DNA of 64,000 nucleotides from Natrinema ejinorense (GTDB lineage Archaea > Halobacteriota > Halobacteria > Halobacteriales > Natrialbaceae). The notes beneath the pieces are model-generated. The model was not told where the DNA came from, searched no databases, and saw only the letters and a program-made list of their open reading frames with translations. Location: NCBI RefSeq assembly GCF_002494345.1, contig NZ_NXNI01000001.1, forward strand, positions 3,782,001 through 3,846,000, given 5' to 3'. Of the stretch, positions 1 through 64,000 are shown one piece after another. The position numbers were made by a program, and so were the translations under genes. How positions within the stretch are numbered: the stretch's first letter is position 1; the number at the start of each line of letters is the position of its first letter.

Positions 1-20
1 TCGAGATTGGCGGCGCTCGT

Positions 21-102
21 ACGGTCTACTGTCCGTCAGTGCCGGTGGGACCGGGACCGTACTGTGGTCCCACCGGGCAATCGGGACGGCAAACCGTCTC
101 AG
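21..102 (+). repeat. 82-bp dispersed repeat, copy A
   Basis: An 82-bp segment recurs in reverse complement at 44668-44749 with only about nine or ten differences. Its centre is an inverted repeat: ggtgggacc is followed by ggtcccacc about 13 nt later, so a transcript could fold into a hairpin. It begins overlapping the stop codon of the DUF5787 gene and extends downstream of it. The second copy also sits in a 3' intergenic gap, so a terminator-like or REP-like role is inferred. Confidence 0.8.
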
Positions 103-1103
103 CCGAACCGATCGAGTCCCGACTGTCGTCGCCGCTTTCCGCTCGGCTCGGCCTCCCACGCGGTTCGGCGATCGCGCTCGGCCTCGAGGTCGACTCGAGA
201 CTCGGACGCCGACGTCGGTTGGTATCCCGGACACGAGGACCCACACTCCGAGCCGGCGTCGACCACTCGGGCCTTCCACTCGCAGTAGGGAAGCGTCGCA
301 CCGCTGGCGTCGTCCGGGCGGCAGGCCATACAGGCGGGGACGTCGTACGTTCGCCACCCCTTGCCGTAGGCCCGTTCGGCGATCCGTCGGCGGGTGCGAG
401 CCTTCGCCTCGGGGGAGACGACCTCGATTTCGGTGCGGCCGGGGTGGGACTCGAGTGGCTCGATGCCGGGCTCGTCGACGGCCAACGGCGTCGGCTCGCG
501 GAGCACCTCGATCTCGAGGGAGCCGCCCGCGTCCGCCCCGTCGCGGTGAACTCGCCAGACGCCGACTGCGTCGGGGATCCGGTTCAGGTGGGCGCGCGTC
601 ACGTAACTCTCGGTCGCGAGGACGACCTCGTCGACCAGTCCGAGACTGACGTCCGTTCGCAACTGGGCCTCGAGGTCCCCCGGGCGGCCGAGGTCGGGTT
701 TGTTCTCGATCCCGAGGAGTCGGTCGTACCAGTCGGGGTAGCGGGCGACCTGTCGGACGTACTCGCGGCTCCTGGTCGTGGTCGCGCCGTGGTCGCGTTC
801 GAAGAAGCCGATCTCGACGGCCCGCTCCGTCGCGCTGCGGGCGCGCTCGGGGTGGCAGTCGAAGGCGTCCTTCCAGTAGCGGGCCCGTCCGGTGCCGACG
901 GCCGAATCGATGGCCGCGTCGGGGATCGACTCGCTCGTGATCGCGACGCGGTCGGCGAATTCGGGGCCGGGTTCGACGCGGATGACATCGAGGATCCGCC
1001 CCCCTGGATCGGCGACGCTCCCGCCGAGTTGGCGCGCGACGATCCCCTCCTCGCGCTCCTCCAGGCGGGCGCACAGTTCGAGTTCGAACGCGAACTCCGA
1101 CAC
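99..1103 (-). CDS. DUF5787 family protein, probable RecB/Cas4-like nuclease
   Basis: The 334-residue protein matches the haloarchaeal DUF5787 family as I recall it. I chose the GTG at 1103 because the homologous-looking sequence begins there (FAFELELC); upstream codons in frame look non-coding. Visible motifs are Pro123-Asp124, then Glu133-Asn-Lys135 eight residues on (a PD-x8-ExK arrangement), Gln147 in AQLRTD, a Cys at 11, and Cys258-x2-Cys261-x12-Cys274 near the C terminus, plus Cys287-x3-Cys291. That layout resembles RecB-family nucleases with the iron-sulfur staple of Cas4 and AddB, in which one N-terminal Cys joins three C-terminal ones. The nuclease role is inference; the family has no established function known to me. 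It is divergent from the regulator at 1263. Confidence 0.75.
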   Translation of the reverse strand: MSEFAFELELCARLEEREEGIVARQLGGSVADPGGRILDVIRVEPGPEFADRVAITSESIPDAAIDSAVGTGRARYWKDAFDCHPERARSATERAVEIGFFERDHGATTTRSREYVRQVARYPDWYDRLLGIENKPDLGRPGDLEAQLRTDVSLGLVDEVVLATESYVTRAHLNRIPDAVGVWRVHRDGADAGGSLEIEVLREPTPLAVDEPGIEPLESHPGRTEIEVVSPEAKARTRRRIAERAYGKGWRTYDVPACMACRPDDASGATLPYCEWKARVVDAGSECGSSCPGYQPTSASESRVDLEAERDRRTAWEAEPSGKRRRQSGLDRFG

Positions 1104-1262
1104 GGTCGTGATGAGGGTCGGCGGCGAAATAAGTCGTCGGGTCCGGTCGTCCTCGAGACGACCGGCGGACGCGCGATATCGCGGGTGAACGCCGATCGTG
1201 AGCGACCGCCCGGGATCGGCTCGAGGGAAAAACACTATTCGCTGGCAGGAGTGGGAGAGACC

Positions 1263-2174
1263 ATGAGCGGAGAACGGTCGGCGGCCGCGGTCTTCGGGCT
1301 CCTCTCCGACGAGACGCGGATCGACGTGCTTCGGGAGATCGCCATCGCCCAGGCCGAGCGCCCACACAGCGCCGGCCCGGCGGAGCTCTCCTTCTCGACG
1401 ATCTACGAGCGGGTCGACATCGACAACACGTCGAAGCTCTCCTACCACCTCGGCGAACTCGAGGGGCTGTTTCTGCGAAAGGGCGACGACGGCTACTCGC
1501 TGACACACGCCGGCGAACGGATCGTCCGGCTACTCTTGTCGGCAAACTACGGCGAGCCGGGGGGAGTCGGCGGGACGGCTGTCCGGGGATCGTGTCTGCT
1601 CTGTGGGGCGGCGTCCCTCGAAGCGTCCCTCGACAACCAGTTCCTGAAGATCGGCTGTCGCGACTGCGGGCGCGACATCGCGGGCTACGAGGTCACGCCG
1701 GCACAGGTCCGCGAGCGGTCCGCTTCGGCCGTCATCGACGCGCTCACCCATCGAATGGGGGCCCACTACCGGCAGGTTCGGGGCGGCGTCTGTCCGTCGT
1801 GTGCCGGGCGCGTGTCTCTCGAGGTGGTCGAGGCCGGCGAACCCGACGCCGATCCGTTCCACGCGATCGATCGGTGTGAGGAGTGTCTCCGATCGTACTC
1901 CGCCCCGTTGACGCTCCGATCGGCCTACCACCCCGAATCGGTCGCGTTCTGCTGGGAGCGGGGCGTCGACGTGCTCTCGAGCGCGCCCTGGGAACTGCTT
2001 GGCTACGTCTCCGGGGGCCAGTGGTCGGGCACGCGTACCGCGACGGAGCCCGACGAATACGAGGTCGTCTACCGCCTCGAGGGGGACGAGCTTCGACTCG
2101 AGCTCGCGTCGGACCTGTCGGTCACGCGGACCGAGCGCGTGCGCCGCGAATCGGTCCGCGATCGCCGGTCCTGA
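1263..2174 (+). CDS. winged-helix regulator with zinc-ribbon C-terminal domain (DUF7351-like)
   Basis: A 303-residue predicted DNA-binding protein. Residues about 5-90 form an ArsR-like winged helix (AVFGLLSDETRIDVLREIA, then a helix containing SKLSYHLGELE). The rest carries four CxxC knuckles (CLLC, CRDC, CPSC, CEEC), suggesting two zinc sites. The architecture is the same as the protein encoded at 38688-39608, so the two are paralogues. The ATG at 1263 follows an AT-rich stretch and gives the expected N terminus; the open frame continues upstream only as an artefact of high GC. The ligand and targets are unknown. It faces away from the DUF5787 gene, with which it may share a control region. 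Confidence 0.8.
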   Translation: MSGERSAAAVFGLLSDETRIDVLREIAIAQAERPHSAGPAELSFSTIYERVDIDNTSKLSYHLGELEGLFLRKGDDGYSLTHAGERIVRLLLSANYGEPGGVGGTAVRGSCLLCGAASLEASLDNQFLKIGCRDCGRDIAGYEVTPAQVRERSASAVIDALTHRMGAHYRQVRGGVCPSCAGRVSLEVVEAGEPDADPFHAIDRCEECLRSYSAPLTLRSAYHPESVAFCWERGVDVLSSAPWELLGYVSGGQWSGTRTATEPDEYEVVYRLEGDELRLELASDLSVTRTERVRRESVRDRRS

Positions 2175-2241
2175 CGATCATCCAGCACCTGGGTTTCGAA
2201 CCCGGCGTCGACGGCCGAGCCGGGCGGAGTCGATTCAGCCG

Positions 2242-2273
2242 CTCACGAATCCGAACGCGGATTCGGCTGTGAG
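2242..2273. terminator. imperfect hairpin downstream of the regulator gene
   Basis: The arms cgaatccg and cggattcg pair perfectly, with ctcac and gtgag extending the stem around a three-base bulge. The hairpin lies about 70 nt after the upstream regulator stop and about 90 nt before the aIF2 gamma promoter. No oligo-T run follows, so a termination role is only a guess. Confidence 0.35.
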
Positions 2274-2360
2274 CCTCCCCGAGGCGCGACCCTGAGCCCG
2301 ACGCACTGTCACGTGCCGATAGTTCCCATACGGTTTCGCCGAGCGAAGGGATAGCTCGCA

Positions 2361-2370
2361 ACCTTTATCA
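2361..2370 (+). promoter_or_regulatory. TATA-like box of the aIF2 gamma operon
   Basis: The AT-rich box acctttatca sits about 45 nt before the aIF2 gamma ATG. It predicts a transcription start near 2390 and a short 5' leader of about 20 nt. It would drive the five-gene operon that follows. Confidence 0.5.
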
Positions 2371-2411
2371 GTCGCACAGGGGAATCACTACCCAAGATTA
2401 CTCATCGTCTT

Positions 2412-3644
2412 ATGGTAGGAAATCGACAACCGGAGGTGAACATCGGGCTCGTCGGTCACGTCGACCACGGCAAGACGACGCTGGTGCAAGCCCTCAGCGG
2501 CTCGTGGACGGACCAGCACAGCGAGGAGATGAAACGCGGTATCTCGATCAGGCTCGGCTACGCCGACGCCACGTTCCGCCACTGCGAGGGGCTCGAGGAA
2601 CCCGAGTGTTACACCGTCGAGGAGGAGTGTCCGGACGGGTCGGAAAGCGAGCCGCTGCGGACCGTCTCGTTCGTCGACGCCCCAGGGCACGAGACCCTGA
2701 TGGCGACGATGCTTTCGGGCGCGTCCCTGATGGACGGTGCCGTGTTGGTAGTCAGTGCCAACGAACCCGTTCCACAGCCCCAGACCGAGGAGCATCTGAT
2801 GGCGCTGGATATCATCGGCATCGAGAACATCGTCATCGCACAGAACAAGGTCGACCTCGTCGACCCCGAGACGGCTCGGAACAACTACGAGCAGATCAAG
2901 GAGTTCGTCGAGGGAACGGTCGCGGAGGACGCCCCCATCGTCCCCGTCTCCGCGGGCCAGGAGGTCAATCTCGACTTGCTCATCCAGGCCATCGAGGAGG
3001 AGATCCCCACCCCGGATCGGGATCCCGACGCCGATCCCCGGATGCACGTCGCCCGCAGTTTCGACATCAACAAACCCGGGACGACCGCGAAAGACCTCGC
3101 CGGTGGCGTCCTCGGCGGGAGTCTCGTACAGGGCGAGCTCGAGGTCGGCGACGATATCGAGATCCGGCCCGGTCGCGAGGTCGAGGAGGGCGGACAGTCC
3201 GAGTACGTCCCCATCGAAACGACCATTCGCTCGCTCCAGGCCGGCGGCGAAGCCGCCGATACCGTCACGCCGGGCGGACTGCTCGGTGTCGGGACCGGAC
3301 TCGACCCCTCGCTCACAAAGGGGGACGCGCTGGCAGGCCGGATGGCCGGCCCGCCGGGGACGCTCCCGCCGACGTGGAACGAGTTCACCATGGACGTCGA
3401 CCTGCTCGAGCGGGTCGTCGGCGCGGAAAGCGGCGAGACGGTCGACGAGATCAGCACCGGCGAGCCGCTGATGATGACCGTCGGGACGGCGACGACCGTC
3501 GGCTCGGTTACCAGCGCCCGAAGCGGCGAGTGCGAGGTCCGACTCAAACGCCCCGTCGCCGCCGATCCGGGGACGAAAATCGCGATCAACCGCCGCATCG
3601 GTGCGCGCTGGCGGCTGATCGGGCTGGGAACGCTCACGGACTAA
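2412..3644 (+). CDS. eif2g: translation initiation factor IF-2 subunit gamma
   Basis: The 410-residue GTPase subunit of archaeal aIF2 binds initiator methionyl-tRNA and delivers it to the small ribosomal subunit. G motifs are clear: [10 protein letters not shown] near residues 15-24, DAPGHETLM (G3) and AQNKVDLVD (G4). Cysteines of the characteristic insert appear in the stretch around CEGLEEPEC and EEECP. Domains II and III follow, ending in [10 protein letters not shown]. Length is normal for the family. It heads an operon with a PIN protein, Rpo7, Spt4 and dephospho-CoA kinase, an arrangement conserved across archaea, so it couples translation, transcription and CoA synthesis genes. Confidence is very high. 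Confidence 0.97.
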
Positions 3645-3648
3645 GGCG

Positions 3649-4041
3649 ATGAGCACGCGGACGCAGGTCGCACTCGATACGAGCGCGCTCATGATGCCGG
3701 TCGAACTCGACGTTCGGCTGTTCGAAGAACTCGAGCGGCTCCTGGACTCGTTCGAGCCGACGATTCCCCAGGCCGTTCTCGAGGAACTCCGGCGGCTCTC
3801 GGAGAAGGGCGGTCAGGAGGGAACGGCCGCGACCGTCGGCCACGATCTGGCGACCGAACGCTGTCTCGTCGTCGATACGGAGGCGTCGTACGCCGACGAC
3901 GCGCTGGTCGAACTCGCCCGCGAGGGGACCGTCGACTACGTCGTCACGAACGATCGTCCGCTGCGCGACCGGGTGCTCGAAGCGAACAGACCGGTAATTG
4001 CATTACGCGGGAGAAACAAGTTAGCGATCACTCAACCATAG
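3649..4041 (+). CDS. PIN domain protein (Fcf1/VapC-like ribonuclease fold)
   Basis: A 130-residue single-domain PIN protein. The N terminus has the typical LDTSALMMPV strand with the first catalytic Asp at about residue 9. Acidic residues follow in the middle and near YVVTNDRPLRDRV at the C terminus. It starts 5 nt after aIF2 gamma and its stop codon abuts the ATG of rpo7, so it is co-transcribed with translation and transcription genes. Stand-alone PIN proteins at this locus resemble Fcf1-type rRNA-processing nucleases; a role in rRNA maturation is inferred from context rather than proven. No antitoxin gene is adjacent, which argues against a VapBC toxin. Confidence 0.9.
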   Translation: MSTRTQVALDTSALMMPVELDVRLFEELERLLDSFEPTIPQAVLEELRRLSEKGGQEGTAATVGHDLATERCLVVDTEASYADDALVELAREGTVDYVVTNDRPLRDRVLEANRPVIALRGRNKLAITQP

Positions 4042-4611
4042 ATGTACAAACGGGTTAGACTGAAGGACACGGTAGAAGTACCGCCGGAAGAACTCGGCGA
4101 CGTATCGCCGGATCGAGTCAAGCGACTGCTCCAGGACAAACTCGAGGGGCGGATGGACGAAGAGGTCGGCAGCGTCGTCTCCGTCACCGAGGTGCACGAT
4201 ATCGGCCAGGGGACGGTGTTACCGAACCGGCCTGGCGTCTACTACGAGGCCGAATTCGACGCCGTCACGTTCGATCCGCAGATGCAGGAAGTCGTCGACG
4301 GCACCGTCGTCGAGGTCGTCGAGTTCGGTGCCTTCGTCGGGATCGGCCCCGTCGACGGCCTCTTGCACGTCTCGCAGATCAGCGACGAATACCTCGCCTT
4401 CGACGGCGAGAACCAGCGCCTCGCCTCGAACGAGTCCGCACGTTCACTTGGCGTCGACGACGCCGTCCGGGCTCGCATCGTCACCAAGAGCATCGACGAA
4501 CGCAACCCCCGTGACTCGAAGATCGGGCTCACCGCCAAACAGCCCGGCCTCGGGAAACACGGCTGGCTCGAGGAAGAGCGAGAGAAACGCGAAGCGACCG
4601 CAGGTGAATAA
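4042..4611 (+). CDS. rpoE1: DNA-directed RNA polymerase subunit Rpo7 (E')
   Basis: A 189-residue homologue of eukaryotic RPB7. The N-terminal RNP-like domain begins MYKRVRLKDTVEVPPEELG. The S1 domain lies at roughly residues 80-165 and contains GTVVEVVEFGAFVGIGPVDGLLHVSQ. With Rpo4 it forms the stalk of the archaeal polymerase, which binds nascent RNA and helps open the promoter. The acidic C-terminal tail is a haloarchaeal trait. The start codon directly follows the PIN stop (TAGATG), and spt4 follows after 2 nt, so expression is tightly coupled. Confidence 0.96.
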   Translation: MYKRVRLKDTVEVPPEELGDVSPDRVKRLLQDKLEGRMDEEVGSVVSVTEVHDIGQGTVLPNRPGVYYEAEFDAVTFDPQMQEVVDGTVVEVVEFGAFVGIGPVDGLLHVSQISDEYLAFDGENQRLASNESARSLGVDDAVRARIVTKSIDERNPRDSKIGLTAKQPGLGKHGWLEEEREKREATAGE

Positions 4612-4613
4612 CC

Positions 4614-4811
4614 ATGGCATCCGACCGTCTCGTCTGTCGTGAGTGTCACCGGGTCAACGAACCCGATAACGAAACCTGTGACGCCTGCAACTCCTCCTCG
4701 CTGACCGAGGACTGGGCGGGCTACGTCATCATCGCCCATCCCGAGGAAAGCGAGATCGCGACGGAGATGCAGATCACCGAACCGGGCGCGTACGCCCTGA
4801 AAGTTCGCTGA
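4614..4811 (+). CDS. spt4: transcription elongation factor Spt4 (formerly RNAP subunit E'')
   Basis: A 65-residue protein with a zinc ribbon made by Cys8, Cys11, Cys22 and Cys25, followed by an acidic alpha/beta domain ending EPGAYALKVR. Spt4 pairs with Spt5 and keeps elongating polymerase processive. Length and cysteine spacing fit the archaeal family. It lies between rpo7 and the CoA kinase gene with almost no spacing. Confidence 0.95.
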   Translation: MASDRLVCRECHRVNEPDNETCDACNSSSLTEDWAGYVIIAHPEESEIATEMQITEPGAYALKVR

Positions 4812-4816
4812 TTCAC

Positions 4817-5392
4817 GTGACCCGCGACGACGACCAGCGTTCGGCGTCCGCCGACGGCGACGATCAGCTACTGGTTTTGCCCGACGAACTCCGCGACGAA
4901 CTCAAAGAGCCGATGGGCCCGATCGAGACGGACGCGGATCGGCTCCTCGAGGCCGTCGATGGACCCCTGATCGCTGTCGGCGACGTCGTCACGTATCACC
5001 TCCTGCAGGCGGGCCGTCGACCCGACGTCGCACTCGTCGACGGCCGGACCAAACGCAGCGCCGTCGACGAGGAGATCCGCGAGGCGGTCACGTCCGGCGC
5101 GAGCATCGAAGTTCGGAATCCGCCTGCGGAACTCTCCGCGCCCGTCGTTCGGGCACTTCGCCGGGCGCTCTCGACTGCGGAACCGACCACCGTTCTGGTC
5201 GACGGGGAAGAAGATCTCGTCGCCCTGCCGGCGATCGCCGCCGCACCCGAGGGTGCGAGCGTCGTCTACGGCCAGCCCGACGAGGGGATGGTTCACGTCG
5301 TCGTCACCGACGACGACCGAACGGCGATGCGCGAACTCCTGGAGCGTTTCGAGGGCGACACCGAGCGATTCTGGACGTTACTGGACGGCTAA
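4817..5392 (+). CDS. GTP-dependent dephospho-CoA kinase (DUF359)
   Basis: A 191-residue protein starting at a GTG 5 nt after spt4. The family motif GDVVTYHLLQAG with DVALVDGRTKR and the later GEEDLVALPAIAAAPEG stretch identify it as the archaeal GTP-dependent dephospho-CoA kinase, which performs the last step of CoA synthesis and is unrelated to bacterial CoaE. The first 20 residues are an acidic, Asp-rich extension. It closes the aIF2 gamma operon; the next downstream DNA is a non-coding gap. Confidence 0.92.
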   Translation: MTRDDDQRSASADGDDQLLVLPDELRDELKEPMGPIETDADRLLEAVDGPLIAVGDVVTYHLLQAGRRPDVALVDGRTKRSAVDEEIREAVTSGASIEVRNPPAELSAPVVRALRRALSTAEPTTVLVDGEEDLVALPAIAAAPEGASVVYGQPDEGMVHVVVTDDDRTAMRELLERFEGDTERFWTLLDG

Positions 5393-5883
5393 CCCGAATT
5401 TACGAGTCACTGTCGTTTCGACGGTCGTCGGAACGGCGGCGGGATCGCCCCCGGTCGATCACGGCCCGGTACCGATAGGGAGCCGCTCGGGCGGGATCGC
5501 GCCAAGATTATTTAAACACCGTTGCATAGTTGGAATAATCTTTATATAGTACGTTGGATAGACAGTACCTGTGACAAATGAAACACGACGGATGAGAACG
5601 TGCCGGGACGATCGAATCGCGTCGTAGTGGCCCGGCTCGGATCGATCGGTCACGAGGTGCACAACGGAGTGTCGAACTCGAAGCGCGAAACACCCTCTCA
5701 GCAGACGGAACAGAGGACTATGGTCATCACAAATACACCTGATCCTGGCAGTCAGCAACGGAACTCCAACACGGTTCGAGACGGTCGAGCGAGGACGAAC
5801 AAAGTACTGACGATACTGGACCGAACGGCAATCGTCGCTATCCCGCCAAGGACGGGCGACCGAGACCGTCCCCGATTCGAACC
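5393..5883. other. 491-bp gap with a promoter and a doubtful small reading frame
   Basis: No convincing gene is present. An AT-rich core near 5533-5551 (ctttatatag) looks like a strong TATA box, implying transcription starting near 5575 and a leader of about 300 nt before the regulator at 5884. A 55-codon frame from the ATG at 5720 to 5887 overlaps the regulator start as ATGA, so a leader peptide is possible, but its composition (many Arg, Asn, Thr) does not look like a normal haloarchaeal protein. Confidence 0.5.
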
Positions 5884-6537
5884 ATGAGATACGTTCGACT
5901 CGAACTATCGACACCGGCCGGTGCCGTCCACCCGGTTGGTCGGGGGCTGGCGACCGAATCGGATCTCGAGCGGGACGAACTGGTTTACCTCGATTCGTTT
6001 CCGGATGGGACCGGGATTCTCCTGTACCGACTCCGCGCTGACGCCGAGCACCTCCGATCACACATCGGGGAGCACCCGCTCGTCCTCGAGTGGGATCTCT
6101 TCGAGGGAACAGGGGCAGACGTCTACTGTTACCTGTCCGTCGACTCCGGCGAACCGGCCTCGACGCTCATGTCCCTCGTCGGTCAGGATGGGCTGATCGT
6201 CGAGACGCCGATCGAGTTCACCAGTTCCGATTCGCTTCGCCTCACCGTCGCAGGAAAAGAGGAGATGATCCAGCACGCGTATCAGTCGATTCCCGAGCAG
6301 TTCGATTGTGTCATCATCAAGACCGGCGAGTACGACCCGACGTGCAAGTGGTCGATCCTCGATTTGACGACGCGTCAGCAGGAGGTGCTTCGAACGGCAG
6401 TCGACATCGGGTATTACGACGTTCCAAAACAGGCGACACATCAAGACATCGCGAACGAACTCGGCTGTGCGACGAGCACCGTCGACGAACACCTCCGGAA
6501 AGCGGAATCCGGGGTCTTTTCGTCGTTGCTAGGCTAG
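5884..6537 (+). CDS. HTH-10 / bacterio-opsin-activator-type regulator
   Basis: A 217-residue DNA-binding regulator. Residues about 1-150 form the variable sensory domain common to haloarchaeal Bat-like proteins. Residues about 158-212 are the HTH-10 domain: LTTRQQEVLRTAVDIGYYDVP, then a recognition helix in ELGCATSTVDEHLRKAES. It is convergent with, and overlaps by 9 nt, the DUF6114 gene on the other strand. The target is unknown; its neighbours make the adjacent envelope cluster a candidate. Confidence 0.88.
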   Translation: MRYVRLELSTPAGAVHPVGRGLATESDLERDELVYLDSFPDGTGILLYRLRADAEHLRSHIGEHPLVLEWDLFEGTGADVYCYLSVDSGEPASTLMSLVGQDGLIVETPIEFTSSDSLRLTVAGKEEMIQHAYQSIPEQFDCVIIKTGEYDPTCKWSILDLTTRQQEVLRTAVDIGYYDVPKQATHQDIANELGCATSTVDEHLRKAESGVFSSLLG

Positions 6538-6969
6538 GGAATCGACGACGCCACGACACCACGAGCGGATCCTCGTCGGAACGGCGTCGGCGAAACCCGA
6601 CGGACCGTCGGTCGCGGCGTCGGCGGGAACCCACGCGATACAGAGCGAGCCGCCGACCATCCCGAGGAACGTCCCGATTCCGAGCCCACCGAGCGCGCCG
6701 AAGATCGAGACGATCGCAAACGCGATCCCGACCGCGCCGAAATACGTCGCGTACTGCGGATAGGCAAGCGAGAGGAGACCGGAGACCAGAACGGGTACAG
6801 CAAGAACCAGCCCGACGAAGACGACGTAGTTCCGCACCATCGCGAATCGGATCACGAGATCGAGCGGCACAGCGGCGATGACGAGGCCGGCTAGCGTGAG
6901 TACGATCCCGCCCCAGAACGGTCGCTCGCGCCGCCAGTCGGCAAACCGACTGCGTCGGTCGTCGATCAT
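6529..6969 (-). CDS. DUF6114-like integral membrane protein
   Basis: A 146-residue membrane protein with four hydrophobic spans between about residues 22 and 112, after a basic N terminus (RRSRFADWRRERPFWGG). The RPFWGG entry into the first helix and the Gly-rich last helix match DUF6114 proteins of actinobacteria as I remember them. It follows the DUF6230-like gene by 7 nt and is surely co-transcribed. The function is unknown; pairing with a DUF6230 protein suggests a membrane partner for an exported or anchored protein. Confidence 0.8.
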   Translation of the reverse strand: MIDDRRSRFADWRRERPFWGGIVLTLAGLVIAAVPLDLVIRFAMVRNYVVFVGLVLAVPVLVSGLLSLAYPQYATYFGAVGIAFAIVSIFGALGGLGIGTFLGMVGGSLCIAWVPADAATDGPSGFADAVPTRIRSWCRGVVDSLA

Positions 6970-6976
6970 TCGTCGG

Positions 6977-7597
6977 TTACCCCGTTGCGTTGTGTTCTTC
7001 CTGACAGTCGATCACTGGTGGGGTGGTGTCCGTCTCCTCGGGATTTGCCACCATCGCGACGTCGAGCTCCTCCAGTGAGAGCTGGGTAATATACTGGTTT
7101 TCCGTCTGGATCGCCCCGTCTTCGATCACGATATCCGGCGATGAGATCCGCATCCGGTCTTCTCCCTCCTCGTATTCGACGACCTGGTCTTCCTCGAACC
7201 TGATATCGCCCTCGAGATGCGTAAACCGCTGATTGAGACCCTCGAACTCCACGTGTTCGGCCTCTATCGACACTCTGAACGTATCGTCCGTGACGGGCAT
7301 CTCGAGGTCTTTGAACAGGTGGAGTCCCTCGATCGTTCCGCTCTGGATGCGCGTCTCGCTGACGGGATAGCGCTCACAGCCTTCGTGGCTCTCCATCGTC
7401 GAGTACTGTTCGAACCCGTCGCCCCGGAGTTCGTCGAACGCGACCGTGAATCCGCCGACACCCGTCGCCGGGACGGCGACGCCGGCACCGACGGATGCTA
7501 CCCCGGCGAGGAAACCGATCAGGACCACGTTTGCGACGAGGAATACGACGACGAATCGCTTGCGATCGATTGGCACGGTTGCGGGGACATTCCCCAT
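6977..7597 (-). CDS. DUF6230-like membrane-anchored protein
   Basis: A 206-residue protein with one N-terminal transmembrane segment (about residues 14-38, RFVVVFLVANVVLIGFLAG) and an extracytoplasmic beta-rich domain. The sequence FTVAFDELRGDGFEQY and the later GTIEGLHLFKDLEMP resemble the actinobacterial DUF6230 family, whose genes sit beside DUF6114 genes exactly as here. I chose the ATG at 7597 because an AT-rich TATA-like box lies just upstream and the residues before it look non-coding. It is 7 nt from the DUF6114 gene. The role is unknown, probably at the cell envelope. Confidence 0.8.
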   Translation of the reverse strand: MGNVPATVPIDRKRFVVVFLVANVVLIGFLAGVASVGAGVAVPATGVGGFTVAFDELRGDGFEQYSTMESHEGCERYPVSETRIQSGTIEGLHLFKDLEMPVTDDTFRVSIEAEHVEFEGLNQRFTHLEGDIRFEEDQVVEYEEGEDRMRISSPDIVIEDGAIQTENQYITQLSLEELDVAMVANPEETDTTPPVIDCQEEHNATG

Positions 7598-7600
7598 ATG

Positions 7601-7614
7601 TATAAGTATAAATT
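7601..7614 (-). promoter_or_regulatory. TATA-like element before the DUF6230 gene
   Basis: Read on the minus strand the sequence is aatttatacttata, about 5-18 nt before the ATG. A second AT-rich box lies near 7632-7638. Either could drive the two-gene operon; the second gives the usual leaderless spacing better. Confidence 0.45.
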
Positions 7615-7789
7615 TGTTCGTGTATAGACGGTCATATAAACGGACCCCGCCGTCCGGATGGAAGGAAGCAACGCGTTGAGCCGGCCAGGCGGTGACGTTC
7701 CCACCGATCGATACTGCCAGTGTCACCGCTGTGGGGTCGAACGATTCCCCACCGATCCGGTCGGCGGAGTTGCGTATCGATCGTCCCCG

Positions 7790-8692
7790 TCACGGCTCGA
7801 GTCGTCGACCGGCGACTGCCACCTCAGTGGCGACGGCGGCCGTTACTGGGGGTCCGACGCGAGGCTCCGTCTCGGACGGTTCGGCAGCCGATGTGTTCGT
7901 CTCGGTCTCGGTTTCCCCCGTTCCGTCCGAATTTCGGACGCCGTCGGTGGTCGAATTCGCTCGCGGCTCGTCGATCGCATCCGTCGTATTTTCGTCGCCG
8001 GAATCAGTACCGTTCGCGGTCGTTTCGTCGGGATCGGTTGCCGTAGTTGTCTCGTTCGAATCGGTCGCGTTCGCAGTCGGATCGTTCGATTCGTTCGCCG
8101 ACCCCTCGGTTCCGTTCTCCGCCGCAGCGGTTTCGGCGTCGTCGGGCGCGGAGAGACCGAAGTGTTCCTCGAGCTCGGGGATGATTCTCTCTCCGACGGG
8201 TGACTGCCGTAACAGGTACACGAGCTGGTCCCACGGCAGGGTGATGATCATCCGGTCGGCCGTCCCGTGTCCGAACTCGATATCGGTCCACGGGCCCCGA
8301 AGCGTCGTCTCTTCGAACTCGACGTCGTCGAGGGTGATGGTCATCGTTTCGTTCGCCATCGACACTCTGTCGAAACACGTTCTCGCCGAGTGGATCTGCC
8401 CGGAGCCGATCTCTATCATGCCCGCCTCGGCGGTGGTGCCGTTACCGGTCGACGATACGACCGCCGACTCCGTGGTGAGGTTCGTCGCGTCCTGCTCGTA
8501 GGCGTTCATCGAGATGTTCTCGAGCTCCGTCGAAAAATCGAGACAGAACGGTTCAGGGGGTCCCTGCTCCTGCGCGACGGACGCGTTCGCTATCGATCCC
8601 GACTGCGAGGGACTGGCGTATACCCCTGCAGGAAGGCTCGCAGCGACGACGATACCGAGACAGAGGGTCAGGAGAGCGGATCGACTGATCAT
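7790..8692 (-). CDS. secreted Asn-X-Ser/Thr-rich protein of the DUF6230/DUF6114 cluster
   Basis: A 300-residue protein with an N-terminal Sec-type signal (ALLTLCLGIVVAASLPAGVYA, about residues 6-26). A folded domain of about 150 residues follows, with two cysteines (PFCLDF and ARTCFD). From about residue 180 there is a Thr/Asn/Glu/Asp-rich stretch with many N-glycosylation sequons (NGT, NES, NAT, NET, NTT, NST). The C-terminal 25 residues are mildly hydrophobic (VGPPVTAAVATEVAVAG) and could be an anchor. The glycosylated linker is typical of haloarchaeal surface proteins. It is transcribed in the same direction as the DUF6230 and DUF6114 genes, separated by 192 nt. No enzymatic motif is visible. 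Confidence 0.75.
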   Translation of the reverse strand: MISRSALLTLCLGIVVAASLPAGVYASPSQSGSIANASVAQEQGPPEPFCLDFSTELENISMNAYEQDATNLTTESAVVSSTGNGTTAEAGMIEIGSGQIHSARTCFDRVSMANETMTITLDDVEFEETTLRGPWTDIEFGHGTADRMIITLPWDQLVYLLRQSPVGERIIPELEEHFGLSAPDDAETAAAENGTEGSANESNDPTANATDSNETTTATDPDETTANGTDSGDENTTDAIDEPRANSTTDGVRNSDGTGETETETNTSAAEPSETEPRVGPPVTAAVATEVAVAGRRLEP

Positions 8693-8966
8693 GTTCGAGT
8701 ATGGTGTTTGCTAACAGAATGTCAGTCGTGTCAATATCTATTGCCGAGGGTATGTCCGGGATTTTATCCGAGACAGTCGTTCGACACCGAATTCGAGTCG
8801 GAACCCAGGACGGTCCCTCGGTCGATGTCGCCGCAAAAGCGTCGGGGCCGACGATACCGAGACAGAATTCGTCTCCGGACGTGAGTTCGAACACCGGCCC
8901 GGTGCAGGACACCGTTGCCCGTCGTCGCTGCGGATCGATCCACACGCAACGCCGCGCGCCGCGTCC

Positions 8967-9962
8967 TCAGTTGACGACCGTGTGCTCGAGCGTCCCGATC
9001 CCCTCGATTTCGAGTGCGACGGTGTCGCCGGCCTCGAGCCACTGGCCCAGTTCCAATCCACAGCCCTCGCCGACGGTACCGCTGCCGATGACGTCGCCGG
9101 GGTGGAGGGTCTCGGACTGGGAAATATGCTCGATGATCTCGGCGAAGGAGTGGTACATCTCGTCGACGGTACCCTCCGACCAGACCTCGCCGTCGATCCG
9201 GGCGGTCATCGGTGCGGCGAGGACGTCGATGTCCTCGCGGGGGACGACGTAGGGTCCGAGCCCGTTCGCGAAGTCCTTGCCCTTCGCGGGACCGAGCCGC
9301 CCCTCCATCTCCTCGCCCTGGATGTCGCGGGCGCTGAAGTCGTTGAAGACGGTGTAGCCGGCGATGTGTTCCGCGGCCTCCTCGGCGGGGATGTCCCGGC
9401 CGCGCCTCCCGATGACGGCCGCGATCTCGAGTTCGTAGTCCATGATCTCCGAGTAGTCGGGCCACTGGATCGTCTCGCCGGGCGCGACCACGCTGTCGGC
9501 GTTGCCCTTGTAGTAGACCGGCAGGTCGTACCAGACGTCCGCGATCTCGCCGTCCATACTGTTCTGAACGTGTTCCTCGATGGCCATACAGTCCCGCATG
9601 GAGTTGGGCCGTGGCAGCGGCGCGCACAGCCGGTACTCGCCGGGTTCGTACCGAAGCTTCGCGCCGCCGGGCCCGCGTTCGGCGTCCGTCTCGGCCGCGT
9701 ACTCGAGGGCCTCGCGTGCATCCGCGATCGCCCGGTCGCCCCGCTCGAGGAAAGCGATCATCTCCGGCGGGACGTGGGCCCGGGCGAGGTCGGCCGGCGC
9801 GGGTTCGCCCTCGGCCTCGAGAGCCGCGCCGTAGGCGGCGGTGAGGTCCACGAGGGTCGCGTCGCCCGCGCCAGCGTCGTCGGATTCGGTCGACTCGTCG
9901 ACGGCTCCGATCCGTTCGACGGGACCGATCGGGGTGTCGACTTCGAAGGTGGCGAGTTTCAT
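8967..9962 (-). CDS. fumarylacetoacetate hydrolase (FAH) family protein
   Basis: A 331-residue FAH-fold enzyme. Residues around 120-300 hold the family signatures: PNSMRDCMAIEEHV, DYELEIAAVIGRRGRDIP with metal-binding acidic residues, GYTVFNDFSARDIQ, and LHPGDVIGSGTVGEGCG. Members hydrolyse C-C bonds or hydrate 2-oxo acids in degradation of aromatics, tyrosine or sugars; the substrate here is not evident. Its start overlaps the stop of the upstream cyclase-family gene as ATGA, so the two form an operon for catabolism of one substrate. Confidence 0.92.
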   Translation of the reverse strand: MKLATFEVDTPIGPVERIGAVDESTESDDAGAGDATLVDLTAAYGAALEAEGEPAPADLARAHVPPEMIAFLERGDRAIADAREALEYAAETDAERGPGGAKLRYEPGEYRLCAPLPRPNSMRDCMAIEEHVQNSMDGEIADVWYDLPVYYKGNADSVVAPGETIQWPDYSEIMDYELEIAAVIGRRGRDIPAEEAAEHIAGYTVFNDFSARDIQGEEMEGRLGPAKGKDFANGLGPYVVPREDIDVLAAPMTARIDGEVWSEGTVDEMYHSFAEIIEHISQSETLHPGDVIGSGTVGEGCGLELGQWLEAGDTVALEIEGIGTLEHTVVN

Positions 9963-10786
9963 GTGCTACTCCCACCTGTTTCGTCGCCAGCAATAAAGGC
10001 AACCGGCCGCACCCATCCCGCGCTCCCGTCTTCGATCGAAATCGGGAACGCGACCAGCGGGATGTCGGTCTCGCGGGGCAGCGCGTCGAGGTTCGCCATC
10101 TTCTCGATCTGGCAGTACTCGACCTCCCGGCCCGCGACGTGGGCCGGCCACAACTCGTCTTCCTCGCCCGACTCGAGGTAGCGTTCGGCCATCGTGGCGA
10201 AGGGCTTGTCGAAGCCGTAGGCGTCCGTGCCGATCACCTTCACCCCTCGCTCGACGAGGAATTTCGTCCCCTCGGCGCTCATGCCGGGGAACTGCGTGAG
10301 ATAGTCGGGCTGGCCCCACAACTCGTCCGCCCCGGTCTGAATCAGGACGATCTCGCCCGGCGAGAGTTCGTGAGCCAGTTCGTCGAGAGCGTCCTCGAGG
10401 TCGGCAGCCGAGATCTCCTCGCCGGGATCCATCCACCGGAAATCGAGCACGACCGCGTTCCCGCGACACCACTCGAGGGGAATCTCGTCGATCGTCTTCG
10501 CCGGCTCGCCGTCGACCTCGGGCCCGTAGTGCCAGGGCGCGTCCATGTGGGTACCCGCGTGGGGGATCACCTCGAGGTCCTCCCACGCGAGCCCCATTCG
10601 GTCGGGGAAGTCCTCGGGCTCGACGTCGTACCCCTGTTCCTGAAGGGTCTCGGCGAGCCGCGCGGCCCCCGCCTCGTGGTCGAACGCGTCGATCTTCGGC
10701 GGCGTGGGCTCGCTCGCGACGCCGTCCTCGAGTCCGATACTCAGGTCGATCAGCGTGGCATCGTCGGCTGTCACCAAGCCTCGCAT
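9959..10786 (-). CDS. cyclase family protein (kynurenine-formamidase-like metal hydrolase)
   Basis: A 275-residue member of the cyclase/KynB family. The metal-binding signature is HAGTHMDAPWHY (about residues 75-86), with acidic and His residues later. The ATG at 10786 is preceded by the control region before the small membrane protein gene. Family members hydrolyse N-formylkynurenine, isatin or cyclic amides; the tandem FAH partner suggests an aromatic or lactone catabolic step. The substrate cannot be assigned. The gene overlaps its partner by 4 nt. Confidence 0.9.
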   Translation of the reverse strand: MRGLVTADDATLIDLSIGLEDGVASEPTPPKIDAFDHEAGAARLAETLQEQGYDVEPEDFPDRMGLAWEDLEVIPHAGTHMDAPWHYGPEVDGEPAKTIDEIPLEWCRGNAVVLDFRWMDPGEEISAADLEDALDELAHELSPGEIVLIQTGADELWGQPDYLTQFPGMSAEGTKFLVERGVKVIGTDAYGFDKPFATMAERYLESGEEDELWPAHVAGREVEYCQIEKMANLDALPRETDIPLVAFPISIEDGSAGWVRPVAFIAGDETGGSST

Positions 10787-10925
10787 AGTGGCCACGATTC
10801 GAGGGAGCCATGTAAGCGTGACTGCACCGGCCGTCCGCGATTTCGCGCCGTTTCGAGCGGTCGGCCATATCGAACCGGTACCGAGAAACGCAATCGGTAT
10901 CCGATTCGTGGCAACGTTCTGAACT

Positions 10926-11105
10926 ATGAGCGAACCGGTTGATTCGTGGGTCGTGTTGCTAACTGCGGGAATGGCGCTTACCGTCGTCGGCACGCTGGCA
11001 ATGGACTCGGTCGCGTGGTTCGTCCAGTACGCCGTCCTTGGACTGGGACTTCTCCTCTCGATCTTCGCAGCGGTTCGAGCGGCCGCGAGTTTCCCGTCCA
11101 ACTGA
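10926..11105 (+). CDS. 59-residue two-helix membrane protein
   Basis: A small frame starting ATG at 10926 and ending TGA at 11105. It encodes MSEPVDSWVVLLTAGMALT, a hydrophobic stretch with two likely membrane spans (about residues 8-25 and 31-52), and a short tail. Composition is normal for a haloarchaeal membrane protein and third positions are GC-rich. It lies between the cyclase gene (divergent) and the geranylgeranyl reductase gene (same direction). I do not recognise a family. Confidence 0.65.
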   Translation: MSEPVDSWVVLLTAGMALTVVGTLAMDSVAWFVQYAVLGLGLLLSIFAAVRAAASFPSN

Positions 11106-11196
11106 ACCCCGACGCCACCGACGGCGGGCCGCATCCGACACCGTTCTCGAACGCGTCTCGAGAACCTATTTATCGTCCGCCGTGAACGTGACGAGC

Positions 11197-12288
11197 ATGT
11201 ACGATTTCGTCGTCGTCGGCGTCGGCCCACCGGGGGCGCGCTTCGCCCGCCGGGCCGCCGAGGAGGGCTACGACGTGCTCGCCCTCGAGAAGGGGCAGAT
11301 CGGGGACCCGCTGGCCTGTTCGGGCCACGTGAGTACGGACATCTGGAACTTCACCGGCGAGGGTGCCCGGGAGGAACTCTTTCAGAACGAGATCTACGGC
11401 GCGCGATTCCACGTCGGCGGCCCCGACAGCGACGCCTATCGCTTCTACAAGCGCGAGGTCGCCTCGAACGTCATCGATCGCGTGGGACTGGACCGCCACC
11501 TCGCGGCGCTGGCTCGCGAGGCCGGCGCGGACGTCCGGGAGGAACATACGGTCACGGGTGTCACTGAACACCGCGACCGCGTCGACGTCGTCGCCAGCGG
11601 TCCCGACGGCACCGTCGAGTTCGAGGCGAAGATGCTCGCCGGCTGTGACGGGCCGCGCTCGAGAGTTCGGGACGAACTCGAGCTTCCCCAGCCCGAGGAA
11701 CTGCTCCACGGCGTGCTCGCCTTTTCCGAGGAGGACGACCACGAGGATTTCGTCGACGTTCACCTCACGCCGCCGACGTTCTTCGCGTGGCGGATCCCCC
11801 GCGGCGAGGCCGGCGTCGAGTACGGGCTCGCGGCTCCCCCCGGCGTACAGGTGACCAAACACTTCGAAGAACTGATCGACGGCTACGAGATCGACGTCTC
11901 CCACCGCTGCTCGGGGGCGATCCCGATCGGCCCGCCGGACCGGGTGACGACCCGTCGGGCCTTCCTCATCGGCGACGCGGCCGCCCAGACCAAGCCCTTC
12001 ACCGGCGGCGGCATTCTCTACGGGATGACCAGCGCCGACCACGCAGCCCGCGAGATCGATCCGGACCGTCCGACCACGCTCGCGGCCTACGAACGCGCCT
12101 GGCGGGACGACCTGACGCGCGAGCAGGAACTCGGCCAGTGGATTCGACGCGCCTACTCGCTGCCCGAGCCGATCCAGCGGATCGGGCTGCGAGCGCTGTC
12201 GGGGGAAATCGGCGTCCACATGGACCGACCGACGTCGCTGGTCTCGCCGACCCACCTGAAAGCGATGGTCTCGCGGCTGCGCGGGTAG
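11197..12288 (+). CDS. geranylgeranyl reductase family flavoprotein
   Basis: A 363-residue FAD-dependent enzyme. The N-terminal dinucleotide fold is MYDFVVVGVGPPGARFARRA; CSGHVS follows and GDAAAQTKPFTGGGILYGM binds FAD near residues 255-275. This family saturates geranylgeranyl chains of archaeal membrane lipids or quinones, or acts as a related oxidoreductase. The ATG at 11197 is preceded by a tatttat box 25-30 nt upstream, which favours it over a GTG at 11182. The MATE transporter gene follows. Confidence 0.9.
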   Translation: MYDFVVVGVGPPGARFARRAAEEGYDVLALEKGQIGDPLACSGHVSTDIWNFTGEGAREELFQNEIYGARFHVGGPDSDAYRFYKREVASNVIDRVGLDRHLAALAREAGADVREEHTVTGVTEHRDRVDVVASGPDGTVEFEAKMLAGCDGPRSRVRDELELPQPEELLHGVLAFSEEDDHEDFVDVHLTPPTFFAWRIPRGEAGVEYGLAAPPGVQVTKHFEELIDGYEIDVSHRCSGAIPIGPPDRVTTRRAFLIGDAAAQTKPFTGGGILYGMTSADHAAREIDPDRPTTLAAYERAWRDDLTREQELGQWIRRAYSLPEPIQRIGLRALSGEIGVHMDRPTSLVSPTHLKAMVSRLRG

Positions 12289-12381
12289 GGTCCTCGAAGG
12301 CTCCACACTGGGGAGTCGGAATGCCAATCTCGAGTGCCGGAGCCGACAGACCGAAGGCGTCGGTCACGCAACGGGGGAGCG

Positions 12382-13818
12382 ATGACGGGCCAGCAGTGGC
12401 GGGCGACAGCGCTCGCGTTCGTCGCCGGGGCGCTCGAGCGGATCGGTATCATCGACGGGGAGCGCTTTCGCCCGACGATGGAACTGGCCTGGCCCCGGAT
12501 CGTCACCGGCTTTGCGATCATGTCCGAGCAGACGGCCGACCTCGCGATGGTCGGGGCCGCCGTCGGGACGGCCGGCACGGCGGGGCTGGCCTTCGCGCTC
12601 GGGTACTGGCAGATCGTGACGCTGCTCGGCCTCGGGGTGGCAGGCGGGACGGTCACGCTCGTCTCGCAGAACTACGGCGGCGAGGCGACCGATCGCGCGT
12701 CGCTGGCCGTGACCCAGAGCGTCGTACTCGCGACCGCACTCGCGCTCCCGATCATGGGTCTCTTTCTCGCCGTCCCCGACCCCTTGATCGGGCTGCTCGG
12801 TGCCGGTCCGGACGCGCTCCGTCACGGCAGCGTGTACCTCGTCTACGTCGCACCGGCCGTAGTCTTCGAACTCCTCAATCTCATCGCCAGTCGCACCTAC
12901 ACCGGCGTCGGCGACACGTTCACCGAAATGGTCGCCCGCGCCGGCGGCGCGGCTCTCAACGTCGTCCTCAGCGGTGCGCTTATCTTCGGCTTCGGGCTGG
13001 GCGCTGCCGGGGCGGCGATCGGGACGACCCTCGCGAGCGGGTTCGTGACGCTCGTCCTCGCGTGGGGGATGCTCGGCCGGACGTACGGACGGCTCGGCAT
13101 GGAGCCGAGCCCCGTCCCGATCGCCCGAGACGGGCCGTGGCTCGAGCCGACGCTGTTGTATCAGTTGATCGAGATTTCGCTGCCGGAGATCGGTCGCCGG
13201 CTCGCACAGGGAGCGGTCGTCTTCCCGCTGCTGTGGATCGCTGCCTCCTTCGGCCCCGTCGTCGTCACCGCACTCGAGGTCGGCCGACGGGTGCGGGCTC
13301 TGATCAACAGCGTCAACTGGGGGCTGTCGCTGGCCTCGAGTTCGCTCGTCGGGCAGCACCTCGGTGCGGGCGATGAGGACGAGGCGGGCGCGTACGGCGC
13401 GGCGATCATCCGGCTCTCGGCCGTCCTCTACACGGGCGTGACCGTTCTGGTCGTCGTCTTCGCGCGGCCGATCGCGGGGGTGTTCGTCGCCGGCTCCGCG
13501 GAGATCGTACAGGCCGCCGTCTTCGTCGCCGTGGGTGCCGTCAGTTCGATCGGGTACGGAATCGACGGGGCCGCCGCGGGAGCCCTGTTGGGCGCGGGTG
13601 ACACGCGCTGGCCGTTCGTCGCCTCCCTGCTCGGTCGCTACGCCTTCGCCCTCCCGGCAGCCGCGCTCGGGCTGGTCACGCCGCTCGGGGTCGGCGGCCT
13701 CTATCTGGCGCTCTTCCTCGAGACGGCCGTGCCGGGCGGCATCAATTACTGGCTGTTCCGAAACGGCCGATGGAAGGCCGTGAGTCGGCGGTATCGGCCG
13801 TCCACGGAGCCGGGCTAA
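12382..13818 (+). CDS. MATE family efflux transporter
   Basis: A 478-residue protein with about twelve transmembrane helices in two MatE repeats, for example LAMVGAAVGTAGTAGLAFALG in the first half and GALLGAGDTRWPFVASLLGR in the second. MATE proteins export organic cations or drugs using Na+ or H+. I start at the ATG at 12382, which has a gggggag purine run just upstream; an in-frame GTG at 12334 would add 16 mostly basic residues. It follows the reductase gene by about 90 nt. Confidence 0.92.
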   Translation: MTGQQWRATALAFVAGALERIGIIDGERFRPTMELAWPRIVTGFAIMSEQTADLAMVGAAVGTAGTAGLAFALGYWQIVTLLGLGVAGGTVTLVSQNYGGEATDRASLAVTQSVVLATALALPIMGLFLAVPDPLIGLLGAGPDALRHGSVYLVYVAPAVVFELLNLIASRTYTGVGDTFTEMVARAGGAALNVVLSGALIFGFGLGAAGAAIGTTLASGFVTLVLAWGMLGRTYGRLGMEPSPVPIARDGPWLEPTLLYQLIEISLPEIGRRLAQGAVVFPLLWIAASFGPVVVTALEVGRRVRALINSVNWGLSLASSSLVGQHLGAGDEDEAGAYGAAIIRLSAVLYTGVTVLVVVFARPIAGVFVAGSAEIVQAAVFVAVGAVSSIGYGIDGAAAGALLGAGDTRWPFVASLLGRYAFALPAAALGLVTPLGVGGLYLALFLETAVPGGINYWLFRNGRWKAVSRRYRPSTEPG

Positions 13819-13900
13819 CTCCACCCGAGCCGGGCGGATCCGAGCCGGCATACCCCCGGCCAAGGACTATACCCTCCGCCGGTGTCCGTTTCCGCGCATT

Positions 13901-14107
13901 ATGAGCGAAACTGCTAAAGTCATCAAACTGGTCGGCAACTCGACCGAATCCTGAGAAGACGCCGCACAGAGCGCGCTCGACGACGCCGACGAGACGCTCG
14001 AGGGGATCACCGGAATCGAAATCGAGTCCCAGACGGCGGACGTTCAGGACGGGCAGATCGAGGCGTACACGACGACGATCCACGTCTCGTTCGGACTCCA
14101 GCGCTGA
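13901..14107 (+). pseudogene. dodecin family gene interrupted by an in-frame TGA
   Basis: The frame encodes a 68-residue dodecin: MSETAKVIKLVGNSTES, a stop codon TGA at 13952-13954, then EDAAQSALDDADETLEGITG and onward to FGLQR. Dodecins form dodecamers that store flavins. At the stop position relatives often have Trp (SWEDA), so one TGG-to-TGA change explains the break. The rest of the frame is intact and a TATA-like box (ctatacc near 13867) lies at leaderless spacing, so the lesion is recent, a sequencing error, or read through. The IS insertion lies 15 nt after the final stop. Confidence 0.8.
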
Positions 14108-14114
14108 CGGGACC

Positions 14115-14122
14115 TCGAGACG
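14115..14122. repeat. target-site duplication, left copy
   Basis: The 8-bp sequence tcgagacg directly flanks the left end of the IS element and recurs at 14868-14875 at the right end. An 8-bp duplication is typical of IS6-family transposition. Confidence 0.85.
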
Positions 14123-14136
14123 GGCACTGTCTAGTT
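14123..14136. repeat. left terminal inverted repeat of the IS element
   Basis: The sequence ggcactgtctagtt is the exact reverse complement of 14854-14867. The transposase stop codon lies inside it. Confidence 0.9.
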
Positions 14137-14838
14137 CTGGATCACCTCGACTGGCGCTTTTCCATCGAGAGCTTGATGCGGTCTTTGGTGGTTGTAGTAA
14201 TGCACGAACTGTTCAAGCCACTCTCGGACGCTTGACCGACTGCCCACCCATGAATTATGGAACCGGTCGATGCGCATTTTGAGGGTATGAAACCACTTTT
14301 CGATGAGGTTTCGGTCGGTATAGTTGACCCGACCGCTCAGTCCGACTCGGGAAAGGGCAGTCCGATAGCCAAATTGATCGACGAGAAACTCAGCCTCGGA
14401 GAGATCATGTTTCTCGCGGAGTTTCTGCAGAAACGCAGCCGCCGAATCGGTGCCATGTCGACTAAACAACGCAACGTCGAGAATTACTTTTGTCTCGATG
14501 TCTATTGCAGCATACAACCAAGACCACTCGCCGTTGATCTTGACAGCAGTTTCGTCGACAGCGACCCGCGACGGCGTCGCCGTCGGCGGGTCGCATCCAC
14601 TGTCAGACAGCCGATGAACCCAGTTCCAAACCGCTCCGTGAGAACGTTCAACGCCTAATTCAGCGAGAATCGTTGTTGTCTCCCGAAGCGAACAACCAGT
14701 CTGGTGGAGGCGGACGGCGAACGCCCTGACGGGCGTCGCCGTCCGCTCGTTCTCCCAAGATTCTTCTAAATCCGTCGCATAGCTCTCGCTGAGCAGGTCT
14801 GCGAGCATCTTAGCCAATTCACTCAACGACCTGCTCAT
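14131..14838 (-). CDS. IS6 family transposase
   Basis: A 235-residue DDE transposase. An N-terminal helix-turn-helix (about residues 45-75, GCSLRETTTILAELGVERSHG) is followed by the catalytic core: VDET supplies the first Asp, VDQFGY the second, and RNLIEKWFHTLKMR the Glu. The C terminus has YYNHQRPHQALDG, usual in this family. Length is standard. The open reading frame is unbroken and fills the element between its terminal repeats, so it should be active. Confidence 0.95.
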   Translation of the reverse strand: MSRSLSELAKMLADLLSESYATDLEESWENERTATPVRAFAVRLHQTGCSLRETTTILAELGVERSHGAVWNWVHRLSDSGCDPPTATPSRVAVDETAVKINGEWSWLYAAIDIETKVILDVALFSRHGTDSAAAFLQKLREKHDLSEAEFLVDQFGYRTALSRVGLSGRVNYTDRNLIEKWFHTLKMRIDRFHNSWVGSRSSVREWLEQFVHYYNHQRPHQALDGKAPVEVIQN

Positions 14839-14853
14839 TTCTCAAACTGACGC

Positions 14854-14867
14854 AACTAGACAGTGCC
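14854..14867. repeat. right terminal inverted repeat of the IS element
   Basis: The sequence aactagacagtgcc complements the left end perfectly. The second copy of the 8-bp target duplication (14868-14875) follows. Confidence 0.9.
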
Positions 14868-14983
14868 TCGAGACGGATCGTATCGCCGTTCTTCCACTAC
14901 AGGCGGTTCGAAACGCGAGTCACTCCGGTCCCCGGTCGTCCTCGTCGCGGACCGAACGGCGGATGGAGTCGGTAAAACGGGGG

Positions 14984-15256
14984 TCACGTGGTCGAGGCGG
15001 GCTCCGATTCGAGCAGCGGGATCCCGTTCGCTTCGAGGAAGCCGAACAGTCGAACGAAGGCGAGACCGAGGGCGATCGCACCGACGGCCGCGAGCGCGAT
15101 CACTGCGACGTCATCGGGCGCTCCCATCGATACCGCCAGCAGCGATGTGGTGAGCGAGAGGAGCGTGATGGTCGTCACCAACTGTAGCGTCGACTGACTC
15201 AGCGCGAACCATGTCGACCGAGAGACGTACCGATCCCGTTTTCGAGCGTAAACCAT
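14984..15256 (-). CDS. small two-helix membrane protein
   Basis: A 90-residue protein with a basic N terminus (MVYARKRDRYVSRSTW) and two hydrophobic spans (about residues 20-42 and 50-72), ending in a short acidic tail. It is on the same strand as, and just downstream of, the DUF389 gene (13 nt gap), so co-transcription is likely. I do not recognise a family; a small partner of the DUF389 membrane protein is conceivable. Confidence 0.65.
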   Translation of the reverse strand: MVYARKRDRYVSRSTWFALSQSTLQLVTTITLLSLTTSLLAVSMGAPDDVAVIALAAVGAIALGLAFVRLFGFLEANGIPLLESEPASTT

Positions 15257-15269
15257 ACGAAATAGTCAC

Positions 15270-16634
15270 TCATCTAACAGTATAACTCTTTCCCAGCACT
15301 GTACTCGTGGACCGACTCGTCTCCTCCCGTTCGGCGTCGCCGCCGCTCTCTTCGGCGACGACGTACTGGACTTCGACGACCAGCGATTCGCTGCTGTGGG
15401 GTCTGATCTCCGCGTAGAGGCGGTCGGCCAGCCCCGGCTCCGTACCGGGATTCCGTCCGGAGACCGTTACGACGACCCGGTCGACCGACTGGATCGGGTA
15501 GTCGCCGTCGAGTTCGACCGCGACCTCGTCGCTCTCGAGGCCGTCGTACTGTGGCTCCGCGAGTACCGTCTCGACCTCGTCTTCGGCGGCCGACCGGAGT
15601 TCGGTGGTGTGGAAGTCAAGCAGGGTCACGCCGGCCAGCGGCGCGGTAAGCACCAGCAGACCGATCCCGAAGATTGCCGCGTACGTGTACGTCGGCGTCC
15701 GGGTCGGCGACACCTCGAACAGCCCCTGCGGGCGGTAGCCGGCGATCCACAGCGTCGCCAGCGCGGCGAGGTTGATCGACAGGAGGTTGACGATCACGAG
15801 GACGCCGGCACCGATCGCCGCACCGGACATCCCCCACGCGACCGTGATGCCGACCGCGGCTGAGGGCGGAATCAGTGCCGCGGCGATCATCACGCCGACG
15901 ATGGCCTCCGAAAAGCCCCGCGTGAGACTCAGGATACCGGCGATCCCCGCCCCCAGCGCGACCGCGAGCGAGAACAGGTTCGGCGCGACCCGTTCCTCGA
16001 GTTCGGTGGCGGCGACGATGTCGACCCCGGCGGGCTCGAGGCCGGCCAGCCGCGCGAGCATCGCGAGGACGATCGAGGCGACGACGACCATCGCCACGCC
16101 GGCGATCTGGTAGGTGAAGCCGGTCCGTTTGAGTCGGTCGTCGCCGGTCACGATGCCGATGTTGGCGGCGAGTGCGGGTCCCAAAAGCGGCGCGATGACC
16201 ATCGCCCCGATCACCACCGCGGGGGAATCGGCCAGCAGTCCGGCGGTGGCCACGACGGCGCTGATCAGCAACATGACGGTATAGATTGCGAACGGGGGCG
16301 TGAGTTCGTCGGCCTTCGTGCGCAACACCTGTCTCGAGGTGCGCGACTCCGTCTGCCCGCCGCGACTGTATCGCTCTCGGAGCGTCGCGAACCCCTCGGA
16401 AATGACCGTCTCGGCGTTGATGACGACGACGCTGGCCTCCTCCCCGATCCCGGCCCGCTTTAGCCGATCGAGGAGCGGTTCGACCGCCTGTGTCGGGACC
16501 GGAAACCGGACGACCGCGGCGTACCCCCTCCCGCTGGTTTCGTCGCTGACGACGTACTCGATCCCTTCCGACTCGAGGATGTCGAGAACGGCTCGTCGCT
16601 TCCCCTCCTGTACCGCAATCTCCAGGTAGCGCAT
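15270..16634 (-). CDS. DUF389 (TIGR00341-type) membrane protein
   Basis: A 454-residue protein. Residues 1-80 form a small alpha/beta, ACT-like domain (MRYLEIAVQEGKRRAVLDIL). Six or so transmembrane helices follow, with the DUF389 hallmarks PAVVIGAMVIAPLLGPALA and ALIPPSAAVGITVAWGM. An extracytoplasmic C-terminal domain of about 120 residues follows the last helix. DUF389 proteins are widespread but uncharacterised, and transport or stress functions have been suggested. Confidence 0.9.
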   Translation of the reverse strand: MRYLEIAVQEGKRRAVLDILESEGIEYVVSDETSGRGYAAVVRFPVPTQAVEPLLDRLKRAGIGEEASVVVINAETVISEGFATLRERYSRGGQTESRTSRQVLRTKADELTPPFAIYTVMLLISAVVATAGLLADSPAVVIGAMVIAPLLGPALAANIGIVTGDDRLKRTGFTYQIAGVAMVVVASIVLAMLARLAGLEPAGVDIVAATELEERVAPNLFSLAVALGAGIAGILSLTRGFSEAIVGVMIAAALIPPSAAVGITVAWGMSGAAIGAGVLVIVNLLSINLAALATLWIAGYRPQGLFEVSPTRTPTYTYAAIFGIGLLVLTAPLAGVTLLDFHTTELRSAAEDEVETVLAEPQYDGLESDEVAVELDGDYPIQSVDRVVVTVSGRNPGTEPGLADRLYAEIRPHSSESLVVEVQYVVAEESGGDAEREETSRSTSTVLGKSYTVR

Positions 16635-16713
16635 ACTGGGGCCACATTCGAGTCGGGGTTAGTAGTCGGGGCAGCAGTGGACGGGTGGCGGGGCAGCAGT
16701 GGACGAGCGTCCG

Positions 16714-17121
16714 TCAGCCGTCGGTGCCGAGTATTCCGCAGGCGATCGCCTCGGGCTCGACCAGTTCCTCCCCGTCGACGGCGTCGGGATGCAACAGGAG
16801 GATCGTGTCGTCGGGCATCTCGGCTTCGACTCGGATCCGCCGGCCGAGGACGTCCTCGAGTTCGTCGACGTCGTCGATGTCGAACTCCCGTTCGCAGAGC
16901 AGTTCGGCGTTGGCCCGCGAGAGGACGAAGACGAGCGCGCCCGGCTCGAGGTGTTCGCTTTCGGCGGTCTCGAGCAGGGTCGCGAGGGCATTCGAGGAGA
17001 CGCGCTCGAGCGAGCGGATCGTCACCCGTTCGGTGTCCGAACCCGGCGCTTGCTGTGACTGCGTGCGGACGCGAGCGGTCAGCTCCGCGAAGTCGGTTTC
17101 GGGGTCGAGACGCGGTGGCAT
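16714..17121 (-). CDS. conserved hypothetical protein with a possible KH-like C-terminal domain
   Basis: A 135-residue soluble acidic protein starting at the ATG at 17121 (MPPRLDPETDFAELTARVR). The middle has a strand ALVFVLSRANAELLC followed by ELEDVLGRRIRVEAEM, which is reminiscent of the end of a KH type II domain (helix then LGRRVxVV) but lacks a GxxG loop. It lies upstream of DUF389 on the same strand and is divergent from the HTH-10 regulator at 17294. No function can be assigned. Confidence 0.6.
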   Translation of the reverse strand: MPPRLDPETDFAELTARVRTQSQQAPGSDTERVTIRSLERVSSNALATLLETAESEHLEPGALVFVLSRANAELLCEREFDIDDVDELEDVLGRRIRVEAEMPDDTILLLHPDAVDGEELVEPEAIACGILGTDG

Positions 17122-17293
17122 ACGCCGTCTCGGCCGCCGTTCGTCTTGACACTGTGGCCGGCCAGTTCCGGCGTTCGAGGACACCGCGGCCCCGAGCACG
17201 GATCCTCGAGCAGCCCGCAGGCGGTATCAGCGAATCCGACAGTCAGTCCCGGTGTAACAGCGGTTTTTACGCACCGCCGGTGTACGAAGCCCG

Positions 17294-17971
17294 ATGTCGA
17301 CGATAGCCGACCTCCGGCTGCCGGCGGCCGAGACCGCCCTGGCGACGGCGTTCGAACGCGCACCCGCGGCCACGTTCGAACTCGAGTCCTCGGTGTCGAA
17401 GACGCGCCCCTCGCTGTGGGTTTCCGGTGTCGATCCCGAGACGGCCGGGACGGCGTTCGAGGCCGATCCCTCGGTCGAGGAGGCCGAACTCCTCGTCGAA
17501 ACGGGATCGCGGCTGCTCTACGACGTGACCTTCGCGGAGGGTGCCGGAACGAACCGACTCTGGGACGACCTGCTCGCGGACGGCGGCTCGCTGCTCGAGG
17601 CACGGGCGAGCGACGGCTGGTGGCAGATGACGGTTCGGTACCGCGACCGCGACCGGCTCTGTGACGCCTACGATCGGCTGGTCGATCGCGGGATCAACGC
17701 CGACCTCCGACGCGTGACGGACGTGACCGACGTCGAGGGCCACGAGACGCGCCTGACGCCCGAACAGCAGGAAGCCCTCGAAGCGGCGCTGGAGTACGGC
17801 TACTTCGAGATCCCACGCGGGATTTCGATGGAGGAACTGGCCGAGGAGCTGGGGATCTCTCACCAGGCGCTCTCCGAGCGGTTCCGCCGGGCCTACGAGA
17901 CGCTGGTCGACGCCGAGCTACAGCCCACGGGAGAGGACACGGAGCGGACTGACGGACGCATCGGCCAGTAA
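17294..17971 (+). CDS. HTH-10 / bacterio-opsin-activator-type regulator
   Basis: A 225-residue regulator with the typical two-part layout. The N-terminal 150 residues are the variable domain. The HTH-10 domain, about residues 152-210, starts LTPEQQEALEAALEYGYFEIP and has a recognition region in ELGISHQALSERFRRAYE. A cggttttta box 25-30 nt before the ATG suggests a leaderless transcript. It is divergent from the hypothetical gene at 16714-17121, with which it shares a 170-bp control region. Confidence 0.88.
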   Translation: MSTIADLRLPAAETALATAFERAPAATFELESSVSKTRPSLWVSGVDPETAGTAFEADPSVEEAELLVETGSRLLYDVTFAEGAGTNRLWDDLLADGGSLLEARASDGWWQMTVRYRDRDRLCDAYDRLVDRGINADLRRVTDVTDVEGHETRLTPEQQEALEAALEYGYFEIPRGISMEELAEELGISHQALSERFRRAYETLVDAELQPTGEDTERTDGRIGQ

Positions 17972-18035
17972 TCACCCACACAACGGGTGGAAACGTGGCA
18001 CAATCGTTATTTGATTGGCTTGCGTTCGGCCGAAC

Positions 18036-18317
18036 ATGGCTGCGCTACTTTCCGACGAGGAAATCGAGGACCGGCTCCCCGACGAGTGGGAACGGGGGGA
18101 CGACGAGATCGTCCGGGTCTACGAGTTCGACGACTACCTTCGCGGCGTCAACTTCGCTCAGATGGTCGGTGAGATCGCCGAAGCCCAGTTCCACCACCCC
18201 GAGATCGTCATCCGGTATGCCGGCGTCGAGATTCGGCTGACATCCCACGAGGAAGGCGGGATTACCGAGAGCGATATCGAGATGGCGGAGCTGATCGAGT
18301 CCGAGCGCGACCACTGA
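18036..18317 (+). CDS. 4a-hydroxytetrahydrobiopterin dehydratase (PCD/DCoH family)
   Basis: A 93-residue pterin-4a-carbinolamine dehydratase. The active-site motif is in AEAQFHHPEIVIRYAGVEIRL (adjacent histidines plus the HHP signature), with the later LTSHEEGGITESDIEMA. The enzyme recycles hydroxylated pterin cofactor or serves molybdopterin metabolism. The ATG at 18036 is preceded by a gttatttg box at leaderless distance. The LWR-salt gene follows after 25 nt. Confidence 0.92.
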   Translation: MAALLSDEEIEDRLPDEWERGDDEIVRVYEFDDYLRGVNFAQMVGEIAEAQFHHPEIVIRYAGVEIRLTSHEEGGITESDIEMAELIESERDH

Positions 18318-18342
18318 GCCCGCCCGGCCAGACGAGCACCCG

Positions 18343-18732
18343 ATGGACGCCCGTTACGTCTTCCGCGTTCGGCTCCGCCTCGAGCCCGCCCGGGAGGAGG
18401 TCTCCCTCGAGCCGAGCAGCGCCGAGACGACGGTCACGCTCTTTCGCGAGGCACCGGAGCCGGGCACGGAAGGGTGGCTCTTCTTCCGGAATACGCTCTG
18501 GCGTGGCGAGGTGGCCGACCAACCGTACGCCCGCCGACTCGCCGCGGAGTGGCTCGGCGTTCCAGCACGGCGTATCGAGGACGTCGACTTCCGCGAACTC
18601 CAGGCCGACGAGGAGTACGTCGACGCGCTGAAACGGGAAATCGCCGCCGACCTCGAGCCGTTCAACGCCGACACCGTCTCGGCGGTGCTCTCGAAGTATC
18701 TGGGCTCGAGCGTCCACGTCCGCTCACCCTGA
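18343..18732 (+). CDS. LWR-salt protein
   Basis: A 129-residue haloarchaeal protein carrying FFRNTLWRGEVAD, the Leu-Trp-Arg motif for which the family is named. An N-terminal strand (ARYVFRVRLRLEP) and a C-terminal helix flank it. The function is unknown. It lies 25 nt after the pterin dehydratase gene and is probably co-transcribed. Confidence 0.85.
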   Translation: MDARYVFRVRLRLEPAREEVSLEPSSAETTVTLFREAPEPGTEGWLFFRNTLWRGEVADQPYARRLAAEWLGVPARRIEDVDFRELQADEEYVDALKREIAADLEPFNADTVSAVLSKYLGSSVHVRSP

Positions 18733-18975
18733 TCGCTGACCCGTCCGATCGTGGTCCGCTGTCCTCCGCTCGAGGTCGCCCTGACGGATCACGTCTCCGC
18801 GCCGGGTCACGGATCGGGGTCGTTCCCCTCTTCGGGACTGGACCAGGAACTGCCGTCTCGAGCGGACCGTCCCGTCACAGTAGTATAAGGAGATTATATT
18901 CATTAGATGTGTAATACTGTCGATTGGTATCATGCAACTGCCCCACCTTTATGTATTCGCTTGTGGCCGCCTTCT

Positions 18976-19194
18976 ATGATGTCTTTGAGCAACCCGCAAT
19001 TTGTGATCCCGGACGAGATCGCGTCACCGCAGACTAAACTCGTATACATGTCCCTCCTTGTCGCCGACGAGCCGAAAGCGACTGACCTCCAGGGGCTGTT
19101 GGGACTCTCGAAGCTCACGCTCTTTGCCGTTCTCGAATCGCTCACTGCGAACGAACTCGTCCGGCGAACGGAGGCTGGCTATGTCGTCCGGTGA
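18976..19194 (+). CDS. small winged-helix DNA-binding protein
   Basis: A 72-residue protein (or 71 from the second ATG at 18979) that is almost entirely a winged helix: QTKLVYMSLLVADEPKATDLQ, then LLGLSKLTLFAVLESLTANE and a wing ending GYVVR. A tttatg box 25-30 nt upstream fits a leaderless start. It overlaps the next gene by 14 nt, so the pair is translationally coupled. Confidence 0.8.
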   Translation: MMSLSNPQFVIPDEIASPQTKLVYMSLLVADEPKATDLQGLLGLSKLTLFAVLESLTANELVRRTEAGYVVR

Positions 19195-19744
19195 TCCGAC
19201 GGCTCTCTCGGTCGTCGAGACGGCCCTGCAGCGGGAAATCCGGGTGGACTGCTACGTCCGGTCTCCCCTCTCGACGGCCGTTGCCTCCCGAATCACGACC
19301 CTCGTCGAACGGCTTCGGACGCTCAGCGAACGGGGGGTCGTCGCAGACGTACGGGTCGATCAGTGGCCAATGAACGGCTCGGTTGCGGACGAATCTCGGG
19401 GCACGCGGGACGAACTCGTCGACGCCTTCGAACGGTGGGCCGCCCAGCACGGCTACTCGCTCGAGCCGGCGTTCCGTCGTCGGATAACGCCGCCCTCACC
19501 GCTTGGTCTCGATGACGAACCGCGCGATCGGACGCGCGTTCCGCTGGTGGCACTGGCGTTCTACGAGGCGGATACCGACGCGGAGAGGCTCCGGGGGGTC
19601 GTGCCGTGTACGGACGAGTCACATCCCGACGACGGACGGACGTATACCGTCGACCAGTGGCTCACTGCGGTCGAACGAACGCTCCTCGACACGGCACCGA
19701 ACGAGCCAGGAACCGGGCAGACCACGCCGCTGGAAGGGCAATGA
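19181..19744 (+). CDS. hypothetical protein coupled to the small winged-helix gene
   Basis: A 187-residue acidic protein beginning MSSGDPTALSVVETALQ inside the end of the upstream HTH gene (14-nt overlap). The first 75 residues (REIRVDCYVRSPLSTAVASR, helices, then VVADVRVDQWP) and the last 80 (VPLVALAFYEADTDAERLRG) look like two alpha/beta halves. Haloarchaea often have such two-gene sets of a winged-helix protein plus this partner, annotated as HTH-associated. A ligand-sensing role for the partner is inference. Confidence 0.7.
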   Translation: MSSGDPTALSVVETALQREIRVDCYVRSPLSTAVASRITTLVERLRTLSERGVVADVRVDQWPMNGSVADESRGTRDELVDAFERWAAQHGYSLEPAFRRRITPPSPLGLDDEPRDRTRVPLVALAFYEADTDAERLRGVVPCTDESHPDDGRTYTVDQWLTAVERTLLDTAPNEPGTGQTTPLEGQ

Positions 19745-19869
19745 GTCACGGCATTCGAGTGGAACCGGTTCGCGAACGGTTCTGGACCGTCGCTGAAAGG
19801 AACGAGCCCGCTGTCGAACCACCGTCTCTTCTGCGACACTCGAGTCTCCCGCCGCGACACCGTCGGTGA
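19741..19869 (+). CDS. possible 42-residue protein
   Basis: A frame starting at an ATG overlapping the previous stop (ATGA) and encoding MSHGIRVEPVRERFWTVAE then a basic tail ending PPRHRR. The overlap hints at coupling, but the residues are unlike an acidic haloarchaeal protein and no family is recognised. It may be spurious. Confidence 0.25.
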   Translation: MSHGIRVEPVRERFWTVAERNEPAVEPPSLLRHSSLPPRHRR

Positions 19870-19871
19870 AC

Positions 19872-20300
19872 TCACTCGACGTCGTCGTGGGTCAACAACG
19901 GTCGCGTTCGCTCGTCTGCAGGCGGCTCGTAGGTAACGACCTCGAGGAGGTTGCCGTCGGGGTCGAGGAAATAGAACCCTTCGAACGCTCCCCAGTCGTA
20001 GGGCCCCTGTTTCGGGAACTGTCCGTCGAGGTCGTCGATCAGCGACTCGTAGCTGTCACGGTCGGTTTCGAACGCGAGGTGGGCTTTGTCGAGTGGATGG
20101 TCGATCCCGCCCTCGTCCCAGTTCTCGGCTCGGCCCGTCTGGGCTAGCGTCACGACCGTCTCGCCGGCCCGCAACATCGCGTGCTCGCCCCGGAAATCCG
20201 CGGGCGGCCTGAGCAATTCGAGGTCGAGGGTCTCGCGGTAGAAGTCATAGCAGGGCTCGAGCCTGTCGACGTCGACGTTGAGATGATCGACGGCGTCCAT
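19872..20300 (-). CDS. VOC (glyoxalase/dioxygenase superfamily) protein
   Basis: A 142-residue single VOC module starting MDAVDHLNVDVDRLEPCYDFY. Metal ligands expected in the fold are visible as His in DHLNV, His in KAHLAFE and Glu in GNLLEVVTYE. Such proteins isomerise, cleave or sequester small molecules. The start at 20300 fits the conserved first strand better than the ATG at 20315. It is on the same strand as the cupin gene 125 nt upstream. Confidence 0.9.
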   Translation of the reverse strand: MDAVDHLNVDVDRLEPCYDFYRETLDLELLRPPADFRGEHAMLRAGETVVTLAQTGRAENWDEGGIDHPLDKAHLAFETDRDSYESLIDDLDGQFPKQGPYDWGAFEGFYFLDPDGNLLEVVTYEPPADERTRPLLTHDDVE

Positions 20301-20424
20301 GCGGGCCGATACCACGGGGGGCTACAAGAGCGTATCCGTTCCAGCAGTGTGAGTCGCCTCGAGCCGTGCCGGTCGTCGTCCGTGAGTACTGGCTCTGTGA
20401 CCGTCGTCGACGTGCTCGACCCCG

Positions 20425-20787
20425 TCAGGACCGATCGTCGCTCGCTGGGATTCGTCGCCACTCCGGTTCCCCTCGAGGGGGTGCGTGGACTCCGATGCCG
20501 GTCGCGGCTTCGCGGCTCCGGTTTTCCGCACCGTGGCGCTCGTTGGGCCGGAACGCGTAGGCGTCGCCGGCCGTAAGGGTGTACTCTTCGCCCTCGACGA
20601 TCGCAGTGAGTTCTCCCTCGAGGACGAAGCCGATCTGCTCGTTGTCGTGGCTGTGCACCGGCAGCGTCGCCCCCGGTTCGATCCGCCAGCAGACCATGCT
20701 CGCCCGCGCTCCCGTCGGCAGCTCCGCGAGGGAGACCCCGTCGGCGACCGCCTCGAACTCAGCCTGGGTTGCCGATACTTGTCTCAT
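20425..20787 (-). CDS. cupin domain protein
   Basis: A 120-residue cupin. The metal-binding motifs are VHSHDNEQIGFVLEGE (cupin motif 1: two His and a Glu) and PNERHGAEN (motif 2). The start at 20787 lies about 26 nt from a gtttatcag box on the minus strand, as for a leaderless message. It is divergent from the NMT1-like trio with only 80 bp between starts, so the two units probably share control. Substrate unknown. Confidence 0.9.
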   Translation of the reverse strand: MRQVSATQAEFEAVADGVSLAELPTGARASMVCWRIEPGATLPVHSHDNEQIGFVLEGELTAIVEGEEYTLTAGDAYAFRPNERHGAENRSREAATGIGVHAPPRGEPEWRRIPASDDRS

Positions 20788-20867
20788 GGTAGTCCCCACT
20801 CCCCACGGCTGCACTGATAAACGTACCATGGAAACGTTTTAAGCCACTCTTCGGTGTGGGGTGTTCC
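20788..20867. promoter_or_regulatory. divergent promoter between the cupin gene and the NMT1-like operon
   Basis: Two TATA-like boxes lie back to back. On the minus strand gtttatcag (20812-20820) serves the cupin gene; on the plus strand acgttttaag (20834-20843) serves the NMT1-like operon, each about 25-30 nt from its ATG. Between them aaacgt and acgttt flank gtaccatgg, a near-palindrome that could be an operator for both units. Confidence 0.55.
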
Positions 20868-21761
20868 ATGTTAGCAAGCGAGCCGGTCCGACTGTTCCAC
20901 CTCCCGTTCTCGTTTCTGCTGCCACAGACGGTGGCGGCCGACCGGGGCTATTTCCGCGAGGCGGGGCTCGACGTCGACCTGGTCGAGCGAGACAGGCGCG
21001 ACGTCGAGGTCAAGTACGTTCCGGCGGGGGAGACGCTGACCGGGGAGTACGACGTCGACCTCTATCCCGTCTGCAAGTGGGAGAGCATCCGTCGGACGTG
21101 GACGATGGGCGACGGACGCATCGTCGCGACGGGTACCTTCGCGACCCTCCCGTACACGGTCTTCACGCGTCCCGATTCCGACGTCGAGACGCCGGCCGAC
21201 CTCGCCGGCGTTCCGGTCGGGGTCAACCGACGAACCGGACAGGAGTACACCGCCCGGAAGGCCCTCGAGGAACACGTCCCCGCCGACGAGATCGATCTCG
21301 TCGGCTGTGGGATGCCGACCGATCGACTGGCGGCACTCCACGAGGGTCGCGTCGACGCCGTGACGCTCATCGACCCCCACAGCACCCTCGCCGACCATCT
21401 CGGTTACCGGCGGCTCCTCGAGTACGACAACCACATGGGGATCGTCGGCGGCGACGACGTCGACCGCGAGCTACTCGAGGCGTTCCTGCGGGCCTACGGC
21501 CGTGCGGTCGACGATATCAACGCCGATCCCGACGCGTTCCGGGAGACGTATCTGGCGATGCTCGAGGCCGATGCGGCGGTCGCACCGGATCTGTTCGACG
21601 ACGTCGACATGGACGCCGTCCGCGAGGGGATCGTCGTTCCGCGATACGAGGTCCCCGAGCCGGTCGATCGCGCGGCGCTCGACGACCACCTCGAGTGGAT
21701 GCAAGAGCGCGGACTGCTCGACGAGAACGCCGCGGTCGACGACATCGTCGCACCGCTGTGA
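20868..21761 (+). CDS. NMT1/THI5-like (SsuA-type) periplasmic-binding-fold protein 1
   Basis: A 297-residue protein of the substrate-binding type II fold. The N-terminal lobe starts RLFHLPFSFLLPQTVAADRGYF, and lobe contacts appear in DLAGVPVGVNRRTGQEY and GRVDAVTLIDPHS. There is no signal peptide, Tat motif or lipobox: the fold begins within ten residues of the ATG, whose leaderless promoter supports this start. The protein therefore appears cytosolic. It heads three consecutive genes of the same fold; no permease or ATPase accompanies them. It may bind or convert a small molecule instead of serving a transporter. Confidence 0.8.
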   Translation: MLASEPVRLFHLPFSFLLPQTVAADRGYFREAGLDVDLVERDRRDVEVKYVPAGETLTGEYDVDLYPVCKWESIRRTWTMGDGRIVATGTFATLPYTVFTRPDSDVETPADLAGVPVGVNRRTGQEYTARKALEEHVPADEIDLVGCGMPTDRLAALHEGRVDAVTLIDPHSTLADHLGYRRLLEYDNHMGIVGGDDVDRELLEAFLRAYGRAVDDINADPDAFRETYLAMLEADAAVAPDLFDDVDMDAVREGIVVPRYEVPEPVDRAALDDHLEWMQERGLLDENAAVDDIVAPL

Positions 21762-21789
21762 CCCACATCGAACCACCGACCACCAACCC

Positions 21790-22806
21790 ATGACCGACAT
21801 CGACATCAGTTCACAGCAGGCCGCGATCGACGAATTCCAGGGCGAACCCGGCGACCAGCCCGTGGTGCGCGCACGGTTCGAGCACAACGGCAGTCCGCGG
21901 TACATGCTCTATACGATCAAGCGGTTCGGGTTCGACCACGACCACGGGTTTCACCTCGACCTGCAACTCGTCTCGGACGAACTCGACGAGGGCCGCGAAA
22001 CCGTCGAGGCGAAACTCCAGACGGGCGACGCCGACCTGATCGACATCGACTACATCTCGGCGGCCCGGGAGCGTGCGGGGGGTGCGCCGATCGTCGCCGT
22101 CCACCCCTACGGTCAGACGGTCGGCGGTCTGGTCACGCCGGCCGAGTCGCCGGTCGCGGGGCTCGCGGACCTGTCGGGCCACCGGATCGGCGTCGTCAGA
22201 CGCCTCGACAAGAACTGGATCCTCGTCCGGGCGGCCTGCCGGAAATTCCACGGCTTCGATCCCGACGAGACGGCGACGGCGGTCGAAGCCGGCTCGAAGG
22301 TCGAGCTCACGCGGCTGCTCGAGGACGGCGAGGTCGAGGGGATCTGCCAGTTCTGGCAGCTCGTTCCGGCGATCGTCGAGACCGGACCCTACCGTGAGGT
22401 AATGCCGATGTCGCGGCTCGTCGACCGCCTCGCGGCGAGCGACGGCGAGGGGCCGATCCCCGTCTCGACGTTCCTGACGAGCGAGGCGTATCTGGCCGAC
22501 CACCCCGATGGGATTCGCGGGTTCCGGGGCGCGTTTCGGGACGCCGTCGACCGCCTCCAGCGCGACGATGCGCTCTGGGAAACGATCGGCGAGGAACTCA
22601 TGTACGAAGACGACCCCGCGGTCGTCCGCGCCGTTCGCGATCGGTGGCGCGAGATGGTCGTCCCCGACTGGGACGACTCGACCGTCGAGGGGATGGAGCG
22701 ACTGTTCGACGAACTCCGGGCGGTCGTCGGCCCGGACGCGCTCGGTGTCGACGAGCTTCCCGAGGGGCTGTTCCGGACCGACCTCGAGGCGGAGGGCCGT
22801 CCGTGA
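21790..22806 (+). CDS. NMT1/THI5-like periplasmic-binding-fold protein 2
   Basis: A 338-residue protein with the same fold, showing the lobe motifs KLQTGDADLIDIDYISAAR, PIVAVHPYGQTVGGLVTP and DLSGHRIGVVRRLDKNW. The N terminus is hydrophilic (MTDIDISSQQAAIDEFQGE) with no export signal. It begins 28 nt after protein 1 and its stop overlaps the start of protein 3 (TGATG). It is more divergent than protein 3 from classic NMT1 sequences; the ligand is unknown. Confidence 0.75.
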   Translation: MTDIDISSQQAAIDEFQGEPGDQPVVRARFEHNGSPRYMLYTIKRFGFDHDHGFHLDLQLVSDELDEGRETVEAKLQTGDADLIDIDYISAARERAGGAPIVAVHPYGQTVGGLVTPAESPVAGLADLSGHRIGVVRRLDKNWILVRAACRKFHGFDPDETATAVEAGSKVELTRLLEDGEVEGICQFWQLVPAIVETGPYREVMPMSRLVDRLAASDGEGPIPVSTFLTSEAYLADHPDGIRGFRGAFRDAVDRLQRDDALWETIGEELMYEDDPAVVRAVRDRWREMVVPDWDDSTVEGMERLFDELRAVVGPDALGVDELPEGLFRTDLEAEGRP

Positions 22807-23780
22807 TGGAACCCCTCTCCTTTCAGCTCAACTGGGAGCCAAACGGGTTCCAGTCGCCGTACTTCCTGGCCCGCGAGGCGGGGTTCTACCGCGAGGAAGG
22901 CCTCGAGGTCGAGTTCCTCGAGGGCCACGGCTCGCCGTACGCGGTCGAACGCGCCGCCCGCGGCGGGGCCGATATCGCGCTCGCCGGCGCGAGCGCCGTG
23001 CTGGCGAAACAAAGCGAGGGCGTCGAGCCCCTCGCCGTCGCGGCGGTGACACAGAAGACGCCGGCGGCGGTCTACACCCTGCGAGACGTGTTCGGGGAGC
23101 CCCTCACCGAGCCCGAGCAACTCGCGGGCCGGACCGTCGCCCCCTCCGCGACGAAGACGCGGATCCTCGCCGCGCAGTTGCTCGAGAACGCGGGAGTCCG
23201 CGACGAGGTCGAACTCCTGTCAGTCGATCCGCACACGCACCACCGCGTCCAGCACAAGGTCCTCGACGGGACGGTCGACGCGGCGGTCGGGGTCGTCACG
23301 AACGGGATCGAACTCGGGCGGGAACACGGCCGGACGCCCGACGAACTGCCGATCGGTGAGTTCCTGGACATCTACGGCATGACGCTCGTCACCGGCCCCG
23401 CGTTCGCCGACGAGCAGCCCGAGACCGTCCGCTCGTTCCTCCGGGCGACCGCCCGCGGCTGGGCCGTCGCGACCCGCGATCCCGAGCGTGCCGTCGACGC
23501 ACTCGTCGACCGCAACGCCACCCTCGAGCGGAGGCGGGCGATCGAGCAACTGAAATTCGAAACCGCGGCCCACCGGTTGCAGTTCACGCCGCATGTGGGG
23601 GAACACGGCTGGGGCACACAGGAGCGGGCCCGCTGGCGGCGACTCGGCGAGACGTTAGCGGAGACGGCGCTGCTCGAGGGGTCGATCGATCCGGACGCCG
23701 CGTGGACGGACGAGTACCGGCCGGACGACGACCCGATCGTCGCGGAGTACGCCGACCGGGCGCAGTTGCGGGTGGACTGA
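22806..23780 (+). CDS. NMT1/THI5-like periplasmic-binding-fold protein 3
   Basis: A 324-residue protein, the most typical of the three: FQLNWEPNGFQSPYFLAREA and GFYREEGLEVEFLEGHGSP, then GGADIALAGASAVLAKQSEG, LAGRTVAPSATKTRIL and GTVDAAVGVVTNG. The family includes SsuA/TauA/ThiY binding proteins and yeast THI5 (pyrimidine synthase). The diagnostic cysteine-rich THI5 motif is absent, and no signal sequence is present. It shares one base with the preceding stop, so the trio is one operon. Confidence 0.82.
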   Translation: MEPLSFQLNWEPNGFQSPYFLAREAGFYREEGLEVEFLEGHGSPYAVERAARGGADIALAGASAVLAKQSEGVEPLAVAAVTQKTPAAVYTLRDVFGEPLTEPEQLAGRTVAPSATKTRILAAQLLENAGVRDEVELLSVDPHTHHRVQHKVLDGTVDAAVGVVTNGIELGREHGRTPDELPIGEFLDIYGMTLVTGPAFADEQPETVRSFLRATARGWAVATRDPERAVDALVDRNATLERRRAIEQLKFETAAHRLQFTPHVGEHGWGTQERARWRRLGETLAETALLEGSIDPDAAWTDEYRPDDDPIVAEYADRAQLRVD

Positions 23781-23861
23781 ACGCGACGACCGTGGCCTCC
23801 CGCCGTCCCGGCCGAATCGGTCGATAAGCATTTAGTCGAGAAACACATATATCGGCGTCCG

Positions 23862-24497
23862 ATGGATCTCGAGCGCGACTACGACTTCTGGCTCCTCGAT
23901 CTCGACGGCACCCTCGTCGACGTCGAGTGGTCCTACACTCGCGAGGTGTTCGATCGGGTCGGCGACCGACTCGGCCGGGAGTTCACCGATCGAGAGGCCG
24001 ACATCATCTGGAACGGCCTGACCGGGTCTCGAGATCACCAGCTTCGAGAATGGGGCGTCGATCCGACCGCGTTCTGGGAGGCGTTCCACGAGGAGGAGGA
24101 CCCGCTGGTGCGAGCCGAGCAGACGTACCTCCACGAGGATGCCGCGTTCGTCGCCGACCTCGAGGTACCGGTCGGACTGGTCACCCACTGTCAGGAGTTC
24201 CTCGCCGAGCCCGTCCTCGACACCGTGGGAATCCGCGACTGGTTCGACGCGCAACTCTGCTGTACCGAGGAGACCGGGTGGAAACCCGATCCGACGCCAG
24301 TCCAGTCGGTCATGTCCGAGCTCGGCGTCGCTCACAACGGCCACCAGGGTGTGCTCGCGGGCGACGGTGCAAACGACGTCGGTGCGGCCTGGAACGCCGG
24401 CCTCGACGCGATTCACGTCGAACGGGTCGGCCACGAGCGACGAGGGCAGTGCGTACTCGGCGACTATCGCGTCCGCTCGTTCGACGAACTGTCCTGA
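23862..24497 (+). CDS. HAD superfamily hydrolase (phosphoglycolate-phosphatase-like)
   Basis: A 211-residue HAD phosphatase. Motif I is LLDLDGTLVD (nucleophile Asp13, Asp15). Motif II is around VTHC, the conserved Lys lies in GWKPDPTP, and motif IV is LAGDGANDVGAA. A helical cap lies between residues about 20 and 95. It acts on an unknown phosphate ester. It stands alone between the NMT1-like operon and the GH31 gene, with its own upstream AT-rich region. Confidence 0.9.
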   Translation: MDLERDYDFWLLDLDGTLVDVEWSYTREVFDRVGDRLGREFTDREADIIWNGLTGSRDHQLREWGVDPTAFWEAFHEEEDPLVRAEQTYLHEDAAFVADLEVPVGLVTHCQEFLAEPVLDTVGIRDWFDAQLCCTEETGWKPDPTPVQSVMSELGVAHNGHQGVLAGDGANDVGAAWNAGLDAIHVERVGHERRGQCVLGDYRVRSFDELS

Positions 24498-24599
24498 TCG
24501 TCCGCCGGCAAACGACGATTCGGAACCCGCTGCCGTTCTGACCGCGTGCGACGAATTCCTACCGATCTCGACAGCACGGCTCGCACGATTCTGTCTCGC

Positions 24600-27575
24600 T
24601 TACCGTCGGTTGTTACCGGCACGGCTACCAGTACCGTGGTTTCCGTTCCCTCTGGTTCCGTTACCGTGGTTTCTGTCACCGCGATCTCTGCCACCGCGAT
24701 TTCTGTTACCGTGGTTTCTGTCACCGCGATCTCTGCCACCGCGATTTCTGTTACCGTGGTTTCTGTCACCGCGATCTCTGTCACCGCGGTCCCCGTCACC
24801 GCGATTTCCGTTGAAGAACAGCTTCACCGTCTCGTCCTCGTCGGCGGGAACGTGCACGAGGACGGCGTCGGCCGCTTCGCTGTAGGTGAACGTCTCGGGC
24901 GTCTCCTCGACCGTCTCGGCGTCGCTGACTGCCTCGTACTTTTTTGAGGCCGCTTGCACCTTCCGCGGTGCGTCCGACCGGTCGAGTTTCAATAGATACG
25001 ACGAGACCTGCGAGTCCGCGTAGTTTCGGACGACCGCCTCGCGCTCGAAGCTGACGACACCGCCGGATGTGGCCGAGACGGTAAAGTCAGTCACGTTGTA
25101 CGCACCGTCCCGGTAGGATCGACTCTCACCGTCGTCCTCGTAGAAGGAGTACGACGCTTCCCCGTCGACGTACGTATCGAGGACGAGCGTCGTCAGCGGC
25201 TGTTCGCCGGTGTACTGCTGGACCTCCCGCATCGGGATGATGGTGTCGTTCCGAACGAAGACCGGGATGTGTTCGAGCGGGGCATCGACTGTGAGCGTCT
25301 GCCCGCCATCGTACTCCTCGCCGGTCCAGTAGTCGATCCACTGCTCCCCCTCCGGCAGGTAGGCCTCGCGGGAGGTCGCGCCTTCCTCGAGCACCGGTGC
25401 GACCATCATGTCGTCGCCGAACATGAACTGGTCGGCGATATCGTGGGTTCGCTCGTCGTCCTGGAAGTGGACCACCAGCGGCTGCTGGACCGGCTTTCCG
25501 GTCTCGGTCGCGTCCCGGAACTCGTTGTAGAGGTACGGGAGCAGCCGGTAGCGCAGTCGAAGGTACTTCTTGCTAATCGCCTCGACCTCGTCACCGAACG
25601 TCCAGGGGTGTTGGTTCCGCGGTTCCCCGTCGTCGACCTTGGTGTGGCTGTCCGCGTGATTCCGGCAGTAGGGGACGAACGCTCCGAGTTCCATCCAGCG
25701 GGCGAACAGTTCCGGGTCGGGTCGGCCGACGAAGCCGCCGATGTCGTGGCCGACGAACGCCAGTCCGGACAATCCCAGGTTCAGGTGCATCGGAATCGAC
25801 TTCCGCAGGTGTTTCCACGAGCTTACGTTGTCTCCGGTCCAGAGCGCCGCGTAGCGCTGTCCCCCTGCGTAGAGGTTCCGGTTCAACAGGAACGGCCGCT
25901 CGTCGGGCTTGTAGACGTCGTAGGATTCGTGGGCCGCTCTGGCCATGTCGAAGCCGTACATGTTGTGATACTCCTCGTGGAGCATCGTGTCGTCGCCCGT
26001 CCCGTGGACGTTGTCGACCGGCATCGTCCAGTCGTACTTCTCGTTCTCCTGGAACACCGCCGGTTCGGCCATGTCGTTTTTGATCCCGTCGATGCCGGCG
26101 TCGAACAGCGCGTCGTGTTGTCGGGCCCACCACGAGCGGACCTCCGGCCGTGAGAAATCAGGCCAGACCGTCTCGTCCGGCCAGACCCTCCCGACGAAGG
26201 TCTCGCCGTCGGCGTTTTTCACCCAGTAGTCGTTTTCCGTCCCCTCGATGTAGACATCGTACCGAGTGTGGTCGTTCGGGATATCGGTCGTCGCGAGGGA
26301 GACGCCGTCCTCTTGGGTGCCGGTGTCGGGCGTCTCCGCGTAGGGCGTGTCACCGGCTGAATCGTCGTCGGAGTCGTCGCCGTCGGACGTATCGCCGCCG
26401 GAGTCACCGTCGTACTGGCTCTCGTCCGGAGCCGAATCATCGGGCGTGGGATCGTACGATTCCGCCGCGGCGACGCCGGGGTCGTTGACGGCGACCGTTC
26501 TGATCCCCGGGACCGACTCGACCCGCTGGAGCGCATCGAGGTAGTCGTCGTCCCAGGTGAAGACGCGATACTCGTTCATGTAGTCGATGTCGAAGTGCAT
26601 CGCATCCAGGGGAATCCCCTTCTCGCGGTAGGTTTCGGCGGTCTCGACGATCTCGTCTGGGGTGTACTCCCACTTGCTCTGGTGGAGGCCGAGCCCCCAC
26701 TTCGGCGGCAGTTCCATCGTCCCGGTCAGTTCCGTGTACCGCTCGAGGACCCCCTCGATTTCGGGGCCGTACGCGAAATAGTAGGTCAACTGACCGCCGT
26801 CGGCGAGGAAGTAGTAGTAGTCGTCCGATTCGGTCGCCATCTCGAATACGGAGTGATACGGGTCGTCGAAGAAGATCCCGTAGGCGCCGACGTCTTTCAC
26901 GCCGACGAAGAACGGAATCGACGTGTAGACGTAGTCGTTGTCCGCACCGTAGGCGTACTGGTCCGTGTTCCAGTGCTCGAGTTTCTCGCCCCGTTTGTTG
27001 AGTTCGTTGCCGGGCTGTTCGCCGAACCCGTAGAAGGCCTCGTCCTCGTCGGTTTTCTTGTAGGCGTACGGTTTGCCGTCCTCGTAGCCCGGTGATCCCT
27101 TATCCAGATAGTCTTCGTTGATGACGGTTCCGTCTTCGTCGCGGAACGCGACGCCGAAGAGTCCGTTGTTGATCTCGACGGTGATCGTCTCCGTCTCGAG
27201 AGCGATCCGGTCTTCGGTCTCGTCGACACTGAAACTCGGCGTCTCCCATTCCGCTCTCCCCGCTGCAATACCGCGGGACTCGTACTCCTCCTCGCCGGGT
27301 TCGACGATCGAGACCCGCGCCATATCGTCGGCGAACAGGCGGACGTATCCCTCGTACTCGCCGAGGTCGACTTTCACCCCATCCTCGAGGACATCGTAAT
27401 CTCGAACGAACAACGTCTGGAGGTCGTCATCGTCGAGTTCCGGTTCGTGATGGATTTTCGAGTCGTAATGATCGGCCAGTGCAGTGGAAGATGCGAGTGC
27501 ACTGCCTGCCAGCAACGTGGCCGATGCTTGCAAGAGCGTCCGTCGGGCTGTGAGCCGAGGTGGCCTATCAGTCAT
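24600..27575 (-). CDS. Tat-exported glycoside hydrolase family 31 (alpha-glucosidase/alpha-xylosidase)
   Basis: A 991-residue secreted glycosidase. The signal has twin arginines (ARRTLLQASATLLAGSALASS, residues about 10-30). The N-terminal sugar-binding domain is followed by the catalytic barrel: LPPKWGLGLHQSKWEYT, the nucleophile Asp in GIKNDMAEP (about residue 500) and the acid/base Asp in GHDIGGFVGRP (about 610). Two oddities: an acidic, Gly/Ser/Asp-rich insert of about 45 residues near 378-425 inside the barrel, and a C-terminal tail from about residue 925 made of Gly-Asp-Arg/Gly-Asn-Arg pentapeptides encoded by a tandem DNA repeat. It stands alone, with no sugar transporter nearby. Confidence 0.93.
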   Translation of the reverse strand: MTDRPPRLTARRTLLQASATLLAGSALASSTALADHYDSKIHHEPELDDDDLQTLFVRDYDVLEDGVKVDLGEYEGYVRLFADDMARVSIVEPGEEEYESRGIAAGRAEWETPSFSVDETEDRIALETETITVEINNGLFGVAFRDEDGTVINEDYLDKGSPGYEDGKPYAYKKTDEDEAFYGFGEQPGNELNKRGEKLEHWNTDQYAYGADNDYVYTSIPFFVGVKDVGAYGIFFDDPYHSVFEMATESDDYYYFLADGGQLTYYFAYGPEIEGVLERYTELTGTMELPPKWGLGLHQSKWEYTPDEIVETAETYREKGIPLDAMHFDIDYMNEYRVFTWDDDYLDALQRVESVPGIRTVAVNDPGVAAAESYDPTPDDSAPDESQYDGDSGGDTSDGDDSDDDSAGDTPYAETPDTGTQEDGVSLATTDIPNDHTRYDVYIEGTENDYWVKNADGETFVGRVWPDETVWPDFSRPEVRSWWARQHDALFDAGIDGIKNDMAEPAVFQENEKYDWTMPVDNVHGTGDDTMLHEEYHNMYGFDMARAAHESYDVYKPDERPFLLNRNLYAGGQRYAALWTGDNVSSWKHLRKSIPMHLNLGLSGLAFVGHDIGGFVGRPDPELFARWMELGAFVPYCRNHADSHTKVDDGEPRNQHPWTFGDEVEAISKKYLRLRYRLLPYLYNEFRDATETGKPVQQPLVVHFQDDERTHDIADQFMFGDDMMVAPVLEEGATSREAYLPEGEQWIDYWTGEEYDGGQTLTVDAPLEHIPVFVRNDTIIPMREVQQYTGEQPLTTLVLDTYVDGEASYSFYEDDGESRSYRDGAYNVTDFTVSATSGGVVSFEREAVVRNYADSQVSSYLLKLDRSDAPRKVQAASKKYEAVSDAETVEETPETFTYSEAADAVLVHVPADEDETVKLFFNGNRGDGDRGDRDRGDRNHGNRNRGGRDRGDRNHGNRNRGGRDRGDRNHGNGTRGNGNHGTGSRAGNNRR
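24661..24780. repeat. 45-bp tandem repeat encoding the GH31 tail
   Basis: Two identical 45-bp units (24676-24720 and 24721-24765) are bordered by 15-bp partial copies on both sides, all built from a 15-bp submotif such as caccgcgatctctgc. In the gene this yields Gly-Gly/Asp/Asn-Arg pentapeptides. The repeat is in frame and does not break the gene, so it looks like replication-slippage expansion. Confidence 0.9.
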
Positions 27576-27847
27576 CTACGCAGAAATTAACTACGATGTG
27601 TATTAAAAATTTTCTGATTCCGAGTACTGTGATGAAAATATACAATGATTGAATCGGGAACCGATTGAAAAATAGACTTGCGAGTGGGCGATTGGTCCGA
27701 CCCCCTGGTCTCTCGCTCGCCGGTCGGCGGTCTGGGGCCGTTTACGATCGCCGACTGGCCTGTTTTCGTGACCCGCGTCTGCATTCACGCTTTCTTACCG
27801 TTTTTTCGACAGGAAAGCTTATGCTGGGATGCTGGGCTTATCCAAGC

Positions 27848-28210
27848 ATGACACGCGATACATCGGTGCAGAACCGAACCGATGCGGCTGCAAACGAACG
27901 TCAACTCCCGAACCTCGTGACGATCGTCGGACGCGGGGTTCCCTCGAACTACGAGGTCGCCGTCGACGGCGACCTCGAGTCCCTCGCGGACGACCCCGCG
28001 GCCGAGGGTCCGGTCGTCGCCGGGAGCGTCGCCGAGGGTCCGGTCGTCGCCGGGAGCGTCGCCGAGGGTGCGATCGACGTCGGCGTCCGACGATTCCGTT
28101 TTTCCGGGGAGATGGCGAACGTCCGCCTCGTCGACTGGAACGGCACCGAAGCGGCCGACTCCGCGAGCGTCCCGACGGTCCACGTGGAGTACGGCGCACC
28201 GACCCGATAA
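27848..28210 (+). CDS. small acidic protein with internal 10-residue repeats
   Basis: A 120-residue protein starting MTRDTSVQNRTDAAANERQ at 27848; a ttatgc box at about 27818-27822 gives leaderless spacing. The core reads PNLVTIVGRGVPSNYEVAVDG and later VRRFRFSGEMANVRLVDWNG. Between them the decapeptide AEGPVVAGSV occurs twice in tandem, plus a partial copy, encoded by an exact 30-bp DNA repeat. I do not recognise a family or function. Confidence 0.65.
   Translation: MTRDTSVQNRTDAAANERQLPNLVTIVGRGVPSNYEVAVDGDLESLADDPAAEGPVVAGSVAEGPVVAGSVAEGAIDVGVRRFRFSGEMANVRLVDWNGTEAADSASVPTVHVEYGAPTR
28001..28060. repeat. 30-bp tandem repeat inside a small gene
   Basis: Two identical 30-bp copies (28001-28030 and 28031-28060) are followed by a partial third. 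Each adds ten residues (AEGPVVAGSV) without shifting frame, so copy-number variation would change protein length. Confidence 0.9.
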
Positions 28211-28444
28211 CGCGACCTCGAGACGGCCGAGTGAGAGGGGAGGGGGTTCTGGGGGTGCCGTCGGATCGATTCCGGGACACAACACGCCGGCAGCGCTCGG
28301 TACTGAAACGGACTCCTGTCGGTCAGCTCGGGCCCACCCCACAGCGGGTCGCGGATGTACCGGCACTCAGTGACAGCAGACCGTCTGCGCCGCTGGACGC
28401 TCGAGCGGAACCGAAACGAAAATCCATTCGGGGGTGACCCCTCG

Positions 28445-29785
28445 TTAGTCGTCGTCCGTCGCGCCGATTCCCGTGTCAGCACTTGCGGTGACGACCGACG
28501 GTGGTGCGAGCGGGCCGTCGTCCGAATCGAACTCCGGATTGAACAGTTGCAACGCGGTATGGATCGTACTCCAGTCGTCTTCGGCCGCCGCCTCGCGGAG
28601 GCTCTTGGTCGGCGGTGCGAGCAACTGGTTGACCAGCGCGTCGGCCATCGCTTCGACGACCTCGCGCTGGTCGTCGGTCACTTCGCCCTCGAGGTGTGAG
28701 AGCGCTGTCTCGACCTCGCGGTCCTTGATCCGCTCGGCGGATTCGTACATCGCCGCGATCGCTTCGTCGGCGCGAGCGCGTTTGTACTGGTCACAGAGCA
28801 GGTCGAACTCGGCGTCGATCATCGACTCGACCTCGCGGGCGGCGTCGGCCCGCTGTTCGCGGGTCTCCGCGGTGATCGACTCGAGATCGTCTAGATCGAA
28901 CACCCGTACCGTGGGGAGGGCGTCGGCCGCCGGTTCGACGTCTCGTGGCTGGCCGAGATCGACGACGACCTGTTCGGGGTCGGTTTCGTCGGTCCCGGTA
29001 TCGCCGTCGAGGTGGTGTGTCCCGAGCACTGGCTCCTCGCTGCCGGTCGCCGCGACGATGATATCGGCACGGCTCGTGGCGGTCTCGAGCGCCTCGAGCG
29101 GGACGGCCGCGGCGTCGGTCTCGTCCTCGATGTCGTCGACGAGGTGTTCGGCGTGGGCGACGGTTCGATTGGCGACGACGAGTTCGTCGACGCCGGCGGC
29201 CCCGAGGCTCCGGGCCGCGAGTTGCCCCATCTCGCCGGCCCCGACGACCAGCGCGGTCGCCCCCTCGAGGTCGAGTTCCTCGGCGGCGCGTCGCGTCGCG
29301 GCCGAACCAAGCGAGACGACACCTTCGTTGATCGCGGTTTCGGTGCGGGCACGCTCGCCGACGTGGATCGCCTTCGTGACGGCGGCCTCGAGCATCGAGC
29401 CGATGCCTCCGGCGTCGCGAGCGTCCTCGTAGGCGGTTCGTACCTGGCCGATGATCTGGTCTTCGCCGAGGATCACCGACTCGAGGCCGGCAGCGACTCG
29501 GAGCAGGTGCCGGAGACTCTCGTCGTGGGCGGTCGTCACGACGGCATCGTCGTCGACCGCGGCGAAAAACTCCGCGAGCGCGGCCCGGCCGACGGCGTGG
29601 TCGGCACCGACGACGTATGCCTCTACCCGGTTGCACGTCGAGAGGACGTACGCTTCGTCGATATCGGGAACGGTCAGGAGTTCCCGGACGGCGGCTCCCT
29701 GACTCTCCGGGCTTGCGGCGGCTAGCTCGTCGACGCCGCCGCTCTTGTGGGTCACCCGTCCGGCAGTCACGACCCCTGTCGACAT
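28445..29785 (-). CDS. hemA: glutamyl-tRNA reductase
   Basis: A 446-residue enzyme that reduces glutamyl-tRNA(Glu) to glutamate-1-semialdehyde, the first committed step of tetrapyrrole synthesis. Visible motifs are the catalytic Cys in VLSTCNRVEAY, ESVILGEDQIIGQVR, and the NADPH-binding ALVVGAGEMGQLAARSLG. The ATG at 29785 overlaps the upstream precorrin-2 dehydrogenase stop by one base; a GTG three bases earlier is also possible. It is last in the ahbAB-sirC-hemA operon. No hemL or hemB lies in the window. Confidence 0.96.
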   Translation of the reverse strand: MSTGVVTAGRVTHKSGGVDELAAASPESQGAAVRELLTVPDIDEAYVLSTCNRVEAYVVGADHAVGRAALAEFFAAVDDDAVVTTAHDESLRHLLRVAAGLESVILGEDQIIGQVRTAYEDARDAGGIGSMLEAAVTKAIHVGERARTETAINEGVVSLGSAATRRAAEELDLEGATALVVGAGEMGQLAARSLGAAGVDELVVANRTVAHAEHLVDDIEDETDAAAVPLEALETATSRADIIVAATGSEEPVLGTHHLDGDTGTDETDPEQVVVDLGQPRDVEPAADALPTVRVFDLDDLESITAETREQRADAAREVESMIDAEFDLLCDQYKRARADEAIAAMYESAERIKDREVETALSHLEGEVTDDQREVVEAMADALVNQLLAPPTKSLREAAAEDDWSTIHTALQLFNPEFDSDDGPLAPPSVVTASADTGIGATDDD

Positions 29786-30441
29786 CACGGCCGATCACCC
29801 CCAGTTGCCAGTTCTTCGCCGAGCACGTCCTCGATCACTTGCGGACAGTTGGAAGTACCCGTACGTAAAGCTGTCCAAACATCCGGAGAATTGACGACAT
29901 CCGTCACGATCTCTCGTCGCCGGTCCGCTGGCACGTCCCGTGCCTTGAGTTGCTCGCGGACCCCGCTACAGACCCGCGCCATCTCGCCGGCTCCCTCGAG
30001 CGTCTCCTCGAGTTCCTGGCGGAGGTGCTTGCTCAGTGCGGGTGCCCGGCCGCCGGTCGCGATCGCGACGGTCACCGGCTCCTCGCGGACGGTCGCGGGA
30101 ACGACGACGCTGCCGGGTTCGCGCGCCCCCGAGCGATCCGCCCGGTTGACGAGGATCCCCCGATCGTGGGCCGCGTCGACGACGGCCTCGTTGATCGCCG
30201 CGTCGTCCGTCGCGGCGACGACCAACGCAGGTGCGGTTCGCTCGAGCCACGCCGGAACGTCGTCGGCGTCGGGGGCGGCCCGGATCAGCTCGGCATCGCC
30301 GAAGTCGCGATCGGCGAACGCCGGACTGACGACGAGCACCCGCGCTTCGCGGGCGAACCGTCGCGCTTTCCGGGCACCGACCGGTCCGCCGCCGACGACG
30401 AGCACGGTCGCGTTCGTGAAATCGTGCAAGAGTGGAATCAT
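29785..30441 (-). CDS. precorrin-2 dehydrogenase (siroheme/heme branch)
   Basis: A 218-residue NAD-dependent enzyme that oxidises precorrin-2 to sirohydrochlorin. The Rossmann motif is MIPLLHDFTNATVLVVGGGPVGARKAR, followed by ALVVAATDDAAINEAV and NRADRSGAREPGSVVVPA. The SirC/Met8-like C-terminal helices follow. I start at 30441 because the fold begins there; 19 extra residues upstream look non-coding. It overlaps hemA by one base and follows the ahbAB gene by 28 nt. Confidence 0.93.
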   Translation of the reverse strand: MIPLLHDFTNATVLVVGGGPVGARKARRFAREARVLVVSPAFADRDFGDAELIRAAPDADDVPAWLERTAPALVVAATDDAAINEAVVDAAHDRGILVNRADRSGAREPGSVVVPATVREEPVTVAIATGGRAPALSKHLRQELEETLEGAGEMARVCSGVREQLKARDVPADRRREIVTDVVNSPDVWTALRTGTSNCPQVIEDVLGEELATGGDRP

Positions 30442-30469
30442 GTGGGGAATCTGTGCCGTTCGGCCGGCG

Positions 30470-31552
30470 TTATCGCTCTCTGGTGTTCGCGTCGGCACGC
30501 TCTTCCATCCGAATCCCGGTTTTCTTCAATATTTGCGTCGAAAACAGGGTGTCCCAGTCGTCGTCGGTCACGTCCCAGTACTCGCTCATGGTTTCACGGA
30601 CCTGCTCGATGCGCCGTCGACTTTCCGCCTCGCTGCGGCCGTGGGTCATCGCAAAGAAGTTGTACGGCCAGACGCTCTCGTGGCGCGGCCGCCGGTAACA
30701 GTGTGTCACGAACGGCAGCGAGGCGACTTCGGGACCGACCTCGGGAACGACGTCGTCGGGCACGTTCCAGACCGTCATCCCGTTTTCCGTGTAGCCCAGC
30801 GCGTAGTGGTTCGGAACGACACCGATCCGTCGGATCTTCCCCTCGCGTTCGAACCGTTTGACGGTCTCGAGTACCCACTCGACGTCGGCTCCGATCGAAT
30901 CGGCCACGTCCGCGTAGGGCGTCTCGGTGAGTGGCACCCCGTCCTGTACCTCGAGGACGAGATCGCGTTCGGCCGGCGACAGCGTGGGTTCGTCGGTCGG
31001 TGTCACGTCGGGGCCGAGATCGGTACAGTCGATCCCGGCGGCCGCGACGTCACCGTCGCCGTCGAGGGGGCCGTCGACGTAGAACTTGGCTTCGACGCGG
31101 AACTCCCGTCGTTTCGGGAGGTTGTACGTCTCCTGGCCCGTTTCGTCCTCGATCTCGGCGAGGACGTCCTCGACGCGATCCTCGTCGGCGACGCTCACGA
31201 CGAACCAGACGTTCAGGTGGGGATGCGCTCGCTCGTAGTTGTGCGCGACCTCGCGGTGGTCGTTGACCAGGTCGACGATCTCGTCGAACCGCTCCTCGGG
31301 GGCGTGCATGGCGACGAGCGTCGCTGCGCCGCCGATCTCCTGGGCGTTGACGAGCGGCCCGAACCGCGATAGCGTGCCCCGTTCGTCGAGGTCTCGGATC
31401 GTCTCGAGTAGTTCCGTCGCGTCGATGTCGACCCCGCGGTCGCACATTGCGGCGGCGGCGTCTTCGAACGGTCGCGGTACGACGGGGAAGCCGCCCTGAA
31501 AGGCGTTGATAACCGCCCGCTCGCGCTCGGTGAGGTCGACGTCCGTGCTCAT
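30470..31552 (-). CDS. fused siroheme decarboxylase AhbA-AhbB (two Lrp/AsnC-like halves)
   Basis: A 360-residue protein with two AsnC-type modules. The first (about residues 7-150) has an N-terminal HTH (LTERERAVINAFQGGFPV) and NLPKRREFRVEAKFYVDG. The second (about 185-345) has LSPAERDLVLEVQDGVPLT and HCYRRPRHESVWPYNFFAM, which matches the AhbB catalytic region (HCYxRP). AhbAB converts siroheme to didecarboxysiroheme in the archaeal and sulfate-reducer heme pathway. Such proteins are commonly misannotated as Lrp/AsnC regulators. Fusion of the two subunits is usual in haloarchaea. It heads the operon and has a ccttatactt box 25 nt before the start. Confidence 0.88.
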   Translation of the reverse strand: MSTDVDLTERERAVINAFQGGFPVVPRPFEDAAAAMCDRGVDIDATELLETIRDLDERGTLSRFGPLVNAQEIGGAATLVAMHAPEERFDEIVDLVNDHREVAHNYERAHPHLNVWFVVSVADEDRVEDVLAEIEDETGQETYNLPKRREFRVEAKFYVDGPLDGDGDVAAAGIDCTDLGPDVTPTDEPTLSPAERDLVLEVQDGVPLTETPYADVADSIGADVEWVLETVKRFEREGKIRRIGVVPNHYALGYTENGMTVWNVPDDVVPEVGPEVASLPFVTHCYRRPRHESVWPYNFFAMTHGRSEAESRRRIEQVRETMSEYWDVTDDDWDTLFSTQILKKTGIRMEERADANTRER

Positions 31553-31712
31553 AGACGGCTATCGGGACTACCGAAGTATAAGGAAATCGGAGCCCGGGGA
31601 CGACGTTCGGTCTGCAGATTCGCCGTCGTCTCGGCGACACGAAAACGGCGATAGGCGAGGGGGCTTCAAGCGCAACACCAGCTACGCGCTCAACGGAGTA
31701 ACGGCCGGCGGA

Positions 31713-34700
31713 TTACTCGGACGTGCCCCACTCGGCGGCGTGCTTCGGGCGGCTGGATACCGATTCGACCTCGAGGTCCCCGTCGAAGCTATCGAGCGCT
31801 TCGACGTAGGCCTCGGCGCTGGCAGCCGTCGACAGGTAGGGGATCTCCTCCTCGACGGCCATCTCGAGGGTGTCGCGGTCGCGGCTGACGACGAAGTCGA
31901 CCTCGTTCTCGCGGATCGCCTGTGGCACGTCGTCGAAGTCAGCCACCTCGAAGTGATTTTCGAAGCCGTCGACGTCGAGGTCGACGACGGCGGTTCCCTC
32001 GCTGACGGCGTTGTCGGCGGCCTGCTGGGCCTTCCAGTAGGCCGTGCCGAAGTCGCTCGCCGTGCCCATGACCTCGCCCGTGGACTTCATCTCCGGACCG
32101 AGACGCGGGTCCGAGCCCGGCAGGCGGTCGAAGGGGAGGACGACCTCCTTGATCGAGGTGTGGTCGGGGATCTGCTCGTCGGCCTCGAGACTGGCCAGCG
32201 TCTCGCCGGCCATGACCTGCGCTGCCAGCTTGGCGATCGGGACGCCGGTCGCCTTGGAGACGAAGGGGACGGTACGCGAGGAGCGCGGGTTGGCCTCGAG
32301 CACGTAGACCTCGCCGTCCCTGACTGCGAGCTGCACGTTCAGCAGGCCCTTGGTCTTCAGCGCCTCGGCGATGTCCTCGGTGACCTCGCGGACGCGCTCT
32401 AAAGTCGCTTCGTCCAGTGAACGCGGCGGGATCATACACGCGGAGTCGCCCGAGTGGACGCCCGCGCTCTCGACGTGTTCCATGACGCCGCCGATGATGA
32501 CGCTGCGGCCGTCGGAGACCGCGTCCACGTCGAGCTCGATCGCGTCCTCGAGGAAGTCGTCGACGAGGATCGGCTTGTCGGGGGCGACGCGGACGGCCTC
32601 CTCGATGTAGGTCTCGAGTTCCGCGTCGTCGTAGACGACCTGCATCGCGCGACCGCCCAGCACGTAGGAGGGGCGGACGAGGACGGGGTAGCCGATGTCG
32701 TGGGCGAGCTCGAGGGCCTCCTCCTCGGAGAAGGCCGTCCCGCCGTCGGGCTGGGAGATCTCGAGTTCGTCCATCAGGGCGTTGAACCGGTCGCGGTCCT
32801 CCGCTAAGTCCATCGCCTCGACGGAGGTGCCCATGACCTCACAGTCCAGGCCGCGGCGCTTGAGTTCGTCCTCGAGGGGTTCGCCGATGTTGACGGAGGT
32901 CTGGCCGCCGAACTGGACCATCACGCCGTCGGCACCGGTCGCCTCGGCGACGTCGGCGACTTCCTCCGCCGTGATCGGCTCGAAGAAGAGCCCGTCGGAG
33001 GTGTCGTAGTCGGTCGACACCGTTTCGGGATTGTTGTTCACGACGTAGGCGTCGATGCCGAGTTCGCGCAGCGCACGGACCGCGTGGACCGAACAGTAGT
33101 CGAACTCGACGCCCTGTCCGATTCGGATCGGGCCGCCGCCGACGACGATCACGCTCTCGATGTCGCGGTCGACCTCGAGTTCGCCCGCGGCCGCGTCGCC
33201 GAGCAGCGGACCGGACTCGAACTCCGACTTGCGCGCGGAGTAGTAGTACGGCGTCTCGGCCTCGAACTCGCCCGCACAGGTGTCGACCTGCTTGTAGGTG
33301 CGACCCGGGACCTCGGTTTCGACGGTGTCGACGTCCGCGCCGGCGCTCGCGGCGATCGTCGCGTTGGTGTGTCCGGCGATCGCGGCCTCGGTGAAGTCGC
33401 CCTCCTGTGCGGCGAGCGTCGAGTCGGCGATGCGCTTGAAGCGCTCGGTGTACCACTCGAAGATGCCCGTCAGCTCCTGGACCTCGTCGACGGTGTAGCC
33501 GCGTTCGAAGGCCTCGAACATCGCGTAGGGGCGATCCGGCGACGGACGCGCGAGGTAGTGCTCCTCGAGTTCCTCGTCGCTAACCTCGGCCCAGTCGACG
33601 TCGGGTTCGTACTCGCTCGAGCGAAGGGCCTTGAGCAGCGACTCCTCGAAGGTGCGGCCGATGGCCATCGCCTCGCCGGTCGACTTCATCGCCGTCGTCA
33701 GCTCGAAGTCGACGTCGTCGAACTTGTCCTTGGGCCACCGGGGCACCTTCGTGACGACGTAGTCGATCGCGGGCTCGAAGGCGGCAGTGGTCTCGCCCGT
33801 GATTTCGTTCGTGATCTCGTGGAGGCGCTTGCCGAGCGCGACCTTCGCGGTCACGCGGGCGATCGGATACCCGGTTGCCTTGGAGGCCAGCGCGGAGGAG
33901 CGGGAGACGCGCGGGTTGACCTCGACGACGCGGTACTCGCCGCCGGGCGTGCCGTCGTCGCGCCACGCGAACTGGATGTTGCAGCCGCCCTGAATGCCGA
34001 GTTCGCGGATGACGTCGAGCGCGGCGGTGCGCATCTCCTGGTGGCCCTCGTCGGGGACGATCTGGGAGGGCGTGACGACCGTCGACTCGCCCGTGTGGAT
34101 CCCCATCGGGTCGATGTTCTCCATGTTACAGATGATGATACACGAGTCGTCGGCGTCGCGCATCACTTCGTACTCGTACTCGACCCAGCCGGCGATGGAC
34201 TCGGTGATGAGCACCTCGCTGTTGCGAGAGAGGCGCAGTCCCTTGCGGACGCGGCGGAGGAGTTCGTCCATCTCGTGGACGACGCCGGAGCCGCTACCCC
34301 CGAGGGTATAGGTCGTGCGGGCGATGACCGGCAGTCCGCCGACCTCGTCGACGGCGGCCTGTACACGTTCTTTCAGGCCCTCCTCGGTCATGTCGGCGAC
34401 CGACTCGCCGTCCTCGAGCGAGATGGTGGTCGACGCGGGGACCGGCTGCCCGATCTTCTCCATGCGCTGGCGGAAGAGGTCGCGGTCCTCGGTCGCGTAG
34501 ATCGTATCCAGGGGCGTGCCCATGATGTCGACGTCGTACTCCTCGAGGACGCCCTCCTCGGCGAGTTCGGCGGTGACGTTCAGCCCGGTCTGCCCACCCA
34601 GGCCGGCGATGACGCCGTCGGGATTCTCCTTGCGGATGATCTCGGCGATGGCGTCGGTCGTGATCGGCTCGATGTAGACCTCGTCGGCCATCTCCGGATC

Positions 34701-34889
34701 CGTCATGATCGTCGCGGGGTTCGAGTTGACGAGCACGACGCGAGCCCCCTCCTCCTGGAGGGCTCGGCAGGCCTGTGCACCCGAGTAGTCGAATTCAGCG
34801 GCCTGGCCGATCTGGATCGGACCGCTCCCGATCAACAGGATCGTGCGTCCGTCCCCCGTCTCGCCGTCTGTGGCGGTGTCCGTACTCAT
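31713..34889 (-). CDS. carB: carbamoyl-phosphate synthase large subunit
   Basis: A 1058-residue enzyme with two homologous ATP-grasp halves. The first opens LLIGSGPIQIGQAAEFDYSG and the second VVGGGPIRIGQGVEFDYCS. Repeated carboxyphosphate and carbamate sites follow, with the allosteric domain at the C terminus. It makes carbamoyl phosphate for arginine and pyrimidines. The start at 34889 is 30 nt from a gcttattac box. The small subunit gene carA is not adjacent; it must lie elsewhere. Confidence 0.97.
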   Translation of the reverse strand: MSTDTATDGETGDGRTILLIGSGPIQIGQAAEFDYSGAQACRALQEEGARVVLVNSNPATIMTDPEMADEVYIEPITTDAIAEIIRKENPDGVIAGLGGQTGLNVTAELAEEGVLEEYDVDIMGTPLDTIYATEDRDLFRQRMEKIGQPVPASTTISLEDGESVADMTEEGLKERVQAAVDEVGGLPVIARTTYTLGGSGSGVVHEMDELLRRVRKGLRLSRNSEVLITESIAGWVEYEYEVMRDADDSCIIICNMENIDPMGIHTGESTVVTPSQIVPDEGHQEMRTAALDVIRELGIQGGCNIQFAWRDDGTPGGEYRVVEVNPRVSRSSALASKATGYPIARVTAKVALGKRLHEITNEITGETTAAFEPAIDYVVTKVPRWPKDKFDDVDFELTTAMKSTGEAMAIGRTFEESLLKALRSSEYEPDVDWAEVSDEELEEHYLARPSPDRPYAMFEAFERGYTVDEVQELTGIFEWYTERFKRIADSTLAAQEGDFTEAAIAGHTNATIAASAGADVDTVETEVPGRTYKQVDTCAGEFEAETPYYYSARKSEFESGPLLGDAAAGELEVDRDIESVIVVGGGPIRIGQGVEFDYCSVHAVRALRELGIDAYVVNNNPETVSTDYDTSDGLFFEPITAEEVADVAEATGADGVMVQFGGQTSVNIGEPLEDELKRRGLDCEVMGTSVEAMDLAEDRDRFNALMDELEISQPDGGTAFSEEEALELAHDIGYPVLVRPSYVLGGRAMQVVYDDAELETYIEEAVRVAPDKPILVDDFLEDAIELDVDAVSDGRSVIIGGVMEHVESAGVHSGDSACMIPPRSLDEATLERVREVTEDIAEALKTKGLLNVQLAVRDGEVYVLEANPRSSRTVPFVSKATGVPIAKLAAQVMAGETLASLEADEQIPDHTSIKEVVLPFDRLPGSDPRLGPEMKSTGEVMGTASDFGTAYWKAQQAADNAVSEGTAVVDLDVDGFENHFEVADFDDVPQAIRENEVDFVVSRDRDTLEMAVEEEIPYLSTAASAEAYVEALDSFDGDLEVESVSSRPKHAAEWGTSE

Positions 34890-35170
34890 TTGTCTTGTCC
34901 AATCGGAGTTCGCACATCGTAATAAGCCCCACGATACAGTACGAATCTCGAAACGGCTTTTCGAAATTCGAACTCGAGACGGGGCGGTCGCCCGATACGT
35001 CCCGATATCACACAGCAACGACCGATCTCTCCCGGCTGGGTGTGAAGCTCACTCACTCTCTCGAGTCCCCCAGCAGGTCATCGAGAGCCGCGCCGTCACG
35101 AGACGGGGGCGTCACACGACGCTCGAGGCAGAGACGCACTTATCGGTTCGGACGACGTATCGACTATCGT

Positions 35171-35458
35171 ATGCCAGAAGAAGTTCTGTTCAAATCCGAA
35201 AGCAGCCAGCCCAGAGCCGACATCGCGTCGTATCTCCGCACGGTCGCCGACAGACTCGAGAGCGGGGACGCGATTACGCTGAAAACGGGCACCGACTCGA
35301 TATCGCTGAACCCACCGGCGAGTCCGACGTTCGAGGTCAAAGCCGAACGCGAGGGGCCGACGGACGGTCCCGGCGAACTGAGCGTCGAGTTCGAACTCGA
35401 GTGGGACGAAAACGCCGAGACCGAAGACGGCGGGAGTGGTCCCCTAGAAATCGAGTAG
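35171..35458 (+). CDS. amphi-Trp domain protein
   Basis: A 95-residue acidic protein with DIASYLRTVADRLESGDAIT then the beta-strand pattern ITLKTGTDSISLNPPASPTF and VEFELEWDENAE, the features of the haloarchaeal amphi-Trp family. The function is unknown. A cttatcgg box lies 25-30 nt upstream of the ATG. It starts about 280 nt from carB on the opposite strand. Confidence 0.85.
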   Translation: MPEEVLFKSESSQPRADIASYLRTVADRLESGDAITLKTGTDSISLNPPASPTFEVKAEREGPTDGPGELSVEFELEWDENAETEDGGSGPLEIE

Positions 35459-35462
35459 GCCC

Positions 35463-35709
35463 GACGAGGATCGCCTGCTCGTCCTCTTCGAGCACGTGTT
35501 CCGACACCGTCGGGGGCGTCGGAAGCGATGTCACGATCATGATCGAGGCGACCGACGGCGGGTTCGCGATCGTCTTCGAAGTCGTCGAAGCCCACGGCTG
35601 GCGGATCACCGTCAGCGAGAGCGACGCGGGTGGACTCCGATTCGAGATCTCGACGGCAGACGAGGACGGTTCGGTCGTCACGGTGACTCCAGTACAAGAC
35701 CGACAGTAA
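35463..35709 (+). pseudogene. decayed histidine-kinase ATPase-domain remnant
   Basis: Two out-of-frame pieces of a HATPase domain are present. The first (35463-35510) reads DEDRLLVLFEHVFRH, like the N-box of haloarchaeal sensor kinases. A different frame then reads VGSDVTIMIEATDGGFAIV followed by FEVVEAHGWRITVSESDAGG, the domain's final strands, to a stop at 35709. The usual D-box, ATP-lid and G-box segment between them is missing. The kinase body upstream is absent. This is clearly residual; the sensor and partner are lost. Confidence 0.75.
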
Positions 35710-35733
35710 CGCAGGACGCCGGTACGACGACGC

Positions 35734-36057
35734 TTACTGACGCGCTTCCGTCTCGGGTTCGAAGAGAGCGGTGAGCGTTCGACCGAGTTCGGTATGGGAG
35801 AGACGGTAGTAGATGAACGGGCCACAGAGGGCCAGCAGGGTGCCGAGCTGGGCCCATCCGAGCCGGGTCTTCGGGAGTTCCTTGCCCGTCGTCCGGGCCA
35901 TCGACTGCGGGAAGACCGCGGGATACTGCGACTGCAGTTGCGGTGCGATCAGCCACTTGAAACACGCAATAACCACGAACATGAGCAGGAACGTCTCGAC
36001 CACGAAGCGCTGGAACGCCCGGTTCCCAAGCAGTTCCATCTGGTCCGGCGTCGACAT
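35734..36057 (-). CDS. hypothetical two-helix membrane protein
   Basis: A 107-residue protein with transmembrane segments at about residues 20-40 (VETFLLMFVVIACFKWLIA) and 67-86 (WAQLGTLLALCGPFIYY), joined by a loop. The start is the ATG at 36057. No family recognised. It lies downstream of the DUF5815-like gene on the same strand. Confidence 0.65.
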   Translation of the reverse strand: MSTPDQMELLGNRAFQRFVVETFLLMFVVIACFKWLIAPQLQSQYPAVFPQSMARTTGKELPKTRLGWAQLGTLLALCGPFIYYRLSHTELGRTLTALFEPETEARQ

Positions 36058-36132
36058 GGCCGACGGTTGGAACTACCAGTCGGTAAATAGTTCGGCCACC
36101 CTCGATACCCGGGGCAGCGCCGAGTAGAGCCG

Positions 36133-36666
36133 TCAGATCGGCTGATCGTGTTCGCTCTCGAAGTCCCGCTCTCGCCGGTATTGCTCGACGAACTCCGCGA
36201 CGTCGAACTCGAGCATCTGGGACTCGAACTCGGTGACTGCGGTGTCGTCGTCGGCGTGACTGATCGCGTGTTCCATCAGTTCGACGACGAGTTCGACGAC
36301 GACCTCGTGGAGCCGGCGGGCGTCGAACGCGGTCATCCACAGCAGGGTGTAGCCGACGGCACCGTCGTCGCTCGCGTCGTGGACGACAACGTCGTCGGGG
36401 AATTCCTCGAGAACGACACCCAGCAGGTGGGGCGTGCCGAACTCCTCGAACTCGTCGTCCGTCTCGATCGTCTCCTGGAGGACGGCGACGAGCGATTCGG
36501 GGAAAAAGCGCGAGGGCGGGTGGACGTCCGTCACGACGGCGTGGACGTCACCGCAGGGACAACTGTACTCGCGCATCCCGAGATCGATCTCGTGGGGGTC
36601 GACGGTCTCCCCGCAGGGTAACTCGAGGCCGTCGACAGCCGAACCCGGACCGCGGGGGTCTGCCAT
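36133..36666 (-). CDS. DUF5815-like protein
   Basis: A 177-residue acidic protein. Near the N terminus LPCGETVDPHEIDLG and REYSCPCGDVHAVVTDVHPP hold a CxCGxxH motif that suggests a metal site; the rest is alpha/beta with AFDARRLHEVVVELVVELM. I assign DUF5815 from memory of the haloarchaeal family. The start at 36666 avoids nine extra residues of unlikely sequence. It is downstream of the ABC transporter genes, about 90 nt from the permease, on the same strand. Confidence 0.7.
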   Translation of the reverse strand: MADPRGPGSAVDGLELPCGETVDPHEIDLGMREYSCPCGDVHAVVTDVHPPSRFFPESLVAVLQETIETDDEFEEFGTPHLLGVVLEEFPDDVVVHDASDDGAVGYTLLWMTAFDARRLHEVVVELVVELMEHAISHADDDTAVTEFESQMLEFDVAEFVEQYRRERDFESEHDQPI

Positions 36667-36756
36667 TGGCCCTCCTTCGTAAGCGGCGGGCATAAGCGCG
36701 ACGACTCGGCGTATCGGTCGGCAGCAAGGGAGGGGACGACGGCGATCGTGAGCGCG

Positions 36757-37629
36757 TCAGAGATCGGCCGCGCTGAACCGATAGGAGCCGACGACGAACG
36801 GGACGACGAGCCACAGGAGCAAGACGACGATGCCGACCTCGGGGCTCGCGTAGAACGGCTCGGCCGCGTCGGCCGGGACCTGGATGCCGGCCCCCGACTG
36901 GGTCGGGTCGGCACCGGCCACGTCAGCGAGATCGGGCAACAGCGCGACGATCGTCGAGAGGTACGCCGAGGACGGCGACAGCTGCATGACGGGAAACACC
37001 CAGTCTGGAATCGTCGACGGGAGCGAGAACCCCTCGACGACGTAGAGGATCCCCATCGGGATGACGTCCCACAGCAGTTCGAAGACGACGAAGAACCCGA
37101 GCGCCAGCGTCGTCGCACGCGAGGTCGACCCCGTCGTCGCCGAGATGCCGACGACGATCGACGCGTAGATGGCTGTAAACGCCAGCGTGACGAGCACGAA
37201 CACCAGGAGCGCGGCGGCGTCGAGGGAACCGAGCAACGCGGAGCCGAAGCCGAGCCCGACGACGAGTCCGACGCCGAGCCCGAACGCGAGGACGGCGGCC
37301 CGTCCGACGACCTTCCCGGCGAAGACCTGCCCTCGGGTAGTCGGTAAGGAGAGCAACAGCTTGATGCTCCCGAGTTCGCGCTCGCCGGCGAGGGACTTGT
37401 AGCAGACGACGATCGCCGCCAGCGGCACGAAGAGTCCGGTGAGCCCGATCGTGAAGAAAACCAGGCCGCCGAACGTCGCTTCCGTCGCCGACCCTAACAG
37501 CGCGGGCGCTTCGACGTACGCGTAGGTGGAGACGAGCGAGAGCACGGCGAAGACGGCGACGAGCGCCCACAGGGCGCGCGACTGGATGGCGTCACGGAAG
37601 TCCTTCTTCGCGACGGCAAGCCAGGTCAT
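36757..37629 (-). CDS. ABC-2 type transporter permease
   Basis: A 290-residue membrane protein with about six transmembrane helices; the first follows MTWLAVAKKDFRDAIQSRALW, usual for ABC-2 permeases. A stretch with SLAGERELGSIKLLLSLPTTRGQVF matches the family coupling region. It overlaps the ATPase gene by 4 nt (ATGA) and together they form an exporter; the substrate is unknown. Confidence 0.92.
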   Translation of the reverse strand: MTWLAVAKKDFRDAIQSRALWALVAVFAVLSLVSTYAYVEAPALLGSATEATFGGLVFFTIGLTGLFVPLAAIVVCYKSLAGERELGSIKLLLSLPTTRGQVFAGKVVGRAAVLAFGLGVGLVVGLGFGSALLGSLDAAALLVFVLVTLAFTAIYASIVVGISATTGSTSRATTLALGFFVVFELLWDVIPMGILYVVEGFSLPSTIPDWVFPVMQLSPSSAYLSTIVALLPDLADVAGADPTQSGAGIQVPADAAEPFYASPEVGIVVLLLWLVVPFVVGSYRFSAADL

Positions 37630-38543
37630 GCCTCTCCCTCCTGTCCCTCGTTGGTGTAGCGGACGAACAGATCCTCCAGGGACGACTCGACGACCGAGAA
37701 GTCCTGGACGGGGGCCACCTCGTCGATGGCGTGCAGGACGGCGAACTTCGAGACGCCGTCGACCGTCACCCGCAGGCGACCGTCGTCGATCGCCACGCCC
37801 CCGACGCCTTCGAGCGGTTTGACGCGCTCGAGGACGTCCGCGTCGAGTTCCGCGACGTAGACGTACAGCGTTTCGCCGGTCTCCGACGAATCCCGGAGCC
37901 CGTCGATCGTATCGACGGCGACGAGTCGGCCGCGATCGATGATCGCCACGCGATCACAGACCGCCTCGACCTGCTCCATGATGTGACTCGAGAAGAAGAC
38001 GGTCGTCCCGCGGTCGTTCTCCTCGCGGATGATCTCGCGCATCTCGCGAGCACCGTTGGGGTCGAGCCCGGTCGAGGGTTCGTCGAGGACGAGCAGGTCG
38101 GGGTCGCCCACCAGCGCCATGGCCAACACCATCCGCTGGCGCATCCCCTTCGAATACCCGCCGGCCTTCCGGTCGGCGGCATCGGCGATACGGACCCGCT
38201 CGAGCAGCGCGTCGGGATCGTCGTCGACGCCTTTCATTTCGATGGCGAACTCGACGTGCTGGCGGCCGGTGAGTCGGTCGTAGACGTGGTAGGCGTCCGG
38301 CAGGACACCGGTCCGAGCGCGCACGGCCAGCCCCTCCGACTGGGCGTCGTGGCCCAGCACGGTCGCGGTCCCGCTGGTCGGGCGGATGAAATCCAGGAGT
38401 ATATCGATCGTGGTCGACTTCCCCGCGCCGTTGGGGCCCAGAAAGCCGAAGATTTCCCCCGCTTCGACGGTCAGATCCAGCCCATCGACCGCGACGACGT
38501 CGCCGAACCGTTTCGTCAGCCCCTCGAGTTCAATCGCCGCCAT
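37626..38543 (-). CDS. ABC transporter ATP-binding protein
   Basis: A 305-residue ABC ATPase: Walker A GPNGAGKST (about residue 36), signature GYSKGMRQRMVLAMAL, Walker B LLVLDEPSTGLDPNG and a C-terminal regulatory domain of about 80 residues. It belongs to the ABC-2 exporter class (NatA/DrrA-like). TATA-like sequence acttatactg lies about 80 nt upstream on the minus strand. Overlaps the permease by 4 nt. Confidence 0.95.
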   Translation of the reverse strand: MAAIELEGLTKRFGDVVAVDGLDLTVEAGEIFGFLGPNGAGKSTTIDILLDFIRPTSGTATVLGHDAQSEGLAVRARTGVLPDAYHVYDRLTGRQHVEFAIEMKGVDDDPDALLERVRIADAADRKAGGYSKGMRQRMVLAMALVGDPDLLVLDEPSTGLDPNGAREMREIIREENDRGTTVFFSSHIMEQVEAVCDRVAIIDRGRLVAVDTIDGLRDSSETGETLYVYVAELDADVLERVKPLEGVGGVAIDDGRLRVTVDGVSKFAVLHAIDEVAPVQDFSVVESSLEDLFVRYTNEGQEGEA

Positions 38544-38687
38544 GGTCGCCCCTCTGAGCCGGCGTCGCGTCGTACACTGTCGATAAGACGGTCTGCATAC
38601 TCACTCATACTCCGCAGGCAGTATAAGTATTGTCGTATGCCCTACATATTGACAACGGCCCTACTCAAATACGTTTGAGACGGCTAA

Positions 38688-39608
38688 TCAGCAGGTCCGG
38701 TCCGACTCGCCGTCGATTCGGCCGACGGTGACCGCAAACGAGTCGTCTATCCGTAAGGACATCGTCTCGTCATCGAGTGTGAGTTCGAACGACGCCACGA
38801 GCGGCTCGACGCTGGTGACGTCCGTCGTGATCGTCCCCATGACGACGAATTCGAAGAACTCCCAGAGGGGCGTGTCAAGCAGCGAGATTCCATGGGCCCA
38901 GAAGAAGCCGATGGCCGCGGGATGAAACGCCGCCGACACTTCGAGCGGGATGGTAACGGTAAACCAACACTCCCGACACGTGTGCTCGAGCGCGTACCAC
39001 GGATCCGCGTCGGTTTCGTGGGAGACCGTCGCGACAGCGGTGTCGATGGGGCCGTAACACTCCGGGCAGACGCCACCCCGGACCAAGACGTACGTACTCC
39101 AGATTCGGTGACCGACGCTGTCGACGATTTCGGTTGCCGACCGATTCCGCGTCTGACTCCGGGACAGGAGATCGACCAACAGGGTCGATTCGCACGATCG
39201 ACACCGGACGACGAACCGATCCTTCTCGACCGTCGCAACGAGCGACGGAGTCTCGCAAACGACGCAGACGCCGGCCAGTTCGACCGCGGCGAACGAGTGG
39301 GCGCTCTCGTAGACGCCGGCGCGGACCGTCCGGACGATCTTGGCACCGCTGTCGGTCAATCGGTAGCCCGTCGGTGTCTCCGCGACGAACGGGCCGACGA
39401 GTCGGTCGAGATGATAGGAAAACTGGGAGGTGCTGTCGACATCGATCGCCTCGTACAACTCGGTAAACGACAGGGTCAGCCACTGTTCCTGTCGGTCCCG
39501 TTGTGCGTTCGCGAGCGCAAGCAGAATTTCGAGGCGCGTGCGGTTTCCGAGTGCACCGATCGCATCCACGGTGTCCTGGTCGATGTCGGGGTCGTCTGCT
39601 GGATTCAT
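38688..39608 (-). CDS. winged-helix regulator with zinc-ribbon C-terminal domain (DUF7351-like paralogue)
   Basis: A 306-residue paralogue of the regulator at 1263-2174. An ArsR-like winged helix (AIGALGNRTRLEILLALANA, then SQFSYHLDRLVG) precedes a domain with four CxxC motifs (CVVC, CRSC, CPEC, CREC). Both proteins share the layout HTH, two Zn knuckles, and a final domain of strands with similar spacing. A regulatory role is inferred; it lies next to ABC transporter genes of the same strand. Confidence 0.8.
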   Translation of the reverse strand: MNPADDPDIDQDTVDAIGALGNRTRLEILLALANAQRDRQEQWLTLSFTELYEAIDVDSTSQFSYHLDRLVGPFVAETPTGYRLTDSGAKIVRTVRAGVYESAHSFAAVELAGVCVVCETPSLVATVEKDRFVVRCRSCESTLLVDLLSRSQTRNRSATEIVDSVGHRIWSTYVLVRGGVCPECYGPIDTAVATVSHETDADPWYALEHTCRECWFTVTIPLEVSAAFHPAAIGFFWAHGISLLDTPLWEFFEFVVMGTITTDVTSVEPLVASFELTLDDETMSLRIDDSFAVTVGRIDGESDRTC

Positions 39609-39722
39609 CGGGTGTGTTCTTCGGTCGGTGGCCGAGTTCGGAGCGGGACCGCGACGGACACCTCGAGAAGACGCGATACAGCAACCGGAGGCGAACTATC
39701 GCGGGCGCTCGTCAGGACGGTC

Positions 39723-40133
39723 TCAGGGCCAGTCGTCGCGGACCTGCTCTGCGTCGTCGTCCTCGTCGTCGGCCGTCGTCGCCAGGATCCAGTCGGCCGC
39801 GTCGGCCGCGTCTTCGACGGCGAGATACTCCCAGTCGACCGAGTCTGCGAGCTCTTCGTCCTCGTCGCTGGCACCGATGTAGACGTAGCGATCGGTGTCG
39901 AACTGGTCTTTGACGCCCTCGAGGCTCTCGGCTTTCCCGCGTGGGCCGGAGAAGAAGTCCTGTCGGATGCGGTTCTTCCGGGTGAAGTTCGTCACCACGT
40001 AGGTCGGTTTCTCGGAGACGACGCCGATGTACTCGGTCCAGCCTCTGGCGTCTTCGAACACGCGTTCGGGCGAGGCGAGCTCTTTGAGCGCCTCGAGTTC
40101 GAACGCCAGTGTCATGTCGCTGTCGCCGTTCAT
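39723..40133 (-). CDS. DUF7124-like acidic protein
   Basis: A 136-residue protein starting MNGDSDMTLAFELEALKEL. It has a region around TEYIGVVSEKPTYVVTNFTRK, YVYIGASDEDEELADSVDWEY and a very acidic C terminus. The assignment to DUF7124 is from memory of haloarchaeal families and is tentative. No function is known. Confidence 0.6.
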   Translation of the reverse strand: MNGDSDMTLAFELEALKELASPERVFEDARGWTEYIGVVSEKPTYVVTNFTRKNRIRQDFFSGPRGKAESLEGVKDQFDTDRYVYIGASDEDEELADSVDWEYLAVEDAADAADWILATTADDEDDDAEQVRDDWP

Positions 40134-40214
40134 GCGCTATCGAAGGCGCGCACGCGGGAAAACGACTTCGATACGAGCGCTCAGTGAGGCCGACAGGGCC
40201 GGTGGCGTGGAAAC

Positions 40215-40457
40215 TCAGACCGGTTCGACGCGGTAGTAGTCCGTCGCGACGATCACTTCGCCCGGCTCGAGTTCCGTTTCGGCGACCGAGACGGTCCGAT
40301 CCGCCGCAGCGGCACGATAGACGGCGGCCAGTGTCTCCGAATCGAGTTGATCGATGTGACGAACCGTCGCATCCGCACCGACCGACTCGACGGGTTCGAG
40401 TCGGACCTCGACGGCCTCGAGTTGTACTGATCGACTGCGGTGTTCACTGGCTGCCAT
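40215..40457 (-). CDS. conserved small hypothetical protein
   Basis: An 80-residue acidic protein (MAASEHRSRSVQLEAVEVR ... ATDYYRVEPV) with beta strands and no motif I recognise. A second ATG two codons upstream at 40463 is equally close to the likely start of transcription given the ttaagtcc box at 40484-40492. It stands apart from its neighbours. Confidence 0.55.
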   Translation of the reverse strand: MAASEHRSRSVQLEAVEVRLEPVESVGADATVRHIDQLDSETLAAVYRAAAADRTVSVAETELEPGEVIVATDYYRVEPV

Positions 40458-40749
40458 GTACATTGTTACCAAATAACTTGATAGGACTTAATAGTTCCGC
40501 TCGTCATCCCACCGACGTCGCGTTCGGGTGACATTCCTGCCGGCTGGTCGTTCGATTCGGTGGCCCGACCCGCTGGGGCACTCGAGAGTACGGGTGCCGA
40601 CCGACGGGCCGATCGCCGGCGAGACACTGCGTCTCCTGGAGAACGGACACGGCTGTCCGTGGGGCTTGCTGGCCGCTTTCGGCGAACCAACGCACTGACG
40701 GAGATCGATCGAGGAAAAACTGATTTCGAACTGCGGTACCGGACGCCGG
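40458..40749. other. 292-bp gap before the oxidoreductase terminator side
   Basis: Apart from the promoter of the small gene at 40215-40457 (AT-rich box near 40484-40492) I see no gene, repeat or hairpin of note. Confidence 0.5.
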
Positions 40750-41988
40750 TTACTGTTCCTGTGGCGCGGCGAGGTCGTCGAGGTCGACGGTCTGCTCGAG
40801 GAGGACGTCGGCCTGATCGGCGACGATGCGCTGTTCACGCATCAGCTGCTTGAACTTGCTCTGTGGCGAGAGGTCGCCGATGAGGACGCCGCCGACGATC
40901 CTGCCGTCTTTGAACGCGATGCGTCGCCACTCGGTGTCGCTGTAGCGGCGCTCGGCGTGTTCGTCGCCGAGCGTCGGGTGGCCAAAGGAAAGGAACGGGA
41001 AGTCGAAGTGCGTAATCGAGTACGAAGAGACCCACTGGAACGCTTCGGCTTCCTCGTCGGCGGCCATGTTGACCGCGGCGACGCGACCCTGTTCTTTGGC
41101 GGACCCCCACGAACCGTTCTGGCCCTGTTCGCCCAACAGGACGTCGTAGAAGCGGGTGAGATCGCCCGCGGCGTAGACGTCATCGACGTTGGTCTGCATG
41201 TATTCGTCGACGACGATCCCGTTGTCCTGTTCGATGCCGGCTCCACGGAGGAATTCGGTGTTGAAGTTCAGTCCGATAGCGACCCCCGCGAAGTCACACT
41301 CGAAGCGATCGCCGTTGGGGTCGACCGCGGCCGTGACGTGTCCCTCGTCGTCGACCTCGAAGCGATCGACTCCGCTATCGAAGACGGGCTCGACGCCGAC
41401 CTCTCGCATCCCCTCGTGCATGATCTCCGCGCCGTCGCTCGAGAGCGCGTATCGCCACCACCGGTCGCCACGCATCAGGTAGTTGGCGTCGATCCCCTGT
41501 GCGCCACAGACCGCCGCGAAGTCGATGCCCAGGAGGCCGGCACCGACGATGACGCCGGTGTCGGATCGCTCCGCGTGCTCGCGAATCCCGCGAGCGTCCT
41601 GAAACGTCCAGAAGTGGTGGATGCCGTCGGCGTCGCTGTTCTCGACGGGCAGTTGTGTCGGCGTCCCACCGGTCGCGACGAGCAGTTTGTCGTACGGAAT
41701 CTCGCCGCTTTCGTGGGTATTGACCACCTTCGCGTCGGTATCGACGCTCGTAACGTAGGTGTTCAACGAAAGCTCGATGTTGCGGTCCTCGTACCACTCT
41801 TCCTCGTGGATCGAGATGGGGGCTTCAGGGAGCTTTCCTTTCGCGTGTTCCTTGATGAGGATCCGATTGTACAGTGGCTCCCCCTCATCGGTGATGACGG
41901 TAATCTTCGCGTCCGGGTCTTCCTCCCGGAGGGTCTCGGCAGCCGAGCTACCCGAGATCCCGTCACCGATGATGACGTACTGAGTCAT
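40750..41988 (-). CDS. FAD-dependent NAD(P)-disulfide-oxidoreductase family protein
   Basis: A 412-residue flavoprotein. The FAD-binding fold is MTQYVIIGDGISGSSAAETL, and the second nucleotide fold is GVIVGAGLLGIDFAAVCGAQG. The later stretch VDDVYAAGDLTRF closes FAD binding. The sequence resembles the NADH oxidase/nitrite-reductase-type (NirB N-terminal) oxidoreductases; the electron acceptor is unknown. No redox-active cysteine pair of thioredoxin reductase is seen. It stands alone. Confidence 0.9.
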   Translation of the reverse strand: MTQYVIIGDGISGSSAAETLREEDPDAKITVITDEGEPLYNRILIKEHAKGKLPEAPISIHEEEWYEDRNIELSLNTYVTSVDTDAKVVNTHESGEIPYDKLLVATGGTPTQLPVENSDADGIHHFWTFQDARGIREHAERSDTGVIVGAGLLGIDFAAVCGAQGIDANYLMRGDRWWRYALSSDGAEIMHEGMREVGVEPVFDSGVDRFEVDDEGHVTAAVDPNGDRFECDFAGVAIGLNFNTEFLRGAGIEQDNGIVVDEYMQTNVDDVYAAGDLTRFYDVLLGEQGQNGSWGSAKEQGRVAAVNMAADEEAEAFQWVSSYSITHFDFPFLSFGHPTLGDEHAERRYSDTEWRRIAFKDGRIVGGVLIGDLSPQSKFKQLMREQRIVADQADVLLEQTVDLDDLAAPQEQ

Positions 41989-42266
41989 ATCCCGAACGTT
42001 CGTAATGCGGGTTAAAGTGGGTTGCTATCTCGTCTATTTTGCTGGACTGGCTGATAGCACACAACGAACGTACACTGAACGCCGAATATGTTCACTCGAG
42101 TGTATCGATCGCCGGTCTTTCGACACCGTTTCTCGAGAGAGGGAGGTTTGCCGCTATCTCGGACGACTGCCCACCCCCTCGCGGACCGCATCGAGACGAC
42201 GACGGGATTCACAGTACAACATTGTTGTCCGAATCGTTCTTCCCTCTTTGCGCCCAAGTCCCGGTC

Positions 42267-42851
42267 ATGAAACTCCGCCAAAACGCGAAACACTTCGCCT
42301 ATCGGAAGGCCCTCGAGACGCCGGGCGTCCGATCGGTCGCCAACGCAGGACTGGTCAGACTCCACACCAAGATCTTTGCCGGGAAGGCCGATCCCGCCCA
42401 CGCCGAAGAACGGAAAGCCCACCTCGACGGACTCTTCGACGCGACGATGGACGCCTACCTGCGAGCGCTTCAGGAGGGCTATTCGGAGGCCGAGGCCCGC
42501 GAGATAACCCACATCCAGGCCAACTTCGATTTCTACAACCACGGCTGGACCGAGATGATGGAGTTCCCTGCCGACGAACTCGAGGCCCATTACGACCGCT
42601 ACGGGGACTTCTTCGACCGGTGGGACGTTACGATCGCCGAGCCACTCGGTCAGTTCGCGCCGCCGGAGGGCCTCCCCGAAGCACCGTCGACGCCCGAGAA
42701 ACTCGATTCGCCCGAACACCCCCACGCAGAGGGCGGATTCGCCGACGACGTCTACGTCGAGACCGAGGACGGCGAACTCGTCGTCGGCGGCAGGGACGAA
42801 CCCGACGACATCGATGTCTCGACGGTCGTCAGCGCGGACGACGACGCCTGA
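42267..42851 (+). CDS. DUF6149-like protein
   Basis: A 194-residue acidic protein: MKLRQNAKHFAYRKALETPG, helices including THIQANFDFYNHGWTEMMEF, then a Pro-rich linker and an acidic tail ending VVSADDDA. I place it in DUF6149 from memory. The ATG at 42267 begins the first helix; the frame upstream is not protein-like. Function unknown. Confidence 0.6.
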   Translation: MKLRQNAKHFAYRKALETPGVRSVANAGLVRLHTKIFAGKADPAHAEERKAHLDGLFDATMDAYLRALQEGYSEAEAREITHIQANFDFYNHGWTEMMEFPADELEAHYDRYGDFFDRWDVTIAEPLGQFAPPEGLPEAPSTPEKLDSPEHPHAEGGFADDVYVETEDGELVVGGRDEPDDIDVSTVVSADDDA

Positions 42852-43342
42852 TTGCCCGGTCGAGCGCGTGCTGTCGCCGCGTCGACGTCGCTGGAATCGC
42901 GTGTCGGAGTCACGAGAACCGCAGGCGAACGCCCGACCGGAGTCGCCCGCGTTCGTTCAGCGTCGGCGTCCGTCGGAAACCGGGACGGTAACGCGACTGT
43001 GATACTGTCCCTCGTCGACGTGTTCTCGCGGTGAATGCGACGGCGACGCTCCCTCGCGCTGACCTCGTCACTCCGTCTGGCCGGCTGTGTCACGTTGGAC
43101 GCGTTCGATTCGTCGCCGACGGGTCGGAGTTCGCCGAGGGAGCCCGAGATTTCGACTCGAACGCTCGCTATCGTCGAGCGCGCGGCATCACCTCGCTGTT
43201 CTTCCACCGTCTCGAGGCGATCCTGCCGCCGACGCTCGAGGGCGAGTACCTATCTCACTTCTGAGGGGATGGAGAACCGTCGGACGCTGGTTTCCAAGCG
43301 GCTAAGTGTGCAGAGCCTTCGAGTACAGGCACCGATTCACAC
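42852..43342. other. 491-bp gap holding a possible lipoprotein remnant
   Basis: No intact gene is convincing. Around 43035 a frame opens MRRRRSLALTSSLRLAGC, with a lipobox-like LAGC, then a Ser/Thr/Pro-rich stretch; after about 50 residues that frame turns into Arg/Ser-rich sequence unlike protein. This resembles a decayed haloarchaeal lipoprotein start, but could be chance. The rest is featureless. Confidence 0.3.
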
Positions 43343-44614
43343 ATGGCGCTGAACGCCAACGACCGTTCGATCGCCGGGTTCACCATGGCCGGACACGCGC
43401 TCGTCCACTGGTTCGAGACGTCGATTCCGATCTTTCTGGTCGTCTGGCTCGCCGAGTTCGACATCGGCGTTGCACTGTTTGGCATCGTCGTCGCACTCGG
43501 CTACGCCCCGTTCGGGCTGGGCGCGCTCCCCGGCGGGATCCTCGCGGACCGGTATGGGACCAAGCGGCTCGTTCTGGTCTGTCTCGCCGGGATGTCGCTT
43601 TCCTTTCTGGTCCTCTCGCTTGCGACGTCGATCTACACCATCGCCGTCGGGCTGATCCTGTGGGGGGTCGCGGCCAGCGTCTACCACCCCGCCGGTCTCG
43701 CACTCATCAGCACCGGCGTCGAGGATCGCGGGACCGTCTTCGCCTGGCACGGCATCGCCGGCAACGCCGGCATCGCGCTCGGCCCGTTCGTCGCCGCGAC
43801 CCTCCTGATCTTCCTCGAGTGGTCGCTCGTCGCAGCGGTGCTCGCGGTTCCGGGCGTCGTCGCAGTCCTCTATGGATTGAGCGCGACGTTCGATCCGACG
43901 GCAGCGGTCGCGGACGACGCCGAGGCGGGACCCGACGAGGCGCTGTCGCTGTCGGACCTCTTCGGAAACACGCGAACGCTGTTCGCGAGCGCGTTCGCCG
44001 TCGTCTTCGTCCTCGTCACCTTCGAAGGACTCTACTACCGGGGAATGCTGACCTATCTGCCGGAGATCCTCCACGCGCTCCCGGCGATTTCGGGGCTGGC
44101 GTTGCCGGCGGGGCTCGAGGGGATCGAGCCGGCGGACTACATCTACGTCGGCCTGCTGGTCGTCGGGATGGCAGGTCAGTACGCCGGCGGAAAACTGACG
44201 GGCCGCGTCCGGCCGGCGCGCGGGCTCGCAGGACTCTTCGTCGTCCTCGCAGCGCTCGCGCTCCTGTTTATTCCGGTGACTGCAACGGGGGGCGGGCTCG
44301 GCCCGATCGTCGTGCTCTGTGGCGTGCTCGGCTTCTTCCTCTTTGCCATCCAGCCGTTCTACCAGAACGCGGTCGCGGTTTACACGCCGCCGGACGCCCG
44401 CGGCCTCTCCTATGGCTACACCTATCTCGCCGAGTTCGGCTTCGGCTCGGCGAGCATCGCTCTCGGCGGCTTCATGCTCGGCGAACTCTCCCGAACGGCG
44501 TTTTTCGTCCTGATCGCCGGCTTCGCGGTCGGTGGGGGACTCCTCGCGGGCGTCCTGCTGGTCGGGAGCGGGCGATTCGTACCGACGGAGGGGGCGCTCG
44601 AGGCCGACGACTGA
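43343..44614 (+). CDS. MFS transporter
   Basis: A 423-residue protein with twelve hydrophobic segments. The N-terminal half has GHALVHWFETSIPIFLVVW and GGILADRYGTKRLVLVCLAGM (loop 2-3 motif), then GVAASVYHPAGLALIS. The pattern is near fosmidomycin-resistance-type exporters (Fsr). The substrate is unknown. It is followed by the 82-bp repeat copy and faces the LivK-type lipoprotein gene. Confidence 0.9.
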   Translation: MALNANDRSIAGFTMAGHALVHWFETSIPIFLVVWLAEFDIGVALFGIVVALGYAPFGLGALPGGILADRYGTKRLVLVCLAGMSLSFLVLSLATSIYTIAVGLILWGVAASVYHPAGLALISTGVEDRGTVFAWHGIAGNAGIALGPFVAATLLIFLEWSLVAAVLAVPGVVAVLYGLSATFDPTAAVADDAEAGPDEALSLSDLFGNTRTLFASAFAVVFVLVTFEGLYYRGMLTYLPEILHALPAISGLALPAGLEGIEPADYIYVGLLVVGMAGQYAGGKLTGRVRPARGLAGLFVVLAALALLFIPVTATGGGLGPIVVLCGVLGFFLFAIQPFYQNAVAVYTPPDARGLSYGYTYLAEFGFGSASIALGGFMLGELSRTAFFVLIAGFAVGGGLLAGVLLVGSGRFVPTEGALEADD

Positions 44615-44667
44615 TCCCCGTCGAACGGAATCGCGGGCGAACTGATTCGGCGTCCGAAGCAAAACGC

Positions 44668-44749
44668 CTCATACGGTTTGCCGTCCCGATTTCCCGGTGA
44701 GACCGCAGGGCGGTCCCGGTCCCAGCGGCACTGACGGACAGTCGACCGT
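44668..44749 (-). repeat. 82-bp dispersed repeat, copy B
   Basis: The reverse complement of 44668-44749 matches 21-102 with about nine or ten differences over 82 bp. It occupies the gap between the MFS gene end (44614) and the stop of the minus-strand substrate-binding gene (44751), so it lies at two converging 3' ends. The hairpin core is present but less perfect than in copy A. Confidence 0.8.
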
Positions 44750-44750
44750 A

Positions 44751-46103
44751 TCAGAGCCAGGGCGGTGCGATGTAGTCCGCGGTCGCCTGCGCTTCGGGCC
44801 AGATGATTTCTTGTACACCGGTGCCGTCGTCGTCTTCCTGCCACTGGAGGTAGACCGGGTCGGGGTCCGAAGCGTTGTATCTGAGATCGTGCGGGAAGTC
44901 GTGATCGGAGCCGTAGAACTCGATGGTACCGGCAGCACCGGTGAAACTGAACTCCTCGAGAACCGGGACGAGTTCCGTCGAATCGACCGTGCCGCTCTCC
45001 TCGACGGCGTTGGCGAACAGGGTGACTGCGTCGTACGCGTGATACCCCGTATAGACGGGGCTCTCCCCATCGTACTGGTTTTCGTACAGTTCGATGAACG
45101 CCTGTGTCTCGGACCGTGTACTCTGTTTTGAGGCGCTGTTTTGCATGACGCCATACTCACAGGCACCGTCGACTAGCTCGTAGTACGACGGGAGCTGCAT
45201 CGGAACGTGGATACCGCCGAACGCGAACGGCTGTGGTTCGGATCGGTCCCGCGGATTGGACCAGTCCGAGAGCGCGCTGTTCCCGGTGTGTGCCGTCGTG
45301 ATGAAGGCCGCGTCGGCCTCCGCATCCGCGACCTCGCTGTAGATCTCCGAGAAGTCGTCGGTCGCTGCCGGATATCGCCGTTCCATGGCGACATCGATAT
45401 CCATCTCCGGGAGTCGTTCCTGATAGACCTCCCACGGCTTTTCGGTCCAGTCGTAGTCCTCCGCCAGGACGGCGATGGAGTTCCAGCCGATATCGCTGGC
45501 CATGTCGTCCAGGAAGTCCATCTGCATCCGGCCGAGGTCGTAGTCGTTGTTCGGTCCCACGCGGAAGTGGTACTTGTAGTCCTCGTACTGGTTTTTCACC
45601 AGTTCACTCGCCGCCGTGGTCGCGGCACCGGAGGTCAGGTGGAGGGTCTCTTGTTTGGCGATATCGTCTATGATGTTCATCAGCACTTCGCTGGCGAAGA
45701 CGCCGACCGTCACGTCCACGTCCTCCTCGAGGGTGAGTCGCTGGTACTCGCGACGCCCCTCGAGTGGACTCTCGTTCGTGTCGCCGACGATCAGTTCGAT
45801 ATCCCTCCCGTCGATCCTATCGTTGTTCTGAAGTTCCTTGACTGCGACTTCCGCTCCGCGTACGATCGATTGACCGATCGCGTCCCTTTCCGGATTCGGC
45901 GCTAGAACGCCGATCTTGATCGGCTCCGGACCGTCGCTGCTCCCGCCGTTCATGCCAGCCATCTCCAGACAGCCCGCAAATGAAACCCCCGCGACGCCAC
46001 CGGCCCCCGTTTTGAGGAGCGTCCGTCGGTCGAGCCCGCTCGGTCGCCCGTCGGCGCTCGAGGGGAGTTTCGGTTCACCACTGCGCCGGTTACGTTCAGT
46101 CAT
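44751..46103 (-). CDS. LivK-type ABC transporter substrate-binding lipoprotein
   Basis: A 450-residue binding protein of the branched-chain amino acid/amide/urea class. Twin arginines (DRRTLLKTGAGG, residues about 25-36) and a lipobox FAGC45 show a Tat-exported lipoprotein. The fold starts KIGVLAPNPERDAIGQSIVRGA and continues with DIELIVGDTNESPLEGRREY and VYTGYHAYDAVTLFANAV. No permease or ATPase genes are near, so it works with a transporter elsewhere or as a sensor partner for the divergent chemoreceptor 440 bp away. Confidence 0.9.
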   Translation of the reverse strand: MTERNRRSGEPKLPSSADGRPSGLDRRTLLKTGAGGVAGVSFAGCLEMAGMNGGSSDGPEPIKIGVLAPNPERDAIGQSIVRGAEVAVKELQNNDRIDGRDIELIVGDTNESPLEGRREYQRLTLEEDVDVTVGVFASEVLMNIIDDIAKQETLHLTSGAATTAASELVKNQYEDYKYHFRVGPNNDYDLGRMQMDFLDDMASDIGWNSIAVLAEDYDWTEKPWEVYQERLPEMDIDVAMERRYPAATDDFSEIYSEVADAEADAAFITTAHTGNSALSDWSNPRDRSEPQPFAFGGIHVPMQLPSYYELVDGACEYGVMQNSASKQSTRSETQAFIELYENQYDGESPVYTGYHAYDAVTLFANAVEESGTVDSTELVPVLEEFSFTGAAGTIEFYGSDHDFPHDLRYNASDPDPVYLQWQEDDDGTGVQEIIWPEAQATADYIAPPWL

Positions 46104-46547
46104 TCTTTACTGTCTCTGTTTCTGGCATTCTTAATCGTTTCGGCCAGATGATACTGGATGGAAGGAAAGAAGCCAGATTCCGGACGGGCTGTTAACCCTC
46201 CGTGCAAATTTAAACTCCAATTCAATTTACTACCGTTTTATCGCAATCGACCGCGCCGATTTAATTCTGTCAACGCGTCTCAATATAAATCGCTATCGCT
46301 CTGTCAATCTATCCGCACACCGGATGATATCTCTCCATTGGTATTGGGTAGTCGGACGAACGTCCGTCGGATGATCACTGTGTAATATGTGAAGAAATTA
46401 TTAATTTTATATCGTGTGCCTCGATATATGTCATAGTGGTTGACTAATGCTGATATATGTGGAATATCTGGTATCGCGATCCGATTATCAGCTTCGATAA
46501 CTGTGGCTGACAATTTATGTAGTGACGAAAGCACCCGTTTCCTATCC
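46104..46547. other. 444-bp AT-rich divergent control region
   Basis: This gap between the lipoprotein gene and the chemoreceptor gene is markedly AT-rich compared with the window. It holds multiple TATA-like sequences on both strands, including aatttatg at about 46511-46518 at leaderless distance from the chemoreceptor ATG, and a short palindrome cggacgaacgtccg near 46353. No gene was found. The divergent layout suggests joint control of binding protein and receptor. Confidence 0.6.
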
Positions 46548-49500
46548 ATGGATTTCGCGCGACGATTGGTGCCAAAAGCTATCCGACGTAGATACGCGGT
46601 CAAGTTCGCGATCGCGTTGCTCGTTCTCGGGCTCTCGGTCGGGCTGATCGGATACGGTGCAACGGCGGCAATCTCGGATCAGGCGGAGGATCGAGTTCAA
46701 AGCGATCAGACGGCTGCGGTTCAACAGGAGGCACAGAGTCTGCAGATGTGGAACGAACAGAACGAACACACCGTGGGGATGCTCGCCCGGTCGGACGTCG
46801 TCGCGAGTGACGACCCCGAGGCGATCCAGGCCCGCTTCCTCGACTGGGAGGAACATCTAGATGCCGATACGTTCGATATCTCTTACGTCAACCGGGATAC
46901 CCAGACGGTAACCGCGAGTACCAACGACGCGTTCCGCAACCAGCCGGCCAGCAGCATTGACAACGTTCCCGAAGAGGCCTACTCGACGGCTGATCAGGGT
47001 GTCATGTGGGTTTCGGACGCCTACCTCACTCAGGATCAGTTCGGACAGAATACGACCGTCGTCACCTACGTCCAACTCTCGTCGGAAAACGAGGATCGAG
47101 CGATCGTCTACACCGCTAACCTCGAGGCCTACGCCAACCAGCTACAGGACGAGGAGGGTGTGACGACGATGGTCCTCGGCGGTGACGACGAGGTCATGCT
47201 CGACAACACCGACGACTACGCCGAGGGCCACGATTCGGTCGGCCTCGCATACGGTGGCGATAGCGAGTCCATCACGTCCGCCCGGACCGTCGGTGCGAAC
47301 ACCCAGGAAGTATCGGGTTCCTCGTTTGCGTTCGACAACGACTACTACAGTTTCCAAAGCGATAGCGACTACGTCACGAGTGCCGCTCCGGTGTTCGGTA
47401 CCGACTGGGTCATCGTCAGACACGAGCCCGCCGACCAGGCGCTCGGGTACGTCAACAACGTCACCCAGTATGGGATCTACGCGACGATCCTCGGCATCGT
47501 CATGATCGGCGCGGTCGGTGCCGTTCTCGGTCGGAACACCGCCGTTTCGATCGACCGCCTCACGGACAAGGCAAGCGAGATGGAGAAAGGGAACCTCGAG
47601 GTCGACCTCGAGACCAAACGGATCGACAACATCGGCCGACTGTACGACGGCTTCGACTCGATGCGCGTCGCCTTGCGCGAGCAGATCGAGGAAGCGGAAG
47701 CCGCCCGCGAGGAGGCCGAGCGCGAACGCGAACGCGTCCAGCAGATCAACGACCATCTCCAGGAGAAGGCCGCCGAGTACTGTGCGGTCATGGGCGATGC
47801 CGCCGACGGCGACCTCACCGCCCGCGCGGACGCCGAAAGCGACAACGAGCAGATGCAACAGATCGGGGAGGACTTCAACGAGATGCTCGACGAGATCGAG
47901 CAGACTATCGCCGAGCTCAACCGGTTCGCGACCGACGTCGCGACCGCCTCCGAGCAGGTGACCGCCTCGAGCGAAGAAGTCCGGTCGGCCTCCCAGCAGG
48001 TCACGGAGTCCATTCAGGAGATTTCCGACGGTGCGGACCGACAGAACGAGTCGCTCCAGTCGGTCAACCAGGAGATGAGCGGTCTCTCGACGACGACCGA
48101 GGAGATCGCCGCCTCCTCGAACGAGGTGGCCGACATCGCCGAACGGACCGTCGACACCGGGAAAGAAGGGCAGGAGGCCGCGCAGGCGGCGATCACTGCC
48201 ATGGATGAAATCGAGGGCGAAGCCGGCGACGCTGTCGCCGAGATGCGCCGGCTCGAGGAGGAGGTTCAGCAGATCGACGAACTCATCAATACGATTTCCG
48301 AGATCGCTCGCCAGACGAACATGCTGGCGCTGAACGCCAACATCGAGGCTTCCCGATCCGCGGGCGGCAGCGACGACGAAGGGTTCTCCGTCGTCGCAAA
48401 GGAGGTCAAGGCACTCTCCGAGGACGTCGCCGAGGCGGCCGACGAAGCCGAAGACCGGCTCGAAGCGATCCGCGAACGGACCGAGCGCTCCGCCGCCGAG
48501 GTCGAAGGAACGAGCGCCGACATCGAAGACGCGACCCACCAGGTTCAGGAGGCAGTCGACGCGCTCCAGGAGATCGCCGACCTCGCCCAGGAGACCAACG
48601 TCGGCGTTCAGGAAATCTCCGCAGCGACCGAAGAGCAGGCCGCATCGACGCAGGAAGTCGTCGCGATGGTCGACGACGCGGCGACGATCTCCGAGGAGAC
48701 GACCTCGGAGGCCGAGAACGTCGCCGCGGCGGCCGAAGAGCAGACCACTGCGCTGACCGAAGTCACGAAGTCGGCCTCGAGCCTCTCCGAACAGGCCTCC
48801 CAGCTTTCCGAAGCGCTCGACCGGTTCGACACTGACGTCGACAGCACGGCAGTCGACTTCGAGTCGAGTTTCGACGTGGACGCGGAGCTGGACGACCCCG
48901 AGTTGGGCGTCGATGACGCGACCGACGACGAACCGGGTGACGAGGATCGTGGCATCACCTTCGACGCCGACGCGGAAAGCGGACAGGACGACGCCGAGGG
49001 GACGCTGACGTTCGACGACGGTGCAGCCGAGGAGACACTCGATCTCGACGTGGATTCGGACGCGGACACCACCGACCGATCGACGGCCGCGACGCCCGAG
49101 GAGGGCTCGTCGCTCGACGGACTCGAGGACGAGACGCCGGCCGAGACCCCCGAAGATCGCGAACCCGGTGACGAGCCAGCGGTCGACGGGGACACCGACG
49201 AGATCGGTGCCGAAGAGATCCTCGGGATCGAGGACCCGGATGACGACGGCGACGACGGTGGATTCGGTGCAGCGGCCGAATCGACGGATCCGATCGGCGG
49301 CGAATCGCCGGCGTCGGACTCGGAAGACGCGGAGGAGCCGTTTGCGGCCGAGCCGCCGGAATCGGACTCGGAAGACGCGGGCGATCCGCTTGCAGTCGAA
49401 CCGCCGGAGTCGGACTCGGAAGACGCGGGCGATCCGCTTGCAGTCGAACCGCCGGAGTCGGACTCGGAAGACGCGGGCGATCCGCTTGCAGTCGACTCGC

Positions 49501-49670
49501 CGGAGTCGGCGGAACCGGCGGATCCGCTTGCGGCCGACGAGACGACGGACGAATCCGAATCCGTCGACGACTCGGCGGACGGCGACCTCGAGACGGATGA
49601 CGAGGACGACGACAGTGAGTCCGAGAGCGACGACGTGTTCACCTTCGGGGCGACCGACGACGAGACGTAG
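46548..49670 (+). CDS. methyl-accepting chemotaxis (Htr-type) transducer with long acidic tail
   Basis: A 1040-residue chemoreceptor. TM1 is at about residues 20-42; an extracytoplasmic sensor domain of about 260 residues follows (dCache-like); TM2 is at about 308-328. HAMP-type and helical linker segments extend to about 465. The highly conserved tip lies near residues 580-610 (SEIARQTNMLALNANIEASRSAGG), with methylation helices on either side. After about residue 763 comes an Asp/Glu-rich tail of roughly 275 residues with a repeated 16-residue unit. Normal haloarchaeal transducers end soon after the second methylation helix, so the tail is unusual. The ATG at 46548 has a tttatg box about 30 nt upstream. 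Confidence 0.94.
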   Translation: MDFARRLVPKAIRRRYAVKFAIALLVLGLSVGLIGYGATAAISDQAEDRVQSDQTAAVQQEAQSLQMWNEQNEHTVGMLARSDVVASDDPEAIQARFLDWEEHLDADTFDISYVNRDTQTVTASTNDAFRNQPASSIDNVPEEAYSTADQGVMWVSDAYLTQDQFGQNTTVVTYVQLSSENEDRAIVYTANLEAYANQLQDEEGVTTMVLGGDDEVMLDNTDDYAEGHDSVGLAYGGDSESITSARTVGANTQEVSGSSFAFDNDYYSFQSDSDYVTSAAPVFGTDWVIVRHEPADQALGYVNNVTQYGIYATILGIVMIGAVGAVLGRNTAVSIDRLTDKASEMEKGNLEVDLETKRIDNIGRLYDGFDSMRVALREQIEEAEAAREEAERERERVQQINDHLQEKAAEYCAVMGDAADGDLTARADAESDNEQMQQIGEDFNEMLDEIEQTIAELNRFATDVATASEQVTASSEEVRSASQQVTESIQEISDGADRQNESLQSVNQEMSGLSTTTEEIAASSNEVADIAERTVDTGKEGQEAAQAAITAMDEIEGEAGDAVAEMRRLEEEVQQIDELINTISEIARQTNMLALNANIEASRSAGGSDDEGFSVVAKEVKALSEDVAEAADEAEDRLEAIRERTERSAAEVEGTSADIEDATHQVQEAVDALQEIADLAQETNVGVQEISAATEEQAASTQEVVAMVDDAATISEETTSEAENVAAAAEEQTTALTEVTKSASSLSEQASQLSEALDRFDTDVDSTAVDFESSFDVDAELDDPELGVDDATDDEPGDEDRGITFDADAESGQDDAEGTLTFDDGAAEETLDLDVDSDADTTDRSTAATPEEGSSLDGLEDETPAETPEDREPGDEPAVDGDTDEIGAEEILGIEDPDDDGDDGGFGAAAESTDPIGGESPASDSEDAEEPFAAEPPESDSEDAGDPLAVEPPESDSEDAGDPLAVEPPESDSEDAGDPLAVDSPESAEPADPLAADETTDESESVDDSADGDLETDDEDDDSESESDDVFTFGATDDET
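49353..49496 (+). repeat. 48-bp tandem repeat in the chemoreceptor tail
   Basis: Three near-identical 48-bp units start at 49353, 49401 and 49449; each encodes PPESDSEDAGDPLAVE. A degenerate unit at 49305-49352 precedes them. They keep the frame, so they extend a disordered acidic segment of the transducer. Confidence 0.9.
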
Positions 49671-49804
49671 GCCCCTGTCCAGTTCGACCGTACGGTCGGC
49701 CGTTCGAGCGGTGCCACGCTCGGATCGATTCGACTTTCTGACCGCACCGTCGGTGGTCGGTCTCGTTCGCTACCTTTTTGACTGCCGTCTCGGAAGGAAT
49801 CGGC

Positions 49805-50692
49805 ATGCTCACCGTGCGGGCACCTGCGACGAGTGCGAACCTCGGGAGTGGCTTCGATGTCTTCGGCGTTGCTCTCGGGACGCCCGCCGACGTGATCAGG
49901 GTCGAACGCGCCCCGGAAACGACGATTACGGTTACCGGCGCTGGCAGCGAGTACATCCCGGAAGACCCCGAAAAGAACACCGTCGGTGCGGTTGCGAAGG
50001 CGTTGGACGCCCCCGCTCGTATCCGGATCGACAAGGGCGTCCGGCCGTCCTCGGGGCTGGGATCGTCGGCAGCGAGCGCCGCCGGCGCTGCCGTGGCACT
50101 GAACGCGCTCTACGACCGCGGGCGGTCCCGTCGGGAACTCGTCCCCGTCGCCGCCGAAGGCGAGGCGCTCGTCTCCGGTGAGGCCCACGCCGACAACGTC
50201 GCCCCCGCGCTGTTAGGCGGGTTCACTATCGTCACCGACGACGGCGTCACGCAGGTCGATGCCGCCGTCCCCGTCGTCGCCTGTCTTCCCGAAATCTCCG
50301 TGTCCACGCGCGATGCACGCGGCGTCGTCCCTGATTCGGCTTCCATGGACGAAGTCGTCGACACCGTCGGCAGCGCCGCCACGCTGACTGTCGGCATGAC
50401 GCGAGACGATCCCGCCCTCGTCGGGAGCGGAATGCACGACGACATCGTCACGCCCGAACGGACCAAACTGATCGACGGCTACGAGTCGGTTCGCGAGGCC
50501 GCCCTCGAGGCGGGCGCGACCGGCGTGACGGTCAGCGGTGCCGGCCCGGGGATCCTCGCGGTCTGTCGCCGCCGGGATCAGCGGGCGATCGCCTCGGCGA
50601 TGGTCGACGCTTTCGACGTGGCCGGCGTTGAGAGTCGTGCGTATCAGACCGCGATCGGCGAGGGTACGACGCTGTATCGCGACGGCTCGTAA
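49805..50692 (+). CDS. thrB: homoserine kinase
   Basis: A 295-residue GHMP kinase that phosphorylates homoserine for threonine synthesis. It opens MLTVRAPATSANLGSGFDVFG; the ATP-binding motif is GVRPSSGLGSSAASAAGAAV, and the C-terminal motif is TVSGAGPGILAV. The ATG at 49805 is about 27 nt from a ctttttgac box, arguing for a leaderless start. It stands alone between the chemoreceptor and a small membrane protein. No other threonine genes are in the window. Confidence 0.94.
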   Translation: MLTVRAPATSANLGSGFDVFGVALGTPADVIRVERAPETTITVTGAGSEYIPEDPEKNTVGAVAKALDAPARIRIDKGVRPSSGLGSSAASAAGAAVALNALYDRGRSRRELVPVAAEGEALVSGEAHADNVAPALLGGFTIVTDDGVTQVDAAVPVVACLPEISVSTRDARGVVPDSASMDEVVDTVGSAATLTVGMTRDDPALVGSGMHDDIVTPERTKLIDGYESVREAALEAGATGVTVSGAGPGILAVCRRRDQRAIASAMVDAFDVAGVESRAYQTAIGEGTTLYRDGS

Positions 50693-50698
50693 TCACGA

Positions 50699-51049
50699 AT
50701 GGGAACGCGAACTGACGCCGTGCTCGCGGCGCTCGCACTCGCCGCGTTCGTGGGCCTCGCCGTCCTCGCCGACGTATCGCTGTCCCCGTTTTTCCTGCTC
50801 GTCGGCGGTATCGCGACGATCGCGTTCGAACTGCTCGCCACTCGAGAGTACGACACCGTCCGGCGGTACTGGGACCGACGGACCGTCCAGATCGGGTCGC
50901 TCGTGGCGGCGATCGGCGGTGCCGCCGTCGGGACTCGAATCGCGCCTGTGGTGATACTATCGCTGTGTTGTGGCGCGACCATAACGTATCTCGCCGTTCT
51001 CGCGCTCGTCCGAGCGGGCATCGTTCCGCCGCTCCGGCGGTGGTGGTAG
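50699..51049 (+). CDS. small membrane protein
   Basis: A 116-residue protein with four hydrophobic segments (for example VLAALALAAFVGLAVLADV and ILSLCCGATITYLAVLALV) and a basic loop. It starts 7 nt after thrB and is probably co-transcribed. I do not recognise a family. Confidence 0.65.
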   Translation: MGTRTDAVLAALALAAFVGLAVLADVSLSPFFLLVGGIATIAFELLATREYDTVRRYWDRRTVQIGSLVAAIGGAAVGTRIAPVVILSLCCGATITYLAVLALVRAGIVPPLRRWW

Positions 51050-51085
51050 TCGGTTCGCCGTGTCGGCCGCGGTGGGAGCGACGGC

Positions 51086-51862
51086 TCACTCCGTTCGGCC
51101 GGCAGTCTTCCAGCGACGACTGTAGATCCGCGGGAGGGCATCGATCTTTGCGTGTCGAACGCTCGTCGGGACGGTCGACACTCTCGTCGAGACGCTGGCC
51201 GGTAACGGACCGTAGGGCACCGACGAGACCGCAGTCGGGTTGTTCGAGACCGGTTTCCGACCAGCGTAGCCGGGGCCGCGCTGTGTCGACTCGTACAGGT
51301 CCTCGAACTTCGAGTGGCCGTCGATAACGCCCTTTCGAGCCGCTTTCGCGCCTTCTTTCGCCTCTTGCTGAAGCGCCGCGTTCGTCGCATCCGGTTTCAC
51401 CTCGTCGGCGAACTTCCTGATCTCGGCTGCCGCCTCGGAGTCACCGGACGACCCGAACGCGTCGGGACCGAGGACGTCCTCGAGTTCGGACTTGAGTTGT
51501 CGCAACTCCCGCAGAAAGTCGACGAGATCGACGGCGTTCCAGAGCCCGCGGAGGTGGATGACGTCCCGGATCGCGCTGAGATCCAGCGCCAGATCCGGAT
51601 CGTGTTCACGGATCGCGTTCGGGACTCCGTCCAGCTTGACGAGGTCCGGCAGCGCCGACACCTCGACGGCGTCCGGGAGTCTTTCGAAATCGATCGTCTC
51701 GAGGAGGTCGTCGACTTCCTCGACGACATCCAGGAGTTCTGCTATCGTCGCCCTCGTCTCGTCCGATCCGTCGGGTGTGGCTTCCTGGAGCAACCGTTCG
51801 GTTCCCGCCGTAATTCGGGCCAGGAGTTGCTCGACGCTGGTCGAGGACGATGTCTGACTCAT
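51086..51862 (-). CDS. hypothetical coiled-coil/helical protein
   Basis: A 258-residue acidic protein beginning MSQTSSSTSVEQLLARITAG. Long helices with heptad-like patterns (for example AELLDVVEEVDDLLETIDFE and FLRELRQLKSELEDVLG) occupy residues about 10-150. The last 70 residues are Pro/Arg-rich and poorly structured. I do not recognise a function; similar proteins occur in haloarchaea. Confidence 0.65.
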   Translation of the reverse strand: MSQTSSSTSVEQLLARITAGTERLLQEATPDGSDETRATIAELLDVVEEVDDLLETIDFERLPDAVEVSALPDLVKLDGVPNAIREHDPDLALDLSAIRDVIHLRGLWNAVDLVDFLRELRQLKSELEDVLGPDAFGSSGDSEAAAEIRKFADEVKPDATNAALQQEAKEGAKAARKGVIDGHSKFEDLYESTQRGPGYAGRKPVSNNPTAVSSVPYGPLPASVSTRVSTVPTSVRHAKIDALPRIYSRRWKTAGRTE

Positions 51863-51954
51863 ATAGTCGGGACGCAGTAGACGCACAAAACGGGCGTGCT
51901 TGCCAATCAGTCGCATTCTGGAGCGTCGGAAAACGGAACTGGGTCCTCCGTCAG

Positions 51955-52863
51955 CTAGACGCCGCGACCCTGCATCTTCTCTTCCTCGGGGAGGTCGACG
52001 TTCGCGTCGCCTTTCATGCTCTTACCGAGGTTCTTCGAGATCTCCGCGAGCGTCTCGGGGTCGTCCCAGTTGTTCGTCGCCTGGACGATCGCGTCGGCCA
52101 TTTCGGGCGGGTTCTCCGCGCCGAAGATCCCGCTGCCCACGAAGATGCCGTCACACTCGTGGTGCATCATGAGCGCCGCGTCGGCGGGCGTCGCGATCCC
52201 GCCGGCGGCGAAGTTCACGACGGGAAGACGGCCCATCTCGGCGGTCTCGTGGACGAGTTCCGCGGGTGCCTCGATCTCGCGGGCGAACGCCTCGCGTTCC
52301 TCGTGGCTCATTCCCTCGAGCTTTCGGATCGCACCCTTGATCGTCCGCTGGTGGTGGACGGCCTGGTTGACGTCGCCGGTGCCGGCCTCGCCTTTCGTCC
52401 GGATCATCGCCGCTCCCTCGTCGATCCGGCGCAGCGCCTCGCCGAGGTCGCGTGCGCCACAGACGAACGGCGCGGTAAAGTCGCGCTTGTCGATGTGGTA
52501 GGCGTCGTCGGCGGGGGTCAGCACCTCCGATTCGTCGATCATGTCGACCCCGACGGCCTCGAGGATCTGGGCTTCCTTCGTGTGTCCGATTCGGGATTTC
52601 CCCATGACTGGGATCGAAACGGAGCCGACGATGTCCTCGACGTCGGCGGGGTCGGCCATCCGAGCGACGCCGCCACGCTTGCGGATGTCCGCCGGGACCG
52701 CTTCCAGCGCCATGACCGCGACGGCACCGGCGTCCTCGGCGATTCGGGCCTGCTCCTCGTTGACGACGTCCATGATGACGCCGCCTTTCTGCATCCGTGC
52801 GAACCCGCGTTTGACGAGATCGGTCCCGCGCCGTAGTTCCTCGAGATCGGTGTTATCGGCCAT
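51955..52863 (-). CDS. pdxS: pyridoxal 5'-phosphate synthase lyase subunit
   Basis: A 302-residue PdxS (SOR/SNZ) protein that condenses pentose phosphate, triose phosphate and ammonia to PLP with the glutaminase PdxT. Conserved parts include [55 protein letters not shown] and [14 protein letters not shown]. Length is normal. The partner pdxT is not adjacent in the window. Confidence 0.96.
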
Positions 52864-53201
52864 ATGCCGCGTTAGGAGTCACCGCACTTACGCGTGTTCT
52901 TTGGGGACGATTCGGCCGCAGGAGCCGAAATCGTTCGGCAGTTGCGTTCACGGTTCACGACTGGGTTCGCCCAATCTGCTCGCGTCGCTTCGCTATCCGC
53001 TCACCCGTGGACAATCGCGCCCGGATCGCCGAGCCGTACACCCGTGTGAGCGGCCGTTGCCACGGTCCGAGTTCACGTGCCAGCTCCGACGCCACCTCGA
53101 GCCCCGTCGCGTCTCCTCCCCACCGCCTACGTGGGCGGGTACGGGTCGCGACCGCAAGCCAACCGCTACTGTTTTGCAGGCTCCGTCCGTCGCGCCGGAC
53201 A
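52864..53201. other. 338-bp divergent gap
   Basis: No gene is recognised. The pdxS promoter should lie on the minus strand just after 52863, but no strong AT-rich box is evident. The second half contains no repeat or hairpin I can support. Confidence 0.45.
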
Positions 53202-53906
53202 ATGACCGCGTCGACTCTGCTGTCCAATCGCCAGCGACCCGACGACGAGTCGCTCCCGGCCTATCTCGCACCAGTGCCGACGATACTCGAGGACCTCGGC
53301 CTGCGGTTCGCGTGGCTCGTCGTGGCGATCAACCTCGCAGGGACGGCCTTCGGGTTCTGGTACTACTCGGGGCAGTTCGCGGGGACGGCGGCCGCGCTGT
53401 GGCCCTGGGTACCGGATAGCCCGCTCGCGACGCTGTTTATCGCGCTGGCGATCTCCGCCTGGAAGCTCGGTCGGGAACAGCCGTGGCTCACCGCGCTGGC
53501 CTTCTTCGGAAACGTCGTCCTGGGGCTTTGGACCCCGTATACGCTGCTCGTATTCGCCGACTCGTACGCGTATCTCCACCCGCTGATGTATCAGTTCCTC
53601 TTCTGGAGCCACCTCGCGATGGTCGTCCAGGCGTTCGTCCTCTACCGGATCAGCGACTTCCCGGTGTGGGCCGTCGCCGTCGCCGCGGTCTGGTACTGGA
53701 GCAACCTCGTCGTCGACTACTTCGTCCCGATCGTCGGGGAGCCCCACCACACGATCATCCCCGTCGCGCGGGAGACGAGCGTGTTCCTCGAGGCCGACGC
53801 ACTCGGCGTGATCGCCGCGGGTGAAGTTACGTTCGTCCTCCTGGCGCTGTTTCTCGCGCTCGCGACCCGGGTCAAAAAGTGTGAATCGGCCCGGAGTCAC
53901 CCGTAG
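53202..53906 (+). CDS. DUF1405 family membrane protein
   Basis: A 234-residue protein with about six membrane spans (for example FAWLVVAINLAGTAFGFWYY, WLTALAFFGNVVLGLW and MYQFLFWSHLAMVVQAFVLY). The aromatic-rich loops and HPLMYQFLFWSHL fit DUF1405 as I recall. The ATG at 53202 starts a normal N terminus; sequence upstream in frame looks non-coding. Function unknown. Confidence 0.75.
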   Translation: MTASTLLSNRQRPDDESLPAYLAPVPTILEDLGLRFAWLVVAINLAGTAFGFWYYSGQFAGTAAALWPWVPDSPLATLFIALAISAWKLGREQPWLTALAFFGNVVLGLWTPYTLLVFADSYAYLHPLMYQFLFWSHLAMVVQAFVLYRISDFPVWAVAVAAVWYWSNLVVDYFVPIVGEPHHTIIPVARETSVFLEADALGVIAAGEVTFVLLALFLALATRVKKCESARSHP

Positions 53907-53935
53907 CTGCCGATTCGGGCAGCGTCGGGTGTGTT

Positions 53936-54286
53936 CTACAGGTCGTCGACGTACGTGAGTTCGAGGTACGGGTCCAGCGAGCGGGCTGCGGTCCGCCGTT
54001 CGACCGTCCCGGCGTCTTCGTCGTAGCGCAGGACTCCCGTGTCGATCAGCTTTCGCAAGTGGTTGTGGTGGAACTCGACGGCGATCCGTTCGAGTCCGTC
54101 CTGATCGGCATCCTCTCGATCGGCGATCCGGTCGATGAGGTCCACGAGGCTGACTGCTCCCACGTTCCGGGAGAGGTAGTACAACGCGTATCGGCGTCGT
54201 TCCTCGAGTAGAAGCTCGAAGATCGTGTTCAGGGCCACGGGCGGATCGATGTCCACGGGGTTCGCGTCCGAGATATTTGTCGTCAT
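53936..54286 (-). CDS. DUF7344-like winged-helix protein
   Basis: A 116-residue protein: NTIFELLLEERRRYALYYLS, then SLVDLIDRIADRE and EFHHNHLRKLIDTGVLRYDED, the pattern of the haloarchaeal DUF7344 HTH family. These are thought to be transcription regulators. The start at 54286 precedes the conserved helix. It sits between DUF1405 and valS genes without overlap. Confidence 0.78.
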   Translation of the reverse strand: MTTNISDANPVDIDPPVALNTIFELLLEERRRYALYYLSRNVGAVSLVDLIDRIADREDADQDGLERIAVEFHHNHLRKLIDTGVLRYDEDAGTVERRTAARSLDPYLELTYVDDL

Positions 54287-54568
54287 AGTGCGCTGTACTC
54301 GGCTGATACGGCGGCGATCTACCCGTCGGCTCGTAGCGACTGTCGCAGAGTACGGCTCACGATTGGCCGATAGTGGCATAACTGTTCCGTTACAACCGGT
54401 ATTTTCGGACGGATTTCCAGACAGTCTGGTAGAATTGAGCGGGTCCGATCGCCGACACGCCGAACGGACACGGGAGACCGGCGCGCGGCATCGTTGCCCG
54501 GTGGTTCGGGGTCGATCACGCCGACACCGTGAGTCGGCGGTCCACACTCGGAGACGGGACGGCGGGCG

Positions 54569-57283
54569 CTACTCGAGGATGAGAACCGCCGACTCGGTTT
54601 CGATCATCTCGCCCGCGCCCGAGTAGGTCCGCGCGAGTTCGACTTCGAAGAGGTCGTCTTCGAGCTCCTCGCCGGCGACTCTCAGAACGTCCTCGTCGTC
54701 GTCGATCTCGTACTCGCCGCTCTCGATGCCGGCGTCGATCTCGCCGACCTTCGACCCGAATTTCGGGCCGAGCGTCGAGTAGTCGAGGTCGATTTCGGCG
54801 ACCTCGGTCGTGATCTCCGGCGGTTCCGCGAGTACCGTGAGTTCGTCGACGTGCATCACGTTCTGGATCGCGTTCTCGAAGCCTTCGATGGAGCCGTAGA
54901 CGGCCACGGACTCGAGATCGGCGTTCAGCGGCAACTGGTGTTCGCTCTTGTAGCGACGCAGCGCGGAGATGACCTCCATGGCCGTCTCGCCGGCCTCGAG
55001 GTCGGCCTCGTAGCCCTGCGGGACGGGCCACTCGCGGGTGTGGATGCTCTCGAAGTCGCCGTCACTGTCTCGCGGCTCGCTTCCCTCGCCGTTCGACGTA
55101 TCCGAGGCGCTACGCGCCTCGCTGTCCGCGTAGACGGCCTGCCAGACCTCCTCCGTCGCGTGGGGCAGGAACGGCGCCCACAGCTCGAGGAACGTTCGGT
55201 GAGCCGTCCGCAGCGCGTACTGCGTCGACGGGTTGTCCTCGCGCGTCTTGGCGATCTCGAGGTAGTCGTCACAGAAGGTGTTCCAGAAGAAGGTCCGCAG
55301 CCGATCGCGGGCCTTCGCGAACTCGTAGTCCTCGAGGTGGGCCGTGAGGTCGTCGACGGCGTCGTCTAGCTCCGCGAGGAGCCAGCGGTCGATCGCCTCG
55401 AGGTCGGCGGGCTCGTCCGGGTGGGCGGGCGCGAGCGTGTCGACGAGCTTCGAGGCGTTCCAGAGTTTCCGCAGGAGCTTCTCGCCTGCCGTCAGGTCCT
55501 TCTCCTGGTAGGGGAAGTCGTCGCCGACGGCGGCGCTTGCCGCCCAGAACCGGACGGCGTCGACGGGATATTCGGACAGGACTTCGTCGGGTTCGACGAC
55601 GTTGCCCCGCGATTTGGACATCTTCTCGCGGTTCTCGTCGAGGACGTGGCCGTTGATCATCGTCGCGTCGAAGGGTACCTCGCCGGTGTGCTCGTAGCAC
55701 TTGACGATGGTGTGGAACAGCCAGAACGAGATGATGTCGTGGCCCTGCGGGCGGAGGTCGAAGGGGTAGAGCTCGGGGTTGTCCATCGTGAACGCCTCGG
55801 CGTCGGCGTCCCAGTCCCAACCCGCATTGATCAGCGGCGTCAGCGAGGAGGTCGCCCACGTGTCGAAGACGTCCTCTTCGGCCTCGAACTCGTCGTGGCC
55901 GCATTCGGGACAGGCATCGACTGGGGGCTCGTCGCTCAGCGGATCGACCGGCAGGTCCTCCCGCTTGGCCATGATCGGATGGTCGCAGTCCCCGCAATAC
56001 CAGACCGGGAACGGGATCCCCGAGTCGCGCTGGCGCGAGATCAGCCAGTCCCACTCGAGGCCCTCGATCCAGTGTTCGTACCTGGTGAACATCTTCTCGG
56101 GGTACCAGTCCATCTCGCGGCCGGCCTCGAGGTACTCCTCCTTGTGATCTAAGATTTCGACGTACCACTGCTTGGAGACGCGGTACTCGACGGCGGTGTC
56201 GCAGCGTTCGTGGACCTGCACGGCGTGGGTGATCTCCCAGCGGTCGCGCAGGGAGCCCTCGTCGTCGAGATCCTCGACGATGGCGTCGCGGGCGTCTTCG
56301 GTGGACATGCCCTCGTATTCGCCCGCGAGATCGGTCATCGTCGCGGATTCGTCGATCGCGACGCGCAGGGGCAGGTCGTGGGCCTGGTACCACTCGATGT
56401 CGTTCTGGTCGCCGAACGTACAACACATCACGACGCCGCTGCCTTTCTCCATGTCGACGCGCTCGTCCTCGATGATCGGCACCTCGTGGCCGAAGAGGGG
56501 AATGCGAGCGGTTTCGCCGACGAGATCCTGATTGTCCTCGTCGTCGGGGTGGACGAAGACGGAGACGCAGGCCGGGATGAGTTCCGGTCGGGTCGTGGAG
56601 ATGACGAACTCCTCGCGGGGCGCATCGTCACCGACGAGTTCGAACGCGATGTCGTTGAAGTGCGAGCCGCGCTCGTCGTCTTCCATCTCGACCTGCGAGA
56701 TGGCCGTCTCGCAGTCGGGACACCAGATCGCGGGTGCCTTCTTGCGGTACTCACGTCCCTTCTCGTAGAGGTCGAGGAAGGACAGTTGGGAGATCCGCTG
56801 GACGCGGGGCTCGATCGTCTTGTAGGTGTTCGACCAGTCGATCGAGGTCCCGAGGTTCTGCATCTTCTCCGTGAATTCGGCCTCGTACTCCGCACAGACC
56901 TCGCGGCAGAGTTCCTGAAACTCCCGACGCTCGTAGTCCTGGTGGCGGATGTCCAGTTCCGATTCGGTCAACCGTTCGCTCGCGATCCCGTTGTCGTCGT
57001 AGCCAAACGGAAAGAGCACGTCGCCGTCGTGCATTCGCTGGAATCGCGCGGCGAAATCCTGCAAGGTCGAACCATAGAGGTGGCCCATATGCAGGCTCCC
57101 CGAGACCGTCGGTGGCGGCGTGTCGATCGCGTAGACCGTGTTCGGGTCCCGCTCTTCTTCGGCCTCGTACGCGTAGACATCCTCGTCGATCCAGCGCCGT
57201 TGCCAGCGGGTTTCGACCGATTCCGGGTCGTAGCCGCCCTCGAGGGAGGGTTCGTCTTCTCGCTCGGGCGTGTCCATGCTCAT
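54569..57283 (-). CDS. valS: valyl-tRNA synthetase
   Basis: A 904-residue class I synthetase. The HIGH motif appears as HMGH in TVSGSLHMGHLYGS (about residue 65); the KMSKS motif is in NREKMSKSRGNVVEPDEV (about residue 554). The CP1 editing domain lies between them, and the anticodon-binding region follows. Several CxxC zinc knuckles (WCPDCE, YCGDCD, ACPECG) are archaeal-type features. The start at 57283 (or the ATG two codons later) begins the usual acidic N terminus. An acidic insert near the C terminus is halophilic. Confidence 0.96.
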   Translation of the reverse strand: MSMDTPEREDEPSLEGGYDPESVETRWQRRWIDEDVYAYEAEEERDPNTVYAIDTPPPTVSGSLHMGHLYGSTLQDFAARFQRMHDGDVLFPFGYDDNGIASERLTESELDIRHQDYERREFQELCREVCAEYEAEFTEKMQNLGTSIDWSNTYKTIEPRVQRISQLSFLDLYEKGREYRKKAPAIWCPDCETAISQVEMEDDERGSHFNDIAFELVGDDAPREEFVISTTRPELIPACVSVFVHPDDEDNQDLVGETARIPLFGHEVPIIEDERVDMEKGSGVVMCCTFGDQNDIEWYQAHDLPLRVAIDESATMTDLAGEYEGMSTEDARDAIVEDLDDEGSLRDRWEITHAVQVHERCDTAVEYRVSKQWYVEILDHKEEYLEAGREMDWYPEKMFTRYEHWIEGLEWDWLISRQRDSGIPFPVWYCGDCDHPIMAKREDLPVDPLSDEPPVDACPECGHDEFEAEEDVFDTWATSSLTPLINAGWDWDADAEAFTMDNPELYPFDLRPQGHDIISFWLFHTIVKCYEHTGEVPFDATMINGHVLDENREKMSKSRGNVVEPDEVLSEYPVDAVRFWAASAAVGDDFPYQEKDLTAGEKLLRKLWNASKLVDTLAPAHPDEPADLEAIDRWLLAELDDAVDDLTAHLEDYEFAKARDRLRTFFWNTFCDDYLEIAKTREDNPSTQYALRTAHRTFLELWAPFLPHATEEVWQAVYADSEARSASDTSNGEGSEPRDSDGDFESIHTREWPVPQGYEADLEAGETAMEVISALRRYKSEHQLPLNADLESVAVYGSIEGFENAIQNVMHVDELTVLAEPPEITTEVAEIDLDYSTLGPKFGSKVGEIDAGIESGEYEIDDDEDVLRVAGEELEDDLFEVELARTYSGAGEMIETESAVLILE

Positions 57284-58140
57284 GCTCTCACCGCCCGTCG
57301 TGGGCGCCGTCGGTACGTCGTCGAACTGTCTGATTGGATCTCGTCCATAGAGCGGTCGTTGCTCGGTGAATGCTGGTCGGCGACAATACATCCGTCGAAA
57401 CGGGGTGGGGAAATGGGGGGCTACGGAGCCCCTACGAAAACGGTGGCGCGTGGACCCGAGAACGCCGTGGGAGCGACGGAATCGCCCATATCTACTGCTT
57501 GCCTCGGGAACCGTGTTAGGTGTTTCGTCGTCGGGGCAGAGCGACCGTCGTTACACTTCGAGGACGGTGGTCTCGTTCGAGGCCCCGGCCGTGAGCACCC
57601 TCTCGAGGCCGGGTAGCGCCTGAAAGTAGCTCCCAACCGGTCTCTTTCCAGGACATCGTGATCGCCCCTTCTTGGCGGGTGCCAGCACCGTGGCCATCGG
57701 GGGTGCGTTCGATCGCTCTTCGAGGTCTTCGACCGAGTGGACGTCGTCGTTGGTATCCGGGCAGATGGATTCAAAAGATCCTCGCGTGTCCGGTGTCTCT
57801 CCGTGCGTCGCAGTCGCGGTCGGAACGAGACACCTGCCGATAATCGATGCGACGGCGACCGGCCGGTAGCCAAACGTGGCGTTCCCGGTGTGGATCCGAC
57901 TGGCCGGTCGACTCCTGTCCGCCCGTCGGGTCGGGAACCGCTCCCGACTTTCCGGTCTCCGGCCGTGAAATGTCGTATTACTCGGTCGAAATATCGTATT
58001 TCTACCGAACGAGCCGCCGACACTCTCCATATCCGAACCGTCTGTCTCACCTGTGAATTACCGTCGAAACACGTGACTACCAGTATTGAGGGAGATTATG
58101 CGGTCTATAGTAAATACCGTTCTGTGGATACGGGTTGTTG
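57284..58140. other. 857-bp gene-poor region with a likely decayed gene on the minus strand
   Basis: This is the longest stretch without an intact gene in the window. On the minus strand around 57660-57790 a protein-like passage reads VHSVEDLEERSNAPPMATVL with G/C-ending codons, and continues convincingly only after a frame change, as ITMSWKETGWELL. No full-length frame contains both parts, which suggests a frameshifted, decayed gene. An AT-rich stretch near 57960-58010 and the promoter of the next gene (tagtaaatacc, about 58107-58117) lie at the right end. Confidence 0.45.
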
Positions 58141-58347
58141 ATGTCGACGGACCAATCCGCGAAGTGGACGCCAATGTCGTCCAGAGAGCAAACGAGCGCC
58201 CCTCGATGTGTCAACTGTGGCAACCAGGTCACTCGCCAGTTCGCTCGTGTCTTCGGCGACAACCGCGACGTCGTCCACGCCTGCCCCGACTGCGCGACGT
58301 ACCGTGAGATGAAGACGTCCGATTTCATCCCCAAAGACGCGAGATAG
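58141..58347 (+). CDS. small zinc-finger protein (DUF7563-like)
   Basis: A 68-residue protein with CVNCGNQVT and CPDCATYRE, a two-CxxC zinc knuckle, and an RVFGDNRDVVHACPDC core. The TATA-like box tagtaaatacc ends about 24 nt before the ATG at 58141, so I use that start; an ATG at 58174 is also possible. Function unknown; DUF7563 is a tentative assignment. Confidence 0.7.
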   Translation: MSTDQSAKWTPMSSREQTSAPRCVNCGNQVTRQFARVFGDNRDVVHACPDCATYREMKTSDFIPKDAR

Positions 58348-58430
58348 CGTCCCGATCGGCTCCCTCGAGCGAGTTCCGCCCCCGCCTCTCCCTGCGTCGT
58401 CCCGAATCAGGACGGGGCTGCCCACCCTCC

Positions 58431-59753
58431 TCAGTCCGCTGTCATCGTCTCGGTCACGAGTTGCCGTGCAGTCTCGAACAGCGCCGCCGTGTCGGACGCC
58501 GACCGCGCCTCCGCAGTGGCCCGGATCAGCGGTTGCGTCCCGCTCGCACGGAGCAGGAACCAGCCGTCCTCGGTCGAGACCCTGACGCCGTCGAGCGTGT
58601 CGATGTCCTCGTATCGTTCGCGGACCCGGTCGGTCACGGCCGCCATCACCGCCGTTTTGTCCGCGACTTCGATCGACGTTCGCCGGATCGGATACGACTC
58701 GATGGCTGCGACGAGTTCGGACAGCGGCCCCCGCTGGTCGACCAGTTCGACCAGCTTGCAGGCCGCCAGCGGACCGTCCGGACAGCGCGTCTCGTCGGGC
58801 CAGATCCAGGCCCCGCTCGGTTCGCCACCGAAGACGACGTCGGGTTCCGTCGTCCGTTCCGCGACGTACACGTCCCCGACTCGCGTGCGGGTCAGCGAGG
58901 CATCGACTCCCGCCAGCGCGTCTTCGACGGCGAGACTGGTATCGACGGGGACGGCGACGCGGTCTCCCGCGCCGGCTGCCTCTCGAGCGAACAGCGCGAG
59001 TAACGCGTCTTTCGGCACGAAGGACCCGGTTTCATCGACCGCCAGCATCCGATCGGCGTCGCCGTCGTGGGCGATCCCCACCTCGGCGTCCGTCTCCGCG
59101 ACCAGGGTCGACAGCGTCTCGAGGCTCTCCTCGGTCGGCTCGCTGGCCCGCCCGGGGAAGGAGCCGTCTTCCTGGCCGTTCAAGGTGCGGACGCGACAGC
59201 CCAGCTCGTCGAGTACCGACGCCGTCACGCCGCCGGCACCGTTGCCGAGATCGACGATGACGCTCGGCGATCGCTCGAGGGCGACGGCGTTCCGGAGCGT
59301 GCCGGCGTGGTGATCGCGGACGCCCTCACGGTGGGAGCGATCGCCGACGCCGTCCCACGCGACCAGGTCGTAGTCGTCCTCGCGGAGCCGTCGTTCGATC
59401 GCCGCCCGCTGGTCGGGACCGAACGCCTTCCCCGACGGGTTCCAGAGCTTGATCCCGTTGTCTTCCGCGGGGTTGTGCGAGGCCGTCACCACCACTCCCG
59501 CGTCGGCCTCGAGGTGGGCGATCGCTCGAGCGACCGTCGGCGTCGCCTCGACGCCGACCGTGACGACCTCCGCCCCGCACTCACACAGTCCCGCGCCGAC
59601 CGCGTCGACGAGCATCGAGCCGCTCTCGCGCACGTCACGCCCGACGACGACCCTGTCGTACCCTTCCGAGGCGACCGCTCGGCCGACCGACAGTGCCAGC
59701 GTTGCCGTCACCTCGTCTCCGATCCGCCCGCGAATGCCGCTGGTTCCGAACAT
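58431..59753 (-). CDS. phosphohexomutase (GlmM/phosphomannomutase type)
   Basis: A 440-residue alpha-D-phosphohexomutase. It begins MFGTSGIRGRIG; the active-site phosphoserine lies in VVVTASHNPAEDNGIK, the metal loop is AHDGDADRM, the sugar-binding loop is GGEPSGAWIWP, and the phosphate-binding loop is LLRASGTQPLIR. Either glucosamine or mannose/glucose phosphate may be the substrate. A catagtaag box about 30 nt upstream favours the ATG at 59753; an in-frame ATG at 59774 would add seven residues. Confidence 0.92.
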   Translation of the reverse strand: MFGTSGIRGRIGDEVTATLALSVGRAVASEGYDRVVVGRDVRESGSMLVDAVGAGLCECGAEVVTVGVEATPTVARAIAHLEADAGVVVTASHNPAEDNGIKLWNPSGKAFGPDQRAAIERRLREDDYDLVAWDGVGDRSHREGVRDHHAGTLRNAVALERSPSVIVDLGNGAGGVTASVLDELGCRVRTLNGQEDGSFPGRASEPTEESLETLSTLVAETDAEVGIAHDGDADRMLAVDETGSFVPKDALLALFAREAAGAGDRVAVPVDTSLAVEDALAGVDASLTRTRVGDVYVAERTTEPDVVFGGEPSGAWIWPDETRCPDGPLAACKLVELVDQRGPLSELVAAIESYPIRRTSIEVADKTAVMAAVTDRVRERYEDIDTLDGVRVSTEDGWFLLRASGTQPLIRATAEARSASDTAALFETARQLVTETMTAD

Positions 59754-60078
59754 ATCCGCTTCTCCGGGAGCCATTGCCTTACTATGCACGGGTTACTGCC
59801 CGCGCGTTTGCGGAGTCCCCCACCCGGCGTCGCCGCGGCGGCGTCGATTCGAGACGCGGTCGCGAACACGACTCGCGCTCCATCCGCCGACTACCCCCGG
59901 CCGCTGGTCGGTAGGTCCTCCCTGTCGTATTGAACTGTCAGTACCGTATATACGATGCACTGGCGTACGCTCGAGTGAGAATGCGACCGCCTCAGCTTCC
60001 TTCGGAGGAACCGTCCGCAGTTCGTGCTCGAGCATCGGATTTCGAGACGTCGGCTGCCCAGTGGACGACCCGAGACGC
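59754..60078. other. 325-bp divergent control region
   Basis: The region lies between the phosphohexomutase gene and the HTH gene. Apart from the mutase promoter at the left end I see an AT-rich patch around 59938-59956 (ttgaactgtcagtaccgtatata) that could serve the right-hand gene with a long leader. No gene is recognised. Confidence 0.4.
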
Positions 60079-60342
60079 ATGAGTGCAACCGAATCGGACG
60101 CCGAGACCGGCGACGGAACCGCCGTCGATGGGCCGCTTTCCGAACTCCCACCGAGTGCGAAACTCGTCTACAAGGTCCTCGAGTACGAGGCGCCGCTGAC
60201 CCAGGAGGGGATCGCGGCCGAATCCCGCCTTTGCTCACGGACCGTCCGCTACGCGTTGGGGAAACTCGAGGCCGAGGGGCTGGTGACCAGTCGCGTCTGT
60301 CTCGAGGACGCCCGCCAGTCGAACTACCGGATCGACGGCTGA
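60079..60342 (+). CDS. MarR/winged-helix-type small regulator
   Basis: An 87-residue protein that is mostly one winged helix: ELPPSAKLVYKVLEYEAPLT, then RLCSRTVRYALGKLEAEGLV and a wing (SRVCLEDARQSNYRIDG). The start MSATESDAETGDG is acidic. Short HTH proteins of this form are common in haloarchaea. The target is not known. A perfect inverted repeat follows its stop codon. Confidence 0.82.
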   Translation: MSATESDAETGDGTAVDGPLSELPPSAKLVYKVLEYEAPLTQEGIAAESRLCSRTVRYALGKLEAEGLVTSRVCLEDARQSNYRIDG

Positions 60343-60365
60343 GACGGGCTCCCGTCCCGATGTAC

Positions 60366-60399
60366 CGGTGTAACCGCAAGCCGGTTCGCGGTTACACCG
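60366..60399. terminator. 12-bp perfect inverted repeat after the HTH gene
   Basis: The arms cggtgtaaccgc (60366-60377) and gcggttacaccg (60388-60399) are exact complements around a ten-base spacer. The element begins 24 nt after the HTH stop. It can form a strong hairpin in RNA or act as an operator; no T-run follows. Confidence 0.7.
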
Positions 60400-60543
60400 T
60401 CAATGGCGTACAGCGAACCGTCCGACGGAGAGCTATCGAGTTTCCGTCACCATCCTCGAGGGGACTCGATCCCTTCGGCGCGCTCCCATGAGGGACGCGG
60501 GGGCGCGATGGAATGTTATATGCATTCCACGCTTGAATCCAGT

Positions 60544-60807
60544 ATGACTACAAACCGAGCGGCCGAGGACACCGATCGGACGGACGATTCGGAATTCGAC
60601 GTGTCTTATCCGATCGTACTCGCCCAGGCATCCCTCGCGGGACTCCTCGTCTGCATGTCGTTGGGATGGATGCTCCTGACGACGAACGCCGTCCTCGATT
60701 CACAGCGGACGTTCACGGCGTTCTTCTGGGCCCTGCCGGCCATCTTCGGGGTCGCCGGGGTCCTCCTGTTCATCACCATCCTGTCCCGGGCAGCTACCAA
60801 CGGCTGA
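60544..60807 (+). CDS. small membrane protein with two helices
   Basis: An 87-residue protein starting MTTNRAAEDTDRTDDSEFD, with spans at about residues 26-46 (LAQASLAGLLVCMSLGWMLL) and 60-82 (FFWALPAIFGVAGVLLFITI). A gttatatgc box 25-30 nt before the ATG supports a leaderless start at 60544. Function not known. Confidence 0.7.
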   Translation: MTTNRAAEDTDRTDDSEFDVSYPIVLAQASLAGLLVCMSLGWMLLTTNAVLDSQRTFTAFFWALPAIFGVAGVLLFITILSRAATNG

Positions 60808-60816
60808 AGCCGTTGG
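60797..60816. terminator. 8-bp stem hairpin over a gene end
   Basis: ccaacggc and gccgttgg pair perfectly around tgaa; the loop contains the stop codon of the small membrane gene. It may terminate transcription. Its form also resembles the hairpin ends of IS200/IS605-type elements, but no transposase is present. Confidence 0.45.
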
Positions 60817-61098
60817 CTTGGCGGTGGATCTTCGAGGCCGTCGCCCCGGCGGTCACATGGTCACGACTACGGGTGGGGTCCCCACGACGGACGGCACATC
60901 CCTGCGCAACAGGGAGGTCACGCTGCGTGGAATGAGTCCCGGAAAAGGGTCGCACGCGGGAACATCTCGCAACGGTCGTGTCGCCTCATGGAACGGGATG
61001 AGCGTTCGTGGACGCAGCTCGAGGTCCGACCGCGAAGCCGGCAGCCGCCGCTGGTTCGACCCCACGGCTCCCGTTCGGAAGTCGTACTGACGCAGGCG
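60817..61098. other. gap without a supported gene
   Basis: The region between the small membrane gene and the FemAB-like gene holds no recognisable gene. A frame on the plus strand is Gly/Arg/Ser-rich and is unlikely to be coding. Confidence 0.45.
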
Positions 61099-62109
61099 CT
61101 ACCGGTGTTTCTGGTACCGATCGACCAGCAGGTCGATCCCGAACGAGCCGGCGGTGACCTCGTAGTGAGTCTCGAGGCGGGGATTGAACTTCGCCTTGTA
61201 GCGGTTGATGCTCGGAACGCCGGCCCCGACGAGGTCGTAGGCCGCGATCCCGTTCTCGAGGCCGTCGCGCATTACCTGCCAGTCGAGGACGTCGTTGATC
61301 GCGACGTCGACGTCGACGTCCGGTTTGACGCCGCCCTGCCATCGATACCGCGTTCGATCCGATTCGACGACCAGGATACCGCCGAGGAACTCGCCGTCGA
61401 GCCGACAGACGTACGGCCGGATCGCGCCGTCGGGGAGCGTTTCGTACAGCGACCGCGCGAACTCGGCTCCCAGTCGGAACGGCCGGTTCTGGTTCGCGTA
61501 TCGCTGTCGGACCTGCTCGACGATGCGTTCGACGTCGTCGGCGTCGCCCTCCTCGATGACGGCCCTCGTGTCGTCGGCGTTCCTGATGTTGCTTCGCGCG
61601 TCGCTGCTGAATCGGTCCAACAGCTCCGATTCGGTCCCATCGAGATCGACCACGTACGTGTATCTCGGTTCGACGTCGTATTCGTTCCAGACGAACGGCC
61701 GGATGTCGTCGAACTCGCCGGTGACGAACTTGCAATACAGCGGGGAGATCTCCTCGTCGATCCACCCGAGACAGCCCTCGAGGAAGCGTTTCGTCCGGCG
61801 ATCGGCCTTTCGCTGTTTGAGTTTCGCGACGTTCAGCAGCGCAGGGCCGAGGTACCCCACCCACGAGTGGGGGGCCGGGGAGAACGCCCCGGTGACCGGA
61901 CCCTTGGCGTACTCGAAGACCGGAAAGATCCCCACCGGCTCCTGGCCTTTGAAGCCGGCGAGCAGGGACAGCGCGGAGTCAGTATCCGCGGCCTGCAACC
62001 GGAGGGCGTCGGCCCGGAAAAACGGATTCGATCCGTCCGCTCGGTCGACGTAGCGGTTCCACTCGTCGGCGTCGGTTTCGGGATCGAGGGTACGTATCTC
62101 GACACTCAT
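61099..62109 (-). CDS. FemAB/GNAT-type aminoacyl- or acyl-transferase
   Basis: A 336-residue protein of the GNAT superfamily, FemAB-like branch. The N-terminal part has NRYVDRADGSNPFFRADALR; the second half has FSSDARSNIRNADDTRAVIEE and then SLYETLPDGAIRPYVCRLDG with GGILVVESD, and ends VGAGVPSINRYKAKFNPRLE, typical of this family. It transfers an acyl or amino-acyl group to an unknown acceptor. Its ATG overlaps the stop of the phosphatase gene (ATGA), so the two are one operon, perhaps for surface polysaccharide or lipid modification. Confidence 0.85.
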   Translation of the reverse strand: MSVEIRTLDPETDADEWNRYVDRADGSNPFFRADALRLQAADTDSALSLLAGFKGQEPVGIFPVFEYAKGPVTGAFSPAPHSWVGYLGPALLNVAKLKQRKADRRTKRFLEGCLGWIDEEISPLYCKFVTGEFDDIRPFVWNEYDVEPRYTYVVDLDGTESELLDRFSSDARSNIRNADDTRAVIEEGDADDVERIVEQVRQRYANQNRPFRLGAEFARSLYETLPDGAIRPYVCRLDGEFLGGILVVESDRTRYRWQGGVKPDVDVDVAINDVLDWQVMRDGLENGIAAYDLVGAGVPSINRYKAKFNPRLETHYEVTAGSFGIDLLVDRYQKHR

Positions 62110-63734
62110 AGATAGCCCAGATCGGACAGCCGATCTTCGACGGTACCGTCGTCAGTTGCCGTGATCGGGGCCGGATCGTACGCCGGATACGATCGCTCTC
62201 CGCTCCCCTCGACGGCCGGGAGCGGTGTCCCGTCCATCGCGGCGTCGACCGGCACGTCGAACAGCGAACAGATCGTCGGCGCGACGTCGAATATCGTCGC
62301 TCCCTCGAGGTCGACCTCGTGGTCGAACGCGGTCCCGGCGGCGGCGACGACGCCGGTTCGCTTGTGATTCCACGACTCCATTGGCTCGCCGAACTGTGAG
62401 TTCCCGAGGTCGGCCGCGATCGCGTTGTCGAATCCTCGCGGGACCGTCAGCACGTCCGGTGCCGCCTCGACGTGTGGCCCCTCGAAGTACGTCTCCCGTG
62501 GCTCGACGGCCTCGAACATCGGCTCGCCGTCGGGCGTTCGAACGCTCGAGAGCGCCTCGATGAGGTCCTCGCGGACGCTCTCGTAGGCCCCGGCCGGGAC
62601 CTGTCCGTCGGGTTCGCGACCCTCGAGATTGATGCGGACGCCGAGTTCGCTCTTCGAACGGACGTACGCTCGCGACTCGGGGAAGTCGACCTGTTCGCTC
62701 GCCGCCCGGATCATCTCGTTGGGGACCCGTTTCCCGATCGGTTCCTTCAGTCCGACGCGGTCGAGCGCGCTCGCGACCCGTTGTGTCGTGAGTCCGACTT
62801 TCGCGGCGACGTTCATCGCCCGCTCGATCGGCCCCGGCTCGTGATCGCTGGCCTCGGAACCCTCGAGGAGGTCGTTCTCCCAGGATGTCGACCAGTTGGG
62901 CATCCCCTCGCCGCCGCTTTTCGCGCGGACGTCGCCCCGCTCCCGGAGGAACTCGTTGACGCGGAACTCGTCGCCGGTCACCTTCCCCATGCCGTGGTCG
63001 CTGACGACCAGGACGTTGTCGGGCTCGGTCCGCTCGAGGGTCGCCTCGAGCTGTCGATCGACCTCGCGGTAGACCGCTTCGATCGCCCGCTTGTCCCCCG
63101 GTCGTTCGTGGAACACCGAGTCGGTCTGCTGGAACTGGAGAAAGCCGAAGTCGGGATCGAACCGTCGGCTGAGATAACGAAACGCCCGGCCCCGGAGTTC
63201 GACCGTCCGTTCGTACCCCTCGATCGACCGGTCCGGTGTCGGAGCGCTCTGTGGATAGAGCCAGTAGTCGCCGCCGCAGGCGAGTTTCACGTCCTCGAGG
63301 ATCCCCGCCGGGTGACAGTCCGGCTCCTCGGGGGCGGTCAGTCCGGGAATCAACGCGCCGTCGAACGCCCGCGGGGGGTGGGTGACGGGGACGTTGACGA
63401 CGACGCTCGAGAAGCCGTGCTCGCTCAACAGCTCCCAGATCGGTCGTGCACGGACGTGCGTCGCGTTGACGACGTCCCAGTCGTAGCCGTCGAACGAGAG
63501 GAAATCGTAGACGCCGTGTTTGCCCGGATTCTTTCCGGTGTACAGCGACGGCCAGGCGCTGGCCGTCCACGGCGGGATTTGGGATTCGAGCCCCCCGGCA
63601 GTCCCGCGATCGAACAGCCCCTCGAGGGTCGGAACGTCGCCCGACTCGAACAACGGCTCGAGCACCGGCCGACAGCCAGCGTCCACCCCGATGACGAGCA
63701 GACGGAGGTCGTCTCCGTCGGTCGAACCTGCCAT
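62106..63734 (-). CDS. alkaline-phosphatase-superfamily (type I phosphodiesterase) protein
   Basis: A 542-residue metallohydrolase. The fold opens RLLVIGVDAGCRPVLEPLFE, where the Asp binds metal, and PPWTASAWPSLYTGKNPGKHGVYDF carries the nucleophile Thr or Ser. VVSDHGMGKV is the second metal site. It lacks a signal peptide. Such proteins hydrolyse nucleotide or lipid-linked phosphates, or transfer phosphoethanolamine-like groups. It is upstream of, and overlaps, the FemAB-like gene by 4 nt. The start at 63734 precedes the fold directly. Confidence 0.88.
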   Translation of the reverse strand: MAGSTDGDDLRLLVIGVDAGCRPVLEPLFESGDVPTLEGLFDRGTAGGLESQIPPWTASAWPSLYTGKNPGKHGVYDFLSFDGYDWDVVNATHVRARPIWELLSEHGFSSVVVNVPVTHPPRAFDGALIPGLTAPEEPDCHPAGILEDVKLACGGDYWLYPQSAPTPDRSIEGYERTVELRGRAFRYLSRRFDPDFGFLQFQQTDSVFHERPGDKRAIEAVYREVDRQLEATLERTEPDNVLVVSDHGMGKVTGDEFRVNEFLRERGDVRAKSGGEGMPNWSTSWENDLLEGSEASDHEPGPIERAMNVAAKVGLTTQRVASALDRVGLKEPIGKRVPNEMIRAASEQVDFPESRAYVRSKSELGVRINLEGREPDGQVPAGAYESVREDLIEALSSVRTPDGEPMFEAVEPRETYFEGPHVEAAPDVLTVPRGFDNAIAADLGNSQFGEPMESWNHKRTGVVAAAGTAFDHEVDLEGATIFDVAPTICSLFDVPVDAAMDGTPLPAVEGSGERSYPAYDPAPITATDDGTVEDRLSDLGYL

Positions 63735-64000
63735 AGCCGCGTTGTTCGTCCGTTCGTGCTTTGTTATGCGACCGCTGGCGGAGTGTATGCTCGTACTGGC
63801 GGCTGTACGCTCGGAATAGCGGCTCGGATATCGTGACTGTCTGTCCCCGTCGACGGGTGTATGCCTCGATTGTTCGACGGCTCCGGTCTGTACTCTCCCT
63901 ATCACTAAATCCCCGCCCGTGGCCGTCGTACGTCCATGATCGGTTCTACTGCGACCGACTCGTTTGGTTCCACGCGCCGGCTCCAGGGCCGCCCCGGTCG
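63735..64000. other. 266-bp right edge with no supported gene
   Basis: The region upstream of the phosphatase gene has short AT-rich boxes (for example near 63755-63770) and no complete gene. A gene on the plus strand could start beyond the window. Confidence 0.45.

Follow-up and report, generated by a model that had tools for sequence, protein, structure and literature searches.

The DUF5787 protein encoded in the window, the whole 64,000-nucleotide stretch of Natrinema ejinorense DNA analysed here, is probably a metal-dependent PD-(D/E)xK nuclease (we put the probability of this reading at roughly 0.6). Its fold comes closest to that of MmcB-like proteins, it carries a winged-helix insert, and its two paralogues would serve housekeeping DNA processing or repair. 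The gene runs on the minus strand from a GTG start (1103-1101) to a stop at 99-101, at the coordinates that an earlier note made from the letters of the window had given. The DUF5787 label given in that note is borne out by a match to the whole Pfam profile (PF19100, 1-278 of 278) with E 5.2e-103 and 345 bits, against a curated cut-off of 25 bits. DUF5787 was the only Pfam family to match up to an E value of 10, and a search of NCBIfam with the same protein gave no match. Searches of PDB sequences with phmmer and hmmsearch returned nothing meaningful (CDGSH only, at E about 1 over 27 residues), and DUF5787 was named in no paper found in our literature search. All residues that the earlier note had singled out (P123, D124, E133-N-K135, Q147, C11, C258, C261 and C274) are present at the positions it gave, and the protein has three further cysteines, C83, C287 and C291. 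Coordinates are collected in Table 1.

Table 1. Features of the DUF5787 gene and its product, with positions in the window
Feature	Position	Strand	Basis
DUF5787 coding sequence (paralogue type B)	99..1103	-	GTG start, 334 aa; start backed by the aligned N-termini of homologues
Predicted PD-(D/E)xK nuclease core, residues 3-57 and 123-207, split by the winged-helix insert	483..1097	-	AlphaFold model; VIA-align matches over residues 1-207
E7, motif I glutamate, helix 1	1083..1085	-	150/150; AlphaFold model
C11, conserved yet dispensable	1071..1073	-	Cys in 145/150, Ala or Ser in the other five
D39, proposed motif II catalytic aspartate, strand 37-45	987..989	-	150/150; AlphaFold model
Winged-helix insert separating motif II from motif III, residues about 58-122	738..932	-	Secondary structure; MarR/BlaI/Fur-type matches
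P123-D124, 'PD' of the earlier note	732..737	-	D124 varies in 22/150
E133-N134-K135, motif III, strand 126-134	699..707	-	Conservation and AlphaFold model
Q147 to D151, motif IV, helix 144-154	651..665	-	Both invariant; AlphaFold model
C-terminal four-cysteine site C258, C274, C287, C291	231..332	-	Each 150/150; C261 inside the site not conserved

Predicted fold and closest structural relatives

The AlphaFold2 model (82-sequence alignment) has a mean pLDDT of 91.7 and a pTM of 0.90. Its elements run from helix 3-17, which bears E7, through strand 21-27 and strand 37-45 with D39 to the insert, and then through strand 126-134 with E133, K135 following directly after it, helix 144-154 with Q147 and D151, strand 159-164, helix 170-175 and strand 181-187. 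The helix-strand-strand-strand-helix-strand order of the PD-(D/E)xK core is present, the insert sits before the third strand, and the nuclease core that the earlier note had proposed from motifs is found in the model with E133, K135 and Q147 in place. The insert, about 65 residues separating D39 from E133, matches the winged helices of MarR, BlaI and Fur in VIA-align with Z of about 5 and rmsd of 1.9-2.5 over 54-64 residues.

The top VIA-align match to the model is 3dnx, a member of the Pfam MmcB-like family (PF06319), which covers 139 of 146 residues with a Z of 11.2 and an rmsd of 5.6. After it come PaqCI (Z 8.3), SfsA (7.6), Card1 (7.1), EndoMS/NucS (6.7-6.8), BamHI (5.5) and Bax1 (5.2), and most matches over residues 1-207 are PD-(D/E)xK enzymes; the matches concern mainly these residues, 208-334 being barely covered. 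With Foldseek no PDB entry matched at an E below 0.15, and in a viral fold search phage MmcB-like proteins led, with probabilities up to 1.0. A PD-(D/E)xK-type nuclease fold is thus supported for DUF5787 by the model, and catalysis is predicted. EndoMS/NucS, SfsA, PaqCI and Card1/Can2 have the core in common with residues 1-207 (Z 5.9-8.3) but differ in their domain make-up, and their similarity to DUF5787 is of the general superfamily level.

MmcB-like proteins (PF06319; 3dnx, Caulobacter MmcB) also have the order R-x(1-2)-D followed by E-x-K that is seen in DUF5787. In hhalign, the DUF5787 core scored 23.8 against an MmcB profile of 12 sequences, compared with 18.3 for the best of 50 unrelated control families. 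The alignment puts the strand-helix-strand after motif IV in register (MmcB 'CDRlFFA...P..cGL', DUF5787 'VDEVVLAT...IPDAVGV'), but at a probability of only 9.5%, so that kinship with MmcB rests on structure. At about 160 aa, MmcB differs in having neither the winged-helix insert nor the four-cysteine domain, and its sequence similarity to DUF5787 is marginal. PF06319 matches neither DUF5787 (Pfam, E up to 10) nor any protein of the window's own genome; we therefore describe MmcB-like as the closest known fold to the DUF5787 model and do not claim family membership.

Two paralogues with a conserved predicted active site

A tree of 150 sequences separates into two groups, A (48 sequences, support 1.0) and B (102, to which the window copy belongs), and each of ten genomes fetched with both copies holds one A and one B. 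The second DUF5787 gene of the window's genome, G000:C1:2890904-2891743, is a paralogue A that matches DUF5787 at 403 bits and keeps all the catalytic residues and the four C-terminal cysteines, while it differs from the window copy in showing 30-40% identity, in the absence of C261 and in its neighbours.

Conservation was assessed over the same 102 group B and 48 group A homologues. Identical in all 150 are E3, E7, E15, R24, Q25, R36, D39, R52, Y122, W125, E133, N134, P136, L138, Q147, D151, D158, E243, R251, C258, C274, C287 and C291, the active-site residues being invariant at identities down to about 30%. K135 is kept in 149, the sole exception being a B homologue (locus L138, 4668-5897) in which the catalytic lysine is replaced by asparagine (K135N). 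The motifs of the earlier note stand in part. E133-x-K135 and Q147 are conserved far beyond chance, and C258 and C274 are likewise kept, but its 'PD' is not: position 124 is Asp in 128 of the 150 homologues and D127 is not conserved. Five invariant residues, E7, D39, D151, C287 and C291, had been missed. As D124 is replaced in 22 homologues and directly precedes the strand bearing E133-x-K135, it hardly qualifies as the motif II aspartate. Going by the model, the predicted catalytic aspartate of motif II is most likely D39. The resulting layout, with a glutamate in motif I, an aspartate in motif II, E-x-K in motif III and a polar motif IV, matches the superfamily description for Hjc (E9/D33/E46-K48/D61; PMC1913061).

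Proposed mechanism

The mechanism that we infer, in its catalysis, its metal, its DNA substrate and its role in repair, would run as follows. Metal ions would be held by E7, D39 and E133, the attacking water would be positioned by K135, and Q147 and D151 on the second core helix would complete the active site. Lying between the catalytic strands, the winged helix would place DNA against the E7/D39/E133/K135 site, and the insert probably sets specificity. In this way the two ancient paralogues of haloarchaea would do housekeeping work in DNA processing or repair. MmcB is described as an endonuclease of the PD-(D/E)XK type that protects against mitomycin C and cisplatin (PMC9578287). A repair role is on that ground a reasonable guess for DUF5787, and by this analogy the 'DNA repair' half of the 'DNA repair or defence nuclease' put forward in the earlier note is still plausible. 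A further possibility, which we offer tentatively and at well below even odds, is that the two universal, catalytically intact Halobacteria paralogues, with their class-specific architecture of an inserted winged helix and a C-terminal four-cysteine metal site, might perform a core, unnamed step of DNA repair or recombination, possibly as a pair.

Gene neighbourhood and alternative functions

Upstream of DUF5787-B, 61 of 101 B loci have a gene for aIF2-gamma that runs on the opposite strand, and a metallo-beta-lactamase-fold gene is convergent with DUF5787-B in the same proportion (61/101). Paralogue A lies downstream of a NUDIX gene in the same orientation (15 of 18 loci, median gap 131 bases) and converges in 15/18 with a gene for DUF5797, a family of unknown function. 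Around the A and B loci examined there was no repair or defence operon and no conserved DNA-repair neighbour.

The aIF2-gamma gene, with PIN-domain and Rpb7 genes coming after it, would suit a nuclease that acts on or processes RNA. These genes are divergent from DUF5787, however, and so do not form one operon with it, paralogue A sits beside the NUDIX and DUF5797 genes instead, and the nearest folds are DNA-acting; we regard an RNA-directed role as unlikely. Some PD-(D/E)xK proteins are non-catalytic, and the winged-helix insert would fit a protein that had kept the nuclease fold, lost catalysis and now serves as a DNA-binding scaffold or in the regulation of transcription. Every active-site position is invariant across paralogues A and B, which would not be expected once catalysis had been lost, and such a role is unlikely as well.

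Two features of the window near DUF5787 may be recorded here. Its divergent neighbour (1263-2174, plus strand) encodes a winged-helix regulator that combines DUF7347 and DUF7351, matches HTH_20 and contains pairs of cysteines. Other genomes have a homologue of it upstream of DUF5787, but there, in the loci found, the two genes share a strand. Positions 2412-5392 (plus strand) hold a translation/transcription cluster of aIF2-gamma, a PIN_9 domain protein, an Rpb7-like S1 protein and a DUF359 protein, which is conserved near DUF5787-B in many Halobacteria.

C-terminal cysteines

The four invariant cysteines follow the spacing C-x(11-19)-C-x(11-12)-C-x3-C, with one group A outlier at 27. C261 is found in 54 of the 102 group B sequences and in none of the 48 of group A. 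The five homologues in which C11 has given way to Ala or Ser (L086, L094, L136, L143 and L144) retain all four C-terminal cysteines. To judge from these sequences, the four can complete a putative metal site without C11, with zinc or an Fe-S cluster equally possible, and a structural metal bound there would stabilise the C-terminal domain.

The earlier note had instead likened C11 and C258-x2-C261-x12-C274 to the split Fe-S staple of Cas4 and AddB, a reading that would make the protein a Cas4/RecB/AddB-type iron-sulfur exonuclease with a 4Fe-4S cluster held by C11 and three C-terminal cysteines. Cas4 (PF01930) and the RecB/AddB-type nucleases do have the superfamily fold, the E-x-K and the motif IV glutamine in common with DUF5787, and an N-terminal cysteine that is nearly conserved, together with a C-terminal cysteine cluster, speaks for such a reading. 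The staple is nevertheless not borne out by the sequences, since C11 is lost in natural homologues whose four-cysteine site is already complete without it, C261 is variable, and the spacing differs from the C-x2-C-x5-C of haloarchaeal Cas4 (the Cas4 site also takes one N-terminal cysteine). Kinship with Cas4 or RecB finds no backing in profiles either: hhalign against a Cas4 profile of 25 haloarchaeal sequences scored 13.0 in the wrong register, at noise level (unrelated controls reach 18.3), and no Cas4 or RecB profile was matched in Pfam at E up to 10. DUF5787 differs further in its winged-helix insert, which lies between motif II and motif III, and altogether we consider a Cas4-type exonuclease improbable. 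The 50 VIA-align matches listed include no solved Cas4 or AddB structure, although a structural likeness to these may still exist beyond them.

Distribution in Halobacteria

Among the Halobacteria genomes sampled, 289 of 292 carry the family, in nearly every case as two copies, and a control search found it in Haloferax volcanii. The three genomes without it (G021, G217 and G285) measure 1.9-2.3 Mb and belong to two families. Taxonomic sampling covered one phylum, from which 393 genomes were drawn; 81 of these matched, 80 inside Halobacteria and one, below threshold, outside. This last match (G481) reached 21 bits over the C-terminal part only, below the cut-off, and was unconfirmed by the family alignment; no convincing homologue outside Halobacteria was found among the sampled relatives in the phylum. 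None of the viral contigs searched encodes DUF5787. Among plasmid records there was a single match, a protein 34% identical to the window copy on a Natronorubrum replicon of 828 kb.

Defence had also been entertained in the earlier note. A nuclease directed against phages or mobile elements would be in keeping with a fold common in restriction enzymes, which occur in the VIA-align list too, but the gene is near-universal and chromosomal, inherited in a vertical two-copy pattern among conserved chromosomal neighbours outside defence neighbourhoods, and the window protein has no PADLOC match, which makes this role very improbable and housekeeping DNA processing or repair the likelier one. Haloarchaea are known for their DNA-damage tolerance, and a near-universal, two-copy family of predicted nucleases with no assigned function marks a clear gap in haloarchaeal DNA metabolism. 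Its invariant residues and domain layout suggest mutants that can be tested directly in species amenable to genetics. The assembly of Natrinema hispanicum DSM 18328 (L099, 6001-6991) has DUF5787-B split into two frames of 365 aa and 145 aa, by a frameshift or a sequencing error.

Follow-up and report, generated by a model that had tools for sequence, protein, structure and literature searches.

A locus of Natrinema ejinorense encodes a DUF6114 membrane protein, an exported DUF6230 protein, a secreted protein rich in N-X-S/T sequons and an HTH_10 regulator, and we judge it somewhat probable that this is one of two diverged copies in the genome of an envelope module that handles hydrocarbons or similar neutral lipids. 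The DUF6230 family includes alkane-induced proteins of Geobacillus, and the second copy of the pair lies close to a gene for an R2lox-like protein. The locus analyzed here, within a window of 64,000 nucleotides, does not itself adjoin R2lox, and homology and co-occurrence are what suggest that its role, too, would concern hydrocarbons.

Organization of the locus

The layout given by the sequence-only reading is real. The DUF6230-like gene ends at 6977, 7 nt from the gene for DUF6114; a third gene lies upstream on the same strand; and the HTH regulator is convergent, overlapping the 3′ end of the DUF6114 gene by 9 nt. All four genes are open frames. The features are as follows.

5884–6537, + strand: HVO_0513_N + HTH_10 transcriptional regulator, convergent to the set (Pfam PF24278, 115 bits; PF04967, 67 bits)
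6529–6969, − strand: DUF6114 membrane protein, 146 aa (PF19609)
6977–7576, − strand: DUF6230 protein, probable signal peptide followed by a predicted exported all-beta domain (PF19741, by orthology)
7577–7651, − strand: probable DUF6230-DUF6114 promoter region, with TTTATA-like boxes and a CCGnCnATA-like stretch
7790–8692, − strand: third gene, sequon-rich secreted protein, 300 aa (signal-like N terminus, sequon count, conservation in the genus)
8732–8769, − strand: conserved block 5′ of the third gene, ATAAAnnCCCGGAnATAnCC...AATAnnTAT

The gap between the DUF6230 gene and the third gene, originally put at 192 nt, is probably 213 nt long: of the possible DUF6230 starts at 7576, 7597 and 7726, the probable one is the GTG at 7576, which is kept in all 10 loci compared. 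Upstream sequences were set out for 10 loci, and the DUF6230-DUF6114 promoter region was compared across six aligned loci. The block 5′ of the third gene, kept in all six loci aligned there, is a probable promoter or operator of that gene. CCGnnnATA-like blocks lie 5′ of both the third gene and the DUF6230 gene.

The DUF6114 and DUF6230 proteins

The membrane protein was rightly assigned to DUF6114: it scores 85.2 bits against a PF19609 cut-off of 27.9, and its hydropathy is consistent with about four membrane segments. The assignment of its neighbor to DUF6230 is also correct, although the window protein, at 25.1 bits, falls below the PF19741 cut-off of 27.5 and is for that reason filed as divergent DUF6230-like, by orthology. 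Orthologues at the same site in two other genomes pass (28.7 bits in G143 and 30.3 bits in G153), as does the second DUF6230 copy in the window genome (30.0 bits), and the window protein is 62% identical to a G152-type protein in L088 (N. salsiterrestre), which carries both pairs. The window proteins are members, or orthologues of members, of two families for which Pfam states no function; a literature search found DUF6230 mentioned in passing only and did not find DUF6114.

The description of the DUF6230 protein as anchored is doubtful. Mature N termini of Geobacillus homologues are known from N-terminal sequencing, and so the hydrophobic N terminus is probably a cleaved signal peptide, which by analogy would span residues 1–34, and not an anchor. 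The AlphaFold2 model of a 206-aa version (mean pLDDT 81) has long strands between residues 50 and 184 and predicts an all-beta domain. Neither fold searches (best Foldseek E 0.04, best Z 3.3) nor a sequence search gave a confident match among solved structures, and none of the fold matches supports lipid binding, which counts against a hydrocarbon role. In Anoxybacillus, a secreted protein encoded downstream of DUF6114 also matches the DUF6230 profile (E 3e-8).

The third gene

At E ≤ 1 the third gene matches nothing in Pfam or NCBIfam, and its protein has no match in a sequence search against solved structures. The earlier view of this protein as exported and sequon-rich holds: it has a signal-like N terminus, as judged from its sequence, and contains 13 N-X-S/T sequons versus 3.3 expected by shuffling (a count that none of 2000 shuffles attained), with 8 versus 2.4 expected in the tail. 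The AlphaFold2 model is of low confidence (pLDDT 47.5), its best part being residues 104–178; the stretch up to about residue 180 is probably folded, and the tail beyond it is probably disordered.

Perilipins and apolipoproteins contain 11-residue amphipathic repeats. A period of the same length is found in the third-protein tails of three relatives (G153, G156 and G160) and in a secreted protein encoded downstream of DUF6114 at three second-type loci (those of the second kind of DUF6230-DUF6114 pair), and the amphipathic moment is well above that of shuffles in all four tested of these six tails. Unlike perilipins and apolipoproteins, the third protein is secreted and sequon-rich, and Pfam scores are far below cut-off. 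The repeat is not detectable in the window protein, in the tail of which lag 11 is not among the top lags; this and the poor model of the protein count against a hydrocarbon role.

A possible origin of the third gene as a diverged DUF6230 was considered on the strength of a suggestive register by eye and was rejected for the window gene, the hhalign local score of 19.8 falling within 60 column-shuffled controls (≤23.4). Candidate homologues outside the genus, in G110 and G039, were weak (E 0.004–0.008) and absent from an iterated profile search, and were dropped.

Distribution and linkage of the set

Among 29 Natrinema genomes, the third gene is present in 11, all of them among the 18 with DUF6114, and it adjoins DUF6230 in 10 of the 11; it is therefore not a chance neighbor. 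The co-occurrence expected of it is thus found, whereas the idea of a fixed trio does not stand: second-type pairs lack the third gene, and DUF6114 is missing at four of the 11 third-gene sites. Six sites are complete, each with the third gene, the DUF6230-DUF6114 pair and the regulator; four keep the third gene and DUF6230 without DUF6114; and one is degraded, with a fragment of the third gene and DUF6230 gone. The association of the regulator with the set is strengthened by its closest paralogue in its own genome (129 bits; next 89), which adjoins the second DUF6230-DUF6114 pair and for this reason argues that the regulator is part of the set.

In a class-wide sample of 145 genomes, DUF6230 and DUF6114 occur in the same 13. 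The trees of 23 of 24 pairs (Haloglomus was left out) co-vary, with r 0.76 compared with 0.34 for the best of 2000 permutations. The proposal that the pair crosses domains of life is supported by its presence in haloarchaea, Halorutilus and Bacillota; pairs also occur in actinobacteria. A tblastn search of plasmids with Bacillota DUF6114 found nothing.

Relationship to alkane-induced proteins of Geobacillus

P21 and P16 are described, in the available part of the paper by Kato et al. (2009, PMC2676291), as alkane-induced membrane-fraction proteins of Geobacillus thermoleovorans B23. The P21 peptides match a DUF6230 protein in two Anoxybacillus-family genomes at 16/17, 16/16, 19/19 and 18/19 residues, and the P16 peptides match other DUF6230 proteins, at best at 14/16 (N-terminal) or 16/18 (internal). 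By these peptide matches, P21 and P16 are DUF6230 proteins, a link absent from the sequence-only reading. The matching genes each lie directly upstream of a DUF6114-containing gene. The P21 gene is itself preceded by an R2lox gene, which scores 509 bits against a cut-off of 194, and by genes for alcohol and aldehyde dehydrogenases. Two observations in the same part of that paper count against a hydrocarbon role: P16/P21 disruptants were not obtained, and fatty acid and triacylglycerol gave no P16/P21 induction (PMC2676291).

The window protein resembles P21 and P16 in family, in export, in an xPxxGVGGF-type mature N terminus (identical at 9/17 and 10/16 positions) and in having a DUF6114 gene just downstream. 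P21 and P16 are bacterial; the window copy instead has an HTH_10 regulator, an upstream sequon-rich secreted partner and no adjoining R2lox, a neighbor that P21 has. The nearest PF00268 match is >200 kb from the window pair.

Linkage of the second pair to an R2lox-like gene

The di-metal ligand set of R2lox is E, ExxH, E, ExxH. In the protein encoded beside the second pair, E74, E111, H114, E187, E221 and H224 are invariant in eight sequences; we call it R2lox-like only, because its 101 bits are below the NCBIfam NF006200 cut-off of 194. Genes of this subfamily occur in 10 of the 29 genus genomes, each of which is one of the 18 that carry DUF6114, and in nine of these 10 no more than 14 kb separates the gene from a second-type pair (4.2 kb in the window genome); the third gene is present in 10/10, these counts inside one genus being confounded by ancestry. 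In the class sample, R2lox-like genes occur in six genomes, every one of which belongs to the 13 that have DUF6114. Linkage is not universal, which counts against a hydrocarbon role: in G147 the R2lox-like gene is about 460 kb away, and in Halorientalis-like genomes the R2lox-like and DUF6114 genes are at least 129 kb apart.

One second-type cluster (G160) also contains Fer2, SCP2, acyl-CoA dehydrogenase, AMP-ligase and SDR genes. According to the available part of PMC10867098, the R2lox of the Geobacillus cluster acts as an alkane monooxygenase, and G. kaustophilus has this cluster too. As described there, GK2769–GK2782 brings together R2lox (GK2771), DUF6230 and fatty-acid oxidation genes, as at the Natrinema second-type pair; the haloarchaeal cluster differs in its ferredoxin, two SCP2-like genes, methyltransferase, HTH_10 regulator and divergent R2lox-like subfamily.

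Proposed role and alternatives

In the module that we propose, DUF6114 would be the small integral-membrane part. DUF6230 would be exported, lose its signal peptide and remain membrane-associated, probably through DUF6114, with its extracytoplasmic beta domain contacting the hydrophobic compound. The third protein, probably glycosylated and surface-active, would be the extracellular partner of DUF6230, and the adjacent HTH_10 protein would control the set. The window copy would share the role of its sister.

A general surface-display or envelope module is a possible, if less probable, alternative, in which DUF6114 would clamp exported DUF6230 at the membrane, the cargo (PKD, PA14, sequon-rich partners) would be lineage-specific and hydrocarbons would be one use among several. 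Halorientalis-like genomes have DUF6230 fused to five PKD domains or holding PA14 domains, which suggests wider surface uses, and DUF6114 fused to an ectodomain or extra membrane segments; in Halorutilus and an Ods MAG, six DUF6230 paralogues lie upstream of one DUF6114. The absence of R2lox-like genes from eight of the 18 genus genomes with DUF6114 points the same way, and against a hydrocarbon role. Such a module, however, leaves unexplained both the alkane induction of P21/P16 and the fact that Geobacillus and Natrinema, as separate lineages, each have the pair next to R2lox and to genes for fatty-acid oxidation.

It is improbable that the window copy has become a relic, or a paralogue put to another use, outside any hydrocarbon system. 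The loss of DUF6114 at the same site in four of 11 genomes, the degradation of a fifth and the lack of R2lox near the window pair would fit such decay, but the four window genes are open, the promoter blocks and start codon are conserved across loci, and every genome with an R2lox-like gene has the third gene. An enzymatic role for DUF6230, for example as a sterol or ester hydrolase, is very unlikely: P21/P16 have N-terminal similarity to the cholesterol esterase of Streptomyces lavendulae, but the available part of the same report gives whole-length similarity as negligible (Kato et al., 2009, PMC2676291), and F50 and P78 are the sole invariant residues in a 27-row alignment, so that no conserved catalytic set is visible.

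Implications

Beyond the envelope module for hydrocarbons or similar neutral lipids that we favor, a bolder reading, which we hold only tentatively, is that Archaea and Bacillota may have in common an envelope machine that takes up hydrocarbons or waxes. Its membrane component would be DUF6114, and its exported receptor for hydrophobic compounds would be DUF6230; in haloarchaea a secreted, glycosylated coat protein with perilipin-like 11-residue repeats might cover oil surfaces, and the pathway would run through an Mn/Fe R2lox-type alkane oxygenase. To our knowledge, archaeal surface uptake or tolerance of insoluble hydrocarbons is poorly understood. The proposed role would give two uncharacterized domain families their first concrete, testable role, and it names candidate surface hydrocarbon genes in Natrinema and Halorientalis-like genomes, tied to a bacterial system with published alkane induction.

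Gene content and conservation of the locus

The window locus is real and conserved. Its layout is as the sequence-only reading described it, with DUF6114, a DUF6230-like gene and an upstream gene (the third gene) on one strand and a convergent regulator:

5884-6537, plus strand: HVO_0513_N/HTH_10 regulator, convergent
6529-6969, minus strand: DUF6114 gene, 85.2 bits against a cut-off of 27.9
likely start GTG 7576, minus strand: DUF6230-like gene, 7 nt from DUF6114, 25.1 bits against a cut-off of 27.5
7790-8692, minus strand: third gene, encoding a secreted, sequon-rich protein of 300 aa

The family assignments made in that reading stand. DUF6114 (PF19609) scores above its cut-off; the window DUF6230 (PF19741) falls below a cut-off that its orthologues at the same site exceed (28.7 and 30.3 bits). 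Its likely start, GTG at 7576, is kept together with upstream boxes in 10 loci, and its structural model is good (pLDDT 81). The third protein carries 13 sequons compared with 3.3 expected, a count reached in none of 2000 shuffles.

DUF6114 is found in 13 of 145 class-sample genomes, belonging to 3 of 58 genera, and DUF6230 in the identical 13; 18 of the 29 genus-sample genomes have DUF6114. A haloarchaeal DUF6114 pattern scanned against named genomes detected 26 loci, extending to Natrialba, Halopiger, Haloglomus, Halorientalis, Halorutilus, Anoxybacillus, Marininema and Salinibacillus, with DUF6230 upstream in 18. The trees of the two families co-vary across 23 adjacent pairs (r 0.76; best of 2000 permutations, 0.34). 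A single DUF6114 gene is preceded by six consecutive DUF6230 paralogues in L084 (Ods MAG) and L090 (Halorutilus salinus). In Halorientalis-like loci L012, L013, L016 and L019 the pairs form arrays; there DUF6230 carries five PKD domains or PA14 domains, and DUF6114 is fused to an ectodomain. Extra membrane segments are fused to DUF6114 in Halorientalis-like and Geobacillus-type genomes (L014:6589-8595 and L118:2092-3234).

Co-occurrence of the third gene with the pair in other genomes was borne out: its profile detects it in 11 of the 29 genus genomes, and each of the 11 is also one of the 18 that have DUF6114. Its site adjoins a DUF359 gene (PF04019 in the window, elsewhere recognized by N-terminal sequence), beside which five genomes have reduced versions. 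In four of these DUF6114 is missing and the third gene and DUF6230 remain, and one of the four also has the regulator; in the fifth, the regulator is accompanied by a third-gene fragment. Because the third gene adjoins DUF6230 in 10 of 11 genomes and shares its site with DUF6114 in 6 of 11, it is tied more closely to the former. No relationship between the third protein and DUF6230 was detectable by profile comparison. Separate conserved blocks upstream of each gene suggest that the two have their own promoters.

Two locus types

Type A, the window kind, comprises the third gene, DUF6230, DUF6114 and the convergent regulator, and is complete in 6 genomes. Type B is a diverged DUF6230-DUF6114 pair with a related regulator upstream, which is divergent and, in 17 of 18 genus loci, no more than about 2.5 kb away (L059 is the exception; in L061 the regulator is short). 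A methyltransferase lies between regulator and DUF6230 in 5 of 6 named type-B loci inspected. N. ejinorense has one locus of each type. Its second pair, with related regulator, lies about 1.2 Mb from the window (L003:8419-13588), where a 121-aa methyltransferase remnant, an SCP2-like gene and an R2lox-like oxidase fall within about 5 kb; a stand-alone 206-aa membrane protein beside it (L003:10642-11262) looks similar by eye to the segments fused to DUF6114. The window regulator has 42 matches in its own genome, counting itself, and the type-B regulator is its best paralogue (129 bits; next, 89); the HTH_10 regulator and the pair therefore appear, from sequence, to form an associated set.

Possible links to alkane metabolism

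P21 and P16 of Geobacillus are membrane-fraction proteins reported to be strongly induced by alkanes, more so by longer chains, and to partition to the insoluble fraction; their mature N termini were sequenced (Kato et al. 2009, PMC2676291). Their published peptides match DUF6230 sequences, which identifies them as DUF6230 proteins: P21 peptides match those of loci L118 and L119, from two Anoxybacillus-family genomes, at 16/17, 16/16, 19/19 and 18/19 residues, and the best matches of P16 peptides, 14/16 and 16/18, are to sequences from other genomes. P16-like genes have DUF6114 downstream; downstream of P21 lies the gene for a protein of 380 aa that carries a DUF6114 at its C terminus (49 bits). 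The N-terminal sequencing implies that such proteins lose their hydrophobic N terminus; the mature form of the window DUF6230 would then, by analogy, start near VPATGVGGF. With that segment removed, DUF6114 would be a plausible holder of DUF6230 at the membrane.

The P21 locus L140 reads thiolase, kinase-like gene, alcohol dehydrogenase, aldehyde dehydrogenase, R2lox (509 bits), P21, DUF6114 protein and a secreted 382-aa protein. The R2lox has been reported as an alkane monooxygenase, with GK2770 as P21 orthologue (PMC10867098), where hexadecane is also cited as upregulating R2lox in a Halorientalis. Of two secreted proteins encoded downstream of DUF6114 in Bacillota, one matches the DUF6230 profile (L080:4892-5824) and the other resembles only its start (L140:12296-13444). 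Papers retrieved on DUF6230, DUF6114, the Geobacillus proteins and haloarchaeal alkane use included none that, judging by title and start of abstract, links P21/P16 to haloarchaea.

When the 145 class genomes were searched for the ribonucleotide-reductase small-chain family, a subgroup was seen to lie near type-B pairs. Its NCBIfam name is R2-like ligand-binding oxidase, at a score below cut-off, and we hence call it R2lox-like; its metal-ligand residues are invariant in 8 sequences. By its own profile it occurs in 6 of 145 class genomes, all within the 13 DUF6114-positive; 10 of the 29 genus genomes have it, again all within the 18 (Fisher test, 0.002). Ten of the 11 genomes that carry the third gene have R2lox-like, and none of the 18 that lack the third gene do (Fisher test, 5e-7); R2lox-like lies 4.1 to 14 kb from type-B DUF6114 in 9 of 10 genomes (about 460 kb in G147), for which chance is roughly estimated at 2e-16; all three values ignore shared ancestry and serve as a guide only. 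One type-B cluster, L161, holds Fer2, R2lox-like, two SCP2-like, acyl-CoA dehydrogenase, AMP-ligase, SDR, regulator, methyltransferase, DUF6230 and DUF6114 genes and a secreted 373-aa protein. A Halorientalis-like genome groups R2lox-like, Fer2, two SCP2 and two acyl-CoA dehydrogenase genes, with DUF6114 genes 129 kb or more distant.

Repeats in the secreted proteins

The third-gene tails of three genomes (G153, G156 and G160) have a period of 11 residues (identity at lag 11 of 0.46-0.60; the best lag in shuffles has its 99th percentile at 0.22-0.26), as has the secreted protein downstream of type-B DUF6114 in G146, G156 and G160 (0.31-0.43 vs 0.19-0.20), which is unrelated in sequence to the window third gene. 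Such secreted proteins, sequon-rich and with 11-residue amphipathic repeats, follow type-B DUF6114 at L161:16655-17776, L162:16389-17459 and L165:17531-18466. Four repeat tails tested have an amphipathic moment at 98 degrees of 1.03-1.52 (shuffles, 0.48-0.52); the window third protein shows no such period and no such moment. In perilipins and apolipoproteins, 11-residue repeats of this kind cover the surface of lipids; the corresponding Pfam scores are weak.

The most likely reading is that this genome carries two envelope modules related to hydrocarbons or neutral lipids and that the window locus is one of them; the window copy would have this role in common with its sister.
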